DNA from: Chloroflexota bacterium
GTDB lineage: Bacteria > Chloroflexota > UBA6077 > FW602-bin22 > JAMCVK01
Assembly: GCA_023475225.1 (NCBI GenBank)
Contig: JAMCVK010000048.1
Coordinates: forward strand, 1-63,484
DNA: 63,484 bases
Direction: 5' to 3'
The notes below the pieces were generated by a model. The model saw only the letters and a list, made by a program, of their open reading frames with translations, searched no databases and had not been told where the DNA came from. Below, in pieces: positions 1-63,484 of the stretch; within the stretch, counting starts at the first letter, position 1; each line of letters begins with the position of its first letter. Made by a program: the position numbers and the translations under genes.

Positions 1-351
1 ATCGGGGACACACATGGGCACGATCCTTCCTCTCGTGTGAGCGAGATGCGAGATTAAGGCAATCATCCCATGTAATGTCCCCTTTGTCACGTGCTCCATC
101 AAAATCGAATCTGCCCACTCCTGAGGGACAAGCCCCCTTGGAACCCCCGTCGTTCGACAGGTCTCAGACCTCTTGACTTTTGCCCTCTTGAAACCATAAT
201 ATGTCCTTCGCCGGCATCATCTGACTTAGGGCAAGGTCAATCACCAAAGTAGCTGTACACCGATGGTGATTCGGCCCCACCATCACTTCGCAAGGCACAC
301 GGGCTAGGGATATAGACCTCGCCCCGCTATTCTGAGATGGGAGAAGAGTTC
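1..351. other. Leader and intergenic region before the YhaM-like gene
   Basis: No convincing gene is seen in these bases on either strand. They hold a 17-bp copy of an intergenic repeat (132-148), a promoter candidate (173-202) and, inside the putative leader, a 7-bp stem (GATGGTG 262-268 with CACCATC 278-284, 9-nt loop). Confidence 0.5.
173..202 (+). promoter_or_regulatory. Sigma70-type promoter candidate for the YhaM-like gene
   Basis: TTGACT (173-178) is followed after 18 bp by TAATAT (197-202). Transcription would start near 209, giving a leader of about 140 nt that contains the small hairpin at 262-284. The call rests on sequence match only. Confidence 0.4.
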
Positions 352-1335
352 ATGGCTAAGACACTTATCTCCTCCTTAACCGAAGGACAAGATATTGCCG
401 ACCACTTTATGGTCAAATCCCGCTACCTGCGCCCCTTCCGAACCAAAGTAGGCTCCTTTCTTGTCCTGAAGCTGGGTGACAAAAGCGGCGAGATCCAAGC
501 CAAGCTCTGGGATGATGGCGAATCCTGGTACAGACAGCTTAAGGAAGAGGATATAATCAAGGTCATCGGACACACGCAGAGCTATGAGGGCAGCCTGGAA
601 ATAGTGATCGACCAGCTCTGGTTGGCCAAGAATGGCGAATACGCCCTGGATGATTTCCTGCCGACTACAACCAAAAGTATCGCTAAGATGCTGGCGGAGT
701 TACAGAATATAATAGCCAGCATCAATAATCCCTTTTTGCAAGGGCTGCTCCAGCGCATCTTCGATGAGGAAGACCTTGAAACATTTGCCCGGGCCCCAGC
801 GGCTAAGGCTGTTCATCACGCTTATTTAGGAGGACTACTCGAACACACCTTAGAGGTAGTCGAATACTGCCGCGCCGCTCTGACCATCTATCCCCATATT
901 GATCGCGATCTGCTGCTGACCGCTGCCATTCTCCATGACATCGGGAAGATAGAGGAATATGTGTTCGAGCGCAGCATCGACTTTAGCGACAAGGGCAGGT
1001 TGCTGGGACATATCGTCTTAGGGGAACAACTGGTTATGGACAGGGCGCGCCAGGACGCTGCCTTCCCTGAGGACCTTCTAATGAAACTATGTCATATGCT
1101 CCTGAGTCACCATGGACGATACGAGTGGAAATCGCCAAAGCGCCCGAAGACTATCGAGGCTTGTATCCTTTATCTCGCCGACTACTTCAGCAGCGAGGTA
1201 GCTATCTTTGCGGCTTCCCTCACTAACAATCAAGACTCCGCTACCACTTGGACAGATTACAATCGTTTTCTTGATCGCTCTGTTTTTACCGGCAACACCG
1301 CCTTCCATCCCCCCTCAGACGATGAACGTTACTAG
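352..1335 (+). CDS. YhaM-family 3'-5' exoribonuclease (OB fold + HD domain)
   Basis: The protein (327 aa) has an N-terminal OB-fold nucleic-acid-binding part (roughly residues 10-95) and a C-terminal HD phosphohydrolase domain. The metal-binding pair lies in LHDIGK near residue 195, with an upstream HH (HHAYLGG) and HTLE. This layout is that of the Bacillus YhaM/CBF1 family, which trims RNA and single-stranded DNA from the 3' end with Mn2+ or Co2+. The ATG at 352 is preferred over the in-frame ATG at 337 because GGGAGAAG (339-346) sits at the right distance before 352 while nothing precedes 337. It is a single gene followed by a separate aminopeptidase. The function is inferred from domain order. 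Confidence 0.85.
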   Translation: MAKTLISSLTEGQDIADHFMVKSRYLRPFRTKVGSFLVLKLGDKSGEIQAKLWDDGESWYRQLKEEDIIKVIGHTQSYEGSLEIVIDQLWLAKNGEYALDDFLPTTTKSIAKMLAELQNIIASINNPFLQGLLQRIFDEEDLETFARAPAAKAVHHAYLGGLLEHTLEVVEYCRAALTIYPHIDRDLLLTAAILHDIGKIEEYVFERSIDFSDKGRLLGHIVLGEQLVMDRARQDAAFPEDLLMKLCHMLLSHHGRYEWKSPKRPKTIEACILYLADYFSSEVAIFAASLTNNQDSATTWTDYNRFLDRSVFTGNTAFHPPSDDERY

Positions 1336-1430
1336 AGCCATCGTTGGCAGGCTTAGGGTGAGATAGCCATCGTTATGAGGAGTAAAAGATGATATCAAGA
1401 AGCCAACTCCACGATTTGAAAGGATAGGCA

Positions 1431-2930
1431 ATGGATATAACAACAGTAGCTCAACCCCTAACCGAAATAGACTGCGATGCCCTGGTCATCAATGTCTTTA
1501 AGGAGGAAACTACGCTGGATGAATCGCTACGAGTGCTTGATGATCGGCTCAATGGAGCGCTCGCCCGATTGCTAGAGAGCGGTGAGCTTGACTGTGAGCT
1601 CTACGCTACGGCCTTGCTGCATACAGGCGGACAGGTCGCTCCCGCCCGCCTTTGCCTCGTGCGTGGACATCAATGCGCCGAACTGAATGGAGAACGAGTG
1701 CGGAAAGTGGCGGGTGCGGCTGCTCGCTTCCTGCGCAAGCGAGGAGTGCAGCGTGCAGGTTTCTTCTTCCGCAGCAACCTCAATCCGACTGATCAAGCCG
1801 TGGCCATCACAGAGGGGACGATCATCGGATTGTATGAGCCAGATCACCACAAGACAGAGGGGAGAGAGAAGAGGACATTCACCCACCTAATCCTGGTCGC
1901 CCCACACCTGGCCGATGTCGAGCCTATGCAGACCGCTGTTGAACGGGGAAGCGTGCTGGCAGAGGCAACTAATTATGCTCGCTTCTTAGTGAACGAGCCG
2001 GCCAACAGTATGACTCCAGCAGCTATGGTCGAGCAAGCCCGCCAACTGGCGCAGACCTACAACCTGGAGTTCAAGGCCATCAACGAGCAGGAGATGGAGC
2101 GCTTGGGTATGCAAGCCCTCCTCTCAGTCGCCCGTGGCAGTGAGCAACCGGCCTACTTGATCGTTCTGAAATATAAGGTGGATAATGCCGCAGAAGAGAC
2201 ATTAGGGCTCATCGGCAAGGGTTTGACCTTCGATAGCGGGGGTATCTCTCTTAAGCCCGCGGAGGGAATGCGGGCAATGAAGATGGATATGGCCGGGGCA
2301 GCTGCAGTCCTAGCTACAATGCGGGCCATCGCTGAGCTGCAGCCCAGGATCAATGTCATAGCCATGGTGCCAGTAACCGAGAATCTGCCCAGCGGAAAGG
2401 CCTCAAGGCCGGGAGATATTGTACGAGCTATGAATGGCAAGACCATCGAAATCATCAGCACCGATGCTGAAGGGCGCATGATCCTGGCCGACGCCCTTGT
2501 TTATGCCCAACAGGAGGGTGCCAATGGACTGGTGGATATAGCCACCCTGACTGGAGCCTGCGTGATTGCCTTGGGGACGATGGTCAGCGGGGTTATGGGA
2601 CGGCCTCAAGAATGGGTCGAGAGGCTCTTCACCGCCGCGGAGCAGGCTGGAGAACCAATGTGGCAACTGCCCCTCGTCCCAGAATATATAGAATACCTAG
2701 AGAGCGAGGTGGCTGATTTCACTAACGTAGGAGGGCGAGCGGCCGGCACCATCCAGGGGGCATTGTTCCTCCAACAATTCGTCAGGAATGATGTCCCCTG
2801 GGTACATCTGGACATCGCTGGCACAGCCTACAAAGAGACGGAGAAGGAGATACCCTATCTTGCCCGTTGGGCCACCGGCGTAGGGGTACGAACGCTGGCC
2901 AATCTAGCCTGCGCGCTGGCCGGTCAATAA
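1431..2930 (+). CDS. pepA: Leucyl aminopeptidase, M17 family
   Basis: A 499-residue protein of the usual length for cytosol aminopeptidases. It has the N-terminal macro-like domain and the C-terminal M17 catalytic domain. The metal ligands are visible in GKGLTFDSGG (about residue 262) and STDAEGRM (about residue 343, the NTDAEGR signature with Asn replaced by Ser). It removes N-terminal residues from peptides in the cytoplasm using two divalent metals. Start ATG 1431 follows the ribosome site GAAAGGA. It is separated by about 100 bp from the upstream nuclease gene and converges on the deoxyribosyltransferase gene on the other strand. Confidence 0.93.
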   Translation: MDITTVAQPLTEIDCDALVINVFKEETTLDESLRVLDDRLNGALARLLESGELDCELYATALLHTGGQVAPARLCLVRGHQCAELNGERVRKVAGAAARFLRKRGVQRAGFFFRSNLNPTDQAVAITEGTIIGLYEPDHHKTEGREKRTFTHLILVAPHLADVEPMQTAVERGSVLAEATNYARFLVNEPANSMTPAAMVEQARQLAQTYNLEFKAINEQEMERLGMQALLSVARGSEQPAYLIVLKYKVDNAAEETLGLIGKGLTFDSGGISLKPAEGMRAMKMDMAGAAAVLATMRAIAELQPRINVIAMVPVTENLPSGKASRPGDIVRAMNGKTIEIISTDAEGRMILADALVYAQQEGANGLVDIATLTGACVIALGTMVSGVMGRPQEWVERLFTAAEQAGEPMWQLPLVPEYIEYLESEVADFTNVGGRAAGTIQGALFLQQFVRNDVPWVHLDIAGTAYKETEKEIPYLARWATGVGVRTLANLACALAGQ

Positions 2931-3095
2931 TAAACTGACGGCCAGCCTAATTCCATTAAAGAGCGATCCTCACTGCAGTCCTCATCGGATTGGCCTATAG
3001 CCTATAGAGAGAATGCCGCTATGTGCTACCTCTCTGATGAACCGCCGATCTTATCCAGGTATATTCTGGAGAATCATGCAGCACCATTTCTATCT

Positions 3096-3548
3096 CTAGG
3101 ACTGCCAGGATTGCAGCTGGGTGATGACCTGGGCTAGATCCCGACACACTTTTCCTTTCGGCTCTATACAATCTAATAAGAGGGGCGATAATGCCTTGCC
3201 TCCAGCTGTCCAGTGACGACCAGCCACTCGCCAATCGGTCAACAATCCAAGGATACCTCTTTTAGACTCATCGTTCATCATCAAGGCATAAAAGAGACCA
3301 ATCTCGCAGGCAACTTCGTCGTCCACCGTGAAGCCATCCAGTATGGCCACCATCGCTTCCGCCCCTCTCAATTGCTGGCGGCGTCTTTCGATAGCCATCT
3401 TCGCCTCACTCCTAGCTTCAGTAGTAGACATCATTTCATCCCAGGGAAGGAGGCAGTCGAAACCGTGCTGCTGCAATTCAGCTGCGATTTCGACGAGATA
3501 TCGTCGCTCATAGGGCGTAGACATCGGTCCGGTACAATACACTTTCAC
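3096..3548 (-). CDS. Nucleoside 2-deoxyribosyltransferase-family protein (paralog 1)
   Basis: A 150-residue Rossmann-like protein with the family start KVYCTGPMSTPYER and a C-terminal half around VAILDGFTVDDEVACEIG. The family moves deoxyribose (or cleaves the N-glycosidic bond) using a Glu nucleophile, and the Glu of EIG is kept. The SGT that normally precedes it is replaced by DDEV, so substrate or activity may differ from its neighbour. The GTG start at 3548 lies 4 nt after the stop of paralog 2, with GAGGGG as ribosome site. It is the last gene of the nucleoside block. The exact substrate is unknown. Confidence 0.75.
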   Translation of the reverse strand: MKVYCTGPMSTPYERRYLVEIAAELQQHGFDCLLPWDEMMSTTEARSEAKMAIERRRQQLRGAEAMVAILDGFTVDDEVACEIGLFYALMMNDESKRGILGLLTDWRVAGRHWTAGGKALSPLLLDCIEPKGKVCRDLAQVITQLQSWQS

Positions 3549-3552
3549 TGTC

Positions 3553-4023
3553 TCACCCCTCCAGCTCTTTGCGCCATCGTTCTAGCTGAACGACAATCTC
3601 CCTCAGCTCCTGGCATACCTTTCCTACCCTCTCTATGCAGCCCAAAGAGAAGAGGTTCAAAAATTGTTCTGCCCCAGCCGCTCGTCGGCGATAAGCCCGA
3701 GAGTCGCTCAGCAAACCAAGGATTCCCTTTTTCGATGGATCGTTTTGCATCAGGACATAGAAAATACCAATCTCGCAAGCGGTGCCGCTGCTTATATCTG
3801 GCCCATCCAGTAAAGCGACGACGGCATTGGCTTCGGACAAGCCTCCATAATCAGCTATAAAGACTTGCTCTGCCGTTGGGGGACGTCCGGTAGTGATCCG
3901 TGTTTCTCCGTGTTCGTGGGGCACAAAACACTCAAAACCGTGATCCCTCAAGATCTTGGCGTTGTGGGAAGTGAATTCCCGCTGATAGGGAGTAAAAAGT
4001 GGCCCAGCACAGTAGATCTTCAC
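3553..4023 (-). CDS. Nucleoside 2-deoxyribosyltransferase-family protein (paralog 2)
   Basis: This 156-residue protein is a close relative of the gene that follows it. It begins VKIYCAGPLFTPYQRE and carries the canonical DGPDISSGTACEIG stretch with the catalytic Glu, plus a shared GILGLLSD segment. The GTG start at 4023 is preceded by AAGGAGGAG; the longer frame to 4089 has no comparable site and would overlap the upstream gene. It stands 10 nt behind the TIM-barrel gene and 4 nt before paralog 1, so all are probably co-transcribed. Role: nucleoside or nucleotide base exchange or hydrolysis, inferred from family. Confidence 0.8.
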   Translation of the reverse strand: MKIYCAGPLFTPYQREFTSHNAKILRDHGFECFVPHEHGETRITTGRPPTAEQVFIADYGGLSEANAVVALLDGPDISSGTACEIGIFYVLMQNDPSKKGILGLLSDSRAYRRRAAGAEQFLNLFSLGCIERVGKVCQELREIVVQLERWRKELEG

Positions 4024-4033
4024 CGTCTCCTCC

Positions 4034-5011
4034 TTACTTATAAGTAGCGAACAGGGACTGGCGAATCTGGTCGATGGTGGATATAGCATCGTGTCGTCGA
4101 ACAGCTGCCAAAACCTCCTTAGCGTTAAGCCCTTGTGCCACCTGGTCCATAGCCTTAACGTTCCTTATGCTTAACTCCAAGGCCTTTCGCGGGTCTTCCC
4201 GTGTCGGGAACTGATCCAACGAATACCAACCATCGTAACCTATCTGTCGCAGCCAAAAGAGCAATTCCAAGAATTCAGCGAAGTGGACGGTGCCCACAAC
4301 CATATCCCAATCCCAATCGCCATAGTTATCGTTAAGGTGCAGGTGAAATAGGCGGTTGTGCTTGTGCAGGATCACCGCCCACTCCGCAGGATTTTCGTAG
4401 GCCATAAAGGCGTGACCTGTATCCAAATTGGCGCCCACGTTAGGTAGGCCGACGGTGTTGGCCAGGAGCAACACCTTGGCAATACTGCCCAGAGCGCTAT
4501 GCGTTCTGGGCTCCTTCAGCTTGGACTCAAGGCAGATCTTCACCTGGGGGTTATGACGGGCGCACTCATTCACGCCCTCAACCAACAACTCCCAGATTCG
4601 GCCGTGATCAACCTGGAGGGGATAATCATAGCCATCCTGCCCCATCCACAGGTTGATTCGGTTTGCCCCCAGCTCCTTAGCGATATCCATCGCCTCTTTT
4701 ATTAACCCGATAGCATCTGCCCTGATGCGTTCATCCGGATTGGTCAAGGAGCCGTTTTGCCATTTGGCCTCTCCGCTGAGAGCCGGGCTCACCACAGAAC
4801 AGTCCAATCCGTTATCTTTCAGGTAATCCTTAACCCTGGGTACATCCGTTTCCCTAAACAGGCTGGGGTAGTGCAGCTCGACCCCATTCAATCCATCAAT
4901 TTGAGCCGCCAGCTCAATGCGCTCTTTTAGGGAGATAGGGGGCCGATAACCACCTGTGCAAAAGCGATCAATGCAGGGGCTAAATGGTATTAGATTTGTT
5001 GACCACTTCAT
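4034..5011 (-). CDS. Sugar phosphate isomerase/epimerase-like TIM barrel
   Basis: A 325-residue protein of the xylose isomerase-like TIM-barrel (AP endonuclease 2) superfamily. Metal-ligand motifs typical of the family are seen: CLESKLKEP, NVGANLDTGHAF, LFHLHLNDNYGDWDWD and the late W..LDQFPTRED. Members interconvert ketoses and aldoses or epimerise sugars. In this operon a role in handling ribose or deoxyribose released from nucleosides is plausible, but it is inference. ATG 5011 is chosen because GAGGAG precedes it; a TTG at 5026 is possible. The first 32 nt overlap the end of the adenosine deaminase gene, which suggests coupled translation. Confidence 0.75.
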   Translation of the reverse strand: MKWSTNLIPFSPCIDRFCTGGYRPPISLKERIELAAQIDGLNGVELHYPSLFRETDVPRVKDYLKDNGLDCSVVSPALSGEAKWQNGSLTNPDERIRADAIGLIKEAMDIAKELGANRINLWMGQDGYDYPLQVDHGRIWELLVEGVNECARHNPQVKICLESKLKEPRTHSALGSIAKVLLLANTVGLPNVGANLDTGHAFMAYENPAEWAVILHKHNRLFHLHLNDNYGDWDWDMVVGTVHFAEFLELLFWLRQIGYDGWYSLDQFPTREDPRKALELSIRNVKAMDQVAQGLNAKEVLAAVRRHDAISTIDQIRQSLFATYK

Positions 5012-6023
5012 TCCATCGCTCCTCAAAAACAGTTAGGATAGCCTTTCTCTCTGGCTCGGACAGGAAAGCACCATTCAAGGCATTGAGAACAGTCTTCTTT
5101 ATTTCAGGCAGACCCCACCCAAACTCCTCAACTAACAGCTCGTATTCATGGGTGAGGTCAGTGCCAGCTACGGTAGGATCATCCGTATTGACTGTGACGG
5201 CCAATCCCTGGGCCAGAAAGCGATCAATCGGATGTTGGCTTAAGGATTCGGCGGCACCCGTTTGGACGTTACTCGTTGGGCACATCTCCAAGGTGACCCC
5301 TTTGTCTCCCACCTCTCGGAGCAGGAGGGGATCCTCGGCCAATCTAACCCCATGACCCAGTCTCTCTGCATAGAGTATATCTAGCGCTTCCCTGATGCTC
5401 TCCGGCCCAGCTCCTTCACCGGCATGGACGGTGCGATGCAATCCAGCGTCATACGCCCTTCGAAAGGCTTCTCGATGTGGATAACCGGGGTAGCCAGTTT
5501 CATCGCCGGCCAGGTCAACACCGACCACTTTATTTATCCCCTGATTGGCGATGGCCAGCTTGACGATCTCTGTGCTGAGCTCCGGCGGCTCGTCGCGGCG
5601 GCAGACGAGGATAAGACCACTCTTCAGCCCGAAATTCTTTTCCGCTCTCGTCAGGCCATTCGCCACTGCCCGCAGGGCCTCTTGGTAAGATAAACCGCCT
5701 CGGGTACATGATTGGGGAGCAAATTTAACCTCGGCGTAGATGACATTCTGTTTGGCCAGGTCCTCGATCAGTTCGTAAGAGATTCTCTCCAAGGACTCTG
5801 CATCCTGCATCACCGCGAAAGCCATATCTATCCGGCTAAGGTAGGCGGCCAGCGGCAGACGCATCTCGGAAGAACCCTGCCATTCCTCAAATGCGTCTGA
5901 TAATGGCAGACCTCTCTGTCGTAAAAGTTCTTTGATCGTGGTTAAGCGCAGGGCCCCAACGGAATGGAGATGCAATTCCGCTTTGGGAAGGCGCTGTATC
6001 ATCTCTCTATTAAGGACTGTCAT
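4980..6023 (-). CDS. Adenosine deaminase-family protein
   Basis: A 347-residue amidohydrolase. It keeps the N-terminal zinc pair (AELHLHSVGALR, residues 15-26), HAGEGAGPESIREAL near residue 198 with the catalytic sequence, and VNTDDPTV near residue 278 carrying the zinc-binding Asp pair. The LHLHSVGAL start differs slightly from the common LHxHLxGxL. It should deaminate adenosine to inosine, feeding the nucleoside hydrolase upstream; aminodeoxyfutalosine or adenine deaminases share this fold and cannot be excluded. The start ATG overlaps the previous stop in an ATGA, with AAGGAGGG before it. Confidence 0.85.
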   Translation of the reverse strand: MTVLNREMIQRLPKAELHLHSVGALRLTTIKELLRQRGLPLSDAFEEWQGSSEMRLPLAAYLSRIDMAFAVMQDAESLERISYELIEDLAKQNVIYAEVKFAPQSCTRGGLSYQEALRAVANGLTRAEKNFGLKSGLILVCRRDEPPELSTEIVKLAIANQGINKVVGVDLAGDETGYPGYPHREAFRRAYDAGLHRTVHAGEGAGPESIREALDILYAERLGHGVRLAEDPLLLREVGDKGVTLEMCPTSNVQTGAAESLSQHPIDRFLAQGLAVTVNTDDPTVAGTDLTHEYELLVEEFGWGLPEIKKTVLNALNGAFLSEPERKAILTVFEERWNEVVNKSNTI

Positions 6024-7084
6024 AGGTTCCCTCCTTGCAATCTACGAACCAGCTCAATTTGGCGTTCAAGGTGGTGCAGGTTATTCGCTACGGCTTGAAA
6101 CATCTGTTCAGCCAGGGAAAGGTTATCTATACTGTTTACCTGTTCCACCAGCTCAATCCAGCGGCGGGGGATGGCCTCCACGCCGCTAAAGGCGCCGGCG
6201 ATGGCTCCCGCTATCGTGCCGATGGTGTCGCAGTCTCGCCCAAAGTTAGCGGCATAAAGCACTGCCGTCTCAGGCCGACCCCGGGCCAGATAAAAGAGGG
6301 CTAAGGCACAGGGGACAGCCTCGCGAGGGTCCACGGTATCCTCGTATCCCTCTGGGAAAATGCGCGGCCAGGGCATCAGGTATCTATTGTAGAACTGCTC
6401 GCGAAAGACAGTGTACTCCCTGCACTCGCGGGCCAGGGATATGGCCCTTTCGACATAGGGTCTGAATCCAGCCCCATCCAGATACACCACCGCCGCCTCA
6501 CCGACCGAATCTGGGGTAGCCTCGGGGTTAAAAGCCTCCGCCACCGCAGCGGCCACGGCACAGGCGGCCTCCTGAGGGAACCCAGAATGAATCAGGGAGC
6601 TTACTTCGTAGGCATCCAACACGGCCTGCTGGGGATTGCAGGCGTTAATGATACCGACTGGAGCGATGGCCATAGCTGAGCTGTTGCTGATCATGTTGCC
6701 CCGTCCAATCTCCCGGGGTGGTAGATTGCCCAGCATGAGCTTATAATAAGAGTTCTGGACCGGCACGTAGAAATCCCTCGGATTCATCTCTTCCCGCCAG
6801 ACCTCAGCCATATCGGCTGCTGTAACCCTGCCCCCCTTCTTGATGATAGCCCGACAGAGGAGATGCTTCAAGATAGTGTCGTCAGTACAGCTACCGGCTG
6901 GCCTACCCTTATGGATAGCGGCCGTCTCACCATAAGGGAGCAGGTCCCGCACCTCGCCGAATAACCGCTGAATGGTCTTGTAGTGCATCATCTCCGTTGG
7001 GCCACCCATCGCATCACCAATGGCCCCACCAGCTAGACAGCCATGAATCTTGCTAAACAATATGCTCGAGTGGTAAGATTCCAT
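6020..7084 (-). CDS. ADP-ribosylglycohydrolase (DraG/ARH) family protein
   Basis: A 354-residue all-helical ADP-ribosylglycohydrolase-fold protein. The paired Mg2+ ligand motifs are present: GGAIGDAMGGPTE near the start, SCTDDT at about residue 65, and GRDCDTIGTIAGAIAGA at about residue 282. The family removes ADP-ribose from proteins or hydrolyses ADP-ribose-like compounds. Sitting between a nucleoside hydrolase and an adenosine deaminase, it may act on a small ADP-ribosyl or nucleoside substrate instead of a protein; this is inference. ATG 7084 with GGGAGGTC before it is preferred over the 39-codon longer frame, which runs through a hairpin repeat. Confidence 0.82.
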   Translation of the reverse strand: MESYHSSILFSKIHGCLAGGAIGDAMGGPTEMMHYKTIQRLFGEVRDLLPYGETAAIHKGRPAGSCTDDTILKHLLCRAIIKKGGRVTAADMAEVWREEMNPRDFYVPVQNSYYKLMLGNLPPREIGRGNMISNSSAMAIAPVGIINACNPQQAVLDAYEVSSLIHSGFPQEAACAVAAAVAEAFNPEATPDSVGEAAVVYLDGAGFRPYVERAISLARECREYTVFREQFYNRYLMPWPRIFPEGYEDTVDPREAVPCALALFYLARGRPETAVLYAANFGRDCDTIGTIAGAIAGAFSGVEAIPRRWIELVEQVNSIDNLSLAEQMFQAVANNLHHLERQIELVRRLQGGNL

Positions 7085-7153
7085 TAATGACCTCCCGAAC
7101 GAGATACAGGGCATTAGGAAAATCCCGCCCCGCCCCAAACCTCGGGTTTCAGA

Positions 7154-7191
7154 GCCCTCACCCCCTAGAGAGGCTTCGCTCCTCTCTCTAG
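7154..7191. repeat. Intergenic repeat fragment with hairpin inside the nucleoside operon
   Basis: GCCCTCACCCCCT (7154-7166) is identical to 60996-61008 in the large repeat mosaic. It is followed by AGAGAGG (7167-7173) pairing with CCTCTCT (7181-7187) around a 7-nt loop. It lies in the 153-nt gap between the nucleoside hydrolase and ADP-ribosylglycohydrolase genes and may act as a transcript hairpin. Confidence 0.5.
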
Positions 7192-7237
7192 CAGGGAACA
7201 AGAAACCATCAGCGCCTCGGATCCTACGAGGTTTGCT

Positions 7238-8221
7238 CTATGCGCTCCTGCCGGCTCCCCCTGACCCTCTGGCGAGGCACTCTACAAAGCGATCAACCAA
7301 ACGGCGTCCATCCACTTTAAGGCAGACATTAACATTGGGCGGTTTGCCCAACCGCCCGCGAAAATCAGCCACCGTCTGCCCATAGGTGATCATCCCCTTC
7401 GTCTCCACAGTTAAATATAGCTTCTTGACCGTAAACAGGGTTGGGTCAAGGGCATAGGCCACAGCAGGAACATCGTTAAAATGCATCCAAGGGCCTGCAC
7501 CGTACAAGGTATACCCCTCAGCGCCAATATATCCCTGGCGCTCGCCAAGCATATGTTTTCGGCTTATAGCCGTCAGGAAATCGGTCATGGGGGTATGAGC
7601 AGCTCCGATAACAGCCATCTGCTCTTCAGTTACGTAGCAATGCTCGCAGACATCCAACCCTATCTGGGTCAAGGGCATCCCCGATTCACAAACGATATAG
7701 GCTGCCTCCGGATCGTTGTACATGTTGGCCGAGGCCACCGGGGTAGCGTTACCCATAGCAAAGATTGCTCCACCCATATAGATAACCTCCCTGACATTTT
7801 GAGCTATCTGCGGCTCCAGGCTCACGGCTAAGGCAAGGTTGGTCAGCGGGCCGAGGGCGATGACGGTTATCTCACCCGGCGCTTCCATAATTCGTGTGAT
7901 GATCTGCTCAGCAGCCCGTCCAGGAGCCAGACAGCTGTGTGGTGGAGCGAAGGAGACGTCACCAAGCCCATCATCACCGTGAACGCGCTTGCCATATCTT
8001 GGCTCTTTCAACAGAGGCCTGGCCGCGCCTTGATATACAGGGATGTCTGACCTCCCAGCGACCTCCAGAACCTTCAAGGCATTGCGACTGCACTGTTCTA
8101 TCTCTACATTACCATAGACAGTGGTCAATGCCTCTACCTGAAGTTGGCCGGAGGAGAGGGCGAAGAAGATCGCTGCCGTATCGTCTATCCCGGGGTCTGT
8201 ATCGATGATCACCCGTTTCAT
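7238..8221 (-). CDS. Inosine/uridine-preferring nucleoside hydrolase
   Basis: A 327-residue member of the nucleoside N-ribohydrolase family. The Ca2+-binding signature DTDPGIDD is at residues 6-13 and the later family stretch ALGPLTNLA is present. It cleaves ribonucleosides to ribose and free base in the cytoplasm. ATG 8221 is preferred over upstream ATGs because GGAGG lies 5 nt before it and the protein then begins MKRVIIDTD, as usual for the family. It lies directly after the ABC permease genes, which suggests that the imported substrate is a nucleoside or contains one. Confidence 0.92.
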   Translation of the reverse strand: MKRVIIDTDPGIDDTAAIFFALSSGQLQVEALTTVYGNVEIEQCSRNALKVLEVAGRSDIPVYQGAARPLLKEPRYGKRVHGDDGLGDVSFAPPHSCLAPGRAAEQIITRIMEAPGEITVIALGPLTNLALAVSLEPQIAQNVREVIYMGGAIFAMGNATPVASANMYNDPEAAYIVCESGMPLTQIGLDVCEHCYVTEEQMAVIGAAHTPMTDFLTAISRKHMLGERQGYIGAEGYTLYGAGPWMHFNDVPAVAYALDPTLFTVKKLYLTVETKGMITYGQTVADFRGRLGKPPNVNVCLKVDGRRLVDRFVECLARGSGGAGRSA

Positions 8222-8342
8222 TAATACCTCCATACTGCTTGAGATAGCTGATCGCATTTTGGCCATATTGAGCGGCCGAAGCGTAGTTAACCCCTAAGAA
8301 ATTCCGTTCGCTACGGTGAAGTGATGGGGAGTGATTTTTGTC

Positions 8343-9266
8343 TTAGCCTTTAAGGCCAGACATAATCACACCTTTGACGTAGTAGTTTTGCAGGATCACG
8401 AACAAGATCAGGATAGGAAGGGTCGCCGCGGCACAACCAGCGAAGATCCAGCCCCAGAAGATATTCACATCGGTGCTGAAGGCGGCGATGGCTACCTGGA
8501 CAACCTGTTTACTCTTATCCTGCATGATCACCAATGGCCAGAAGAAGGAATCCCAAGACCATAGGAATTGGACCAGGGCAAAGCTGACTAGGGCCGGACG
8601 TACGTTGGGTAGCATCACGTTCCAATAGACACCAAAGTGCGAACAGCCGTCGATGACCGCCGCATCCTCAAGATCCCGTGGTATCTGCATAAAAAATTGT
8701 CGCAACAGGAAGATACCGAAGGGACTGGCTATCCAGGGCACGATCAGCGCCTGGTAGGTGTTCTGCATCCCCAAATTCTTAACCACCAGGTACAGAGGCA
8801 CGATAATGGCGTCGAAGGGAATGAGCATGGAGCTCAGGACGAGGACGAAGACAAGTTCCCGACCAGGGAATTGAACCCGGGCTAAGATATAAGCGATAAG
8901 CGAGTTTATGACTAGGGCTAGAACCACCGACGACGTAGCCACGAACAAGCTGTTGGCCATCGCCCGACCAAAGTCCAGCTTAAGGAAGATGTCCCAGAAA
9001 TTCTGCAATGTAGGAGAGACTGGTATGAATGTATTCAGCGAGAGAGGATAGATATACTTAAAGATCTCCGCCTGTGTCTTCAGGGCAGAGAAGAACATCC
9101 AGGCATAAGGGATAAGGAAGATAAGGATGATCCCCAAGTAGAGCAGGACAAAGGTGGTTCTCTGGCTGGCCTGCTGCAAAGCCTTGCTCACCACCGCTCT
9201 CCTGGATGGTATCGCTCGTAGTTCAACAGGGATGGCCTTTTCGCTTACTTCTATGCTCTGTGGCAT
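8343..9266 (-). CDS. ABC transporter permease, MalG-like (CUT1)
   Basis: A 307-residue permease with six predicted membrane spans and the EAA loop facing the ATPase (EDAAVIDGCSHFGVYWNVMLP). It is the second membrane subunit of a carbohydrate-uptake-type importer. ATG 9266 has AAGGAGA before it. It lies 30 nt after the MalF-like gene. No ATP-binding subunit is encoded in the window, so the importer probably borrows a shared ATPase of the MsiK/UgpC type. Substrate is not given by the sequence; neighbours suggest nucleosides or ADP-ribose. Confidence 0.9.
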   Translation of the reverse strand: MPQSIEVSEKAIPVELRAIPSRRAVVSKALQQASQRTTFVLLYLGIILIFLIPYAWMFFSALKTQAEIFKYIYPLSLNTFIPVSPTLQNFWDIFLKLDFGRAMANSLFVATSSVVLALVINSLIAYILARVQFPGRELVFVLVLSSMLIPFDAIIVPLYLVVKNLGMQNTYQALIVPWIASPFGIFLLRQFFMQIPRDLEDAAVIDGCSHFGVYWNVMLPNVRPALVSFALVQFLWSWDSFFWPLVIMQDKSKQVVQVAIAAFSTDVNIFWGWIFAGCAAATLPILILFVILQNYYVKGVIMSGLKG

Positions 9267-9296
9267 CTTGCTAATCTCCTTCTTGCCCCGACTGAA

Positions 9297-10196
9297 TTAA
9301 TATTCTACTGGACGACCGATGGCTCGCATCTGAAACAGGCTTATAGCCAAAATGATTACTAGCAAGATAACGGATAGGGCCGAGGCGTAACCCATAGCAT
9401 TGTAGAAGAAGGCCCTCTCATAGATGTAGTACACGACCACCCTGGTAGCATCCCCTGGCCCGCCATGCGTCATTAAATAAACCGGGGTGAAAACGCGGAA
9501 GGCGAAGATCGTCTCCGTGACCAGGACGAAGAGGGTTGTACCTTTCAAAAGAGGAAGGGTGATATGCCGAAATCGCGACCAGGCGCCGGCTCCATCAATG
9601 GCTGCTGCCTCGTGCAGCTCCTCGGGGATACCCTGTAGACCGGCCAGGAAGAAGATCATGCTGAAGCCTACATCCTTCCAGATGGACATTAGAATGATGG
9701 AGGGCATGGCCTGGGTCTCATCGATCAGGAACTTCATGCGGGGCAAGCCCACGCTGGCCAACAGGCTGTTAAGTATGCCTTGGCTGGGATGATACATCAT
9801 CAGCCATAACGTCGATACGATGACCAGCGAGGTCACCACCGGGATGAAGATGCTGGCACGGGTTACGGGAATAAACCAGCCGCTGCGGTTCACCGCCATA
9901 GCCAAAGCCAAGCCCAAGGCCATCTGGATGGGCACCTTCCCCAGCACATAATAGGCTACGTTAATGAGCGAAGTACGAAAGAGGGGATCACGGAAAGCTT
10001 CGTAATAATTATTTAAACCGATAAAGGTCATGGTCGGGCTAAGGAGGCTGTACTCGTAAAAGCCAATCCGGACAGCCTCAATCAGGGGGAGAAGACGGAA
10101 GATGAACAAGAGAATGAGGGCCGGGGCAGCGAAGGACACAATCGCAAACCACTTCTGATATGCTCGTTTTCGAAACACCTCTGCGGTGACGCTCAC
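9297..10196 (-). CDS. ABC transporter permease, MalF-like (CUT1)
   Basis: A 299-residue permease with six predicted membrane spans, the first near residues 13-35, and the EAA loop EELHEAAAIDGAGAWSRFRHITLP. It pairs with the downstream MalG-like subunit. The start is GTG 10196 (SVTAEVF follows), preceded by a strong GGGAGGGGG. The longer frame to 10250 would run into the palindromic hairpin at 10237-10269 and is unlikely. The hairpin between the lipoprotein gene and this gene probably lowers permease expression relative to the binding protein. Confidence 0.9.
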   Translation of the reverse strand: MSVTAEVFRKRAYQKWFAIVSFAAPALILLFIFRLLPLIEAVRIGFYEYSLLSPTMTFIGLNNYYEAFRDPLFRTSLINVAYYVLGKVPIQMALGLALAMAVNRSGWFIPVTRASIFIPVVTSLVIVSTLWLMMYHPSQGILNSLLASVGLPRMKFLIDETQAMPSIILMSIWKDVGFSMIFFLAGLQGIPEELHEAAAIDGAGAWSRFRHITLPLLKGTTLFVLVTETIFAFRVFTPVYLMTHGGPGDATRVVVYYIYERAFFYNAMGYASALSVILLVIILAISLFQMRAIGRPVEY

Positions 10197-10236
10197 TATT
10201 TTTCCCCCTCCCTGGATATGAATGGGCAAAAGATAT

Positions 10237-10269
10237 ACCTGGTGGGGCATAGGTTATGCCCCACCAGGT
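10237..10269 (-). terminator. Perfect 15-bp hairpin between binding-protein and permease genes
   Basis: The arms 10237-10251 and 10255-10269 are perfect complements (15 bp) around a 3-nt loop. There is no clear U tract, so it looks more like an mRNA-protecting or partial-termination hairpin than a full terminator. Such structures are known downstream of binding-protein genes, for example malE. Confidence 0.75.
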
Positions 10270-10277
10270 AGGCCGCT

Positions 10278-11660
10278 CTACTTGGCGTACTTCTTCAGCT
10301 CGGCATCAATCTTGGTCGCCGCTGTTTTGATCGTGCTCTCCACCGGCAGTCCCTTGATGATGTCAGCCAAAGCCTGTTTTAGTAAAGTGCCGTACTCCGT
10401 ATAGCCGGGCGTCTCCGGGCGCGAGTGCCCCCACTTGACCAGCTCCAGGTAGGAGATGTTCAGCGGGAAGGACTGATACTCGGGTATTTTGGCAAAGGTA
10501 GATTTGCGCGCTGATAGCCGGCTAATCAGGCTATACCAGGTAGGCGACATCTCCTTGCTGGTCATGAACTTGACGAACTCCTTGGCCTCCTTCTGATGCT
10601 TGCTGCCGGAGGTGATCATAAACATGAAACTGCCTGTATGGGTGATAGGGGTCTTGAAATAGGGCAACGGCGTGAGCGCCCAGGGTATATCCGGGTACTT
10701 CGTCTTCAGGATGATGCGTAGGTCCTCCGGGCGCATGTAGGTGGCCGCCTTGCCGGTCTCGAAGGCATCAGGGACCGTCGCCTGAGGGGAGAGCTTCCAC
10801 TTGTTGAAGAAGTCGGACATGAACTGGAAGGCCTCCAGCGCCTGCGGCGTGTCGATGTAGCCAGTCACCTTGGTGCCATCAGGGCTCATCCCCAGAAAGG
10901 TGGGCGTGCCCGGCTTATCGTTGGAACGAACCATGGGTATCCAGTCATAGTCTGTCCCGATGCTGCGCGTCACCAGCCCCCAGACCTTGGGGACGCCACC
11001 GGGGGGGATAGGACCAACGACCTTGCGCAGGGCCTCAGCGAACTGGGGCCAGGTCCAGGCATCCTCCAGGGTCTTCGGTGGCTTAATGCCCGCCTCATCG
11101 AACATCTTGGTATTGTAGAAGATGACGATGGAGGACTGCTGGATCGGGCCAGCGTAGAGTTTGCCCTTCCAAGACCCTTCTTTCACCGAAGCATCGACGA
11201 AGTCATCCATATCTTCCTTGGTGTAGATGTCGTCCAGGGGGATGATGGAGCCAGCATAGGCATAGCCCTTGATATTAGGGCCATCGCCCCAGATGACATC
11301 GTGGGGATCGCCTGAGGCCAGGGAGACAGCGATCTTGCGGAAGAACTCCATGAAGGGCACTGTCTCATACGCTACCTTGATATTCGGGTGTTTTTCCTCG
11401 AACATTTTGAGGGCCTTAGCGAAGGCTGTATCTTGCGGCTCACCGCTGACAGAGAGGAACCTTATGGTGACTGGGGCCGGTGGCTTGGTCGGCGTCGGTG
11501 GCGCTGGCGTAGGAGTGGCTACAGCCACGGGGGTCGGCGCTGCTGGTGGGGCGGGCGGCTTGGTCGGCGTAGGGGTTGGGGCGGCCGCCGGAGCACAGGC
11601 GCTCACTACAAAACCCAACAACAAAATGACAACGATCGGCAGCAAAAATCGTCTTTTCAC
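10278..11660 (-). CDS. ABC transporter substrate-binding lipoprotein (CUT1)
   Basis: A 460-residue family 1 solute-binding protein. It has a lipoprotein signal peptide (KRRFLLPIVVILLLG) with the lipobox VVSAC, cysteine at residue 22. A 45-residue Pro/Thr/Ala-rich tether follows, then a binding domain starting about residue 67 (ITIRFLSVSGE-like start, then FEEKHPNIKVAYE). The tether is a habit of Chloroflexota lipoproteins. GTG 11660 has AAAGGAGA before it. It is the first large gene of the operon, behind a promoter at 11919-11948. Ligand unknown; genomic context favours a nucleoside, ADP-ribose or a ribosyl sugar. Confidence 0.92.
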   Translation of the reverse strand: MKRRFLLPIVVILLLGFVVSACAPAAAPTPTPTKPPAPPAAPTPVAVATPTPAPPTPTKPPAPVTIRFLSVSGEPQDTAFAKALKMFEEKHPNIKVAYETVPFMEFFRKIAVSLASGDPHDVIWGDGPNIKGYAYAGSIIPLDDIYTKEDMDDFVDASVKEGSWKGKLYAGPIQQSSIVIFYNTKMFDEAGIKPPKTLEDAWTWPQFAEALRKVVGPIPPGGVPKVWGLVTRSIGTDYDWIPMVRSNDKPGTPTFLGMSPDGTKVTGYIDTPQALEAFQFMSDFFNKWKLSPQATVPDAFETGKAATYMRPEDLRIILKTKYPDIPWALTPLPYFKTPITHTGSFMFMITSGSKHQKEAKEFVKFMTSKEMSPTWYSLISRLSARKSTFAKIPEYQSFPLNISYLELVKWGHSRPETPGYTEYGTLLKQALADIIKGLPVESTIKTAATKIDAELKKYAK

Positions 11661-11715
11661 CGCAACTCTCCTTTCATAAAATTAGGCACCACGTTTCCAC
11701 AGAAAGAAGGCGCAA

Positions 11716-11877
11716 TCAATCATCCACCTCAATACCCTTGTCTTTCACCTCCTTATTCCACAAGGTTTCAACAAGAGCCACTTCTGCTTTCCAGGCTCGC
11801 CCACGGCGGTAAAGCAATATCTCGCTCCTGGATGGATCATCCCTGAACCAGAAAGCCATCTTCCTATCACTAAACAT
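11716..11877 (-). CDS. Small ORF (53 aa) in the leader of the ABC importer operon
   Basis: An open frame from ATG 11877 (or ATG 11889, four codons longer) to TGA 11716 encodes 53 residues, rich in charged residues and Trp (MAFWFRDDPSRSE near the start, ending DKGIEVDD). It lies between the predicted transcription start (about 11912) and the lipoprotein gene, on the same strand. No good ribosome site precedes the first ATGs, which lowers confidence. I do not recognise the family. It could be a real small protein, a leader peptide, or chance. Confidence 0.4.
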   Translation of the reverse strand: MFSDRKMAFWFRDDPSRSEILLYRRGRAWKAEVALVETLWNKEVKDKGIEVDD

Positions 11878-11890
11878 CGGCGATAACATT

Positions 11891-11905
11891 TTTCACAATG
11901 TGAAA
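11891..11905 (-). promoter_or_regulatory. Palindromic operator candidate
   Basis: TTTCACAATGTGAAA is a perfect 7+1+7 palindrome placed about +7 to +21 after the predicted start point of the ABC operon. That is a classic position for a repressor site. No regulator gene is adjacent. Confidence 0.55.
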
Positions 11906-11918
11906 GACCTTTGCATAC

Positions 11919-11948
11919 ATTATAGGGGTAAAAAAGAGCCCTTGTCAA
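11919..11948 (-). promoter_or_regulatory. Consensus sigma70 promoter of the ABC/nucleoside operon
   Basis: On the minus strand a perfect TTGACA (11943-11948) and a perfect TATAAT (11919-11924) are spaced by 18 bp. The predicted start is near 11912, 250 nt before the lipoprotein gene. The IS256 element begins 16 bp upstream of the -35 box and leaves the promoter intact. Confidence 0.75.
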
Positions 11949-11963
11949 GAAATTTTTCAAACC

Positions 11964-13247
11964 GGTAGTGTAACATCTTGTGTGTAAAAACAGAGGGGCG
12001 TATCCTTCCAAAGATAAGACAAACTTGAAAGGAGGTACGCCCCATGGCGCAGGTCAAAGACCTGACCAAACTAACAGTAGCGGATTTATGGCAGGAGGTC
12101 AAGGATGAAGAGGAGTGGTGGGGTGACTTGAAGGAGGAGACCCTCAGGGTGGTGAAGCGTCTTCTGGAAAGCGCTATGGAGGAAGAGATGATGGAGCAGC
12201 TTCGGGCTGGCCGCTATAGACGCACCGAGCTGAGGCGGGGATACCGCAACGGTTACCGACAGCGTAGTCTGCTCACTGAGCTAGGGCTGGTGGAACCCTT
12301 GCGAGTGCCCCGGGACCGGGAGGGAACATTCCAGCCCACTGTTATTCCACGCTACCAGCAACGCCAGGAGAAGGTGAATGGTCTGGTACGGGAGATGTTC
12401 CTACAAGGGGTCAGCACCAGAAAAGTGGGGAAGGTGTTGAAGCCCCTCTTAGGGACTGAGCTAAGCCCGCAGACAGTCTCTCGAATCAGCCGCAGTCTGG
12501 ATGCCGAGGTGCGGCGCTTTCACCAGCGGCCTTTAGAGGACTGCTTTGAGTATCTGTTCCTGGATGGCCTTACCTTGAAGGTGAAGGCAGGTACCAGAGT
12601 AAGGAAGCGGCTGGTGCTATGCGCCTATGGGATCAGGAGAGATGGGCAGCGAGAGATGATAAGTTTTCGCCAGGCTACTGCCGAAAGCGAAGCCCAGTGG
12701 GAGGCCTTCCTGCGGGACCTGTATGAGCGGGGGCTACACGGGAAGATCCTGGCCCTGGTGGTTACCGATGGCAACTCCGGACTGCATCGGGCCCTGGACA
12801 CCGTTTACCCCTACGTGCTCCGCCAACGCTGCTGGGTGCACAAGCTCAGGAATGTGGCAGTCAAATTACCCAGGAGGGTGCAAGAGCCCTGCCTTAAAGG
12901 GGCCAAGGCCATCTACCAGGCCCCTAACCGGCGGCAGGCAGTGGCTCGGTTTCGGGAATGGGCCCAGCAGTGGCGGCCTATCCAGCCCAGGGCTGTTAAC
13001 TGTCTGGAGACAGACCTGGAGGAACTACTCAGTTTCCTGGACTGCCCCAAAGCTCATTGGCGTAAGGTGCGCACCACCAATGTCATAGAGCGGGCTTTCC
13101 GGGAGATAAGACGCAGGACCAACCCTATGAGCTGCTTCCAGAACCCTGCCAGCGTGGATCGGATTATCTATGGCATCATCAATAATCTCAACTCAACCTG
13201 GAAGGGAAAGCCCCTCTCGGAATTTACACACTATACTTGACACTACC
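11964..13247 (+). mobile_element. IS256-family insertion sequence, complete, with 8-bp target duplication
   Basis: The element is 1284 bp. Its ends are imperfect inverted repeats: GGTAGTGT at 11964-11971 followed by GTGTGTAAA, matched at the right end by TTTACACAC and ACACTACC ending at 13247. The 8-bp sequence TTCAAACC occurs directly on both sides (11956-11963 and 13248-13255), which is the duplication length of this family. An uninterrupted transposase fills it. Intact ends, duplication and ORF indicate a recent insertion. Confidence 0.93.
12044..13240 (+). CDS. IS256-family transposase (mutator type)
   Basis: A 398-residue DDE transposase. Catalytic residues can be placed at D174 (FLDGLTLKV), D242 (VVTDGNSG) and E349 (TTNVIERAFREIRRR), giving the family spacing. 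The N-terminal helix-turn-helix part contains YRNGYRQRSL. A strong ribosome site (GAAAGGAGG) precedes ATG 12044. The stop lies inside the right inverted repeat. No frameshift or stop was noticed, so it is probably active. Confidence 0.95.
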   Translation: MAQVKDLTKLTVADLWQEVKDEEEWWGDLKEETLRVVKRLLESAMEEEMMEQLRAGRYRRTELRRGYRNGYRQRSLLTELGLVEPLRVPRDREGTFQPTVIPRYQQRQEKVNGLVREMFLQGVSTRKVGKVLKPLLGTELSPQTVSRISRSLDAEVRRFHQRPLEDCFEYLFLDGLTLKVKAGTRVRKRLVLCAYGIRRDGQREMISFRQATAESEAQWEAFLRDLYERGLHGKILALVVTDGNSGLHRALDTVYPYVLRQRCWVHKLRNVAVKLPRRVQEPCLKGAKAIYQAPNRRQAVARFREWAQQWRPIQPRAVNCLETDLEELLSFLDCPKAHWRKVRTTNVIERAFREIRRRTNPMSCFQNPASVDRIIYGIINNLNSTWKGKPLSEFTHYT

Positions 13248-13363
13248 TTCAAACCTTCTCGACAATCACCAATGCCCCACTACATCCCATGCCCTGTCCT
13301 TAGCTACCAGCGAGACGATCAGGCCAGGTTATGCTTCAGTCTCTCCCCCAGGTTGATTTGACC

Positions 13364-14257
13364 CTACAGGGATGGCCCGCGCACTTCTGTGTTAGCCAAA
13401 CGTTCCAGGGGGAGAACCAAGGCAGCCATGTCCTGATCACCCAAGCCCATGGCCTTAGCCTCATTGAACACCTGCTCAGCCAAGCTGCCCAGGAGCAAGC
13501 GGACTTGTTGCTCTTTCCCCAATTCGCCGACGATTCCCAGGTCCTTACAAATGAGGCCGATCGAGGTGGCTGGGTGGAAGTTCCGTCTTAAGAATAGTGG
13601 TACAGAGCGCATAAGCATAGCACTACTACCAAAGCTGGTACTTAGAACATCGTACATAACCTGAGGGTCAACGCCGGCCCTTGTCCCCAGGACCATCGCC
13701 TCGACCACACCGGCCAGATTTATGCCGACCAAGAGCTGATTCGCTAGCTTGACGATGCTCCCATTGCCCACCGAGCCCACGTGATGGATATTCTTGCCCA
13801 TCGCTTGCAGGATGGGTAGCACTTGATCAAAAGCACCCTTATCTCCTCCCACCATAATGGTTAGCGTGCCCGCCTGGGCACCAGCCGGGCCTCCACTGAT
13901 AGGTGCATCAAGAAAGTAAGCCCCCTTCTCTCGGGCAGCCGCCGCTATCTCCCTGCTCGTGCTTGGCCCAACGGTGCTGTGATCGATGAGAATATGCCCC
14001 TCTCTTGTGGCTGAGATGATCCCCTCTGGCCCCAGAAAGACCTCCTCCACCGTGGCCGGGTTCGGCAGGCAGGTTAGGACGACATCACAGCCCCGTGCTA
14101 CCTCCCTGGCTGAAGCGGCCCCACTAGCCCCCATTTGCACCAATTCCTCCACTACCGCTCGGCTCCTATTATGGACAGTGAGCGAAAAATTAGCCCTCAG
14201 CAGATTCAAGGCCATAGGCCGACCCATCTTACCCAATCCGATGAATCCAACCCTCAT
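13364..14257 (-). CDS. 3-hydroxyisobutyrate dehydrogenase-family reductase (GarR-like)
   Basis: A 297-residue beta-hydroxyacid dehydrogenase. It has the Rossmann motif GLGKMG (7-12), the substrate-binding DAPISGGPAGA (117-127) and the catalytic lysine K170 in SIVKLANQLL. It reduces or oxidises small hydroxyacids such as tartronate semialdehyde or 3-hydroxyisobutyrate with NAD(P)H. TAGGAG precedes ATG 14257. It is divergent from the OYE-type reductase gene and near a glycolate-oxidase-like gene, so a role in glycolate/glycerate metabolism is possible but not shown. Confidence 0.85.
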   Translation of the reverse strand: MRVGFIGLGKMGRPMALNLLRANFSLTVHNRSRAVVEELVQMGASGAASAREVARGCDVVLTCLPNPATVEEVFLGPEGIISATREGHILIDHSTVGPSTSREIAAAAREKGAYFLDAPISGGPAGAQAGTLTIMVGGDKGAFDQVLPILQAMGKNIHHVGSVGNGSIVKLANQLLVGINLAGVVEAMVLGTRAGVDPQVMYDVLSTSFGSSAMLMRSVPLFLRRNFHPATSIGLICKDLGIVGELGKEQQVRLLLGSLAEQVFNEAKAMGLGDQDMAALVLPLERLANTEVRGPSL

Positions 14258-14309
14258 CTCTAAACTCCTAAGTGATTTCTACAAGACGTCAGGTTATCTT
14301 TTGAGCCCC

Positions 14310-14338
14310 AATATAGCAGAAAGATTTTTTCTCCGCAA
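14310..14338 (-). promoter_or_regulatory. Promoter candidate for the GarR-like gene
   Basis: TTGCGG (14333-14338) and TATATT (14310-14315) on the minus strand are 17 bp apart. The predicted start is near 14303, about 45 nt before the gene. The -35 box is imperfect. Confidence 0.4.
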
Positions 14339-14498
14339 CGGCCAGGGAAGCTTGCCAGGAAAGGCCGCCCATGCTATTGTTAGGGCGGTACCCCCGGCGA
14401 AGGGAGGCCGGAGACGATGAGGGATGCTACAGCCAGAGTTCGGGGGGCTTAAAAAGGAAACGCCATACAATCATCTATCATATAGACAGGAGCGAGAA

Positions 14499-15617
14499 AT
14501 GATCACTTTAAATACCCCTATTCAGATAAAGGGACTCCGAATCAGAAACCGTATTGTGATGCCTCCTATGAAGACAAATTACGCTGATGAACAGGGATTC
14601 GTCACCGATGAGATGATCGAATATTATGTCGAGCGTGCCAGGAACGGCGTCGGATTGGTCATCGTCGAGGCGACCGCTGTTACGTCGGATGGAGCTATCG
14701 GGCCTCGACAGCTAAATATCTACGCTGACCAATTCATGGACGGTCTACGTCGTTTGGCCAACAACATTAAGCATAGCGGGGCAGCCGTAGCTATCCAACT
14801 GGTGCACGGGGGAGCCAAATCCTATTCCCTCTCGCCCACTTTCCAACCGCTCGCCCCATCGGATGTTGCCCTTCGACCAGGGCCAGGACCCCGACCGCTT
14901 TCCCTTACTGAAATAGAAGAGATCAAACTAGCCTTCGCCAGCGCAGCGGAAAGGGCTGCTCAAGCCGGCTTTGATGCTATTGAACTCCACGCCGCCCATT
15001 ACTTTCTACTTAGTCAATTCCTTTCACCACTGACCAACAGGCGCGATGATCGCTATGGAGGAGATGTAGTCGGCCGCAGCCGCTTCCTGTTGGAAATAGT
15101 CGCTGCAATGCGCCAACAGCTGGGTCCAGAATTCCCCCTACTCTGTCGCACGCACTGTCGGGAAACCCTTGAGGGTGGGCTAGATGAGCAGGATATCCTG
15201 CAAATAGCCCAGCTACTGGAGCATGCCGGGGTTGACGTTATCGATACCTCGGCTATCGTCCGTGCGGCGATCAGAGACAACTATGGCCAGACCTACGTTG
15301 AGACAGGTTCTACCCCACCCAAAGGGGCACCTGATGGCTATAATGCTCCTTATGCGGCGCGAATCAAGAGAGTAGTAAAGGTGCCAGTGATTACCGTGGG
15401 TAAAATCGCCGACCCGGCCGTAGCGACAAATATTCTAGAGGAGGGTCTAGCTGATATGGTCGCTGTTGGTCGTGGATTGATCGTCGATCCGGAGGTCGCC
15501 GCCAAGATGCTTGCTGGTAGGGGAGATACTATTATACACTGCGATGAATGCGATACCTGCTTTCGAAGCATCCGCACTACTGGTTCGCTGAAATGCTCCC
15601 TAAATAAGGACCTGTAA
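14499..15617 (+). CDS. Old-yellow-enzyme-type NADH:flavin oxidoreductase with C-terminal Fe-S motif
   Basis: A 372-residue FMN TIM-barrel protein. Family features: RNRIVMPPMKTNYA near the start, VAIQLVHGGA, ELHAAHYFLLSQFLSP with the paired active-site His residues, NRRDDRYGG, and VITVGKI..VGRGLIVDP. At the C-terminus a Cys cluster (CDECDTCF then C about 12 residues later) resembles the 4Fe-4S site of 2,4-dienoyl-CoA reductase and trimethylamine dehydrogenase, but the FAD/NAD half of those enzymes is absent. ATG 14499 has GGAG before it; the frame opens at 14424. It is followed 2 nt later by the GlcD-like gene, so they are co-translated. Confidence 0.85.
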   Translation: MITLNTPIQIKGLRIRNRIVMPPMKTNYADEQGFVTDEMIEYYVERARNGVGLVIVEATAVTSDGAIGPRQLNIYADQFMDGLRRLANNIKHSGAAVAIQLVHGGAKSYSLSPTFQPLAPSDVALRPGPGPRPLSLTEIEEIKLAFASAAERAAQAGFDAIELHAAHYFLLSQFLSPLTNRRDDRYGGDVVGRSRFLLEIVAAMRQQLGPEFPLLCRTHCRETLEGGLDEQDILQIAQLLEHAGVDVIDTSAIVRAAIRDNYGQTYVETGSTPPKGAPDGYNAPYAARIKRVVKVPVITVGKIADPAVATNILEEGLADMVAVGRGLIVDPEVAAKMLAGRGDTIIHCDECDTCFRSIRTTGSLKCSLNKDL

Positions 15618-15619
15618 GG

Positions 15620-16993
15620 ATGCTCGCTGAGCGCGTTATTGACCGGTTGAAAGAGATCCTTGGAGCAAGCGCCGTCCTGACCAGCGCGGAAGATAGATTG
15701 TTCTACTCCTATGATGCAACTATGCCCGAATATCTGCCAGACGCAGTCGTCTTCCCCCTGAACACTGAGCACGTCCAGCAGGTCCTGCGCCTGGCCAACG
15801 AGCTGAAGATCCCCCTGGTCCCCCGGGGTGCAGGTACCAACCTCAGCGGTGGCTCCCTCCCAGTTAATGGGGGCATTGTCCTTTGCCTCACAAAGATGGC
15901 CCGCATCCTGGAGATCGATCAAGAGAACCTAACTGCTGTCGTCGAACCGGGAGTAGTCAATGCCCACCTCCAGATCGCCGTGGCCTCTTATGGACTCTTT
16001 TACCCTCCTGATCCGGCCAGCATGAACGTTTGCACCTTAGGTGGTAATGTCGCCGAATGTAGCGGAGGACCACGCTGTCTGAAATATGGTGTCACGCGAG
16101 ATTATGTTCTCGGACTGGAGATAGTCCTTGCCAATGGGGAGATCATCCACACCGGCGGACGTGTGGTCAAGAACGTGACTGGCTACGATCTGACACGGCT
16201 TTTTATCGGCTCAGAGGGCACCCTCGGCGTGGTAACTAAGATCATCTTACGTTTGCTTCCACTGCCGGAAGCCAAGAAGACACTGCTGGCTATCTTCGAT
16301 CACATCGGTGCGGCCGGGGCAGCCGTTAGCGCCATCATCGCCGCTGGCATTGTCCCTACAACCCTTGAGCTGATGGATAATCTCCTGATTCAGTGTGCTG
16401 AGGACTTTGTCTCGGCTGGTCTACCCAGAGATGCTCAAGCCGTCCTGCTTATAGAGGTAGACGGTTTCGCTGAGTCGCTTGATAGACAGGTCCAACAAAT
16501 CGAGACGATCTGCCGCCAAAATATGGTGCGTGAGGTACGACAGGCCAGGACAGCGAAGGAGGTTGACGACCTCTGGTTAGCACGGCGAAGCGTCATCGGT
16601 GCTGTGGCCAGGCTACGACCCAGCTATCATCTCCAAGATATCACTGTGCCTCGTAGCCAATTGCCAGCCATCATTGCTAAGATCGGTGAAATCTCTCAAA
16701 AATACGGCCTTCCCATCGGAAATCTAGCCCACGCCGGCGATGGTAACCTCCATCCTTTAATCCTTTTCGACAAGCGCAACAAGGATGAGGTAGCACGCGT
16801 CCAGTTCGCTGAAAGAGAGATCTTCGCTGCGGCCCTAGAGATGGGAGGCACGCTGAGTGGAGAACACGGCATCGGATTGGAGAAAAGAGATTATCTCCCC
16901 CTGGCATACAGTCCGCTGGAAATGCATCTCACCAGAGAAATCAAGCGTCTATTCGATCCTAATAACATTCTAAACCCGCACAAGATTGTCTGA
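15620..16993 (+). CDS. FAD-linked oxidase, GlcD-like
   Basis: A 457-residue PCMH-type flavoprotein with the usual length of glycolate oxidase subunit D and D-lactate dehydrogenases. FAD-binding motifs include VPRGAGTNLSGG, TLGGNVAECSGG and VVKNVTGYDLTRLFIGSEGT. The C-terminal cap ends in GNLAHAGDGNLHP and GGTLSGEHGIG. It oxidises 2-hydroxyacids. No GlcE or GlcF partner is present; the immediately upstream Fe-S flavoprotein may serve as its redox partner, which is inference. It converges on the MFS gene 24 nt later. Confidence 0.88.
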   Translation: MLAERVIDRLKEILGASAVLTSAEDRLFYSYDATMPEYLPDAVVFPLNTEHVQQVLRLANELKIPLVPRGAGTNLSGGSLPVNGGIVLCLTKMARILEIDQENLTAVVEPGVVNAHLQIAVASYGLFYPPDPASMNVCTLGGNVAECSGGPRCLKYGVTRDYVLGLEIVLANGEIIHTGGRVVKNVTGYDLTRLFIGSEGTLGVVTKIILRLLPLPEAKKTLLAIFDHIGAAGAAVSAIIAAGIVPTTLELMDNLLIQCAEDFVSAGLPRDAQAVLLIEVDGFAESLDRQVQQIETICRQNMVREVRQARTAKEVDDLWLARRSVIGAVARLRPSYHLQDITVPRSQLPAIIAKIGEISQKYGLPIGNLAHAGDGNLHPLILFDKRNKDEVARVQFAEREIFAAALEMGGTLSGEHGIGLEKRDYLPLAYSPLEMHLTREIKRLFDPNNILNPHKIV

Positions 16994-17017
16994 ATCGGAT
17001 TCCAGCCCGCGGTCATC

Positions 17018-18277
17018 TTATCTTCCCCAAAGGCCACTCGACTCAGATGCTCTGACCTCACGAACCTTAACCAAAAGGATCGTGCCTATCAGAAAACAGA
17101 TAGCCCCACCAAGGAATAAGACCGTGTATCCCTGATTCGGTTGCTGCGCATTGAAAAAATCGATCAATGGTCCGGCCAGACGAGACAAGGCGGCCGCTCC
17201 GGCTGTGGCGATGTTAGAGATTCCTAGGTAGCGAGCGCTCTCCCCTAAAGGAATCAACTTGATGATGAGAGCCCAGTTTGCAGTAAGGAAGATACCCAAA
17301 GAACTGCCGAAAATCCCTCCACAGGCTAGGACGTAGCTATAATCATGGGCGAGAAGCATCAACAACATGGCCACCATCCCTCCCACTCCGGAGATTACGA
17401 GGAGGAATTTACACCCCAGTCTATCCGCTAGATACCCGGCCGGATAGACGATAACCAGAAGACTGATAACGACAACTATCATTAAATCGGCTGTAACGCT
17501 AGCCGGGTTTGGGACCTGGAGCACATCCTTGATGAAGTAGAGGAAGAAACTCTGCACGGCTGTAGCGCTAATCAAAATGAAGAAGCGGGAAACAAGGAGC
17601 CAGACGAAGTCGGGATAGCGACGAATGTCCACCTTGAACGTATCTCTTATTGTCGGAAGCAATGGCACTTTCGCCGTCGCCGGCAGGGGCTCTTCTTGGA
17701 CAGTAAGGACGGTAACAAGCATCGTCCCCAAGAGCACGGCCATGATCGAAACCACCGCCAGCCAAACTTGTCCTTGATCGATGAAAAAGCTGGCCACCTT
17801 CACCGCCGCTATGGTACCGACCATCTCAGCGAGGTTCTTCACCCCAACAGCTATCCCCCTTCTCTGGGGAGGAACAAGGTCGGGGATAAGTCCCTGATAA
17901 GCGCCGTGGGCCGTATTGGACGAAAGTTGCAATAGTAAGTAGCTTACGAAGAGGAACCAATAATTGCCCGAAATCACCACGGCGGTGAGAAAAAGCAGAT
18001 CCAGCAGTGTACCCAGGAAGACGTAAGGGCGGCGGCGTCCCCAGGAAGAGGTTGTGTGGTCGCTGATCGCTCCTACCAGAGGCTGGACAAGCATAGCCAG
18101 CATCAGACCGCTGAAGGTCATCATCCCCAAGTAGGTGCCTTGTAAGGCCTGGGGGGCAAAATCTAACACCCTTATCGGTAGAATAATTGGGTGGAGGCTA
18201 TTCCAGAGGAAGGCTAAGGCGAACCAGTAAATACTGATGCTGATGTAATCTGAAAAGGCGAGCTTCTTTATCGCCAC
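17018..18277 (-). CDS. MFS transporter
   Basis: A 419-residue carrier with about 12 hydrophobic spans. The loop between spans 2 and 3 carries GAISDHTTSSWGRRRPY, the form seen in the sucrose/glycoside-type MFS branch, and a second partial copy GYLADRLGCKF follows the middle loop. It probably imports a sugar or glycoside across the inner membrane; substrate unknown. Start is uncertain: GTG 18277 (AAGGA before it) gives the short N-terminus usual for this branch; TTG 18361 (GGTGGAG before it) would add 28 residues. Confidence 0.8.
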   Translation of the reverse strand: MAIKKLAFSDYISISIYWFALAFLWNSLHPIILPIRVLDFAPQALQGTYLGMMTFSGLMLAMLVQPLVGAISDHTTSSWGRRRPYVFLGTLLDLLFLTAVVISGNYWFLFVSYLLLQLSSNTAHGAYQGLIPDLVPPQRRGIAVGVKNLAEMVGTIAAVKVASFFIDQGQVWLAVVSIMAVLLGTMLVTVLTVQEEPLPATAKVPLLPTIRDTFKVDIRRYPDFVWLLVSRFFILISATAVQSFFLYFIKDVLQVPNPASVTADLMIVVVISLLVIVYPAGYLADRLGCKFLLVISGVGGMVAMLLMLLAHDYSYVLACGGIFGSSLGIFLTANWALIIKLIPLGESARYLGISNIATAGAAALSRLAGPLIDFFNAQQPNQGYTVLFLGGAICFLIGTILLVKVREVRASESSGLWGR

Positions 18278-18479
18278 CCCGTTCCTTACCGCTTCTCGTA
18301 GTTTGGTATGGAGAGGAACAAAGATATGCAACACCCCTTCAAGGTAGAGTAGCCCCGACAAATATGGCTCTCCACCTCAGGATGGATTACAACAACATGC
18401 AACCTTGCCCTACTAGGTGGACGCATGCACTCCGCGGGTTCTATTCCGGATCGAGACGAGGGTGGCCTGGTCACGACCC

Positions 18480-18716
18480 TCAGGCTACAACCATCACCAT
18501 CAAGGTGAGTGTGCTCTTTAGTCCATCGAGGCCGTGTACCTGATTCATTATAAGCCGGCCAATGGCATTGGAATCCTCGGCTTGGATGGTGGCCACGATG
18601 TCGTACGGCCCGGCGACCACATCTGCCCCGCTGATGCCCGCTATGCTGCGCAGTTGGTTCACAACAGAAGCAGCCTTACCTACATCGACGTTGATCAAAA
18701 CGTATGCCTTCGCCAT
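18480..18716 (-). CDS. Stand-alone Lrp/AsnC ligand-binding (RAM) domain protein
   Basis: A 78-residue protein that consists only of the AsnC effector-binding fold (AKAYVLINVDVGKA, then DVVAGPYDIVATIQAED). The helix-turn-helix of Lrp regulators is missing. Such SMLA/RAM proteins form oligomers and bind amino acids or other effectors, sometimes modulating full-length Lrp proteins. AGGAGG precedes ATG 18716. It is divergent from the FHA operon and has an extended -10 promoter candidate. Confidence 0.85.
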   Translation of the reverse strand: MAKAYVLINVDVGKAASVVNQLRSIAGISGADVVAGPYDIVATIQAEDSNAIGRLIMNQVHGLDGLKSTLTLMVMVVA

Positions 18717-18787
18717 ACTTGTCCTCCTTCTACTTCGCTAAAGAATTGGGCCAACGATCAATCACCTCACCCAATCCCTCTAATCGC

Positions 18788-18796
18788 AGTATACCA
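18788..18796 (-). promoter_or_regulatory. Extended -10 promoter candidate for the RAM-domain gene
   Basis: TATACT preceded by TGG on the minus strand gives a TGn extended -10 element. No good -35 is seen. The gene starts about 65 nt downstream. Confidence 0.35.
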
Positions 18797-18908
18797 CATC
18801 AGCCTTGCTGCTCATATGGGTCTTATACCGGAGGCAAATGATTCCTCTTTACCTGTACCATCTCCTTGGAGGGCAAAGTAACTACAAGGGGTTCCGGATA
18901 GACCTGGC

Positions 18909-18949
18909 GGGTCAAGCGCGTTGACCCTGGATAGAATGGTAATTATAAT
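18909..18949 (+). promoter_or_regulatory. Promoter of the FHA/wall operon with overlapping inverted repeat
   Basis: TTGACC (18921-18926) and a perfect TATAAT (18944-18949) are spaced by 17 bp. The perfect inverted repeat GGGTCAA (18909-18915)/TTGACCC (18921-18927) with a 5-bp centre covers the -35 box, so a bound protein would block or touch sigma. fhaA starts at 18999. Confidence 0.65.
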
Positions 18950-18998
18950 GGAGGTGTCTTAACTCTGAATGCCTGTAATCTAAGCGGGGAGACTGGGC

Positions 18999-19775
18999 AT
19001 GGGAGCTCTAACACGGTTTGAGGAGTTCATCGAAAATTTGATGGAGGGCTCCTTTGCGCGCATGCTGAAGAGTCACTTGCAACCGGTGGAGCTGGCCAAG
19101 CGGCTGGCCCGGGCAATGGAGGCAGAGCGAACCATCGGTGCTGGTAAAACCTTCGTCCCCAACGAATATGAAATTCTACTTTGCCCAGAAGACTTCAGAT
19201 CGTACCAGTCAATACAGCATTCGATGGAAAGGGAGTTGTCCGATTATCTTAAGGAGGTAGCCGGAGAAAGAAACTTCACTATCATCGGCCAGCTCACGGT
19301 GAAGATACAACCTGATGTCGGATTGGGACACTCTCAGATCCGCGTCATAACTAGAATGATTGATCCAGTCAGCGATCAGTCAGCTACTAAAGAATTGGCG
19401 GTTCGGCTCGACCAGACACAGCGGTTGCCATCCATCCCAGTTAAAGATCTCACCAAGCCCATACCTCTAAAGGCAGTGCTCGTTATCGCCTCAGGCAGTG
19501 CCAAGGGCATCCATCTCCCTATCGACAAACCTACGGTTACTATTGGACGAGGACTCGATAACAACCTTACCCTCGAGGACCAGCGGGTTTCCCGCTACCA
19601 CGCTGAGATCAGAGCTAAAGCCGGTCGATTCACACTACACGATTTGCAGAGCACCAACGGCACCTACACTAATGGGCAGCGTATCAAAGAGACCATTTTA
19701 GCCGATGGTGACCACCTTCGCCTGGGTGATACAGAGTTGGTCTTTCATCTCGCCTTGAAGGACGATGAAGGTTGA
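18999..19775 (+). CDS. fhaA: FhaA-like protein (DUF3662 + FHA)
   Basis: A 258-residue cytoplasmic protein with an N-terminal DUF3662 domain (about 1-125; RFEEFIENLMEGSFARM) and a C-terminal FHA domain (about 175-250; TIGRGLDNNLTL, VSRYHAEI, LQSTNGTYTNG). FHA domains read phosphothreonine. In actinobacteria FhaA binds the pseudokinase MviN/MurJ and wall machinery. Here it heads an operon with FhaB, RodA and a transpeptidase, the same order as in actinobacteria, but no Ser/Thr kinase or phosphatase is nearby. GGGGAG precedes the ATG. Confidence 0.88.
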   Translation: MGALTRFEEFIENLMEGSFARMLKSHLQPVELAKRLARAMEAERTIGAGKTFVPNEYEILLCPEDFRSYQSIQHSMERELSDYLKEVAGERNFTIIGQLTVKIQPDVGLGHSQIRVITRMIDPVSDQSATKELAVRLDQTQRLPSIPVKDLTKPIPLKAVLVIASGSAKGIHLPIDKPTVTIGRGLDNNLTLEDQRVSRYHAEIRAKAGRFTLHDLQSTNGTYTNGQRIKETILADGDHLRLGDTELVFHLALKDDEG

Positions 19776-20209
19776 ATACCGAAATAGGGCTTTTCCTCCT
19801 TCGCCTCGGCTTTATGTTAACTTTATACCTTTTCCTTCTTATTTTAATATTACTGATCCTACGTGATCTACGTGCTGCCTCCCTGACTGAGGCAACCGAA
19901 GCGAGCTCCGCCCTTGGGCAATTGGCAGTGATTGAGGGGAATGAGAGTAACCTATCCACCGGACAGGTTTTTCATCTGCGACCGGTGACGAGCATCGGAC
20001 GAGATCCCAATAATGTGATCGTGCTGGCTGATAGTTTCGTCTCTGGCCAGCATGCCCTGCTCGCTCAGCATAACGAAGCGTGGTGGTTGGCAGACCTGGG
20101 CAGTACGAATGGCACATTTGTAAATCGACAGCGCATTCAGGAGAAGGTACAACTAAAAGCGGGCGATATTGTCCAAATAGGACGGGTAATCCTGAAATTC
20201 ACCGAATAG
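19772..20209 (+). CDS. fhaB: FhaB-like membrane-anchored FHA protein
   Basis: A 145-residue protein with one N-terminal membrane span (about 8-30, LRLGFMLTLYLFLLILILLI), a short linker and an FHA domain (SIGRDPNNVIVL, VSGQHALL, LGSTNGTFVN). It overlaps the fhaA stop by 4 nt (TTG start in TTGA), so translation is coupled. It likely tethers phosphoprotein signalling to the membrane site of wall synthesis. The upstream frame could begin at a later codon, but the coupled TTG fits spacing. Confidence 0.85.
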   Translation: MNTEIGLFLLRLGFMLTLYLFLLILILLILRDLRAASLTEATEASSALGQLAVIEGNESNLSTGQVFHLRPVTSIGRDPNNVIVLADSFVSGQHALLAQHNEAWWLADLGSTNGTFVNRQRIQEKVQLKAGDIVQIGRVILKFTE

Positions 20210-20250
20210 GAGGACTTACTCCTAACCTTCAATTCAGGAGGTAAGAGGAT

Positions 20251-21111
20251 ATGGAGAGCGTTTCCATCGCCGTTATCGGCGGCAGTGGGCTATATCAAAT
20301 GGGGGAACTAACGGATATTGAAGAGGCATACCTCTCAACACCATTCGGTGAGCCAAGCGATGCTATAACCATCGGCACCATCATGGGGAAAAGGATAGCC
20401 TTTTTACCTCGTCACGGCCGAGGACACTATATCAGTCCAACGAACCTAAATGCTCGGGCCAACATCTACGCCTTAAAGTTACTGGGGGTAGAACAAATCA
20501 TCTCTGTGAGCGCCGTTGGGAGCATGAAGGAAGAGATCGCACCGCTTGATATCGTCATACCAGACCAGCTCTTTGACCGAACAAAAACACGCCTTAATAC
20601 CTTCTTTGATTCCAGCATCGTCGTGCATATCGGCTTCGCTGAACCATTTTGCCCCGTATTGAGCAACACCCTCTACGCCGCTGCTGTAGATAATGGGGCA
20701 ACTGTGCACAAAGGGGGTACCCTTCTTTGCATCGAAGGGCCCCAATTTTCGACTAAGGCCGAGTCACGCATCTATCGCCAGTGGGGCATAGATATCATCG
20801 GAATGACTGCTATTCCGGAGGCCAAGCTGGCACGTGAGGCAGAGATCTGCTACGCTACCCTCGCCATGGTAACCGACTACGATGTTTGGCACGAAACCGA
20901 GGCTCCAGTCACCATTGAAATGGTCGTAGAAAACCTAGGACGCAATGCTGCGATGGCCCAACGCATAATCAAATCCGTTGTACCCTTCCTGTCAAGAGAA
21001 CGGAAATGCCCCTGTGCCAGCGCTTTGGAAAATACCATAATAACCCAGCGAGATAGGATTCCAGCCAAATTAAGGGAGGACCTCAAGCCCCTCTTGGGTA
21101 AGTATTTTTAA
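20251..21111 (+). CDS. mtnP: S-methyl-5'-thioadenosine phosphorylase
   Basis: A 286-residue purine nucleoside phosphorylase of the MTAP type: GGSGLY (10-15), LPRHGRGH, SAVGSMKEEI, CIEGPQFSTKAESR, GMTAIPEAKLAREAEICYA and VTDYDVW. It splits methylthioadenosine into adenine and methylthioribose-1-phosphate. Methylthioadenosine is the by-product of the spermidine synthase encoded at 40.8-41.7 kb. Its place between fhaB and rodA is where actinobacteria carry the PP2C phosphatase gene. AGGAGG precedes ATG 20251. Confidence 0.93.
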   Translation: MESVSIAVIGGSGLYQMGELTDIEEAYLSTPFGEPSDAITIGTIMGKRIAFLPRHGRGHYISPTNLNARANIYALKLLGVEQIISVSAVGSMKEEIAPLDIVIPDQLFDRTKTRLNTFFDSSIVVHIGFAEPFCPVLSNTLYAAAVDNGATVHKGGTLLCIEGPQFSTKAESRIYRQWGIDIIGMTAIPEAKLAREAEICYATLAMVTDYDVWHETEAPVTIEMVVENLGRNAAMAQRIIKSVVPFLSRERKCPCASALENTIITQRDRIPAKLREDLKPLLGKYF

Positions 21112-21115
21112 TTCC

Positions 21116-22387
21116 ATGCTTAGGGCTCTATGTTTAAGGGAATTCAGCCTACTGCTTGCTGCATACGTTGTCCTGGCTTTCGGACTGGCTAACGTAGCCC
21201 TGGTTCGCCACAAAGGACTAGCTAGCGGAGACTTCTTGCCTATGATAACGTTTGTAGGGCTGTTCCTTGGCCTGTGGATTTGGCTGACTCTACGTTGCTT
21301 TCACGGTGATCAACTCTTATTACCCATCGTGGCTATGCTCTGCGCCTTAGGATTGACTATAGTCTCGCGCTTAGAGCCCAACCTTTTGCTAAAACAAGTC
21401 ATCTGGATCGCGTCAGGGATAGGTATTATGAGTGGGGTGATAGCTTTTCCTAGAGATCTCCTCTGGCTTAAGCGCTATAAATACACCTGGGCCATCTTAG
21501 GCCTGTTTCTTGTCGCTTTGACCCTTCTCCTGGGCACAGATCCCAGCCACACGGGAACACGACTTTGGTTTAGCTTCGCCGGAATATATTTCCAGCCGTC
21601 GGAGATCCTAAAGGTGCTGTTAGTCATTTTTCTGGCTGCCTATCTCGATGATAAGCGCGAACTACTAGCCTTTGATGTCTACCGAATAGGATTTCTACGT
21701 TTACCTCCCTTACCCTATTTGGGACCTCTCCTGACTATGTGGGGACTCTCGATCATCCTACTCGTCGGCCAGAAAGACTTGGGGGCGACCTTCCTCTTGT
21801 TTGGCATTTTCCTGGCTATGCTCTACGTTGCCAGTTCGAGAGGAACCTACGTCTGGGGTGGGCTAATTCTTTTCTTGATAGCTGCCTATATCGCCTATCA
21901 CCTCTCTCCTCACGTACAAGGTCGCGTTGATATTTGGCTGAACCCCTGGAGAGATCCCGGGGGAGCCTCGTATCAAGTGGTGCAATCGCTGGTAGCCTTC
22001 GCTAGCGGCGGCCTCTTTGGAGTAGGGCTAAATTGGGGGCACCCCGATATCATTCCCGCCGTTCACACCGATTTCCCCCTCGCTGCTATCGGTGAGGAGC
22101 TCGGCCTGAGCGGCACTATAGCAATAGTCTCTCTTTACCTTCTCTTGATCTATCGTGGTTTCCGCACGGCGTTGAGCTCCCCGCACAGCTTTGACCAACT
22201 ATTGGCCGCAGGACTTACCACCATCATTGCCATCCAATCCCTGGTGATCATCAGTGGTAACCTTGGGCTGCTCCCCTTGACCGGGATCACACTTCCCTTC
22301 GTTAGCTACGGTGGTAGTAGTATGGTGGCCAACTTTATCGTTATCGGGCTACTTTTACGTATTTCGCACGAGTCAAAGGGACAATGA
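21116..22387 (+). CDS. rodA: RodA/FtsW-type peptidoglycan glycosyltransferase (SEDS)
   Basis: A 423-residue multi-span SEDS protein. Family landmarks are GLGDLGA-like GQKDLGATFLLFGIF, GGASYQVVQSL, ASGGLFGVGLNWG, DFPLAAIGEELGL and the final LPFVSYGGSSMVANF. SEDS proteins polymerise lipid II with a class B transpeptidase partner, and such a partner starts in the overlapping next gene. It lies 4 nt after mtnP. FtsW is possible by sequence alone; the cluster favours the elongation role. Confidence 0.9.
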   Translation: MLRALCLREFSLLLAAYVVLAFGLANVALVRHKGLASGDFLPMITFVGLFLGLWIWLTLRCFHGDQLLLPIVAMLCALGLTIVSRLEPNLLLKQVIWIASGIGIMSGVIAFPRDLLWLKRYKYTWAILGLFLVALTLLLGTDPSHTGTRLWFSFAGIYFQPSEILKVLLVIFLAAYLDDKRELLAFDVYRIGFLRLPPLPYLGPLLTMWGLSIILLVGQKDLGATFLLFGIFLAMLYVASSRGTYVWGGLILFLIAAYIAYHLSPHVQGRVDIWLNPWRDPGGASYQVVQSLVAFASGGLFGVGLNWGHPDIIPAVHTDFPLAAIGEELGLSGTIAIVSLYLLLIYRGFRTALSSPHSFDQLLAAGLTTIIAIQSLVIISGNLGLLPLTGITLPFVSYGGSSMVANFIVIGLLLRISHESKGQ

Positions 22388-23799
22388 AGCAGAATATCAG
22401 AGGATTGGCACTGCTATTCGTACTCTTTTTCACCATAGTCGGTCTAGACCTGGGCTACTGGCAGGTGATTAGGGCCGCAGAACTGACAAACAATATAGAA
22501 ATAAACCGCTATCGCCTATTGGAAGGGGAGAAACAGACCAAGCGTGGCCGCATCCTGGACCGAAATGGGATTGAGTTAGCTAAGACCGAGCTCACCCCCG
22601 AAGGAGCAAGGCGCATCTATCCCCAACCCTGGCTGGTTCACGTGACAGGCTATCACTCGTTCCGCTATGGTGATTCTAATATAGAGAAGAGTTTCGACAA
22701 ATACCTGCGGGGAGCAACAGGTCTGGATCTCACCACCTCCCTCAAAAACGACCTTTTCCATCGTCCAACCACTGGATCAGATGTCGTCTTGACCATCGAT
22801 AGCAGGCTACAAAAAATAGCCGAGGCTGCTCTAGGGCAACGAAAAGGGGCAATTGTTGCTCTTGACCCTCGCTCGGGCGCGATTTTGGCCCTGGCCAGTC
22901 ACCCCTACTTCGATCCCAATACTCTGGAACACGATTGGTCTAAGTTGCGAGAAGATCCGGATCAGCCTCTTCTAAACAGGGCTACTCAGGGGCTTTATAC
23001 CCCAGGTTCTACATTTAAAACAGTGACCCTATCAGCCGCTCTCGAGACAGGCACAGTAAAGCCATCAGATACTTTCACCGATGCCACTGGGGTCTTTATC
23101 GTCGACGGCTTCCCCATCCGTGATGACAATCACCCCGGAATAACGAGATTTGACCTGTTCCATGCCTATGCTTACTCCTGCAATGTGTCTTTCGCTCGGA
23201 TCGGTTTGGCTCTCGGCGCTGACCGTCTCAGCGCTTATGCTCGTGCTTTCGGTTTTGGGTCCATAATTCCTCTGGAGATACCTACCGCAGCCAGCCAGAT
23301 CATGAGCACGCCCGACTTCTTACGGAGCAGACCCGCCCTAGCCTCCACCGCTTTTGGACAAGGACAATTGCAAGCGACACCTCTGGAGATGGCCTTGATA
23401 GCAGCTACGATAGCCAATGGCGGCTTGACACCTCAGCCCTACCTGGTAGCCCGGGTGCAAAGTCCTGATGGACGCATATTATATACAGCTAATCCGAAAA
23501 CGTGGCGAAAGGTGATAAGTGAACAGACCGCTGAGGCGGTAAAGCAAGCGATGATTATCAGCGTAGAGGAGGGATGGGCCAAGCCAGCGCGCATTCCTGA
23601 TGTAGCAGTAGCCGGCAAAACCGGTTCAGCTGAGGTCATACCAGGTTTACCTACGCACGCCTGGTTTATTGGCTTCGCCCCCGCTGATAAGCCCCAAATT
23701 GCTGTGGCTGTTATCAAAGAGTATGCCGGTGGGGGATCCACCGAGGCCACCCCCTCAGGACGGCAGGTGATCGAAGCTGCCCTAAAAATAATGCGCTAA
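22384..23799 (+). CDS. pbpA: Class B penicillin-binding protein (transpeptidase)
   Basis: A 471-residue protein with one N-terminal membrane span (about 9-28), a short pedestal region and a transpeptidase domain. Active-site motifs are S209-T-F-K, S265-C-N and K412-T-G. The length and short N-terminal part match actinobacterial PbpA rather than long PBP2. It cross-links peptidoglycan outside the membrane together with the SEDS protein, with which it overlaps by 4 nt (ATGA). Confidence 0.92.
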   Translation: MKQNIRGLALLFVLFFTIVGLDLGYWQVIRAAELTNNIEINRYRLLEGEKQTKRGRILDRNGIELAKTELTPEGARRIYPQPWLVHVTGYHSFRYGDSNIEKSFDKYLRGATGLDLTTSLKNDLFHRPTTGSDVVLTIDSRLQKIAEAALGQRKGAIVALDPRSGAILALASHPYFDPNTLEHDWSKLREDPDQPLLNRATQGLYTPGSTFKTVTLSAALETGTVKPSDTFTDATGVFIVDGFPIRDDNHPGITRFDLFHAYAYSCNVSFARIGLALGADRLSAYARAFGFGSIIPLEIPTAASQIMSTPDFLRSRPALASTAFGQGQLQATPLEMALIAATIANGGLTPQPYLVARVQSPDGRILYTANPKTWRKVISEQTAEAVKQAMIISVEEGWAKPARIPDVAVAGKTGSAEVIPGLPTHAWFIGFAPADKPQIAVAVIKEYAGGGSTEATPSGRQVIEAALKIMR

Positions 23800-23902
23800 T
23801 AAGAAATTTCAGAAAAGCGTCTCACCAACACTACTTTCATGTTACAATAGGTGATGTTCTCCATGGGCTACGGTCCAGATCAGTGGCAACAGGTGTAGCC
23901 TC

Positions 23903-24616
23903 ATGCAATCGAAAACCAGCCAAGCAAGTATGGGCAATAGAAACCGGTTATTGTCACTCCTCCTTATAGTAGCAGCCCTCGGGCTCCTTTCCGGGTTGCT
24001 CGTCGGCGCGAGGAGCTGTCGCTCATTGGTCAGCCAGACTGTAGATGAAGATACCTACTTGACCCTGGTGAGCACTCTGTTTAGCAAAGGAGCGAGTCGC
24101 AGTCTGATCGTTGATCGGTTGACCCCCCTTGGCCGAGCTGCGGCCGTCCCCCATATTCTGGAGCTGGCCGAGCGCTACAGCCGCTCAGATGATATTAGGC
24201 AACAACGCCAGGCAGAGGGTTTGCATCAACTGGCCGCAACTATCGGTGGGGTGGGGTTGGTAACCCCGACCTCGCCGCGACGCGCCGAAGCTAGCCCGAC
24301 ACCGAGAGTCCTTGCCCCAACCGCTTCGCCAACCCCAATAGCTGCCACGCCAACTGTGGTCTTCGCCTCACCGACGCCACCCGCCATAAGTGGATCAGGT
24401 GTGATAAGAACGGCCACTGGCGAAGCGGCTAACCTGCGCACTCAACCGACGACCAAAGCCCCGATTTTGGGCATCATCCCAAATGGTCAAAAAGTAGAGG
24501 TATTGCAGATCGTCGCTGGAGAAGCGATAGACTCAGTCGAGAACCGTTGGTATCAGGTGAAATATAAGGACTCGTTTGGTTATGTATATTTCAAGTTACT
24601 CGCGCCTGGAGAATAA
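23903..24616 (+). CDS. Membrane-anchored SH3b-domain protein sharing a domain with its neighbour
   Basis: A 237-residue protein: one membrane span (about 14-36), a helical extracytoplasmic part (about 46-110) beginning YLTLVSTLFSKG and ending GLHQLAATI, a Pro/Thr linker (about 115-155) and a bacterial SH3 domain (about 160-237; AANLRTQPTTKAP, GYVYFKLLAPG). SH3b domains commonly bind wall peptides. The helical part is clearly related to that in the next gene. It follows pbpA after 100 bp and probably serves the cell envelope. Function of the shared domain is unknown. Confidence 0.7.
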   Translation: MQSKTSQASMGNRNRLLSLLLIVAALGLLSGLLVGARSCRSLVSQTVDEDTYLTLVSTLFSKGASRSLIVDRLTPLGRAAAVPHILELAERYSRSDDIRQQRQAEGLHQLAATIGGVGLVTPTSPRRAEASPTPRVLAPTASPTPIAATPTVVFASPTPPAISGSGVIRTATGEAANLRTQPTTKAPILGIIPNGQKVEVLQIVAGEAIDSVENRWYQVKYKDSFGYVYFKLLAPGE

Positions 24617-24619
24617 GCT

Positions 24620-25819
24620 GTGGAGAGTTGGCCAAGGTGGGGTCTTTCCAATGGTAGACAAGCGATAGTACTATCTTCGATCGTTTTCTCTTTGAGCTTC
24701 GTTCTTGGCTTCCTAATCGTTGCCTTGTGGCCAGCTCCAGCTCCACAGGGATACCTCAACGAGGAATACATTGTCCTAGTCAGTAACCTCTACGACCAAG
24801 AGAAGGACATAGGACTTGCCAGAGAGCGCTTAGCCGTCCTCGGTGAAAAGGATATGGCCGGCGCAGTCGCTGCCCTGGCGAACGTTTACCCGCAACTCTA
24901 TCCTCAAAAAACAGCTGATGCAGCGAGCCTCCACCAATTGGCAGCAGCCCTTACACAGACAAACCTTGCCCCTACAAGTGCTGCTGGGGAGAGGGATGTT
25001 AGCCAAGAGAAGGAGAGCGCCCTAAGATCTGATCCGCTATCAGCCCTGATCCGAGCGATTATGCTCTTTGCCCTGATGTGCGCCTTAGTTATCACGGCCA
25101 TTTTGAGCTTCAGGTCTCTCGGCGACAGGCGACCGCTGGCTGTAGGCAGCAGCCTCTTGGCGAAGTTCGTTGGGAGTCGTGAGTCCCGTTCCTTCTTCGG
25201 TGGGACTCGAAAGCGCCAGGGGAAACCGTGGGGTGACCGGGCGGAACAGCCGTTGTCAGAAGAGAGTGGGATCAAACTTGAGAGGAGTGCGCCCGCAACA
25301 CGCATAGCTACCCGCCTTCGAACCGGCCCATTGCCCCAATCAAGGCCAGAAAAAATTCTCTCATTTCAATCACACTATGAGATGGGAGAAGACCCCTACG
25401 ATGAGATTCACCCCGTCATCGACCGCTTATCAGGAAGGGTGATTGGGGCCTGTGGTCTAAGCTCAGCCGCAAAATTCGGCCGCTCCAGTCCCGGACGCTA
25501 CTACGCCTTCACCGCCTGGGCGCACGATTATTTAAGCGGAGAATCCCTGAAGAGTATTGCCCTGGTCAGTCGCTGGCTGCAGAGTGAGAAGCCGCATATC
25601 TTCTCTGCCTGGATAGAGAAGAGTTCTGTTGATCAGGTTATACCTGTCCAAGAAAAAGCAACGGCTACCCTTGAAACGGCCAACCTTAGAATTGATTTGA
25701 CCATCTTAGAGGCTACATATGAGAGCAACGAGGATCAAACAGAGACCTGCTTCTCCAGATTGGTCGTCAAGTTTGACACAAAGATCAAGCAGCCTCTTCC
25801 CCGAGAAGGCTCATCTTAG
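24620..25819 (+). CDS. Two-span membrane protein with the shared helical domain; unknown function
   Basis: A 399-residue protein starting at GTG 24620 (GGAGAA before it), 3 nt after the SH3b gene. Span 1 is about 15-37, then an outer helical domain (about 43-105; YIVLVSNLYDQEKD, RERLAVLGEKD, SLHQLAAALT), span 2 about 136-158, and a cytoplasmic part of 240 residues. That part has a basic linker and a folded-looking end with YYAFTAWAHDYLSG. No catalytic motif is recognised. The outer domain repeats that of the previous gene, so the two are paralogous at their N-termini. It converges on dtd with a 4-nt overlap. Confidence 0.7.
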   Translation: MESWPRWGLSNGRQAIVLSSIVFSLSFVLGFLIVALWPAPAPQGYLNEEYIVLVSNLYDQEKDIGLARERLAVLGEKDMAGAVAALANVYPQLYPQKTADAASLHQLAAALTQTNLAPTSAAGERDVSQEKESALRSDPLSALIRAIMLFALMCALVITAILSFRSLGDRRPLAVGSSLLAKFVGSRESRSFFGGTRKRQGKPWGDRAEQPLSEESGIKLERSAPATRIATRLRTGPLPQSRPEKILSFQSHYEMGEDPYDEIHPVIDRLSGRVIGACGLSSAAKFGRSSPGRYYAFTAWAHDYLSGESLKSIALVSRWLQSEKPHIFSAWIEKSSVDQVIPVQEKATATLETANLRIDLTILEATYESNEDQTETCFSRLVVKFDTKIKQPLPREGSS

Positions 25820-26253
25820 ACCTCCAGCATGATAGTGACCGGACCATCATTAAGGATTTTGACCAGCATTGACGCCTGGAACCGGCCACTTGCGACCCTG
25901 AGACCAGTTTCCTGGAGAAACTCGCTTACCCGTTGTACCAGATGTTTGGCTAACCCAGCAGGAGCCGCCTCGGTGAAGCTGGGACGGTGCCCCTTTTTGG
26001 TATCGGCATAAAGGGTGAACTGGGAGATAACTAGCACCTCAGCAGATACGTCCAGGGCAGAGAGGTTGAACTTGCTGGAGGCGTCGGGGAAAATCCGCAG
26101 ATGGGATATTTTCTCAGCCAATTTCTTGGCCGTAGCCTCAGTGTCAGTGTGCCCAATACCAAGGAGAACTACCAGACCGGGACCGATCTGGGATACCACT
26201 TTTCCATCAACGGTAACCGAAGCCTCACGAACGCGCTGAATTAGGGCCCGCAC
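25816..26253 (-). CDS. dtd: D-aminoacyl-tRNA deacylase
   Basis: A 145-residue protein of usual length. It has the two signature loops of the family, SQFTLYAD (about 78-85) and NDGPVT near the end, and begins RALIQRVREASVTVDG. It hydrolyses D-amino acids or glycine mischarged on tRNA. GTG 26253 directly abuts the stop of fmdB, so translation is coupled. Confidence 0.93.
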   Translation of the reverse strand: MRALIQRVREASVTVDGKVVSQIGPGLVVLLGIGHTDTEATAKKLAEKISHLRIFPDASSKFNLSALDVSAEVLVISQFTLYADTKKGHRPSFTEAAPAGLAKHLVQRVSEFLQETGLRVASGRFQASMLVKILNDGPVTIMLEV

Positions 26254-26523
26254 CTACTTGTCGTCCTTCTCCACCGCCGCCTTCGCTTCACTCTTATCCC
26301 CACCCAATCTATCACCCTTACCATTATCGCTCGGCGTTGATGCACCGACACGATTATCCGTCGTATAGAAGCCGGAACCCTTGAAAACGATGCCCACGGG
26401 GTGCAATACCCGCCGAGTATACCCACTGCATTCAGGGCATCTTCTTATCGGCTCATCTTGCACGGACTGCTTAGTCTCAAAATGAATGCCGCAAGAGAGA
26501 CATTCATACTCGTAGATAGGCAT
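26254..26523 (-). CDS. FmdB-family zinc-ribbon protein
   Basis: An 89-residue protein with the typical start PIYEYECLSCGIHFE and a second CPEC pair, forming a zinc ribbon, then VGIVFKGSGFYTTD and a charged tail. The family is named after a putative regulator of formamidase genes but its general role is unknown. GGAGGGAG precedes ATG 26523. It lies between purH and dtd on the same strand. Confidence 0.88.
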   Translation of the reverse strand: MPIYEYECLSCGIHFETKQSVQDEPIRRCPECSGYTRRVLHPVGIVFKGSGFYTTDNRVGASTPSDNGKGDRLGGDKSEAKAAVEKDDK

Positions 26524-26546
26524 AGTTTTCTCCCTCCATAGAATCC

Positions 26547-28103
26547 TTAATGTTTGAAATGGCGTCGGCCGGTGAAGACCATTGCCATGTGCTGTCTATT
26601 CACGACACGAACGATATCGTCATCGCGAATCGAGCCTCCGGGCTGAATGATAGCAGTAACCCCTGCAGCGGCAGCGATTTCCACACCATCCGGTTTGGGA
26701 AAGAAGGCGTCAGAGGCAAGGACGCTACCTACACTGCGACTCCCAGCTTTACGCACAGCTATCTCGACGCTATCTACCCGACTCATCTGTCCTGCTCCTA
26801 CCCCCACCAATGCCAGCCGTTTAGCCAGGACGATGGCGTTAGACTGCACGTGCTTCACGGCACGCCAGGCAAAGAGTAGATCCATAAGTTCAGCTAAGGA
26901 TGGCTCGCGTTCACTAACCACATCCAAAGTGATATCATCTTCCCGCACCTCATCCCGCGTCTGAACCAGGAAACCACCACTGACCCGCTTGAAGTCAAAC
27001 TGGGTCCAAGAACAGGGCCTACGCTCCCTGATTTCGAGGGCGGCGAAATCTGCCTGGGTGATGCGCAGGTCCTTTTTCTGCTTCAGAACGGTCAGCGCCT
27101 CCTCATCGTAACCAGGAGCGATGATATCCTCATAGAATGTCTGCTGGATTTCACGAGCTGTAGCCACGTCTACGACACGATTCGCTCCAATAGCGCCACC
27201 GAAGGCAGAAATGGGATCTCCGGCATGAGCACGTTGATAAGTATCAAGGAGCTCTTGTCCACAGGCTAGCCCGCAGGGGTTACCGTGCTTGATGATGGCC
27301 ACGGCCGTGGTACTGTACTCACGCACACAATTGAGTGCAGCATCCACATCTAAAAGGTTGCAAAAGGACATCGCCTTACCGTGGAGTTGAGAAAGACCAG
27401 CAACACTAGCCAGGTGATGATAACGTGGACTATCAGCATAAAGGGCAGCCTGTTGATGAGGATTCTCGCCATAGCGCAGATCCTGGATCTTTTCTAAGGC
27501 GATAGTTAGAGTGGGATGGAACAGAGGATCGGCCGGCCGCAAGTAATCAGCGATATGCGCGTCGTAAGCCGCTGTATACTGGAACGCCTTGGCGGCCAAG
27601 GAGAGGCGAGTCTGCTCGCCGACATTCCCTCCCTCCTTGAGCTCCTTCAGGACCAGGGTATAATCAGCAGAGTCAACAAGAACTACGACATCCTTGAAAT
27701 TCTTGGCTGCGGCCCGGATAAGCGTTGGCCCGCCAATATCAATGTTCTCCAACGCCTCGGCCAGGCTTACCCCAGGACGCTCGACCGTCTCTGCGAAAGG
27801 ATAAAGATTTACGACAATCATATCAATTGCGGCGAAACCGTGCTCTACCAGTTGAGCCATATGTCTGGCTGAACCGCGTTCGGCTAGGATACCACCATGG
27901 ATAGCTGGATGTAGTGTCTTAACACGCCCATCCAGTATCTCTGGAAAACCGGTCAGATCGCTTACGCTGTGCACAGTGATGTCAGCCGCGGCGAGCATAG
28001 CCATAGTGCCCCCAGTAGCGTAAATCTGCCACCCTATTTCCTGTAACTCCTTGGCGAACTCAACGATTCCACTCTTATTTGAGACGCTGATGATTACTTT
28101 CAA
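26547..28103 (-). CDS. purH: Bifunctional AICAR transformylase/IMP cyclohydrolase
   Basis: A 518-residue enzyme with an N-terminal IMP cyclohydrolase domain (VIISVSNKSGIVEFA, GGTMAMLA, GRVKTLHPAIHGGIL) and a C-terminal AICAR formyltransferase domain (LRYGENPHQQAALY, AIIKHGNPCGLA, SDAFFPKPDG). It completes purine synthesis to IMP. The TTG at 28103 is chosen: GGGAGAAG precedes it and the protein then starts at the family's usual place; the frame continues to 28175. It is downstream of the mreB-type gene. Confidence 0.93.
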   Translation of the reverse strand: MKVIISVSNKSGIVEFAKELQEIGWQIYATGGTMAMLAAADITVHSVSDLTGFPEILDGRVKTLHPAIHGGILAERGSARHMAQLVEHGFAAIDMIVVNLYPFAETVERPGVSLAEALENIDIGGPTLIRAAAKNFKDVVVLVDSADYTLVLKELKEGGNVGEQTRLSLAAKAFQYTAAYDAHIADYLRPADPLFHPTLTIALEKIQDLRYGENPHQQAALYADSPRYHHLASVAGLSQLHGKAMSFCNLLDVDAALNCVREYSTTAVAIIKHGNPCGLACGQELLDTYQRAHAGDPISAFGGAIGANRVVDVATAREIQQTFYEDIIAPGYDEEALTVLKQKKDLRITQADFAALEIRERRPCSWTQFDFKRVSGGFLVQTRDEVREDDITLDVVSEREPSLAELMDLLFAWRAVKHVQSNAIVLAKRLALVGVGAGQMSRVDSVEIAVRKAGSRSVGSVLASDAFFPKPDGVEIAAAAGVTAIIQPGGSIRDDDIVRVVNRQHMAMVFTGRRHFKH

Positions 28104-28204
28104 TATACTTCTCCCTATACCATCTTTCTCAAGTAACCCTACAATGAGGCCAAGGGCTGGTGCATTATTGTCCAACGACCTATGTCGCGATCACTTGAAA
28201 AACT

Positions 28205-29215
28205 TTATGCCTCGACGGAGGGAAGATTCTTCCTTATAACCTCGAGCCTTTCTAAGGCCAGGCCAGCGCCTATGGCCACACAAGCAATGGGATTGTCAGC
28301 GATATAGGCTGGGACTCCTGTCTCCTTCGTGATCAAACGATCGATACCCCGAAGTAATGAACCCCCTCCAGTCAGTACTAGCCCTCTGTCGATGACGTCG
28401 GAGGACAACTCCGGTGGAGTCTTTGCCAATACGCTTTTGATAGCGTCTATGATGGCCTCTAATGGTTCGGATATGGCCTCCCTGATCTCGCCCGAGTTTA
28501 CCACGATGGTCTTAGGCAGACCAGCCACCTGATCTCGACCACGCACCTCCATTGTTAGTTCTGATTCTAAAGGAAGAGCGCTGCCTATTTGGATCTTTAT
28601 CTCCTCAGCCATTCGCTCGCCTATCATCAAATTGTACTTGCGCCTCTTTCGTCCAGAAGTGATGGTTTCCATTTTGTTCCCGGCCACACGTACGGAGGAG
28701 CTAACAACGATGCCATTAAGCGAGATCACGGCCGCCTCCGCTGTGCCGCCACCGATGTCAACCACCATGTTGCCATTGGGAAGATGAATCGGTATATTAG
28801 CGCCGATAGCAGCGGCAAGTGGCTCCTCGATGAGATAAGCTACCTTGGCTCCAGCCTGGAGCGTGGCATCATGAACAGCGCGCTGCTCAACGCTCGTCAC
28901 TCCAGCCGGGATGCAAACCATCACTTCTGGACGAAAGAGGCGCAGCTTCCCACAGACTTTACCGATAAAGTAACGTAACATCGCCTCGGTAACCACATAG
29001 TCAGCGATAACGCCATCACGCATAGGACGACTAACCGTGATGCTCCCTGGTGTACGGCCCAACATCGCCTTGGCGGCTTCTCCAACAGCCATGATACGGT
29101 TATCGGTATTGGAGATGGCCACAACGGAGGGTTCATTCAGGACGACACCTTTGCCCCTCACATAAACAAGCACTGTAGCGGTGCCCAAATCGATACCAAT
29201 CTGTTTAGAAAACAT
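28205..29215 (-). CDS. mreB: MreB/Mbl-type actin-like rod-shape protein
   Basis: A 336-residue actin-fold ATPase. Seen are the phosphate-1 motif [25 protein letters not shown], the phosphate-2 motif [15 protein letters not shown] and [12 protein letters not shown]. It forms membrane filaments that steer the elongation SEDS/PBP pair. mreC and mreD do not follow it here, which is common for mbl/mreBH-type genes. GGGAGA precedes ATG 29215. It follows murA by 83 bp on the same strand. Confidence 0.9.
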
Positions 29216-29298
29216 AAACGTCTCCCAACCACTGGCCCTTATTTTGTGGACGAAAAATCAGTCTAATATTATATATTTTATGTGCAGCATATTCCCCA

Positions 29299-30561
29299 TT
29301 ATACCCTCTGAATTTGGGCCCCGAGGACATTAAGCTTTTCATCAATCCTCTCGTATCCACGATCCACGTGATCGGCCTCAAGGATCTCTGTTTTTCCCTC
29401 GGCCACTAACCCAGCCAGAATCAGGGCCGCGCCCGAACGTATATCCAAGGCTTGCACAGTTGTCCCTTTAAGCAGTGTCGGTCCTTTGATCGTCGCCCGT
29501 TGTCCCTCCACTGTGATCTCCGCCCCCATCTTACGCAATTGGCTGGCGTACTGAAGACGGTCATCAAAAACCCTCTCATGGATAAAACTAGTGCCCTTAG
29601 CCTGGGTAAGCAATACGGCAAATAGCGCTTGTAAATCGGTAGGAAATCCTGGATAGTGCAGCGTCTGAACCTCGACTGCTTCGCGATGTCCAGTGCCCCT
29701 GACCAGGTAGGTATCCTCACCCTCTTCTACAGTGATACCAACCTCCCTCAGCTTGTGGGTAAGTGGGTCTAGGTGTGAAACGTCAACATCACGGAGCAAT
29801 ACCTCGCCATAGGTGAGGGCCGCCGCGATCGCAAAAGTACCTGCCTCTAATCTGTCTGGTATCATGCGATAATGTGCACCGTGCAGGCGCCCAACCCCCT
29901 CCACCTTGGCCAGATAACTCCCCGCTCCCTCAACCTTGGCTCCCATAGCTTTGAGACAGTCGGCCAGGGCGACAACCTCAGGTTCCACACAAGCGTTCTT
30001 AATGATAGTCTTCCCCTTTGCCAGACTAGCGGCCATAAGCAGATTCTCCGTCCCTGTGTGACTGGGATAATCGAGATACAAACTGGTACCACCCAATGAC
30101 TTTGCTTTGAATAGATAATTCCCATCAACATAATCGATACTAGCACCCATGGCGGCGAAGCCCTTCACATCCACATTTTTGGGACGAACACCAATGGCAC
30201 AACCACCTGGATGGGGTGCCATTGATCGTCCGAAGCGGGCCAGTAATGGCCCTGTAACCAAAAATGAGGCCCGCATCTTTGTAACTAGATCAGCCGGAGC
30301 TGTGCACTCCTGGACATTCCTAGCACAGATCTTCACCCGGTGCTCAGCTACATCGAATTCAACCGCGCAGCCAAGCCTGGCCAACAATTCTAACATCGTC
30401 TGTACATCACCAATACAGGGTACGTTCTCAAACACACACTCCTCATCAGTTAAGAGCGCTGCGGCCAAAATCGGCAGCGCTGCATTCTTGGAGCCACTAA
30501 CAGACACCTCCCCTGCCAAACGGCACCGTCCGCTAACCAACATCCTTCCCATCTCTGTCAT
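29299..30561 (-). CDS. murA: UDP-N-acetylglucosamine 1-carboxyvinyltransferase
   Basis: A 420-residue enolpyruvyl transferase for the first committed step of peptidoglycan synthesis. It shows [18 protein letters not shown] near the start and [12 protein letters not shown] with the active-site Cys targeted by fosfomycin. Start at ATG 30561 (a run of G before it) or ATG 30552; the frame extends to 30633, but those 24 residues are not typical. It lies directly after atpC and may be read from the ATP synthase promoter. Confidence 0.92.
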
Positions 30562-30662
30562 CCCCCCAATAGGTAGCCTGCTCAGAATTAGTTCTATCCG
30601 GGATCTTTTCACTGCCTTTATAGCTGGATTCATCCAGATATAAAGGCGCCCCTCTCAGACTC

Positions 30663-31079
30663 CTACCGTTGGCGCTTCCGCCGGCGCTCAGCTATCTTTA
30701 GGCGTATAAGAGAGCGCCGCAGGGCTGCCTCAGATTGAGCTATATCCTGCGCACTTCTCTTCTCAGCCAGGACCGCCAAGGCGCGTTGTCGAGCCGCTTC
30801 CGCCCTGGCCACATCAATTTCCTCAGCTCGTTCAGCGGTATCGGCCAGGATGATCACCTTATCCTGGCGCACCTCCATAAACCCACCGCTGACGGCCATC
30901 AGAACCTCCTCATCACCCTTCCTCACCCGCAGCTCGCCAGTTTGGAGTGCAGTGAGAAGGGGCGCATGATGGGGCAAGATACCCAACTGCCCCTCTACAC
31001 CTGGAGCAATGACTGCATCCACCTCATCACTGAAGACTAGGCGTTCAGCTGTGACTATCTCTAGCTTTATCTTAGCCAC
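30663..31079 (-). CDS. atpC: ATP synthase epsilon subunit
   Basis: A 138-residue protein with the N-terminal beta sandwich ([33 protein letters not shown]) and the C-terminal helical hairpin. It forms part of the central stalk and can inhibit ATP hydrolysis. GTG start, 4 nt after atpD. Confidence 0.92.
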
Positions 31080-31083
31080 GGAC

Positions 31084-32490
<1,407 letters not shown>

Positions 32491-32553
32491 CTACTGCATC
32501 AGAACGAAATCGCTCACCCCCTCTATATGTGAGGTAGCGAGGCCGCTCTTAGG

Positions 32554-33411
32554 CTAGCGAAGGGCTTCCGCCCCAGACACTATCTCTATGATCTCTTTAG
32601 TTATGGTTGCCTGGCGAGTGCGATTATAAATAAGCGTCAATTCTGCAACCATCTCGTGGGCATTCTCAGTTGCGTTGCGCATAGCCACCATTCTGGCACT
32701 ATGCTCACTAGCGATAGCCTCCAGAACAGCCTGATACACCTGCACCTCCACAAAGCGCGGTAGCAAATGAGCCAAAACTGCCTGTGGATCAGGCTCATAA
32801 ATATATTCTAAATAACGCCTCTCAATTTTTGGGGATGGCTCGATGGGCAGAATCTGGCGCGTCACCGGCCGCTGGATGAGGGTGGATACAAACTGTGTAT
32901 AGAACAGCTGCACCTCATCAAACTCACCAGCCACGAATCCTTCGATGATAAGAGAAGCGATAGGGCGAGTATCGACCAGTGTGGGGCGATCACCAAGTTG
33001 ACTGAAATCAGCGATGATGCTCTGCCCGTGCCGGGCCATCCAGTCTCGTCCCTTACGGCCGACAGTGACCAGGTCAACAGGCCTCTCCCGTTCAAGCAGA
33101 TAGCTGGCCACCTGGCGAATGATATTACTGTTCAGACCGCCACAAAGGCCTCGATTAGAGGTAATCATAATGAGTGCGGCACGATTAATGGGACGCCTTT
33201 GAAGCAGCGGATGTGGGGCTTCCTCCTCAGGAGTTACGCTGGCCACATGCGATAATAACTCATACATCTTCTCAGAGTAAGGGCGTGAGGCAAGCACCAT
33301 AGCCTGAGCTCGCCGCATCTTTGAAGCAGCAACCAGCTCCATAGCCCTCGTTATCTGGGCCGTATTCTTAACGCTCCGAATGCGACGTCGAATCTGTCGT
33401 ATGGTGGCCAA
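32554..33411 (-). CDS. atpG: ATP synthase gamma subunit
   Basis: A 285-residue central-stalk subunit. The N-terminal helix RQIRRRIRSVKNTAQITRAM and the matching C-terminal helix (ENAHEMVAELTLIYNRTRQA) that form the rotating coiled coil are clear. TTG start at 33411 with GGGGGAAG before it, 15 nt after atpA. Confidence 0.94.
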   Translation of the reverse strand: MATIRQIRRRIRSVKNTAQITRAMELVAASKMRRAQAMVLASRPYSEKMYELLSHVASVTPEEEAPHPLLQRRPINRAALIMITSNRGLCGGLNSNIIRQVASYLLERERPVDLVTVGRKGRDWMARHGQSIIADFSQLGDRPTLVDTRPIASLIIEGFVAGEFDEVQLFYTQFVSTLIQRPVTRQILPIEPSPKIERRYLEYIYEPDPQAVLAHLLPRFVEVQVYQAVLEAIASEHSARMVAMRNATENAHEMVAELTLIYNRTRQATITKEIIEIVSGAEALR

Positions 33412-33426
33412 CGCTTCCCCCTGTAA

Positions 33427-34935
33427 CTAGTAAGTAAAGCCCTGTTTGAACTCAATGATAGCTGCTTTCAGACGTTCAATCGTCTGGTCGCTCAGGTCTC
33501 TGGTCTCGGCGATATCCTGGCCGATCTCAGGGTGAGTAGCGTCTAAATAACGGAAAAGTTCCGCTTCAAACTTCTTGACCTGCTCCAAGGGAATATCGTC
33601 AAGATAACCATTAGTGACGGCGAAGATGATCATCACCTGTTTCTCTAAAGGTAAGGGATTATGGAGAGGTTGTTTGAAGATCTCCTGGATCCTCGCTCCA
33701 CGGTCAAGTTGGTCCTTTGTAGCCTTATCAAGCTCAGTACTAAATTGGGCAAAGGCAGCCAGCTCGCGATATTGGGCAAAATCCAGTTTAAGTCTCCCTG
33801 CTACGTTCCTCACCGCTTTGGTCTGAGCCTTGCCCCCGACCCGAGAGACTGACAGACCCACATTCAGGGCCGGACGAATGCCAGCGTAGAAAAGGTCTGA
33901 CTCCAAATATATTTGGCCATCAGTGATGGAGATAACGTTAGTGGGAATGTATGCCGACACATCATTGGCCTGGGTCTCGATGATGGGCAAGGCAGTCATA
34001 CTGCCACCGCCATACTCCTTACTTAGTTTAGCTGCCCGCTCAAGCAGGCGTGAGTGCAGGTAGAAGATGTCACCAGGATAGGCTTCCCGTCCAGGTGGAC
34101 GCCGCAGCAGCAGAGATATCTGACGATAAGCCCAAGCATGCTTGGATAGATCATCGTAGACGATTAAGGCGTCACCCCCCTGTTCCATTACCTCCTCAGC
34201 TATCGCACAACCAGCGTAAGGAGCCAGGTACTGCAAGGCTGCTGGGTCGCTCGCTGCTGCGGAGACGACCACCGTGTGATCCATAGCACCGTATTCCTCC
34301 AAAGTAGCCACCACTTGAGCAACGTTTGAAATCTTCTGACCGATGGCTACATAAACGCAAAATACACCGCCTTTCCTCTGGTTGATGATGGTATCGATGG
34401 CAATGGCACTTTTACCTGTTTGCCGATCACCGATGATCAATTCACGCTGTCCCCGGCCAATAGGAATCATCGAGTCGATGGCTTTAATTCCGCTTAGCAA
34501 AGGCACGCTGACAGGCTCCCGCATAACTACGTTGGGGGCGATTCGTTCTATGGGACGCGTCTTCTTAGCCATAAGCGGGCCTTTGCTATCGATAGGTTCG
34601 CCCAAGGGATCCACCACCCGGCCATAGAGCTCCTCACCTACAGGTACCTCAGCGATGCGCCCTGTACAGCGCACCTCTTCTCCCTCCCGGATATCCACAT
34701 CGGGGCCCAAGATGATCGCCCCGACCATTTCCTCCTCCAGGTTCAAGGCAAGTCCCATCACCCCATTCTGAAACTCAATGAGCTCGCTGGCCATCACTCC
34801 CGATAATCCATAAATGCGCGCGATTCCATCACCGACCTCAACGACTGTTCCGACATTGACCGCCGTTACAGTCTCGGCGAAGCTCTCGATCTGCCGTTTT
34901 AATATAGAACTGATCTCCTCTGCCCTGATTACCAT
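33427..34935 (-). CDS. atpA: ATP synthase alpha subunit
   Basis: A 502-residue non-catalytic F1 subunit with the P-loop [11 protein letters not shown] and the family stretch [21 protein letters not shown] 34935 ([16 protein letters not shown]) matches the usual N-terminus; an in-frame TTG lies at 34956. It follows atpH after about 60 nt. Confidence 0.95.
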
Positions 34936-34998
34936 AACACTTAACGCTCCCCTCAAGAGGTCTACTCTAAACCAGTTTTGCAGTAGGCTGATAATTAC

Positions 34999-35526
34999 TT
35001 AACTCAGCTGTTTCCTTAAGGACTCCAATCTCCCCACCACGCTGCCATCGAGCAAGCGATCCCCAATCTTAGCAATGATTCCACCGATAATACCTGGATC
35101 GACCGTGCAGCTAAGGACTATTTGCTTGCCGGTCAGCTCGCTCAACGAGCGGGCTACCGCAGCAGCCATCGTCTCACTGAGAGGTATCGCCGTCGTGACC
35201 TGAGCTATTTCCAGACCTCGTTGTTGGTTAATCAGACGCTGAAACTCTTCAACGATCACCTCTATCTCCCCAATCCTCCGTTTCTCAAAGAGGAGATAAA
35301 CGAAGTTGCGCCTCGTCTGTTCCAGTCCTGGCAGGGCTGTATCAACCACTTCCTTTTTCTCAGTAAAGGATACTTCTGGGTTAGCCAGGAAAGAACCGAT
35401 CTCCGCATCTCGCAAGAGATTGCAGATAGTCTGTAGATCGGCCAACCACTTATCGAAGTCGCCCTTCTCCAAGGCCAGGTCAAAAATCGCCCGGGCGTAC
35501 CGCCGCCCCACAGTTCCTACACGCAT
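34999..35526 (-). CDS. atpH: ATP synthase delta subunit
   Basis: A 175-residue stator subunit (OSCP type) with the N-terminal helical bundle start GRRYARAIFDLALEKG and the conserved end VDPGIIGGIIAKIGDRLLDGS. It joins the b stalk to the top of alpha3beta3. ATG start; no strong ribosome site was seen. Confidence 0.9.
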   Translation of the reverse strand: MRVGTVGRRYARAIFDLALEKGDFDKWLADLQTICNLLRDAEIGSFLANPEVSFTEKKEVVDTALPGLEQTRRNFVYLLFEKRRIGEIEVIVEEFQRLINQQRGLEIAQVTTAIPLSETMAAAVARSLSELTGKQIVLSCTVDPGIIGGIIAKIGDRLLDGSVVGRLESLRKQLS

Positions 35527-35597
35527 CGGTTTTTATCCCCAAAGCCGGTATAATGAACCAGTTTCTCAGCATATTCTGATGCGCACAGCACACAAAC

Positions 35598-36107
35598 CTA
35601 ACTGAGATGTAACTCTTCGGTCTCAGCTAAGACCTCTTCGATCAGCTGCGCATGGGTGGAGGTGTCCAGTGTGCGTCTCACCACCTTGCTTGCAGCCAGG
35701 ATAGCGAGATCAGCGATCTGAGCATGCAAGTCAACGATCGCTTTCTGTCTTTCTCTCTCGATCTGGGCTCGTGCCCTGGCCAGAAACTCCTCTGCTTGCG
35801 CCTGAGATTGAGCCTGCGCCTCACGCCTTATGCGTTCTGCTGCCTCCGTAGCTTGAGCGATGATCGCCTGCCCTTCACGGCGCGACTGCTCCATCTGAGC
35901 AGCGTGCTCTTTCTTTATACGCTCTGCCTCTTCTTTAATATGCTCCACACGCTCCATGCTCATCCTGATATGGGCTGAGCGTCTATCAAGCACCTTTAGA
36001 ATAGGTTTATACAGGAAAATATAGGCCAGAGCGAGCAGCAAGACGAAATTGATAGCCTGGGCGATCAAGACTGGTGAGTCGATGCCTAAAGCCCCTAACG
36101 CCCCCAA
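35598..36107 (-). CDS. atpF: ATP synthase b subunit
   Basis: A 169-residue protein with one N-terminal span (INFVLLLALAYIFLYKPIL) and a long charged helix for the peripheral stalk. Only one b gene is present, so b is probably a homodimer. TTG start at 36107 with AAGGAG 6 nt before it. Confidence 0.92.
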   Translation of the reverse strand: MGALGALGIDSPVLIAQAINFVLLLALAYIFLYKPILKVLDRRSAHIRMSMERVEHIKEEAERIKKEHAAQMEQSRREGQAIIAQATEAAERIRREAQAQSQAQAEEFLARARAQIERERQKAIVDLHAQIADLAILAASKVVRRTLDTSTHAQLIEEVLAETEELHLS

Positions 36108-36157
36108 ATGGATCTCCTTCCAATATCATGCAAGATTATAGGCAGAAAGACCTCTGT

Positions 36158-36388
36158 CTAGGAAACAAATTTGATGATCAGAGCGACAACCAAAGCATAA
36201 ATAGCGATAGCCTCGGTGAAGGCGATGCCCAGAATCATATTCAGGCGGATAGCCGGTTCTGCCTCTGGGTTTCGCCCCAGCGCCTCCATAGCCTTACCTA
36301 CAAGGTGACCGATGCCCATAGCCGGACCAATCGCCCCAATGGCGATCGCCATCGCGGTGGCCAGTAACCTGATACTTTCCTTATCCAC
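36158..36388 (-). CDS. atpE: ATP synthase c subunit
   Basis: A 76-residue hairpin of two membrane helices. The ion-carrying acid is E59 in FTEAIAIYALV. The Gln of Na+-type c subunits is Ile26 (GPAMGIG) and the Ser after the Glu is Ala60, so the ring is most likely proton-coupled. GTG 36388 with AAGGAGG is preferred over the frame opening at 36439, which would add a basic tail not found in the family. Confidence 0.93.
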   Translation of the reverse strand: MDKESIRLLATAMAIAIGAIGPAMGIGHLVGKAMEALGRNPEAEPAIRLNMILGIAFTEAIAIYALVVALIIKFVS

Positions 36389-36445
36389 TCGGACTGTCCT
36401 CCTTCTGCCGAACGTCGGCCATTTTTTAAAAAGCGCCATCCCAGC

Positions 36446-37309
36446 TCAGCCTCCGCCGGCCCCCTCGTGCTGAGCCGTAGCGATGGTCAGGAAAACCAGG
36501 GTGAGCACAGCGAAGATGAACGCTTGAATGAAGCCAACAAACAGCTCCAAGGCCATAAACGGGAGGGAAGCAACCAACGGTATGAGAAAAACCATTACTG
36601 CCAGAAGCACCTCTCCCGCAAAGATATTACCAAACAAGCGGAAGCTGAAAGAGACCAGCTTAGCCAGCTCGCTGACCAACTCGAGGAGACCAACAAAGGC
36701 ATTAACGACGCGGTCCATAATGCCTCGACCACCGAAGTTGATGAAACGGCTGGTATAGCGAAAGAAGCCAACCATCCGGATACCAAAATACTGGGTAGCA
36801 GCTACAGATACTATGGCTAAAGCTAGGGTCATGTTCAAGTCGGTATTAGCCGAGCGGAGAAGAGGAACGAAGGTGGCCTGGTCACGTTCGCCCACCTCCC
36901 AAAAGCCGATAGTGCCGAATCCAGGGAACAGTCCCAGCCAGTTGGAAGTAATGATAAAAAGGAAGATGGTCGCTACTAAGGGGAAGAAGCGCCGTCCATT
37001 CTCTGGGCCAGCCACGCTCTCCACTAGGTTGAGCATAGTTTCTACAACGAACTCCACTAGATTTTGCAACCCGCTCGGTACAATGCGCATATTGCGAGTT
37101 ACGGCAAAAGAGAGCCCCACTAAAATGAGCATGCTTAACCAAGAGGCCAGCATAGTATTTGTCACCGGAAAGCCGTACACTATAAATACACGTTCAGCTG
37201 GTAGATGAACTTGGGCCATCCTATGAGGCATAAACAAGCCTCCGACGAAGAGGGAGGCGATAAGAAAGATCAGCATCAGTTTCTTATTACGATTTGAGAC
37301 GTGCGGCAC
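36446..37309 (-). CDS. atpB: ATP synthase a subunit
   Basis: A 287-residue membrane stator protein with about six spans. FSFRLFGNIFAGEVLL contains the essential Arg facing the c ring; FGTIGFWEVGERD is a loop between spans. GTG 37309 overlaps the atpZ/I stop by one base (TAGTG), with GAGGGGAG before it. Confidence 0.93.
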   Translation of the reverse strand: MPHVSNRNKKLMLIFLIASLFVGGLFMPHRMAQVHLPAERVFIVYGFPVTNTMLASWLSMLILVGLSFAVTRNMRIVPSGLQNLVEFVVETMLNLVESVAGPENGRRFFPLVATIFLFIITSNWLGLFPGFGTIGFWEVGERDQATFVPLLRSANTDLNMTLALAIVSVAATQYFGIRMVGFFRYTSRFINFGGRGIMDRVVNAFVGLLELVSELAKLVSFSFRLFGNIFAGEVLLAVMVFLIPLVASLPFMALELFVGFIQAFIFAVLTLVFLTIATAQHEGAGGG

Positions 37310-37581
37310 TAATCGTTCTCCCCTCTTGAGGACCGGTCACTATGGCGTCGCTTTTTATCAACGTCTCGTTCCTCAGCAGAGTAAATAGATGATACTACCA
37401 AACGATAAACGCTGAATGTTCCCACAGCTATACCAATCAAGGAACAGATTAAGGTGGCGAGAGGTGCTGTCCCCAGCTTATTATCGATCCAGATACCAGC
37501 CACCAGGCCTGAAACAATTGATAGAGACATAGATACGCCCAACTGCGTTACCAACGCCCAAGGGCGCATATCCCGTTTCAC
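37309..37581 (-). CDS. AtpZ/AtpI-like small membrane protein of the ATP synthase operon
   Basis: A 90-residue protein with two membrane spans (about 11-33 and 41-64) and a basic, hydrophilic tail. It sits first in the ATP synthase operon, as AtpZ/AtpI proteins do; these help ring assembly or carry Mg2+/Ca2+. GTG start at 37581, 22 nt from the predicted transcription start. Confidence 0.82.
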   Translation of the reverse strand: MKRDMRPWALVTQLGVSMSLSIVSGLVAGIWIDNKLGTAPLATLICSLIGIAVGTFSVYRLVVSSIYSAEERDVDKKRRHSDRSSRGEND

Positions 37582-37609
37582 TGTTTTCCCCTATCAATTG
37601 TTATGCCCA

Positions 37610-37638
37610 AGTATAGCATATTTGTCTATCACGGGCAA
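37610..37638 (-). promoter_or_regulatory. Promoter of the ATP synthase operon
   Basis: On the minus strand TTGCCC (37633-37638) and TATACT (37610-37615) are separated by 17 bp. The predicted start near 37603 gives a short leader to the first GTG at 37581. Confidence 0.55.
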
Positions 37639-37750
37639 ATTGACCGCCTTAAGCCAATTAAGGGGCGATACTACCCTGCATCCGATATACGAGCCCGACT
37701 AATGCTCATGGCCCGACGTTATATCCCTCTAAAAAACACCAAAATAAAGC

Positions 37751-37800
37751 TTGCTATGAACGCCTGTTCGTATTATAATATTTGTAGAACTTTTGTTCTA
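37751..37800 (+). promoter_or_regulatory. lexA promoter with two LexA boxes
   Basis: TTGCTA (37751-37756) and TATAAT (37774-37779) are spaced by 17 bp. GAAC-GCCT-GTTC (37758-37769) lies inside the spacer, and the perfect palindrome TAGAAC-TTTT-GTTCTA (37785-37800) lies at the start point. Both fit the GAAC-N4-GTTC box of Gram-positive-type LexA. Centres are 29 bp apart. Strong autorepression is expected. Confidence 0.88.
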
Positions 37801-37843
37801 AATACTGGCAGATAATCTATCAATCAAGAGGGTGAGGTAAAAA

Positions 37844-38485
37844 ATGAGCACATTTACATCCCCCTTATCAACACGACAACAGCGCATACTCGACTTTATC
37901 AGGGATTTCCTTGCGGAAAATGGATATCCGCCCACCATCCGTGAGATTGGGGACGCCATCGGTATCTCTTCTACATCAGCGGTGGACTACAACCTCAATA
38001 TACTTGAGCGCAAGGGCTATATTCGCCGAGACCCAGAGATATCCCGTGGGATCAGCTTTATAACCGACTCAGCCAAGCATCTCCCCTCTGCATTGATCAA
38101 CGTGCCCATAGTAGGACGTATAGCCGCCGGCGAACCGATCGAAGCTCTTCCAGAGCATGCTGAACAAGTGTTGCTCACCCGTGACCTTGTCCCTGAAGGA
38201 GCCTACGCCCTCCGAGTGAAGGGCAAGTCGATGATTGAAGACCTCATTGATGACGGCGATCTTGTAGTAGTACGCCCTCAACAGACGGCCGAGAATGGCG
38301 ATATCGTCGTTACCCTTTTGATGGACAGTCCCGGAGGAGAAGGACAGGCCACGTTGAAGCGCATATATTGGGAGAAAGACCGAATCCGTCTCCAGCCCGC
38401 CAACCACACTATGGCTCCGCTCTACGTCAAGCCGGATAATCTTATTGTGCAAGGTAAGGTGGTTGCTGTCATCCGGAGACTGTAG
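37844..38485 (+). CDS. lexA: LexA repressor
   Basis: A 213-residue SOS repressor: winged helix at the N-terminus (QQRILDFIRDFLAENGYPPT, IGISSTSAV) and an S24 protease domain. The self-cleavage bond is A95-G96; the catalytic pair is S129 (GKSMIE) and K172 (TLKRIY). AGGGTGAGGT precedes ATG 37844. It is divergent from the ATP synthase operon and controls itself through the two boxes upstream. Confidence 0.96.
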   Translation: MSTFTSPLSTRQQRILDFIRDFLAENGYPPTIREIGDAIGISSTSAVDYNLNILERKGYIRRDPEISRGISFITDSAKHLPSALINVPIVGRIAAGEPIEALPEHAEQVLLTRDLVPEGAYALRVKGKSMIEDLIDDGDLVVVRPQQTAENGDIVVTLLMDSPGGEGQATLKRIYWEKDRIRLQPANHTMAPLYVKPDNLIVQGKVVAVIRRL

Positions 38486-38490
38486 TCTCC
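38475..38490. terminator. Short palindrome at the lexA/holA convergent junction
   Basis: GGAGACT (38475-38481) and AGTCTCC (38484-38490) are perfect complements around two bases and overlap the lexA stop codon. There is no U tract. It could act as a weak bidirectional stop for the convergent genes. Confidence 0.35.
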
Positions 38491-38508
38491 TCCCTGAGGA
38501 TAGCAGCC

Positions 38509-39501
38509 TCATTGCCTGGACAGATCCACGATGAGGAGGTCAAGAGCCGTAGTAGGCTCCAGCCTTCCCCTCTTTAGGAATGTGTCCACTTCAACTAGCC
38601 GTTGATAGATTCTCTCCAATTGGGGCATAGTGAACTTTCTTGCCTGATCAATAAGCTTCTTGTTAATGAAAGAGGTTAGATGTAATCGTTTTCCGATATC
38701 ATCAACTGAAATGCCTGCTTGAACGAGCTCCTTTACCTGAATCAACAGCCTGAATTGGCGGGTGATCATAACGAGAAGGTACGCCGGAGCTTCGCCGTGA
38801 GCGAGAAGCTCGTGAAGCACCCGTAAAGATGTTTTTCTATCCCGCTGACCCAATGCATCCACCATCTTGAATACACTAACCCTCCTCGCATCACTGCTGA
38901 GGAGAAGAACATCATCCTCGCCGATCTCATTCATACCAGCATAGGCAATCAATTTATCAATCTCATTAGCAAGCAAGCGAAGATCATGCCCAACGAAGAT
39001 GGCCAGCTGTTGGACAGCTAAGGCACTGATGCGACCCCCTTTATAACTCACCCGCTCAGTGATCCATCTGTATAACTCCTCTTCGCTTAACGGTTTAAAA
39101 CGTCCAATATGCCCACCAGCTTCTTCAACCGCTTTCCATAAAGCACTGTTCCCTCCGATATCGCTTTCCTCTATGAGGACAAGGTCGGTTGTTTCGGGCA
39201 TCTTGGAAATATACTCGGCGAATCCCCTCTCCAACTCGGAGCTGGTGCCGCGCCTCCTTTCCCCCCCATTGCTCGGCCCGACCCTAGTCTCGAATCGAGA
39301 GAGGAGTCCTTTAACTAAGACCAGACGCTTTTCAGCTAAGAATGGCAAAGACTCACAAGCGTCAACCAGATCAGCCAGGGAGACCTTCCGACCATCGAAG
39401 GTGGTTGTATTCAGATCAAGTAGGCTTCTATCTGAAAACCGCTGCTTGATCTGATCGATCCGTTCCCAACCAAGGGGATCATCGCGTAAGATATAGATCA
39501 T
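38509..39501 (-). CDS. holA: DNA polymerase III delta subunit
   Basis: A 330-residue protein with the three-domain clamp-loader layout of HolA: start IYILRDDPLGWERID, FLAEKRLVLVKGL, then the middle domain (AVQQLAIFVGHDLRLLANEIDKLIAY) and the C-terminal bundle. It opens the sliding clamp in replication. It is downstream of speB by 18 nt on the same strand and thus may share the polyamine operon transcript. Confidence 0.88.
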   Translation of the reverse strand: MIYILRDDPLGWERIDQIKQRFSDRSLLDLNTTTFDGRKVSLADLVDACESLPFLAEKRLVLVKGLLSRFETRVGPSNGGERRRGTSSELERGFAEYISKMPETTDLVLIEESDIGGNSALWKAVEEAGGHIGRFKPLSEEELYRWITERVSYKGGRISALAVQQLAIFVGHDLRLLANEIDKLIAYAGMNEIGEDDVLLLSSDARRVSVFKMVDALGQRDRKTSLRVLHELLAHGEAPAYLLVMITRQFRLLIQVKELVQAGISVDDIGKRLHLTSFINKKLIDQARKFTMPQLERIYQRLVEVDTFLKRGRLEPTTALDLLIVDLSRQ

Positions 39502-39519
39502 TATACCGATCTCATCGCC

Positions 39520-40410
39520 TTAACTTGATAGCACAACCGTCTGTGTATAGCCAATAAATTTGTAGATCAACTTAGCCGCAAGGAAGGCGCAGGACTTCGG
39601 ACCTTGACTTGGGCATAGCTCCACCACGTCGAAGCCGACCACCTTTCTATTCTGTGCCACAGCCTGTAAAAGCGCAAGCACCTGCCGCCAGGTGAGGCCG
39701 TCCGGTTCTGATAAACCCACGGCGGGCATAATCGATGGATCAAGTACATCTAGATCGATGGTCACATAGACGTTCTCTCCCAAGCTCGAGACCACCTTTG
39801 AGATCCAGTCGGCCGCCTGGTGAATCTCCTCCATAAAAAGGGGTTTAGCCCTACCGGCCGCCAGAAAAGCGGCTTCCTCTTTGCTTAGGCTGCGCAGACC
39901 TACCTGAACAATAGGACAGTGGGCCAGAACACGGCGCATCACTGAGGCATGGGTATAACGACTACCTAAGTATTCGTCGCGTAGATCGGCGTGGGCGTCA
40001 AGCTGGAGAACGCTCAGTGGCTGATATCGCCGACTGAGCGCCGCCACCGCTCCGATGGTGATGGTATGCTCCCCCCCGAGCATGGCGACCATTTTGTCCT
40101 GCTCGGCCAGCTCGGTGACTACCTGTTCTATCCTCTCGATCATCTGCCTGGGGCCGCCCATAAGGGGCTTCAGTTCGGGGAGAGTATGAATGCCCACTTG
40201 ACCAATCTCTCTCCCCAGATCACTATCATAATGTTCTAAATCTTGAGAGGCGTCAATTATCGCTTGTGGTCCAGCGCGAGTCCCCGGCGTATTAGAGATA
40301 GTGCTGTCATAGGGCACTGGCAAGATGACAACCTTAGCCTTGTCAAAAGCGCAGTACTCAGGGGGTAGGGATGCAAAGACTCGTGGAGGATAAAAATATT
40401 CTTTCTTCAC
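39520..40410 (-). CDS. speB: Agmatinase-type ureohydrolase
   Basis: A 296-residue arginase-fold enzyme. Mn2+ ligands are visible in MLGGEHTIT, LQLDAHADLRDEY and VTIDLDVLDPS. It should cleave agmatine to putrescine and urea (or carbamoyl/N1-aminopropyl analogues). It overlaps the end of speD1 in an ATGA, which ties it to polyamine synthesis. No ordinary arginine decarboxylase gene is near, see the note on speD1. Confidence 0.9.
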   Translation of the reverse strand: MKKEYFYPPRVFASLPPEYCAFDKAKVVILPVPYDSTISNTPGTRAGPQAIIDASQDLEHYDSDLGREIGQVGIHTLPELKPLMGGPRQMIERIEQVVTELAEQDKMVAMLGGEHTITIGAVAALSRRYQPLSVLQLDAHADLRDEYLGSRYTHASVMRRVLAHCPIVQVGLRSLSKEEAAFLAAGRAKPLFMEEIHQAADWISKVVSSLGENVYVTIDLDVLDPSIMPAVGLSEPDGLTWRQVLALLQAVAQNRKVVGFDVVELCPSQGPKSCAFLAAKLIYKFIGYTQTVVLSS

Positions 40411-40784
40411 TCTATCGTGGTTGAGAGAGGCTCAAGATATTCCAATCCTCTTCTTAAGATATACCTTTCCACTTCTTGTAGGCCGAATTTTCCTTGGATG
40501 TAATTGATCATCTTCTCCGGGTCAAACTCCTTGCAAGAGAAGACGTCCATGTTGACCAGGTGACGTTCCGGGAAGGTATGGATGCTAATATGGCTCTCAG
40601 CGATCAATACAAAGCCAGAAATGCCCCCATCTTCTACTCTTGTCCCTTCATACCTGAACACATAAGGGGGCATAATCTTAGTCATCCCGATCAGACCTGG
40701 GAGCTCTTCAAGAATGTTATAGATTAAGGTTAAATCCTGTAGCTTCTGGTAGTCGCCACCGCGACCATCGAGCACGAGGTGCAC
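40407..40784 (-). CDS. speD: SpeD-family pyruvoyl decarboxylase, divergent copy (speD1)
   Basis: A 125-residue class 1b AdoMet decarboxylase homolog. Self-cleavage would make a pyruvoyl group at S64 (ESHISIHTFPE); H69 and C84 are also kept. The stretch after the active site (HLVNMDVFSCKEF) and the N-terminus differ from speD2. Because it overlaps speB, a switch of substrate to arginine is possible, as known for archaeal SpeD-derived arginine decarboxylases. GTG start with AAGGAG before it. Confidence 0.82.
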   Translation of the reverse strand: MHLVLDGRGGDYQKLQDLTLIYNILEELPGLIGMTKIMPPYVFRYEGTRVEDGGISGFVLIAESHISIHTFPERHLVNMDVFSCKEFDPEKMINYIQGKFGLQEVERYILRRGLEYLEPLSTTIE

Positions 40785-40800
40785 TTATCCACTCCTTAGC

Positions 40801-41706
40801 TCAATCTGCGATAACAAGAGGATTTTGGTTGGTTATTATGTGCTGGCATTCCTGCAATTTTTGTCTTAAATATTTTGGTAGGAAGGAAAGCGAATAATGC
40901 GTAAGACCATCGTAATAGCGAAGATCAAGGCAACGCCGCTCCTGTAGGATATGGTCCGTCATCTCTTTTGTAAGATCAGCTGGGTTATATCGTTTAGAAG
41001 CCGAGACGAAGCCCCAGGTTTCACCATAGGAGGGAATGCCGGCCTGGTAGGGGAAAATGATTGGGAATACGCTCCTTAGGGTATTGACGATTGCCAGATA
41101 GTAATCTAGATCATTAAGATTAATGCATTCTGCCTGGGTAGCTAGTAAACCGTCATCGCCCAGGCGATCGTAGGCAAGCTGATAAAACTCTTTGGTGAAC
41201 AGCAAACAGGAAGGACCACCGGCGATGGGATCGGTCACATCAACGATGATCACATCGAATACCTCTCGTGTATCTTCCAGGTATCTTCGGGCATCCAGAT
41301 GTAATAATTCCACACGCCGGTCTTGAAACGCCCCCTTACTCCATGAGGGTAAATACTCTTGGCAAATTCGAACTGCCTCCTCATCTATATCGACCATAAC
41401 TGCTCTACGCACCGTACTATGTTTAAGCACCTCACGCAGGGTTGCCCCCTCTGCTCCTCCAGCGATCAACACTGTTTGAGGGTTCGGATGAGTGACTAGA
41501 GAGGGATGGACCAGAGCCTCATGATAAATGAATTCGTCTAACTCAGCGGATTGAAGCTTTTCATCAAGAAATAGACTCAATCCGTAAGGAGTTGTGTCCA
41601 ACACTTCGATGAATTGGAATCTTGTCTGCCCACCATACAGGACATTTTCAATGCGGAATCTGCCCTCTTCTCCCCGCCGCTTGACGAATGTCTTCCATTT
41701 TTCCAT
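40801..41706 (-). CDS. speE: Spermidine synthase (polyamine aminopropyltransferase)
   Basis: A 301-residue Rossmann methyltransferase-fold enzyme: QTVLIAGGAEGATLREVLKH for nucleoside binding and VIIVDVTDPIAGGPS with the catalytic Asp, YHEALVHPSL in the N-terminal part. It moves aminopropyl from decarboxylated AdoMet to putrescine and releases methylthioadenosine. Start ATG 41706 (a GTG lies one codon upstream). It lies between the two speD genes. Confidence 0.93.
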   Translation of the reverse strand: MEKWKTFVKRRGEEGRFRIENVLYGGQTRFQFIEVLDTTPYGLSLFLDEKLQSAELDEFIYHEALVHPSLVTHPNPQTVLIAGGAEGATLREVLKHSTVRRAVMVDIDEEAVRICQEYLPSWSKGAFQDRRVELLHLDARRYLEDTREVFDVIIVDVTDPIAGGPSCLLFTKEFYQLAYDRLGDDGLLATQAECINLNDLDYYLAIVNTLRSVFPIIFPYQAGIPSYGETWGFVSASKRYNPADLTKEMTDHILQERRCLDLRYYDGLTHYSLSFLPKYLRQKLQECQHIITNQNPLVIAD

Positions 41707-41745
41707 CACCGAGCCATCCTATCCTTCGTCGAAGACGATCTCAAC

Positions 41746-42135
41746 CTAGACCGATTCCAGCACACGATAGACTCTTCGTTTATCTGGATCAAGGACACCC
41801 CTTTTCACTTCTAGAGCATTAAAATCTGTAGCCTTCAGCACGCTCGCAAAATAGGCGGTTACTTCTTCTGGAATCTCATCATCGGCGCAGGTAAAGACGT
41901 CTACCGCTGCATAGCTGAATTCAGGCCAGGTATGGATCGACAAATGGGACTCAGCAATCATCACCATAACAGATACACCGTATGGCTGAAACCGATGAGA
42001 AAAGACATCAATGATGGTTGCCTTAATCAGTGATACTGCTTCCACCATGATGTCTTCGATAGACTTAACGTCATTCAAGATGCCAGGTTCACAGCCGTGA
42101 AGCTCAATGAGGAGATGCCTTCCTAATACTTTCAC
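41746..42135 (-). CDS. speD: S-adenosylmethionine decarboxylase proenzyme (speD2)
   Basis: A 129-residue class 1b AdoMet decarboxylase. Key residues fall at S63, H68 and C83, the same numbers as in the Thermotoga maritima enzyme: ESHLSIHTWPE and AVDVFTC. The N-terminus GRHLLIELHGCEP is also typical. It should supply the aminopropyl donor for the adjacent speE. It is the first gene of the polyamine operon, with a promoter at 42243-42270. Confidence 0.93.
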   Translation of the reverse strand: MKVLGRHLLIELHGCEPGILNDVKSIEDIMVEAVSLIKATIIDVFSHRFQPYGVSVMVMIAESHLSIHTWPEFSYAAVDVFTCADDEIPEEVTAYFASVLKATDFNALEVKRGVLDPDKRRVYRVLESV

Positions 42136-42242
42136 TATTGCGGCCCTGTTTCAAGATTTGGTCGCCAAGGACTTACTTGCCTTGGACCTATTCTCACCAC
42201 CCAACGTAACGCCTGTTTGTGGTCTTAGATATTGCCGGCCAT

Positions 42243-42270
42243 ATAATAGCAACTTTTGATAGCATGTCAA
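42243..42270 (-). promoter_or_regulatory. Promoter of the polyamine operon
   Basis: A perfect TTGACA (42265-42270) on the minus strand and TATTAT (42243-42248) are 16 bp apart. The predicted start near 42235 leaves a 100-nt leader before speD2. Confidence 0.6.
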
Positions 42271-42333
42271 GATAGTTTGGCGGCTGAAAATTCGCCAGAT
42301 CCTCAGTGGATTGTCCCAACCACATCTCGACTC

Positions 42334-43341
42334 TCAGAACGAGGCGGAGACCTGCAGAGAGTATCCAGCGAAGTCAGCTAAATTGCCCGAAGTGATGATG
42401 GTGAATGATCCTTTCCTACCAGGTAACAGCCTTGTGGGAATTGATGGGCTATAGCCACAATTGAGAACCCGCCCCGCCGCATCATAAATCGTCGCTACAG
42501 CAGCGACATTGGAGACCGCCGACTTGGAGTTGTTGGTTATCTCCCCGCTGATACGATAATCTCCATCGGCATCAAAGCCAGTGCTCTGCGCCACGATGTT
42601 TAATCCTGAGGGGGGAACATCTCGCGTGGATAGAAAGGAGACGGATAGCTCATAAGTGGCCCAGCCAACCGGATAGTCTAAAGCGATTTTGAAGGGAGAA
42701 TTTTGGCCTGGCGACTGGATCAATATATAGCCAGAAGCGGATCCCTCGGCTAATAGCTGTCCCGCCGCGTCGTAACAGCGAGCTGTAATCTTCACCGACT
42801 TAACATTTTCACGGCTATTATTGTAGGTCTCACCAGCAATATACAGGTGGCCATCGTTACCATCAAAGGCGCTGCTGCTCAGCACATAAACGCTCTCTGG
42901 CCTCGGAGTAGGTGTGCCAGTAGCTGTTGGGGTGGGAGTTGGAATCGGGGTCGATGTCGCTGAGGGGGTCGGGGTGGCTGTGATCAGCGTGGGAGTGAAT
43001 GTCAGCGGGGGCATCGAGGTGGCTGTGAGCACAGCCGTCGGCATCGCTGTTGGTTCTGGGCTAGAGATGGGAGTTGAGGTCGGCGTTGGGGTGAATGTCG
43101 CAATGGGCGGAATTGAAGTGGCTATCGGTGAGGCGGTGGGTGTTGGGCTGAGTACAGGATCATTCGGTATTTGGTTCCAACCGGTTCCCATGATCAACAG
43201 GGGTACATAAGCGTAGTGATGACCTTGGGCGTCTACTGTTAGAATAAGGGAGCTATCACTAAGAACATTTAACCAAACCAGGACTACCACAGCCGACCAC
43301 GCCCCTACCGCAAGGATGCGGAATGGCACCCACGAGGCCAT
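42334..43341 (-). CDS. Secreted/anchored protein with Thr/Pro linker and two FxLYD-like domains
   Basis: A 335-residue protein: an N-terminal membrane anchor or signal (about 7-29), a Ser/Thr/Pro repeat linker (about 60-150), and two similar beta-sandwich domains. Each of these has the pattern of FxLYD domains: GHLYIAGETYNNSRENVKSVKITARCYDAAG-like in the first and YRISGEITNNSKSAV with VATIYDAAGRVL in the second. It is exposed outside the membrane. Function unknown; it is divergent from the polysaccharide locus. Confidence 0.72.
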   Translation of the reverse strand: MASWVPFRILAVGAWSAVVVLVWLNVLSDSSLILTVDAQGHHYAYVPLLIMGTGWNQIPNDPVLSPTPTASPIATSIPPIATFTPTPTSTPISSPEPTAMPTAVLTATSMPPLTFTPTLITATPTPSATSTPIPTPTPTATGTPTPRPESVYVLSSSAFDGNDGHLYIAGETYNNSRENVKSVKITARCYDAAGQLLAEGSASGYILIQSPGQNSPFKIALDYPVGWATYELSVSFLSTRDVPPSGLNIVAQSTGFDADGDYRISGEITNNSKSAVSNVAAVATIYDAAGRVLNCGYSPSIPTRLLPGRKGSFTIITSGNLADFAGYSLQVSASF

Positions 43342-43797
43342 ATTCCTCTACCCTCAATGGTCTGGCACTAGATTTTGGAACACGGGGCCCGGCCCTGATG
43401 TGCAACTACATAGCGAGTGCATCAGGGCCATGCTCGAAGGGTAGCTATCCTTTTCTTTCTAAGGCTGGCTTACTATCTTTAAGATAAAGTGGACTTCAAG
43501 GGGACTCTTCCTGTTCATAAGAATAACACATCCTCTGGAAATATCCAATACTCCAAAAACGATGTGAGGCGTCTAACACCTCTATCACTATCCATTCCAC
43601 CTTGGCTGGCTGGTTGCTTGACAAGTCCTCTAGCCTGTGCTAAATTACAGCCAATCCTTCGTTCAGGGATAATCCTGAAATTCCTCTAGAAAGAGCATAG
43701 TTACGGCTATGAGTTTGTAGCCTTCATCTGCTAAGACAAACACAGACTTACTCCTTATTGCCCAAGATGTAAAACATAGTTCTTGAAGAGGTGGCCA
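43342..43797. other. 456-bp divergent intergenic region before the polysaccharide locus
   Basis: No gene is supported here. It holds an imperfect hairpin GGCCCTGATG (43391-43400)/CATCAGGGCC (43420-43429) in the leader of the minus-strand FxLYD gene, a palindrome TATCTTTAAGATA near 43474-43486, and a + strand promoter candidate at 43618-43646. Confidence 0.5.
43618..43646 (+). promoter_or_regulatory. Promoter candidate of the polysaccharide locus
   Basis: Perfect TTGACA (43618-43623), 17-bp spacer, TAAATT (43641-43646). The first gene starts 145 nt beyond the predicted start point, leaving a leader long enough for control of transcription elongation. Confidence 0.5.
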
Positions 43798-45057
43798 TTG
43801 GAATTCGAAATTGACCTACGTGAGTACTTGAAACCCCTCATAAAGCATATCCGTTTTATAGGTATGACTATGTTGGTCTGCGCTTTGATCGCCACTCTGG
43901 TAAGCTTCCTTCTCCCTCCGATTTACACTGGAACAGCTACCATCGTCATCACTAAACCACGCTATCGACTGCAATTCGACCCGCGCTTTCAGACCGTGGT
44001 AGAGACGGCTCCTTACGAGACGTATTACGCTCTCTTGAGAAACCCTGACCTGGAAAAGCGCGTGCTTCAGCAGCTTGGCCCCATCGTCCCGGGGCTTAGG
44101 CCCGGGGAGTTGATGGCGAAGATTCACCTAAAACAGAAGGATGACCCCTGGGTCCTTGAGGTTAGCGCTGACTGGAGCGAGCCACGTGCAGCCGCTAAGA
44201 TAGCTAATACCTGGGTCATTAATTATGTTAAGCAAATAAATGAGCTGTTCGCCCTCAGCCCTGAGACAGAGGCAAATCTATCCAACCAGTTAGCCAAGGC
44301 CGAGCAGGATTTGAAGGTAGCAGAGGATAACCTAAGGAACTTCCAGGAAAAGACGGGGGTGGGACTGTTGGGACCCTCTGGTCCGGTAATCGCTGGGGAA
44401 TCCATACCCTATGCCTCTCCTGAGCGCATGGGGGTGATTGGAAGGCGACTGGAGGCCAAGATCGCTACGCTGGCCACCTACCAAAGCATAAGGGACGATT
44501 TACATACTGTACTTGAGCGAGCCAGAGAATTAAAAGCGAAGGGGCTCGACACTGATGGCTCTGGAATGACCCTGGAGGTTCTCCAGACAGGCTTAATCTC
44601 TTCCCGCGTGCAGCTCCTCATCGGCCCCGGCTTTGAGAAGAAATCCAGCCTTGATACCATCATAGCTACCTTGGAGGCCAAAGAAAAGGCTACGGATGAA
44701 TCTATAGCCGCTGTAGCCAAGGAGGTCGCTGATCTCCAAAAACAGCTATCCGACCTGAAAATCCAACTGGATCGCCTCGAGCGAACGAGAGACAGTGCCA
44801 GGGAGACCTACCTGACGCTAGTGCGCAAAGCTGATGAGACCAGAATCGCGGCCAGCGCCACAAATACCGAAGTGCAAATAGTCAGCCCCGCAGAAGTGCC
44901 AATTGCCCCATCCGGACCAAGGAAGGTCCAAAATATTGCCTTCGGTGCGCTCTTCGGTCTCCTGGTTGGAGTGCTTGGCACCTACGCCTTAGAATATTTT
45001 GCCCGGCCACAGAAGGTATTACATCCAGCTCAGCGATTGCCAGCAGAGATTGAATGA
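43798..45057 (+). CDS. Wzz/GNVR-type polysaccharide chain-length regulator
   Basis: A 419-residue protein with two membrane spans (about 20-43 and 390-410) and a large extracytoplasmic part rich in coiled coil (two stretches around residues 155-185 and 285-340). It resembles the Wzz/Wzc periplasmic module without the tyrosine-kinase domain. The TTG at 43798 has AGAGGTGG before it; a TTG at 43783 is also open. It opens the polysaccharide locus and overlaps the next gene by 4 nt. Confidence 0.82.
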   Translation: MEFEIDLREYLKPLIKHIRFIGMTMLVCALIATLVSFLLPPIYTGTATIVITKPRYRLQFDPRFQTVVETAPYETYYALLRNPDLEKRVLQQLGPIVPGLRPGELMAKIHLKQKDDPWVLEVSADWSEPRAAAKIANTWVINYVKQINELFALSPETEANLSNQLAKAEQDLKVAEDNLRNFQEKTGVGLLGPSGPVIAGESIPYASPERMGVIGRRLEAKIATLATYQSIRDDLHTVLERARELKAKGLDTDGSGMTLEVLQTGLISSRVQLLIGPGFEKKSSLDTIIATLEAKEKATDESIAAVAKEVADLQKQLSDLKIQLDRLERTRDSARETYLTLVRKADETRIAASATNTEVQIVSPAEVPIAPSGPRKVQNIAFGALFGLLVGVLGTYALEYFARPQKVLHPAQRLPAEIE

Positions 45058-46004
45058 AAACCATTCTCGTCACAGGTGGGGCCGGGTTTATCGGTTCACA
45101 CCTGGTCGAAAGACTCCTGGAACACGATTTTTACGTCGTCTGCCTGGACGATTTAAATGATTATTACGATCCCAACATCAAGCGAGCCAACATTGCTCCC
45201 TTCCTCGCCAAGCCCTCCTTCGAATTCGTCAAGGGTGATATCCGAGATACAGTTCTGCTCACGGAGCTTTTCCAGAGATACAAGTTTTGGATAGTCGTAC
45301 ATCTGGCTGCCCGAGCAGGTGTCAGGCCATCCTTGCAAGATCCCCATTTGTATCTGGATGTCAATGTAAGAGGCACCCTGAACCTCCTGCAATGTAGCGT
45401 AGATAGCGACATCCCAAAATTCATCTACGGCTCTTCTTCCTCGGTATATGGCCTCAATCAGAAGGTCCCCTTCAGCGAAACGGACAATGTCTCGTCCCCG
45501 ATCTCTCCCTATGCCGTGTCAAAAGCCTCCGCAGAGCTTCTCTGCCACACCTACCACCACCTTCACCATCTACCCATCATCATCTTGCGCTTCTTCACCG
45601 TGTATGGCCCACGACAACGGCCAGACTTGGCCATCCATAAGTTTACGAGGCTGATCGACCAGGGCAAAGAGGTGCCCATGTTCGGCGATGGAAGCTCCAA
45701 GCGAGACTACACCTACATTGATGATGTTATTGATGGTGTCGCAAAGGCCATGAACTATGAGACCCAATTCGATATATTCAATCTCGGCAATTCACACCCG
45801 GTAGAATTAAGATATCTAATCCACCTGATCGAAGAAAATCTAGGTAAGAGAGCGATAATCGCAGAGCTACCCGAACAGGCAGGGGATGTGCCCATAACCT
45901 TTGCCGATATATCCAAGTCGCAAAGGCTACTGGGTTATAATCCCAGAACCCCGATCGAGGAGGGGATAAGGTCCTTCATACGCTGGTACTATGACTATAA
46001 GTAG
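45054..46004 (+). CDS. UDP-glucuronate 4-epimerase-like NAD-dependent epimerase
   Basis: A 316-residue extended SDR: TGGAGFIGSHL at the N-terminus, YAVSK with the catalytic Tyr/Lys, GSSSSVYG and RFFTVYGPRQRPD. The stretch LNDYYDPNIKRANI and LAARAGVRPSL are typical of UDP-glucuronate C4 epimerases, which make UDP-galacturonate. UDP-glucose 4-epimerase is the alternative. It overlaps the Wzz gene by ATGA. Confidence 0.85.
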   Translation: MKTILVTGGAGFIGSHLVERLLEHDFYVVCLDDLNDYYDPNIKRANIAPFLAKPSFEFVKGDIRDTVLLTELFQRYKFWIVVHLAARAGVRPSLQDPHLYLDVNVRGTLNLLQCSVDSDIPKFIYGSSSSVYGLNQKVPFSETDNVSSPISPYAVSKASAELLCHTYHHLHHLPIIILRFFTVYGPRQRPDLAIHKFTRLIDQGKEVPMFGDGSSKRDYTYIDDVIDGVAKAMNYETQFDIFNLGNSHPVELRYLIHLIEENLGKRAIIAELPEQAGDVPITFADISKSQRLLGYNPRTPIEEGIRSFIRWYYDYK

Positions 46005-47604
46005 TTCGTCAGATATTGCTCAAGAGGACATCGTTATCCAAAGGCAGGAGCTGGCTACCGGCCAACGGCTATTCGGTTCTACCCTGGCTATAACATTCTT
46101 TTCATTTCTAAATATCATCGTTAGCTTTATCATCCAGGTTGTTCTGGCGGCCAAATTCGGCACAAGCGCGGAGATGGACGCCTATCTAGCTGCGACGACA
46201 CTACCACAGTTGGTCATTACTGTATTGATTGGTTCCTTAAATCTCACCTTCATACCGGTATTTGTGGAATACGAGACCAAGAGTAGCCGAAAGGAAGCCT
46301 GGTCTATTGCCTGCAATTTCACTAGCCTGCTCCTTCTAGCCCTTACCGCCATAACTATGATCGGAATGGTATTGACACCCTGGTTAATCACCATAACTGC
46401 GCCCGGATTCGATAGGGAGCGGCAGGAATTAGCGATCCTTCTGGCCCGTATCCTCTTTCCAGGTATCATCTTCAGTGGACTGGGAGCATTACTAGCCAGC
46501 GTCTACTACTCAGAACAGCGCTTTGCTCTTCCCTCTATAGCGCTAGTGTCAAACAGCCTCACTCTGCTCGTTGTCGTGATCGCGCTGGCCGGTCGTCTCG
46601 GTATCTCCAGCGTAGCCCTGGGAACTCCTGCTGGGGCGATAGTGCAGTGCTTGTTCTTGGCACCAAAACTTATAAAGGAGCATGGATTTCCAGCTAGATT
46701 TGATCTTAGGCACCCCGGCGTCAGCCAGATCGTGCGCTTGATGGCGCCATTGGTGGCTGCGGCAGCTTTCTACCGGGCCACTACCCTGGTTGATCGTTTC
46801 CTGGCCTCTAGTTTACCAGAAGGAAGCATCTCCTATCTGGGTTACGCTCACCGATTCCTCACTGTACTGCTCATCATCACTGGCAGTGGACTCTCACTAT
46901 CGATCGTACCTTTAATGTCTCAATATGCCGCTAAGAAAGACCTGGAAAGGCTGCGCCATATCCTCTCCTTGGGAGTGAGAGTATCCATCCTCATCGCTGC
47001 CCCAGTTACTATCGTCTTGATTCCACTGATGGCACCTACCATCCAGCTCCTCTTCGAAAGGGGTGCCTTCGATCACCAAGCCACAGAGGCGATGGCTATG
47101 ATCATGCTTTTCTACTCCGGAGCCCTCTTTGCTGGAACTATAGGCATGGTTTTAGGCCAAGGTTATTACGTTCTACAGGATACGCTGACCGCAGCTATCC
47201 TGGGAATACTAGAGATGATCTTATACGTGGTGCTCTGTGTGACCTTAGTTCAATTCCTATCTTACCTGGGATTGGCTCTAGCCTACTCAATAGTATACCT
47301 GGTAAGCATCCTGATTAACTTAATAGTATTGCGGCGCCGCTTGAGCGGCATCGAGGGACAAAGGATCGTTCAATTTTCCCTGCCCATCCTGCTGGCAGCT
47401 GCTGTGGCTGGGCTGGTTGCCCATATGGGAGTAACCGTCTTAAACCTATTTAATGGTTATTTAGCTCTGAAAATAATGTCCTCTGCTTTGCTGGCTACGC
47501 TCGCCTACACCTTTCTTGCCTTCTATGTGTTTAAGCTGGAAGAATGTCGCTATGTTCAGCAGCTGGTTAGCGAACGGCTGCGAGTCTTGAAGAGGCCAAT
47601 TTGA
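45991..47604 (+). CDS. MurJ/MviN-family lipid-linked oligosaccharide flippase
   Basis: A 537-residue membrane protein with about 14 spans. It has the MurJ-type segments AAKFGTSAEMDAYLAA, LNLTFIPVFV, FERGAFD and GLALAYSIVYLVSILIN. MurJ flips lipid II; in a polysaccharide locus a relative may replace Wzx and flip the lipid-linked repeat unit. Its start overlaps the epimerase gene by 14 nt. Whether another murJ exists in the genome cannot be seen. Confidence 0.85.
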   Translation: MTISSSSDIAQEDIVIQRQELATGQRLFGSTLAITFFSFLNIIVSFIIQVVLAAKFGTSAEMDAYLAATTLPQLVITVLIGSLNLTFIPVFVEYETKSSRKEAWSIACNFTSLLLLALTAITMIGMVLTPWLITITAPGFDRERQELAILLARILFPGIIFSGLGALLASVYYSEQRFALPSIALVSNSLTLLVVVIALAGRLGISSVALGTPAGAIVQCLFLAPKLIKEHGFPARFDLRHPGVSQIVRLMAPLVAAAAFYRATTLVDRFLASSLPEGSISYLGYAHRFLTVLLIITGSGLSLSIVPLMSQYAAKKDLERLRHILSLGVRVSILIAAPVTIVLIPLMAPTIQLLFERGAFDHQATEAMAMIMLFYSGALFAGTIGMVLGQGYYVLQDTLTAAILGILEMILYVVLCVTLVQFLSYLGLALAYSIVYLVSILINLIVLRRRLSGIEGQRIVQFSLPILLAAAVAGLVAHMGVTVLNLFNGYLALKIMSSALLATLAYTFLAFYVFKLEECRYVQQLVSERLRVLKRPI

Positions 47605-48395
47605 GTTTGGGCCACGCTGCAAATGGTGTCAGGCGCTGGTATAACGAGACCGCGGCGCAATTTGAACAGAGATATTGTGGCTTCGGTGGTTGGTACTATA
47701 AGGAATTCGAGGAGAACCTGGTTCACGAGCTGGTTGACGTGTGCGGCAAAGACATCCTTGATTTAGGTACAGGGGGAGGGAGATTCGCTCTGGCCGTCGC
47801 TGAGCGGGCCAAGACGGTTATCGGCATCGACATCTCTGCAGAAATGATCAGGATCGCTAACTCAAAGGTCAGGGGCGAACAAAACGTTCAGTTTTATGTT
47901 ATGGATGCTTCACAGACAACCTTCAACAACGACGCCTTTGACTTAGTCCTTTCCTTAGGAATGTTCGAATACATTGATGACCCACTCCCCTTTCTCAGGG
48001 AGGTTTTCCGCCTCCTGCGACCTGGGGGCGAATTCGTATTCACCTGCCACCAAAGGACCAGAGAAATACTGCCCCAAGCTATAAGAGGGATAATCAAAAC
48101 ATTAATTCGCCGGAAGCCTTCGCCACAGGTTCGAGATCAATATTATCGAACAACTAGCTATCGGATCAGGGATTTATCCGAGAAATTGAGCATCACCGGC
48201 CTAGATTTGCTGTTCTATAGTTCAACCTTCTTTGGCCTTCCGACACGGCTGGTGAATGTGGCAGCCAAGATCAAAATAAAAGGATTGGCGCCCCTGATAC
48301 TCCGCCTTGCCGTCTGGCTAAATAGATTCCTGGGTACCTGGAACCCCACACGAGAATACGGGCCAGTGCTTATTGTAGCTGCCAGAAAGAGATAG
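47601..48395 (+). CDS. SAM-dependent methyltransferase
   Basis: A 264-residue class I methyltransferase with motif I DILDLGTGGGRFAL and motif II-like GIDISAEMIRIAN, then LVLSLGMFEYIDDP and LRPGGEFVFT. The last 100 residues have no recognised signature and look membrane-associated. It starts with TTG in a TTGA overlap with the flippase gene. Likely modifies a sugar or lipid intermediate; target unknown. Confidence 0.82.
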   Translation: MSLGHAANGVRRWYNETAAQFEQRYCGFGGWYYKEFEENLVHELVDVCGKDILDLGTGGGRFALAVAERAKTVIGIDISAEMIRIANSKVRGEQNVQFYVMDASQTTFNNDAFDLVLSLGMFEYIDDPLPFLREVFRLLRPGGEFVFTCHQRTREILPQAIRGIIKTLIRRKPSPQVRDQYYRTTSYRIRDLSEKLSITGLDLLFYSSTFFGLPTRLVNVAAKIKIKGLAPLILRLAVWLNRFLGTWNPTREYGPVLIVAARKR

Positions 48396-48401
48396 CCAAA
48401 T

Positions 48402-48968
48402 ATGACTGAGGAGAGTAAGATTCGCTTAGGTATCAAAGAGTTGCGGGCCCTCTTGGGCCGCGATAGCCAGGAGATCCGTATCGATTTGGGTTGTGGGAAC
48501 CGTAAGAGACCCGGACATATCGGTGTGGATAAGCACTCTCTGCCTGGGATAGACATCGTTTGGGATGTAGAAAATGGCTTACCTTTCGAGGACAATTGTG
48601 TCGACTATATCTATTCTGAGTTCCTTTTCGAGCATGTGCGGAATCTCATCTTCCTGTTTCAGGAAGTCTACCGAGTCTGCCGGCACAATGCCATCGTGGA
48701 GATCATTGTTCCCTATTATGCCTCCATCGGTGCCTTCAAAGATCCAACCCACGTCCAGTTCTTCACCGAGGAGACGATCCGTTATTTCACGACGGATAGG
48801 TGGTACGGCTCCGACTATGGGATCAACACAAATTTCGAAGTGGTCAAGATCACCTATAATTACAGGCGCCCTTTCTCAGGCCGGTTGCCCTTTATGTGGC
48901 TCTTCCGACGCTATCTATGGAATGTCGTCCATTCTATGCGCCTAGAGCTCAGAGTAGTGAAAATATAG
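48402..48968 (+). CDS. SAM-dependent methyltransferase-like protein
   Basis: A 188-residue protein of the short methyltransferase type found in polysaccharide loci: IRIDLGCGNRKRPGHIGVD, LPFEDNCVDYIYSEFLFEHV and DPTHVQFFTEETIRYF. It lacks a C-terminal substrate domain. It lies 6 nt after the previous methyltransferase gene. Target unknown. Confidence 0.78.
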   Translation: MTEESKIRLGIKELRALLGRDSQEIRIDLGCGNRKRPGHIGVDKHSLPGIDIVWDVENGLPFEDNCVDYIYSEFLFEHVRNLIFLFQEVYRVCRHNAIVEIIVPYYASIGAFKDPTHVQFFTEETIRYFTTDRWYGSDYGINTNFEVVKITYNYRRPFSGRLPFMWLFRRYLWNVVHSMRLELRVVKI

Positions 48969-49025
48969 TCCGAGGGGTATCCCCAGAACACATACCAATA
49001 ATACCAATAAATTGAGGGGGAGACG

Positions 49026-50138
49026 ATGATACCAGTATTCAAGCCTTCTGTTGACGAAGAGGAGTTGGAAGCCCTTCGAGAGGTGCTGGCCTCAGGCTGG
49101 ATTGGGCTGGGACCGAAAACGAAAGAGTTTGAACAACAGTTCGCCAACTACATCGGCACCAAATACGCTGTTGGCTTTAACTCAGCCACCGCCGCCCTGC
49201 ATATGTCCGTTGTCATTTCTAACCTGGGTCCCGGCGATGAGGTCATCAGTCCTTCCTTGACCTTCATCTCGACGAATCACGTTATACTTTATGTGGGAGC
49301 CACACCAGTCTTCGCTGATATTGAGGAGGATACCCTTTGTGTAAGCCCAGCGGACATCGAGCGCAAAATAACGGCTAAGACACGGGCGATCATGGTAGTA
49401 CACTACGGTGGTCACCCTTGTGATATGGATCCTATAATGGAGATAGCTCGGGCCAGAGGGATAACGGTCATCGAGGATGCGGCACATGCCTGCGGATCAG
49501 AATATAAGGGACGGAAGGCAGGCACGCTCGGCAACCTGGGCTGCTTCAGTTTCCACGCAGTGAAAAACCTCACTACTGGCGAAGGTGGTATGATCACCAC
49601 CAATTCCGAGGAGGAGGCCAAGCGCCTGTTGAAGCTCCGCTGGATGGGCATCACTAAGGATACTTGGAAACGTTCAGAGACAGGCGAGAGGTATTCCTGG
49701 TACTATGAGGTGGAGGAGGTCGGTTTTAAGAACCATATGAGCGATATAGCCGCCGCTATCGGCATTATTCAATTGCGCAAATTGGCGCAGAGCAACGCCA
49801 GACGGCGTCAGATAGTGAAGCAATACAGTGAGGCCTTCGCCGATCTTGATTGGTTGCAAACCCCTGTAGAAAAGGAGTGGGCTAAGAGCGCCTGTCACAA
49901 CTATGTCGTGAAGGTCGAAAAACGAGATAGGTTCATGGCCCATCTTCAGGAGGCAGGCATTGCCAGCAGCGTGCATTATATACCGAATCACCACTACGCA
50001 ATGTACAAACAGTATTCAGCCGATGTTCCGCTGACCGAGAGGGTCTGGACCAAGCTGGTCACCTTGCCTCTCTATCCTGACCTTACCGCCTCAGACAGCG
50101 ATAGAATCATAACCGCCGTGCGCAGTTTCAAGCCATAA
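49026..50138 (+). CDS. DegT/DnrJ/EryC1/StrS-family sugar aminotransferase
   Basis: A 370-residue PLP enzyme. GFNSATAALHMSV binds the cofactor phosphate, VIEDAAHACGSEYKG contains the ring-binding Asp, and FHAVKNLTTGEGG contains the lysine for the Schiff base. It adds an amino group to a nucleotide-linked keto sugar. GGGGGAG precedes ATG 49026. Confidence 0.92.
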   Translation: MIPVFKPSVDEEELEALREVLASGWIGLGPKTKEFEQQFANYIGTKYAVGFNSATAALHMSVVISNLGPGDEVISPSLTFISTNHVILYVGATPVFADIEEDTLCVSPADIERKITAKTRAIMVVHYGGHPCDMDPIMEIARARGITVIEDAAHACGSEYKGRKAGTLGNLGCFSFHAVKNLTTGEGGMITTNSEEEAKRLLKLRWMGITKDTWKRSETGERYSWYYEVEEVGFKNHMSDIAAAIGIIQLRKLAQSNARRRQIVKQYSEAFADLDWLQTPVEKEWAKSACHNYVVKVEKRDRFMAHLQEAGIASSVHYIPNHHYAMYKQYSADVPLTERVWTKLVTLPLYPDLTASDSDRIITAVRSFKP

Positions 50139-50156
50139 CAGAGTGAAGTCCGACCG

Positions 50157-51239
50157 ATGAAGGTTCTCTTTCTTACATACGGCACCAAAATCGTAGCCAG
50201 TAGTCGAACTAGGGTTTATCAATATCTGCCCTATTTGGAGCAAGAGGGCATCGGCTATAAGGTGATCCCCCTCCTCTCGGAAGAGGAGTGCCAAAGGGCG
50301 ATGCTCTTCCCCCAGATTGAGAAATCTCCGCTGGACTTCACTGCGCTACGTCATAAACTGGGAAGAGTGCTAAGGGTGCTTCTCTTCTTGGCTTTGGCGT
50401 CACACTTCGATGTACTTTTCATCCAAAAAGTGCTCCTGCCTATAGGTTTACAAAAGATGGTACAGCGCCTAAATGGCAAAATTATCTTCGATTTTGACGA
50501 TGCCATCTACGCCAGCCACCCAACACTCATCGGTCTTCGTTCTACCGCACGAGCGGTAGAAAGACTGGCACGCTCTCTGAAAATGAGCCGATATGTGATC
50601 CTGGAGAACAGATACACCGCTGAATTCGCCTCCCAATATAACCGGAATATAGTGATGATCACTGGGCCAATCGATACGGAATACTATCGACCGAGGCAAG
50701 ACAAGGGATCAGCCCAGTTAGTCATCGGCTGGGTCGGCAGTCCACCCAACACCGTCTACCTGGAACCGTTGTACGCTGTCTTCCGCCAGCTTTGTCGACG
50801 CTACAAGGACCTTTCCATCGAACTGGTAGGAGCAGGCCCCGTCGGCCTGGCCGGTGTTCCACTCCTTATCAAGCCGTGGCGATCAGAAGGTGAGGTGCAA
50901 GACCTGCAACGCTTCGATATAGGATTGATGCCCTTACCCGATGATGAGTGGTCACGAGGCAAGGGTGGTTATAAGCTACTACAATACATGGCCATTGGTA
51001 TCCCCAGCGTAGCCTCACCGGTAGGCATCAACTGTGAGCTGATTCAGGAAGGGACGACTGGCTTTCTAGCCGATTCGCCTGAGGAATGGGTCGAGAAGCT
51101 AAGCCTCCTGATTGAAAACGGGGAGCTCAGGCACCAGATGGGCATGGTCGGGAGACGATTGGTAGAGGAGCACTATTCCCTGAGGGCCAGTGCCCCACAA
51201 TTCCTAGAGACGATCAGAGCCACGGCCGCTCGCTATTAG
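50157..51239 (+). CDS. Glycosyltransferase, GT4-like
   Basis: A 360-residue GT-B protein. N-terminal domain starts KVLFLTYGTKIVASSRTRVY, followed by IIFDFDDAIYASHPT; the C-terminal half has IGWVGSPPN, a short substrate loop and GGYKLLQYMAIGIPSVASPVG with the Glu-rich donor site replaced by GGYKLLQY. It should add a sugar to the lipid-linked repeat unit. Substrate unknown. Confidence 0.85.
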   Translation: MKVLFLTYGTKIVASSRTRVYQYLPYLEQEGIGYKVIPLLSEEECQRAMLFPQIEKSPLDFTALRHKLGRVLRVLLFLALASHFDVLFIQKVLLPIGLQKMVQRLNGKIIFDFDDAIYASHPTLIGLRSTARAVERLARSLKMSRYVILENRYTAEFASQYNRNIVMITGPIDTEYYRPRQDKGSAQLVIGWVGSPPNTVYLEPLYAVFRQLCRRYKDLSIELVGAGPVGLAGVPLLIKPWRSEGEVQDLQRFDIGLMPLPDDEWSRGKGGYKLLQYMAIGIPSVASPVGINCELIQEGTTGFLADSPEEWVEKLSLLIENGELRHQMGMVGRRLVEEHYSLRASAPQFLETIRATAARY

Positions 51240-51250
51240 CGAGGAGAGCG

Positions 51251-52420
51251 ATGGGTAGAACCAAGATCCTATACGTAAACGCTACTGCAGACTTATACGG
51301 AGCCAGCCGCTCCTTGTTGCGCCTGCTTTCCGTCCTCAACCGCCAACGCTATGAGCCTATCGTCGTTTTACCAGGCGAAGGACCCCTCAGAAAAGAGCTG
51401 GAATCGAACGATATCGGTGTGGTCGTACAGCCATCATTGAGCGTCATTCGGCGGCGCCTCTTCCACAGCTGGCGAGTGGTGCCTTTTCTCTTCTCCATCA
51501 TCATCTCCGTTGTCCAGCTGGCTAATCTTATCAGACAAAGACGCATCGACATCGTCCACAGCAACAATGGGGTGGTGCTCTCCGGCGCCCTGGCGGCAAA
51601 ACTGATGAGACGACCCCACGTTTGGCACCTGCGGGAAATCTACGCCGAATATCCACTCCTATGGTCCTTTTTTGCTCCTCTGGCACTTTGGACCTCACAA
51701 AGGATCATCTGCGTCTCCAAGGCTGTGCGGGATCAGTTCGGATCGAAGGCGAACGATGATGTTCGCCTGATTTATAATGGACTGGACCTAAGGACGTACG
51801 ACAATTTACCTCAGGAAGCCGTGATTGACTTCCAAAATCGCTTTGGACTTGACCCTGAGGAAAAGCTGGTGGTAGCTATAGGCCGCATCAGCTCCTGGAA
51901 GGGACATGACTTCTTCTTGAAAGCTTGTGCTCTGCTCAAGGATAGAATTCCCAGGGCTAAGTTCATGATCGTGGGCGATTGCTTTCCGGGCAATGAAGCC
52001 TATCTGGAAAATCTGCAGCGCCTAGTCAAAGAGCTTGGCCTCGAAAAGCAGGTGATTTTCACTGGATTCATCGCTGATACCCGCCCGGTACTTGCCCGGG
52101 CCGATGTCTTCGTTCTCCCCTCCATCCTCGGCGAACCCTTTGGAGGGGTCGTTCTGGAGGCCATGGCCATGCGCAAAGCTATCGTAGCCACCAATGTGGG
52201 GGGGACTCTGGAGCAGATAGAGCACGAACGATCTGGAATCCTGGTTCCCACCGATAGTGCAGAACAGTTAGCCAGGGCCATAGAGAGAATTTTAACAGAC
52301 AAGGCCCTCCAGTACAGCCTGAGGGCTGGGGCGCGAAGGCGCTTAGAGGAGATGTTTACACTGGATAAAACAGTCTCCCAGATTGAGGAGCTCTACGCCT
52401 CACTGTCCGAAGGAAACTGA
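51251..52420 (+). CDS. Glycosyltransferase family 4
   Basis: A 389-residue GT-B enzyme with YGASRSLLRLLSVLN near the N-terminus, VVAIGRISSWKGHDFFLKA and the EX7E-type donor site EPFGGVVLEAMAMRKAIVAT. It retains the anomeric configuration of its nucleotide sugar donor by family. GGAG precedes ATG 51251, 11 nt after the previous glycosyltransferase gene. Confidence 0.9.
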   Translation: MGRTKILYVNATADLYGASRSLLRLLSVLNRQRYEPIVVLPGEGPLRKELESNDIGVVVQPSLSVIRRRLFHSWRVVPFLFSIIISVVQLANLIRQRRIDIVHSNNGVVLSGALAAKLMRRPHVWHLREIYAEYPLLWSFFAPLALWTSQRIICVSKAVRDQFGSKANDDVRLIYNGLDLRTYDNLPQEAVIDFQNRFGLDPEEKLVVAIGRISSWKGHDFFLKACALLKDRIPRAKFMIVGDCFPGNEAYLENLQRLVKELGLEKQVIFTGFIADTRPVLARADVFVLPSILGEPFGGVVLEAMAMRKAIVATNVGGTLEQIEHERSGILVPTDSAEQLARAIERILTDKALQYSLRAGARRRLEEMFTLDKTVSQIEELYASLSEGN

Positions 52421-52433
52421 GGGGAAGATTAAG

Positions 52434-53939
52434 TTGAACATTTCCCAAACGAACAATAGTCCCTATAAACTGCTATCGCCTCAACAGTTATTTATCATCT
52501 TAGCGGCTGTGGCCGCCCTGGGCCTTTTCGTTTATTTAGAATTCAACCCCTGGTTGGTGTTGGTGACCGCCCTGGTGCTCTTTATGGTAGGCATCGCCCT
52601 GACCAATGCTCGAAAGGGGCTGGTCCTCTTTCTTTTATTTGTGCCATTTGTCGATCTGGCCAAACGATTGTTATTCCTCGTCCCGGGCGCTACTGGACTG
52701 GAATATCAATGGATCTTGCTGCTTCCCGACCTTATCCTCATTGGGCTAGTGATCAACCTGGCTTATAACCTTTTGCTGAGAAGGAGTATCAGCTATCGTT
52801 TGGGGTACCTGGATTTACCCATTTTACTTTTTTTCCTCTGGTCGATCATAGATATATTTAACCCAGCCGGTTCCATCATAGTTGGGCTCATTGGATTCAA
52901 GCTGTTCGAAATTTATATTCTCCTTTACTTCGCTGCAGCTATCATCATGCGCACCTGGGCTGACCTGGCGAGGGTCTTCAAGCTAACCATAGCCTGTGCT
53001 CTTATAGCTGCCACCTACGGCTTCTATCAAGCCCTATTTGGATTCGCCTGGTTTGAAAGAGAGTGGCTGGCCAGCGGCCTCACCGAGCTGGCTGCGCCGG
53101 GGACAATAGCCCTCTATGGCATCGCCCGTATCTTCTCCACCTTCGCCAGTCACGAACAATTCGGTTTTTATCTCAGTTTCGCCGGCATCTTCACCATAGC
53201 CATGCTCCCCGTGAATAAACCATCCGGAGGCCTCATACTCACCTACATCGTTGGCGCTCTCCTTCGAACGCTCTCCCGCGCCTCCTGGCTGACCTTCCTG
53301 GTGGGAGCGACGAGCTCATTTCTCCTGCTCCAAGAGAGGCGAAGACGATTGCTTTACACTGGACTTCTGGCGTTCAGTCTGATCATCAGTTTCTTAGTGA
53401 TCACCCAGGTCATCAGTCGTCTTCCCCTGGCCCAGAACCCCTTTATGGAACGGGCTCTTACGACGGGCACCTACGCCGCCCGGATTAACACTATTCGGGG
53501 ATTCTTGCAAGATCCTTCATACTACAAGATAGCAGGAAATGGCACGGGAATGATGTGGGCTGCCTGGCGGACAGGAGCTGTGCAATTCCAGCAAGTGTCA
53601 CATATCGGTCTGATCGATATATCCTACGAGCTGGGCTTGGTCGGCTTAACCCTGTTCCTCTGGTTCATCTGGCGTTTTCTAAGGGTTGGTTGGCAACGAA
53701 TCAGGCAGGTTCCCCCCGGTTTTCCCCGCCGGGCGACCATCGCTATGTACTCAATCATCATCGGTATTCTGATCGCCAATGCCGTAGCCACGACGGTCCT
53801 TCCTTTGCGCCCCGTCCAGGCCTATCTCTGGCTACTGCTGGGTACTCTCTCTCGGGCGGATCGGCTGGGATCGAGGGGGGAAGTCAACAAGGGAAGCGCC
53901 AGACCTGGCGATAACTCAAATTCTCCACCCTCTCAGTGA
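52434..53939 (+). CDS. O-antigen ligase/polymerase (Wzy/WaaL-like) membrane protein
   Basis: A 501-residue protein with about 11-12 spans and a longer outer loop before the last spans (ALTTGTYAARINTIRGFLQD, HIGLIDISYELGLVGL), as in the O-antigen ligase superfamily. It probably polymerises the repeat unit outside the membrane. TTG 52434 with GAGGGGA before it is chosen; the frame extends to 52383 inside the preceding gene. The polar C-terminal tail is unusual but short. Confidence 0.83.
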   Translation: MNISQTNNSPYKLLSPQQLFIILAAVAALGLFVYLEFNPWLVLVTALVLFMVGIALTNARKGLVLFLLFVPFVDLAKRLLFLVPGATGLEYQWILLLPDLILIGLVINLAYNLLLRRSISYRLGYLDLPILLFFLWSIIDIFNPAGSIIVGLIGFKLFEIYILLYFAAAIIMRTWADLARVFKLTIACALIAATYGFYQALFGFAWFEREWLASGLTELAAPGTIALYGIARIFSTFASHEQFGFYLSFAGIFTIAMLPVNKPSGGLILTYIVGALLRTLSRASWLTFLVGATSSFLLLQERRRRLLYTGLLAFSLIISFLVITQVISRLPLAQNPFMERALTTGTYAARINTIRGFLQDPSYYKIAGNGTGMMWAAWRTGAVQFQQVSHIGLIDISYELGLVGLTLFLWFIWRFLRVGWQRIRQVPPGFPRRATIAMYSIIIGILIANAVATTVLPLRPVQAYLWLLLGTLSRADRLGSRGEVNKGSARPGDNSNSPPSQ

Positions 53940-54156
53940 AGACGCTCTGCAATTATTTCTGCCAGTGGACCACCAGGCTTGACCGGATTAAGGCGTTTGA
54001 ATATAATCGTTGCAAGCCCACGATGGGGCAGACTAGTCGTTAGCTATGCCCATGGGTCATTAGATTAATATGTATATATGTATCCCATCGGGTACACTAG
54101 GCTCCCCATAATTCAGGCCTGGCCATCCGATCAAGGGAAGCAACCCAAGGAGACGA

Positions 54157-55464
54157 ATGATACGGTGGGTGCAGCGGGCGGCTGATATCTACAAAAAACA
54201 CGACGGGTTGATTCTCTCCATCCTTATCTTCCTTATCGCTTTATTACCGAGGCTAGCCTTCGCTATTTATAACTACAATGTAGCTTATCCGGGCGATGAT
54301 GACTGGTACCGCAAATTTGCCGTGGAGATGCAGCAAGGCAGAGGGATGATAACTGATTGGGGAATGTACCAGAATCATCCCCTCGGCCCATTCACTTATG
54401 GTCCCCCGGGCTATATCTACTTCCTAGCCGCAATTTATACGCTCTTTGGTTATAGTGTAGGCATCGCCAAACCCTTCCAGTCCGTCCTGGATGCAGTCAC
54501 CTGCCTCCTCATTTTTCTAATTGGCGACAGGGTCTTCGGCCGGAGCACCGGCCTGATCGCCGCCCTACTTTTCGCTATCTACTCGCCTTTCATACAGATG
54601 CCGTCCCACCTTCAGTCAGAGCCCCTTTTCCTTTTCCTGCTTTATGCCCTCACGCTGTTGGCCCTCCGATGGGGAAGGAACCTTAACCTAGCCCAGGCTT
54701 TTAGCCTGGGCATGCTCTTTGGCTATCTAGCCATCACGCGAGGGGTCCTCCTCCTTCTCCTTCCCCTGCTCCTCCTTTGGCTAGCCTTCTCCCAAAGACA
54801 GCTCAAGAAATGGATTATTAATTCCTTTTGGTTGACCTTGGCTGTAGCCCTTGTGTATCTCCCTCCCACAGTCGTAAAGAGCTATCAGATTCACGGTGTC
54901 TTCGTAGCTACTGATACGCACGGAGGGTATGGCGTCTGGGCTGGTGTTGTCTCATTGCCGGGATTGCGAGATACAGCTGTGCTTCAGACAAAAGGGGAGA
55001 TAAGAAACTTGGGCCTGTCTGAGGCAAGTGAGGATCGCCTCTTTTACACCCTGACCGAATTCTACCTCCGGCGTCACCCCCAAGAGCTGCCCCAAATCTT
55101 ATTGGAGCGGTTCAATAATATGTTCCTTGATTACTCTACATACCTCGGTGATCCTGTAAAAAACCCAGGTCCGAGGGACGAGCCCTTCATATTACGGACA
55201 AGGCAAGACCCCTATTTCTGGTACACGATCTTGATTCTGGGATTACTTGGCATGGCCACCCATCCAACCGCCAATCTCCGTGAGAGAGCCCTCCTGTACG
55301 CAATAGTTCTTTCGCAGGCGGCTTCCCTGATCATCTCTCAGGGAGTCCCACGCTATAGATTACCCATAGTTCCGGTTTTTATGCTGACTGCCAGTTACTT
55401 TCTTGTAACAGCCTGGAGCCAGATGCGTAATATCCATCATCTTGAGGTTGCTCATAGAACTTAA
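54157..55464 (+). CDS. GT39-like membrane glycosyltransferase
   Basis: A 435-residue protein with about ten spans. The first outer loop carries acidic residues (AYPGDDDWYRKFA) expected for a lipid-phosphate-sugar donor enzyme of the ArnT/PMT group, and GPFTYGPPGYIYFLAAIY follows. AAGGAG precedes ATG 54157. It stands 217 bp after the ligase gene; that gap contains an AT-rich stretch (54060-54085) that may hold a promoter. Confidence 0.8.
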   Translation: MIRWVQRAADIYKKHDGLILSILIFLIALLPRLAFAIYNYNVAYPGDDDWYRKFAVEMQQGRGMITDWGMYQNHPLGPFTYGPPGYIYFLAAIYTLFGYSVGIAKPFQSVLDAVTCLLIFLIGDRVFGRSTGLIAALLFAIYSPFIQMPSHLQSEPLFLFLLYALTLLALRWGRNLNLAQAFSLGMLFGYLAITRGVLLLLLPLLLLWLAFSQRQLKKWIINSFWLTLAVALVYLPPTVVKSYQIHGVFVATDTHGGYGVWAGVVSLPGLRDTAVLQTKGEIRNLGLSEASEDRLFYTLTEFYLRRHPQELPQILLERFNNMFLDYSTYLGDPVKNPGPRDEPFILRTRQDPYFWYTILILGLLGMATHPTANLRERALLYAIVLSQAASLIISQGVPRYRLPIVPVFMLTASYFLVTAWSQMRNIHHLEVAHRT

Positions 55465-55647
55465 TGGATAACTTGAGCTAATTAGCTAGTTACGACTCAG
55501 ACCTTCGTGCCTTCCAAGCAGCAACTAAGTTATAAGAGAAGGTTCGTACAGTAAGCAAACCGTAGCTAATTTAATACCTACCTAATGTCTATCATAACCT
55601 TGGATGGATCTCCTATGGGCCAAAATATGAAACCGGAGGCTGTTACG

Positions 55648-56328
55648 ATGAAAGTATCTGTGATCATCCCCGTTTATAATGAAGCCAAGCACATAGGTGA
55701 GGTCATCGAAAGGGTCAGAGCCATAGATATACCCAAAGAGATCATCGTCGTGGATGACGGTTCCACTGACGGAACACGCGCCGTGCTCGAAAACTATAAA
55801 GGATACGAAGATATCACGATCCACCTGTGTGAGAAAAATGGCGGTAAAGGGGCAGCCATCAGAGAGGGTTTGGGCTACGTAACAGGCGACATAGTTATCC
55901 TACAAGATGCAGACCTAGAATACGATCCCATAGAATATCCGAAATTGGTACGACCGATAGTCCAAGGCGAGGCCTCAGTTGTATATGGGTCTAGATTCAA
56001 GGGGAGAATCGAAGGGATGCGCTTCGCTAATTGGTTGGCCAACAAGATCCTCGCGCTGGCCGTTCTCCTGCTATATGGGGCGAAAATATCGGATGAGGCG
56101 ACCTGCTATAAAGTCTTCGACAAAGAGGTTATTAAAAGCTTCCGGATCAGGGCCAATCGTTTTGATATCTGCCCAGAGGTCACGGCCAAGGTACTGAAAA
56201 GGGGTCACCGAATCTTTGAGGTGCCCATCACTTACAGGGCTAGGAGTGTGGCTGAAGGCAAGAAAATCACCTGGAAGGATGGTTGGCAGGCGCTTTGGAC
56301 TCTCATTAAGTTCCGCTTTATCGAGTGA
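55648..56328 (+). CDS. Glycosyltransferase family 2 (dolichyl-phosphate-sugar synthase-like)
   Basis: A 226-residue GT-A enzyme: VSVIIPVYNEAKHIGEVIER, VVDDGSTDGT, NGGKGAAIREGL, ILQDADLEYDP (metal site) and GSRFKGRIEGM. No membrane anchor is present. It likely makes a polyprenyl-phosphate sugar that the GT39-like enzymes then use. ATG 55648 is preferred (GGAGG 8 nt before it) over ATGs at 55627 and 55585. Confidence 0.9.
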   Translation: MKVSVIIPVYNEAKHIGEVIERVRAIDIPKEIIVVDDGSTDGTRAVLENYKGYEDITIHLCEKNGGKGAAIREGLGYVTGDIVILQDADLEYDPIEYPKLVRPIVQGEASVVYGSRFKGRIEGMRFANWLANKILALAVLLLYGAKISDEATCYKVFDKEVIKSFRIRANRFDICPEVTAKVLKRGHRIFEVPITYRARSVAEGKKITWKDGWQALWTLIKFRFIE

Positions 56329-56338
56329 AAGATCTTAA

Positions 56339-57685
56339 ATGAAGGTAGCTCTACTCGAAGTAGAATCAGCACGACCGGAGCGGATGAACAAAGACTTGGC
56401 CGGGGGTTTCGGTACAGCCAGTAACTATGGAGTATCGTTTGCAGCGAAGCTACTAATGTTTGCTAAACGGAGAACCTTCCATCTGCCCATAATATCCTTA
56501 GGTTACCTAGCAGCGATCTTCCGTGATGCCGGCTGGGAAGTCGAGGTGGTGCGCAATCGGGTGCCTCAAGCGGACCTGGTCATCATCCCGTCATCCATCG
56601 TGGACTACAGGACCGAAAGGGCTATGGCGGCGAAGATCAAGAAATTGACTCAAGCCAAAGTGGGGTTCATCGGGCCCTTTTCCTCGCTGAAACCAGAGCT
56701 TTTTCTGGATTACGCCGATTTCGTAATCAAGGGTGAGCCAGAAGCAGCAGCCAGGCGCATTTCAGGGGGTTGGCTGCCAAACGGGGAGGTCGTTAGTGAG
56801 CAGATCGAAGATCTTGATAGTCTACCGTTTCCGGATTGGAGCGTCTTCCCCGTTCAGGAATACACCTATGCTCAGGTGAATCAAAGGCCGTTCCTACCCA
56901 TCTTGTCTAGTCGGGGATGTAGCTTCTCTTGCCGATACTATTGTCCCTACCCACTCTACGAGGGAACAAGGTGGCGACATAGAAGTGTGGATAATGTTGT
57001 CAAGGAAGTAAAATACCTCGTTGAAAAATATAAGATCAAGGGCTTGCTATTTCGAGACCCCGTGTTTACCCTCGATAAGGAAAGAGCCCAAGCGATAGCC
57101 AGAGGGATCAAGGAAGCCGCTGCTATCGTCTGGGCCTGTGAAACACATCTGAACTTATTGGATGAGAGGATGATAGACAACCTCTATAAATCAGGACTGC
57201 GAGCTATTAACGTGGGGATAGAGGCAGCCGACGATGAGGTACTACGGGAGGCTAAGAGAAAACCAATAGGACATGACCACCAGGAAAGGATTATCAGATA
57301 TTGCGAAAGAAAGGGCATACGTATTGGGGCTTTTTATATTCTCGGTTTGCCCGATCAAACGCGCGAGAGCATCGAAAGGACAATCGCCTACGCCATTCGC
57401 CTGAATACTAGTTTTGCTCAATTCACCGTGTGTACCCCCTACCCGGGGACACAGTTCTACGACGATGTCAAGGAACGTATAGTTGATGAGGATTGGGAAC
57501 AGTTCAACGCCTATACACTGGTTTTTCGTCACTGGCATTTGTCTAAACAAGAGATTCTAAATCTTAAAGAGAAGGCCTTCTTGCGCTACTATTATCGGCC
57601 GCGTTGGATCGCAAAATTTCTTAAGGAATTAGCCTATGATTTTTGTAACAGGCGCCACTGGATTCGTCGGACATCATCTGATTGA
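56339..57685 (+). CDS. Radical SAM protein with B12-binding-type N-terminal domain
   Basis: A 448-residue protein. The N-terminal part (about 45-150) resembles a cobalamin-binding domain (ISLGYLAAIFRDAGWEVEVV) but no DxHxxG base-off motif was seen. The radical SAM core follows with SSRGCSFSCRYYCPYP; read from the DNA the spacing is C-x3-C-x3-C, one residue longer than canonical. GLRAINVGIEAADDEVL is a typical core strand. It may methylate or rearrange a sugar or lipid intermediate. It overlaps the next gene by 50 nt. Confidence 0.82.
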   Translation: MKVALLEVESARPERMNKDLAGGFGTASNYGVSFAAKLLMFAKRRTFHLPIISLGYLAAIFRDAGWEVEVVRNRVPQADLVIIPSSIVDYRTERAMAAKIKKLTQAKVGFIGPFSSLKPELFLDYADFVIKGEPEAAARRISGGWLPNGEVVSEQIEDLDSLPFPDWSVFPVQEYTYAQVNQRPFLPILSSRGCSFSCRYYCPYPLYEGTRWRHRSVDNVVKEVKYLVEKYKIKGLLFRDPVFTLDKERAQAIARGIKEAAAIVWACETHLNLLDERMIDNLYKSGLRAINVGIEAADDEVLREAKRKPIGHDHQERIIRYCERKGIRIGAFYILGLPDQTRESIERTIAYAIRLNTSFAQFTVCTPYPGTQFYDDVKERIVDEDWEQFNAYTLVFRHWHLSKQEILNLKEKAFLRYYYRPRWIAKFLKELAYDFCNRRHWIRRTSSD

Positions 57686-58550
57686 GGAGCTCACCCTACG
57701 GAACCAGCAAGTGCGCTGCTTGGTTAGGAGATCCAGTAAGGTTACCTTCCTCCAACAGGTAGGTGCAGAGCTAATTTATGGCTCCCTCGAAGAACCATAC
57801 TCCTATAAGGATTCGCTAGGAGGTGTGGACACAGTCATACACCTGGCTGCAATTATTAGTACTCCCAACCCCGCTCACTTCAAACGAGTGAATCTGGAAG
57901 GAACACAGAATCTGCTTAGAGCTTGTCTCCACAGTAGTATAAAGAGATTTATTTATATTAGCACCATTAATGTGCTCTTAGAAGATAAGACAGCCTATGC
58001 TGCCTCCAAGCTGGAGGCGGAAGGGCTAGTTTTACACTCGCCTTTACCAGTCACCGTTCTGCGGCCATCTCTTGTCTACGGTGAGTATGATACTAAGAAT
58101 ATCAGGAAACTTATCGACCTATGCCTGAAATATCCCATCATTCCCATCGTCGGCGATGGTAACTACAGGTTGCAGCCAGTCTACGTGAAGGACATCGTAG
58201 CCTCTATCCTGGCTGTCCTGGAGAACGAAGCAACTGTAGGGAAGGTCTACAACATTGCTGGCCCAACGGTGGTTACTTTCAATCAGCTCGTAGATCTAAT
58301 TTGCGCCATCCTAAGGGTGAAGAGGATAAAATTGCACATTCCGCTGGCAGCCATCGAGATCTTAGATAAGGCTTACCGTTTCGCTTTAAAGCGTAACTTG
58401 TTGGGTGAACAACTGCTAACAATTAATAGAGATAAATTGGCCGACATTCGATCCGCCGTTGTTGACTTTGGTTATCATCCCCTTACTCTCTCAGAGGGCA
58501 TCGCGCAGACGATTGCGAAATGGGGATCAGCAGACGGTCGGATTACTTAG
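57636..58550 (+). CDS. NAD(P)-dependent epimerase/dehydratase-like SDR
   Basis: A 304-residue extended SDR-fold protein. TGATGFVGHHLIEEL binds the cofactor; YAASKLEAE holds the Tyr/Lys pair; RPSLVYGEYD follows. It resembles atypical SDRs such as HpnA or NDUFA9 more than nucleotide-sugar epimerases. AAGGA precedes ATG 57636 even though it lies inside the radical SAM gene (50-nt overlap), which implies tight coupling of the two products. Confidence 0.82.
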   Translation: MIFVTGATGFVGHHLIEELTLRNQQVRCLVRRSSKVTFLQQVGAELIYGSLEEPYSYKDSLGGVDTVIHLAAIISTPNPAHFKRVNLEGTQNLLRACLHSSIKRFIYISTINVLLEDKTAYAASKLEAEGLVLHSPLPVTVLRPSLVYGEYDTKNIRKLIDLCLKYPIIPIVGDGNYRLQPVYVKDIVASILAVLENEATVGKVYNIAGPTVVTFNQLVDLICAILRVKRIKLHIPLAAIEILDKAYRFALKRNLLGEQLLTINRDKLADIRSAVVDFGYHPLTLSEGIAQTIAKWGSADGRIT

Positions 58551-60852
58551 GTGGGCTACCACCCTGAGCAGCCATCTTGCGCTTACACCCTTCGATGCGC
58601 GATCGGGCATCTTCAGTCCAGGATCCAGTCGGCCTTAAGCGCAGGAACTCCTCATATTCAGCGATGGCCTCCTTGTACATTCCGAGCTCTTCGTAAGCTC
58701 TCCCTAGATCGGCATGGATGCCCTCATTGTTGGAGTCAACCTCGAGGGCCCTCTTGAACTCCTCTACAGCCTGCACATAAAGCTTGTATCCCCTTAGCCT
58801 CTTACCTACGGTGTAGGGATCTTCAAGAAGACGCTTACACCCTTCGATGCGCGATCGGGCATCTTCAGTCCAGGATCCAGTCGGCCTTAAGCGCAGGAAC
58901 TCCTCATATTCAGCGATGGCCTCCTTGTACATTCCGAGCTCTTCGTAAGCTCTCCCTAGATCGGCATGGATGCCCTCATTGTTGGAGTCAACCTCGAGGG
59001 CCCTCTTGAACTCCTCTACAGCCTGCACATAAAGCTTTTGTCCCCTTAGCCTCTTACCCAAGGTGTAGGGATCTCCAAGAAGGGGTAGTTGTGGTCTTGG
59101 CATTTCGAGTAGTTCTACTCTGGACTCGATCTCTCGACCCGCCTTCTCGCCCGGCTGCTGGGCCAAGAACTCTTTGTATTCTTTGATGGCCTCATCCACC
59201 ATTCCTAGCATATCGTAGGCAGCCCCAAGATAGCCATGTATCTCGCCTTTCTCAGCATTCCTTTTTAGAGCAATCCGGAGCTCGGACAGAGCCTCCCCAG
59301 GCCTACCCTGTTTTAGTAACTCCCTACCGCGAGCGTAATGGTCGATAGAGTAAGAATAAAGCTTTACACCCTCCACTTCTGTGATTAATTCAAACTCAGA
59401 GCGCACAATAGGATCAAGGAAGGGGAAGGTAGTGAGCAAGCGGCCATCATCGGCGAGAATAACGTTCCGACGGCGCAGTTGTTCAACGATTTGTATCTTC
59501 CTGGGCAGGTAGCCCAACTCACGATAAACCCGTTCGTTTGCATCAGCATAGATAGAAGGGTAAGTGAGATTTAGGAGTTGACGCCGACCGGATACTAGCG
59601 CCCATTGCGGGTCTGCAGCGAGCAGCTCAACAGGGGGCTGAGCATAAACGCTCAAAAAATCGGCTACCTTTTCGGCCACTTTAAGAGGGATCGTTCTACC
59701 GACAAAGGGCCCCGAGGAATAGCCCCTTTCAACGATGACGATAGGAAGTGCGTAGAGAAAAAGGATTGGGGTTAGGATAAGCAGAGCGAACCGCATCCTG
59801 GCCACATTCGCCCTAACCCTTGCTATCAAGGCGTCAGCGGTCAAGAGGGTCGAGGCAGCTAGAATACTCAAAGGTGCAACCCAAACAAAACTATCTTCTA
59901 TCTTGATCCCCCTAAGCAGAGCATCGATGGAGATTGCTGCGATCGTCGCCAAAAGCCAGATAGCTAGAACAGTTACATCCCTTTTTCTCAAAGTCAGGCT
60001 AGCAGCTATCTTCCCTATCCCCAGAAGGAAGAGAAGGGTCAAAACCCAGAGGTGAAGGTTCCCAAGATTGATGATGCCGAGTGACCAGAGGCTATTAGTA
60101 CCTCCTATCTCCTTTGGCCATAAAAAGTATGAGCCTAAACCGATATACCAGACTACGGCCCCAAATCCAAACTTGACCATTATAGCGGCGGCAAATAGAG
60201 CCAGACTGCCAATGAACCCCATAGCAAGGAAGGATAGGTGATCAGCCGTGATAGCGCGACCGAAATCATGTAAGTCTACGATGATGGTGAAGACAAAGAG
60301 AGCAACAAAATAAGACAAGAAAAGTGGAGCGTTGGCCAGATATCCTACAGCTAACAGAGCGCCTGAGGCGAAACTTAAAAGACTACTTCCTTGCCGCTGG
60401 CCGCGTAAATAGGTATAAGCCACCAGTGAGGCTAGTAATGTGGCAAAAACAGACTCACTGCTATCCGCATGCATTATAAAGCCAACTGGAGCAGTGATAT
60501 AGAGCCCAAGGGCCACCAAGCCGAGCTTCCGGCTATGGAGCTCCACTCCCAGCAGGTAAACTACTAAGGCGCTGGCCAACGAGATGAGGATGCTGAATGT
60601 TCTCAGGGCCCACCAATTTGCCCCACTCACCCAGGCAATAAGTCCATACGAATATTCAAGTAAGGGCGATTTACTGAGGAAATCCTTGAACAGGGTCAAC
60701 CCCAAAGCGACCAGATTGGCGCTATAAAGCAGAGAGGCCTCATCACCGGCCAAATAAGCGAAGGCAGCGCTCACCTTATAAATACCATACATCGTGAGGA
60801 GAATGAGCGCATAAATAGTTGTGTGAAAGACAGAACTTCTTCGATAAGACAA
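58543..60852 (-). CDS. GT39-like membrane protein with C-terminal TPR repeats
   Basis: A 769-residue protein. The first 390 residues have about ten spans with an acidic first loop (YLAGDEASLLYSANL) as in PMT-type glycosyltransferases. A soluble part (about 395-480) follows and then at least five TPR units to the end. Two consecutive 84-residue blocks are nearly identical owing to a 252-bp DNA duplication (58580-59083). It overlaps the end of the SDR gene by 8 nt on the other strand. It may bind and glycosylate a protein or polymer partner; this is inference. Confidence 0.8.
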   Translation of the reverse strand: MSYRRSSVFHTTIYALILLTMYGIYKVSAAFAYLAGDEASLLYSANLVALGLTLFKDFLSKSPLLEYSYGLIAWVSGANWWALRTFSILISLASALVVYLLGVELHSRKLGLVALGLYITAPVGFIMHADSSESVFATLLASLVAYTYLRGQRQGSSLLSFASGALLAVGYLANAPLFLSYFVALFVFTIIVDLHDFGRAITADHLSFLAMGFIGSLALFAAAIMVKFGFGAVVWYIGLGSYFLWPKEIGGTNSLWSLGIINLGNLHLWVLTLLFLLGIGKIAASLTLRKRDVTVLAIWLLATIAAISIDALLRGIKIEDSFVWVAPLSILAASTLLTADALIARVRANVARMRFALLILTPILFLYALPIVIVERGYSSGPFVGRTIPLKVAEKVADFLSVYAQPPVELLAADPQWALVSGRRQLLNLTYPSIYADANERVYRELGYLPRKIQIVEQLRRRNVILADDGRLLTTFPFLDPIVRSEFELITEVEGVKLYSYSIDHYARGRELLKQGRPGEALSELRIALKRNAEKGEIHGYLGAAYDMLGMVDEAIKEYKEFLAQQPGEKAGREIESRVELLEMPRPQLPLLGDPYTLGKRLRGQKLYVQAVEEFKRALEVDSNNEGIHADLGRAYEELGMYKEAIAEYEEFLRLRPTGSWTEDARSRIEGCKRLLEDPYTVGKRLRGYKLYVQAVEEFKRALEVDSNNEGIHADLGRAYEELGMYKEAIAEYEEFLRLRPTGSWTEDARSRIEGCKRKMAAQGGSPPK
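58580..59083. repeat. Tandem 252-bp duplication inside the TPR gene
   Basis: Bases 58580-58831 repeat at 58832-59083 with about five mismatches by eye, all in the last 45 bp of the unit. The unit is exactly 84 codons, so the frame is kept and two more TPR motifs are gained. Confidence 0.93.
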
Positions 60853-61247
60853 GTTAATTCTCCAAAGAATTAGAGGCCATAGAGCAAGCAGCTATTTCCT
60901 AAATATAAAGTGTTGAATATCTCCCCCAAACCCCCGCCTGCGGAGGGCAGGCCCGCTGGGGGTTCAAGGTAGCCCTGCGTGCTTTTTTGTAGGGCGCCCT
61001 CACCCCCTGACCCCCCTCTCCCACCGGAGTGGGAGAGGGGGAAAGAGGCTAGGGCGGAGCCCTAGAACCCTCCCAGAAGGGATGCTCCCCTTCTGGACTA
61101 CCCCCGCTCCGGCGGGAGAGGGGGAATCTGATCATTGACTGCATGCTGATATAATCTTGGTAGGGACACATCCGAAAGACTCCTACTAAAGGGGGCTGCG
61201 CCCCCTTGGAACCCCCCTTGTTCACCAGTAGTCAGTAATGTGTTCTT
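60853..61247. repeat. Hairpin-rich intergenic repeat mosaic
   Basis: No gene is seen. Several perfect stems follow one another: 61012-61024 with 61029-61041 (13 bp), 61049-61055 with 61059-61065 (7 bp), 61073-61081 with 61088-61096 (9 bp) and 61189-61196 with 61200-61207 (8 bp). Segments recur elsewhere in the window: 61200-61216 equals 132-148 and 60996-61008 equals 7154-7166. This looks like a REP/BIME-like dispersed family. Confidence 0.8.
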
Positions 61248-62135
61248 CTAGGGATCACGCACACAACGAAAGCCTGTATAATCATCGAAATAATTAGGGT
61301 CATGCTTGTATCGGATAGTTGTGCGCACAAAATATGTGGGGAGCCCATAGTACCCTCCCCGCAGCACCCGCTTACCTTCAGCTGTTGCATCCTCTCGGCC
61401 ATCTTGAGGATTGTACGGATAGGGCTTATAGAGACTACTCGTCCATTCCAGGACATTCCCGACCATATTATAGGCCCCAAAGGGGCTAACTCCCCGTGGA
61501 TACTCATCGACCTTTGTGAAGGACATAAGCCCGCCTTCCAGAGAATTTACCCTGGATGGATCCCAGATATTCCCCCAAGGATATTTTCTGCCATCCGTTC
61601 CCCGTGCTGCCTTCTCCCATTCGGCTTCCGTAGGTAATCGCTTGCCAGCCCACTGAGCATAAGTGTTGGCATCGCGCCAACTCACCCTAACGACAGGGTA
61701 GGCTTCGTATCCTGGTTTTAAATATACCGACCAATTCCCGTCGCTTTTATAGCCGGCTGCCTCGACGAATCTGTTGAACTCACCTACAGTGACCTCATAT
61801 TTATCAATATAGAAGGCGTCGAGATATACCTCCTGTACAGGCGTTTCGTCTACATCCCCGTCGCTGGAACCAAGGACGAAGTAGCCAGCAGGCACGTAAA
61901 CCATATCGGCGTACTTTTGTCTGTTGGGAGCGCCAAGCGCCTCTAGAGGTAAACGTTCGAAGTCCGAGGATAGAGAACCCTTTGGGGTCTCCGGCTGAGC
62001 CTTCGCAGAGCCCACAACAATTATCGAATTCAGCGAAGTGCCATCACGCCCCAAGACAATATCGCCCCAAATATGAAAACCTATTGAGGCCATAAGGACG
62101 ATGCAGGCTAAGATTATGAACCATTTCGTTATCAT
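61248..62135 (-). CDS. Secreted formylglycine-generating-enzyme (SUMF1) family protein
   Basis: A 295-residue protein with an N-terminal signal or anchor (about 4-24) and an FGE-sulfatase domain (about 78-295): MVYVPAGYFVLGSSDGD, YEVTVGEFNRFVEA, RLPTEAEWEKAARG, YPWGNIWDPSRVN and the end RVLRGGYYG..TGFRCVRD. Some members oxidise sulfatase Cys to formylglycine, many are structural or C-type-lectin-like. The Cys pair of true FGEs was not found apart from the terminal GFRC, so the enzymatic role is doubtful. GAGGAG lies upstream. Confidence 0.82.
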   Translation of the reverse strand: MITKWFIILACIVLMASIGFHIWGDIVLGRDGTSLNSIIVVGSAKAQPETPKGSLSSDFERLPLEALGAPNRQKYADMVYVPAGYFVLGSSDGDVDETPVQEVYLDAFYIDKYEVTVGEFNRFVEAAGYKSDGNWSVYLKPGYEAYPVVRVSWRDANTYAQWAGKRLPTEAEWEKAARGTDGRKYPWGNIWDPSRVNSLEGGLMSFTKVDEYPRGVSPFGAYNMVGNVLEWTSSLYKPYPYNPQDGREDATAEGKRVLRGGYYGLPTYFVRTTIRYKHDPNYFDDYTGFRCVRDP

Positions 62136-62218
62136 CGCTATAGCGAGCTCCTCGCCTGAATTTTGAGCGAAAATTAAATCAGATCCATCATAAGAGCAGC
62201 ATCAGCCGCCCTAATCTA

Positions 62219-63220
62219 TTATCCTTCAGCGAATTTCCCGCTTTCCACTACCTGTAGCGAGAGGCCATGCCTCCACAAGTAATAGAAGCCGAGTAGGGTC
62301 ACCGGAACGAGAAACGTCACATGTAGGACAGCGGTATAGCTCAAAGCTGTATTTGGGTCGGCTCCAAATAGTTTTAAGGCGAATACTACTAGGGCATCAA
62401 AAGTGCCTATGTAGCCGGGAGAGGATGGTATCATCGTTCCAAGACTAGCTACCGCGATGGTGAGTAAGGGCGCATACAATGGCAATAAGAGGTTGAAGGC
62501 AAGCATTACAAGGTAATACATCGAGGCTTCGCAAAGCCATATGACGATAGATAACACAATCACGCTAAATAACATTCTGGCACTATGTAACACCTGAAAC
62601 CCGAGAAGGAAGGAATGGGTGAATCTCATAAGCCGATGTCGTAGCCATCCAGGCGCCACCTTCAGAGCGAGATCCGATATCTTCGAGGCCAATTGTGACG
62701 ATAGGGCCATGCTCAAAAGAAGAACAATAAAGCCACCCCAAAATAAAGCCGCAGGGCGAACGACCTCCTGTAATCCTATTTCAAAAGGCATGAACAAGGA
62801 TGCAGTTAGGGCAAAAATAACCATAGTTAGACTATCGAAAACTCGCTCAATAATGATGGTCGCAAAAGTGGCGCTTTTGCTTATGCTTTGGCGCTCACCC
62901 AGGATATACGCTCGGAAAATCTCTCCTAGCCGGGCCGGCAGTGTGTTGTTTACCATATACCCCATAACTATTATCGGAAATAGGCGCCTTGCCTCTATCC
63001 TTCTGAGGGGCTTTAGAAGAAAGTGCCAGCGGATGGCCCGCAAATAAACTCCGCCGAAATAGGCTAGTAAGGCGGGAACAAGATATAAATAATTGGCTTG
63101 GCGAATCGCCTCGCCAACTTTCGCTATGTTAGTGGCCTGCTGGAAAGCCCACCAGAGAAAGAATAGGCTCAATACCAGCCCGAGCCAGATTTGCCATCTC
63201 CTGATCAATTCCCTCCCCAT
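62219..63220 (-). CDS. Lysylphosphatidylglycerol synthase TM-region-type membrane protein
   Basis: A 333-residue protein with about eight spans, of the UPF0104/AglD type: YFGGVYLRAIRWHFLLKP, MGYMVNNTLPARLGEIFRAY, IIIERVFDSLTM and GTMIPSSPGYIGTFDALVV. These act as lipid flippases or flank glycosyltransferases in glycolipid loci. ATG 63220 is taken; TTG 63208 has GGGGAGG close before it. The same frame is open to 63478 but those codons lie in a transposase gene in another frame. A 16-bp palindrome sits just before the start. Confidence 0.82.
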   Translation of the reverse strand: MGRELIRRWQIWLGLVLSLFFLWWAFQQATNIAKVGEAIRQANYLYLVPALLAYFGGVYLRAIRWHFLLKPLRRIEARRLFPIIVMGYMVNNTLPARLGEIFRAYILGERQSISKSATFATIIIERVFDSLTMVIFALTASLFMPFEIGLQEVVRPAALFWGGFIVLLLSMALSSQLASKISDLALKVAPGWLRHRLMRFTHSFLLGFQVLHSARMLFSVIVLSIVIWLCEASMYYLVMLAFNLLLPLYAPLLTIAVASLGTMIPSSPGYIGTFDALVVFALKLFGADPNTALSYTAVLHVTFLVPVTLLGFYYLWRHGLSLQVVESGKFAEG

Positions 63221-63222
63221 AA

Positions 63223-63238
63223 GTGGGCGATCGCCCAC
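63223..63238 (-). promoter_or_regulatory. 16-bp perfect palindrome before the LPG-synthase-type gene
   Basis: GTGGGCGATCGCCCAC is fully self-complementary and ends 3 bp from the ATG at 63220. It contains the octamer GCGATCGC. It could be an operator or a start-masking structure. Confidence 0.45.
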
Positions 63239-63306
63239 AAGTGTTATGGCACTGGAGCGAATTCTAGCATACAATGATCGAAGCCTCAACCTCCTGTACT
63301 CGTTCG

Positions 63307-63483
63307 CTACCTCCGTGACACCACCTCCTTTCTGCCGTGATGTTGGTTCCAGGCATTGAGGAACTCCTTGGGCGTGAGGTAGCCCAGGGCCTGGTGGGGC
63401 CGGATGGTGTTGTACGCCTTCTCCCAAGCCCGTAGCTCGGCCCCCAGGGCGGCAACGGTGGGATCGGCAGTGCTGCATTCGTA
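63307..63483 (-). CDS. Transposase fragment (rve/DDE integrase type), cut by the window edge
   Basis: Fifty-eight C-terminal residues of an integrase-core transposase are visible, ending RKEVVSRR before TAG 63307. YNTIRPHQALGYLTP and KEFLNAWNQ are the typical end of IS481/IS3-type enzymes. The 5' part lies outside the window. The stretch is more G+C rich than the genes next to it. The element's terminal repeat must lie between about 63240 and 63306 but was not identified. Confidence 0.8.
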   Translation of the reverse strand, partial: YECSTADPTVAALGAELRAWEKAYNTIRPHQALGYLTPKEFLNAWNQHHGRKEVVSRR

Positions 63484-63484
63484 G

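Follow-up and report, generated by a model that had tools for sequence, protein, structure and literature searches.

A Candidate Operon for Nucleoside Uptake and Catabolism with a Sugar-Type ABC Importer in a Chloroflexota Bacterium

Introduction

What does an ABC importer of the sugar-type CUT1 family carry when the genes beside it encode enzymes that take nucleosides apart? Dead cells supply nucleosides, which serve as sources of carbon and nitrogen. Every ABC importer for them that we found in the literature searched is of the BMP type, e.g., BmpA-NupABC of Lactococcus, PnrA, and NupDABC (TK0657-0660) of Thermococcus kodakarensis (PMC12628685). The usual cargo of CUT1 systems is oligosaccharides and their derivatives (PMC3333776); no report of a CUT1 nucleoside importer was found in the literature searched, and such an importer would be new.

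The locus lies in a stretch of 63,484 nucleotides from a Chloroflexota genome (the window). A preliminary description had proposed that it takes up and dismantles, step by step, a ribosylated compound such as ADP-ribose, NAD fragments, or modified nucleosides. We think it reasonably probable that the operon serves nucleoside uptake and catabolism via a CUT1-type ABC importer, the substrates probably being purine ribo- and deoxyribonucleosides.

Operon Structure and Control

Nine open reading frames, all on the minus strand, occupy positions 3096-11660, and Pfam matches for every one bear out the families given in the preliminary description. Probable starts, each preceded by a Shine-Dalgarno sequence, lie at 11660, 10196, 9266, 8221, 7084, 6023, 5011, 4023, and 3548. 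The short gaps or overlaps previously described hold from the gene for an ADP-ribosylglycohydrolase-family (ARH) protein onward, where junctions overlap or are separated by at most about 10 bp; upstream the gaps are larger, being 81 bp between the solute-binding protein (SBP) and permease genes, 121 bp between permease and nucleoside hydrolase, and 153 bp between nucleoside hydrolase and ARH gene. The first of these gaps contains a 16-bp stem-loop (10236..10270, minus strand; sequence scan), a possible brake favoring SBP expression.

The first gene, encoding the SBP, is preceded by the only promoter of its kind in the region, TTGACA-18 nt-TATAAT (11948-11919, minus strand), which has both consensus hexamers (12 of 12 positions). 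Just after the -10 hexamer is a palindromic operator, TTTCACATTGTGAAA (11891..11905, minus strand). Genome-wide exact matching placed this sequence at four sites (none in the reversed control), belonging to the window operon, an SBP gene on contig C14, another on C18, and an IclR-family regulator gene, likewise of C18. A single further site with one mismatch (C42:13092) falls inside an unrelated binding-protein reading frame and was taken as chance. An IclR-type repressor probably controls the operon together with other binding-protein genes. Rfam gave no riboswitch match in the leader. An intact IS256-family element, absent from the preliminary description, is situated just upstream of the operon, 15 bp from the promoter, with an 8-bp target duplication.

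A CUT1-Type Importer

The importer comprises an SBP_bac_1/8 lipoprotein (10278..11660, minus strand) and two permeases with the PF00528 (BPD_transp_1) domain, one of UgpA/MalF type (9297..10196, minus strand) and one of UgpE/GlcU/MalG type (8343..9266, minus strand), a combination that identifies it as CUT1. The top NCBIfam match of the former (UgpA, 1.8e-36) and the GlcU/UgpE matches of the latter are under the equivalog cut-offs. The SBP does not match the BMP-type family PF02608; its AlphaFold model (pLDDT 82.9) has a MalE-like fold, and its nearest neighbors by model and sequence are oligosaccharide-binding proteins at about 20% identity, with no nucleoside-bound protein among the matches listed. 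With neighbors solely of oligosaccharide type at such identity, the fold is indecisive as to ligand.

The nine-gene cluster lacks an ATPase gene, an absence missed in the preliminary description. One strong solo OB_MalK ATPase gene is present in the genome outside the operon (C14:117681), and this MalK/MsmX-type protein probably powers the importer; sharing of one ATPase among importers is an arrangement known for MsmX. The system has its SBP and permease families and, probably, a shared-ATPase arrangement in common with UgpABCE/MalEFGK2-type CUT1 importers, whereas the ligand predicted here is a nucleoside rather than a glycerophosphodiester or oligosaccharide. With BMP importers the predicted system has in common ABC import of nucleosides for catabolism, and in one genome (G052) a BMP importer likewise adjoins nucleoside-cleaving genes; it differs in its CUT1/MalE-type binding protein and permeases and in an ATPase probably shared in trans. 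In this organism the sugar-type importer exists alongside BmpA-type importers rather than in their place, as there are seven BMP loci, all away from the window.

Enzymes of the Operon

The nucleoside hydrolase (7238..8221, minus strand; PF01156 (IU_nuc_hydro), 1.8e-89) has a family-level score, the N-terminal DxDPGxDD motif, and the C-terminal Asp. In alignments, Glu166 of IU-NH is replaced by Ser and His241 by Asn, while the five other hydrolases aligned keep the Glu in all cases and the His in four. Glu166 of IU-NH holds the free 5'-OH. Two conserved active-site residues are lost, a point absent from the preliminary description, and the substrate may therefore be modified. Among plasmid-borne matches to the hydrolase, the one neighborhood examined (Aminobacter) has no transporter link.

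The ARH-family protein (6020..7084, minus strand; PF03747 (ADP_ribosyl_GH), 1.3e-53) carries the metal-site residues of ARH3 (TDDT, GRDCDT; pattern TDD...DxDT) and Glu41 in alignments to the PDB structures of ARH3 and MJ1187, and does not reach the DRAG and Tri1 equivalog cut-offs. ARH-family genes occur in importer operons of other organisms, with CUT1 systems in rhizobia and with nucleoside permeases in Pantoea and E. coli (yegTUV), and elsewhere adjoin nucleoside, cytosine, sugar, and PTS importers; with partners this varied, ADP-ribose cannot be read from the name of the family. E. coli yegTUVW encodes a putative nucleoside:H+ symporter, an ARH-family protein, a PfkB kinase, and a GntR regulator (PMC10819704). 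It resembles the window operon in placing an ARH-family protein beside a predicted nucleoside transporter, but that transporter is of the MFS rather than the ABC class, and the locus has a kinase and lacks a nucleoside hydrolase. Rhizobial operons of the order LacI-permease-permease-SBP-ARH-ARH-UgpC (Agrobacterium, Sinorhizobium, Ensifer, Nitratireductor, and Phyllobacterium) also have ARH-family genes directly after a CUT1 importer; unlike the window operon, they encode their own UgpC ATPase and lack genes for nucleoside hydrolase, adenosine deaminase, and deoxyribosyltransferase. Their function is not reported in the literature searched.

The adenosine deaminase (4980..6023, minus strand; A_deaminase, 2.6e-90) matches adenosine deaminase structures and scores 306 bits to TIGR01430, above the equivalog cut-off of 216.55. 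The xylose-isomerase-like TIM barrel (4034..5011, minus strand; PF01261 (AP_endonuc_2), 3.3e-34) is closest among solved structures to 3ktc (1.7e-66); aligned to 1bxb and 3ktc it matches most metal-site positions of xylose isomerase, with Asp for one Glu, and reaches no equivalog cut-off. Judged by sequence, it probably acts as an aldose-ketose isomerase on the pentose set free. Its relatives adjoin FGGY-kinase-like and transketolase-like genes; we did not take these neighbors, which fit a pentose and name none, as proof of ribose use.

Two nucleoside 2-deoxyribosyltransferase-like proteins (both PF05014 (Nuc_deoxyrib_tr)) complete the operon. Protein 1 (NDT1; 3553..4023, minus strand; 1.4e-15) has the catalytic Glu and both Asp residues; protein 2 (3096..3548, minus strand; 1.7e-13) has the Glu and, in alignment, lacks the Asp that protein 1 carries at the Asp72-like position, which the preliminary description did not mention. 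Borrelia bb0426 (PMC2764106) is an example of a PF05014 enzyme in purine salvage; the window differs in having two divergent copies in an importer operon, the second without the conserved Asp.

From the gene families, their order, the sharing of promoter and operator, and the repeated linkage described below, we infer the ligand and the following order of steps. The lipoprotein would capture nucleosides, those of purines (ribo- and deoxyribonucleosides) being the probable substrates; through the two permeases they would enter the cell, where adenosine deaminase would convert adenosine to inosine and the nucleoside hydrolase would separate base from ribose. Deoxyribosyltransferase-like protein 1 may handle deoxynucleosides, with protein 2 as its partner. 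From the aldopentose so released the isomerase-like protein would form a ketopentose, to be phosphorylated by an enzyme whose gene lies outside the operon. The operon itself encodes no kinase that acts on free ribose or ribulose. The ARH-family hydrolase may cleave a further class of imported ribosides, probably one that an ordinary hydrolase cannot cleave, e.g., alpha-linked or otherwise modified ribosides.

Linkage of CUT1 Proteins to Nucleoside Enzymes

In this genome nucleoside-cleaving genes adjoin three importers of the CUT1 type, and several CUT1 binding proteins encoded alone have such neighbors too. A second full CUT1 operon (C9) includes nucleoside hydrolase, ARH, MTAP-like, and MtnA-like genes and two genes for apparently cytoplasmic members of the type I phosphodiesterase/nucleotide pyrophosphatase family, and a third (C35) has a phosphorylase and an amidohydrolase gene. 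Five paralogues of the window SBP (72-83% identity) are encoded elsewhere: one (C26) adjoins a uridine-phosphorylase-like gene, an MtnA-like gene, and a nucleoside hydrolase, and those on C8 and C46 adjoin uridine-phosphorylase-like genes in what is a single duplicated module. Assembly contamination was rejected as the source of the paralogues, since the GC and tetranucleotide profiles of their contigs are close to those of the window (distances 0.11-0.23, versus 0.42-0.67 to six loci from other genomes).

Seven of the 15 nucleoside hydrolase and phosphorylase genes (three of four hydrolases, four of 11 phosphorylases) have a CUT1 binding protein (PF13416) encoded no more than 3 kb away, where 0.8 are expected (binomial p ~4e-6); with duplicates removed the count is 5/13 (p ~2e-4). 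None of the 15 is near the seven BMP-type nucleoside-importer genes.

The comparison of gene order proposed in the preliminary description gave a divided answer. The nine-gene set and order did not recur in the 61 genomes covered for NDT1 or in those, as many as 350, covered for the isomerase, ARH protein, and SBP, but the pairing of importer and nucleoside enzymes did: among relatives, G008 has CUT1-nucleoside hydrolase-adenine deaminase and G076 has CUT1-nucleoside hydrolase. In G052 an NDT1 relative adjoins the BMP importer, a nucleoside hydrolase, and adenine deaminase. SBP relatives occur in other contexts too (e.g., G026 and R. etli).

Alternative Explanations

Several observations count against the proposed reading: the oligosaccharide-type neighbors of the SBP, the loss of Glu166 and His241 in the hydrolase, the absence of the nine-gene set from the other genomes searched, the seven BMP loci, the reduction of C8 and C46 to one module, and the lack of a pentose kinase in the operon. 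The importer might instead carry an oligosaccharide, a glycoside, or some other ordinary sugar or polyol, next to a salvage cluster co-transcribed by chance. The usual cargo of CUT1 systems, the sugar-binding fold neighbors, and the other contexts of SBP relatives all suit this; yet several distinct CUT1 SBPs are linked to nucleoside-cleaving enzymes beyond chance in the same genome, and the operon shares its operator with other binding-protein genes, so that we regard an ordinary sugar as unlikely. It is highly improbable that an intracellular recycling pathway was merely joined to a transporter by recent rearrangement, forming no functional unit. The adjacent IS256-type element with its target duplication and the detection of the nine-gene set in this genome alone could suggest as much, but the element lies outside the operon, upstream of the promoter, and the genes overlap behind one good promoter and the shared operator.

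The idea of importer-linked, stepwise dismantling of a ribosylated compound fares well, as CUT1 SBPs recur beside nucleoside enzymes here and in G008 and G076; its ADP-ribose or NAD substrate finds no specific support. The operon could import ribosides with a 5' substituent or an alpha linkage, ADP-ribose and NAD fragments among them, with the altered hydrolase and the ARH protein acting on these in place of plain nucleosides, as the ARH family name and intact metal site, the Ser and Asn substitutions, and the two pyrophosphatase-family genes of C9 would allow. Against this, genes for a pyrophosphatase, a NUDIX protein, or an NADase are absent from the window operon, the deaminase exceeds the adenosine deaminase cut-off, the deaminase and deoxyribosyltransferase families act on nucleosides, and ARH genes have mixed transporter partners. 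We therefore dropped ADP-ribose/NAD as the default substrate and keep it as a rival that we consider quite unlikely.

Nucleoside import by a CUT1 system, if true, would mean that annotations as "sugar" transporters hide nucleoside uptake, and it would supply a testable substrate class for many ARH-family proteins of transporter operons, E. coli yegU included. A bolder version, which we hold to be doubtful, is a CUT1 family with many interchangeable nucleoside-dedicated SBPs, in which the window operon handles alpha-linked or 5'-modified ribosides by means of its altered hydrolase and an ARH-fold small-molecule ribosidase. The ARH protein of C9 is YegU-like (37%), while that of the window, at 27% to YegU, belongs to a different subfamily.

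Gene Content and Promoter of the Operon

Nine ORFs occupy the minus strand between positions 3096 and 11660, and their Pfam assignments all agree with the gene families named in the preliminary description: a CUT1-type solute-binding lipoprotein (SBP), two permeases, a nucleoside hydrolase (NH), an ADP-ribosylglycohydrolase-family protein (ARH), an adenosine deaminase, an AP_endonuc_2 protein with a xylose-isomerase-like TIM barrel, and two Nuc_deoxyrib_tr proteins (NDT1 and NDT2). Shine-Dalgarno sequences mark probable starts at 11660, 10196, 9266, 8221, 7084, 6023, 5011, 4023, and 3548. No ATPase gene is present within the operon. Of the operon proteins, the adenosine deaminase alone reaches an NCBIfam equivalog cut-off. 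Hits of the transporter, NH, ARH, and isomerase proteins to NCBIfam models fall short of that level, and NDT1 and NDT2 have no hit, so that the family assignments are secure but the exact substrates are not.

A consensus promoter, TTGACA-18-TATAAT, lies 5' of the first gene (11948-11919, minus strand). An IS256-family element (11964-13247), whose terminal inverted repeats are 35 nt long and imperfect and whose 8-bp target duplication (TTCAAACC) is perfect, is inserted 15 bp upstream of the -35 box. A further PF01048 phosphorylase, MTAP-like and matching one on contig C9 at 38%, is found outside the operon at 20251-21111.

Importer Operons Elsewhere in the Genome

The strongest evidence on this operon comes from its own genome (2.74 Mb, 97% complete, 50 contigs, the window being contig C48), and the best-supported reading, which we consider probable, is a CUT1 importer serving nucleoside uptake and breakdown. 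Five more binding proteins with 72-83% identity to the SBP are encoded elsewhere. They are found on C26 with a uridine-phosphorylase-like gene, an MtnA-like isomerase, and an NH; on C8 with a uridine-phosphorylase-like gene; on C46, where two flank a uridine-phosphorylase-like gene and a type I phosphodiesterase precedes the first of them; and on C14, without a nucleoside-enzyme neighbor of these kinds. A second complete CUT1 operon, on C9, has a different SBP, followed by an NH, an ARH, an AIR-synthase-like protein, two type I phosphodiesterase/nucleotide pyrophosphatase-family proteins, two permeases, an MTAP-like phosphorylase, and an MtnA-like isomerase. Relatives of its SBP (65-70%) on C25 and C18 both adjoin phosphodiesterase genes, that on C18 also an amidohydrolase nearest to deaminase models. 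A third CUT1 operon, on C35, contains a PF01048 phosphorylase and, as read by eye, an amidohydrolase-like gene.

Profile searches found four PF01156 (nucleoside hydrolase) genes, eleven PF01048 (phosphorylase) genes, and 18 matches to PF13416 (CUT1-type binding protein). Of these 15 enzyme genes, seven have a PF13416 match no more than 3 kb away, against about 0.8 expected at random placement (binomial p ~4e-6), and 5/13 remain linked when the module duplicated on C8 and C46 is collapsed, as is the second gene on C26 (p ~2e-4); these values presuppose random gene placement and, since catabolic genes generally cluster with importers, show linkage, not ligand. The genome's seven genes for nucleoside importers of the BMP type have none of the 15 within 5 kb. 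In the open-access full texts searched, with most subscription papers outside the search, ABC nucleoside importers were of the BMP type only and no CUT1 nucleoside importer was described.

The phosphodiesterase-family genes adjoining CUT1 binding proteins on C9 (locus L008, 4939-9059 and 12883-13980), C18, C25, and C46 are 82-87% alike; their products apparently lack signal peptides and may act on imported nucleotides. The AIR-synthase-like protein (L008, 4101-4946) is a weak match with a PurM fold, and could be a kinase for an imported nucleoside.

Relatives in Other Genomes

Conservation of gene order in relatives, raised in the preliminary description, proved partial: the full nine-gene set was not found in any other genome of the samples searched (61 for NDT1; 350 for the isomerase, ARH, and SBP), but an NH gene follows SBP and permease relatives in two other genomes. 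One (G008) has SBP, both permeases, and NH in the same order as here, with an adenine deaminase farther along; in both it and the other (G076) the NH was confirmed. At the thresholds used, and with the own genome included, relatives occur in 3/61 genomes for NDT1, 15/350 for the isomerase, 18/350 for the ARH, and 6/350 for the SBP. An NDT1 relative (51%) in G052 lies within a BMP-type importer operon, together with an NH and an adenine deaminase. Genes resembling FGGY kinases and transketolases, read by eye, adjoin isomerase relatives.

Fifteen ARH neighborhoods were examined (fourteen plasmid-borne plus Escherichia coli yegU), and in this uneven, partly related sample 13 have an importer gene adjacent or a few genes off. 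The partners are CUT1 operons in Pseudochrobactrum, Ensifer, Nitratireductor, Microvirga, Agrobacterium, Sinorhizobium, and Phyllobacterium. Paracoccus and Mesorhizobium have other ABC importers together with a PfkB kinase, and PfkB also accompanies the nucleoside permease of Pantoea and the cytosine permease of Plesiomonas. Enterococcus has a PTS, and E. coli has yegTUV. The two archaeal neighborhoods have no adjoining importer. The function of yegTUV has been called unknown, and its regulator has been tied to ADP-glucose and glycogen (PMC10819704). The genome's two ARH proteins belong to different subfamilies, that of C9 being YegU-like (37%) and that of the window closer to proteins from within its phylum (42-48%). 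A rhizobial operon, LacI-permease-permease-SBP-ARH-ARH (about 700 aa)-UgpC, is conserved at five loci (L147, L148, L154, L155, L157), and a literature search found no reported function for it.

Active Sites and Candidate Substrates

Import of a sugar, which we think unlikely, would suit the AlphaFold model of the SBP (pLDDT 82.9), which has a MalE-like fold, and the natural binding proteins among the matches listed, which at about 20% identity have oligosaccharide, trehalose/maltose, or sulfoquinovose-type sugar ligands. As modeled, this fold neither supports nor excludes a nucleoside ligand.

ADP-ribose/NAD or modified ribosides would be a slightly less likely substrate still. In alignment the ARH retains the residues of the ARH3 metal site, together with Glu41. 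The NH differs from IU-type enzymes by Glu166 to Ser, His241 to Asn, and an insertion ahead of the His241 position; among five other NH proteins aligned, the Glu166 equivalent is present in all and that of His241 in four. In the IU-NH structure Glu166 binds the 5'-OH and His241 assists departure of the base, and the two changes thus hint at another substrate, perhaps one modified at the 5' position, or at low activity, a lead drawn from alignment.

Among the other enzymes, NDT1 aligns with its catalytic Glu and both Asp retained; NDT2 lacks the first Asp. The isomerase retains most residues aligned to the xylose isomerase metal site.

A Shared Operator

A palindrome, TTTCACATTGTGAAA, lies 13 bp past the -10 box of the operon promoter. 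Four similar sites were used to build the pattern TTTCRCWTYRYGAAA, which matches the genome exactly at four places and a reversed control nowhere; as it derives from those same sites, the result is that the genome holds no other exact site. The four matches lie upstream of the window operon, the C14 SBP, the C18 SBP, and a C18 IclR-family gene (N-terminus read by eye), each time with a TTGACA/TATAAT promoter followed by the palindrome. The IclR-type protein is a candidate regulator that would act through these sites.

The SBP-gene leaders at four loci (L084, L085, L086, L112) are alike and carry GGAGGTGATG-like motifs; Rfam gave no match for such leaders. TCGAAGA(C/G)TCTTCGA palindromes recur upstream of several solo binding-protein genes.
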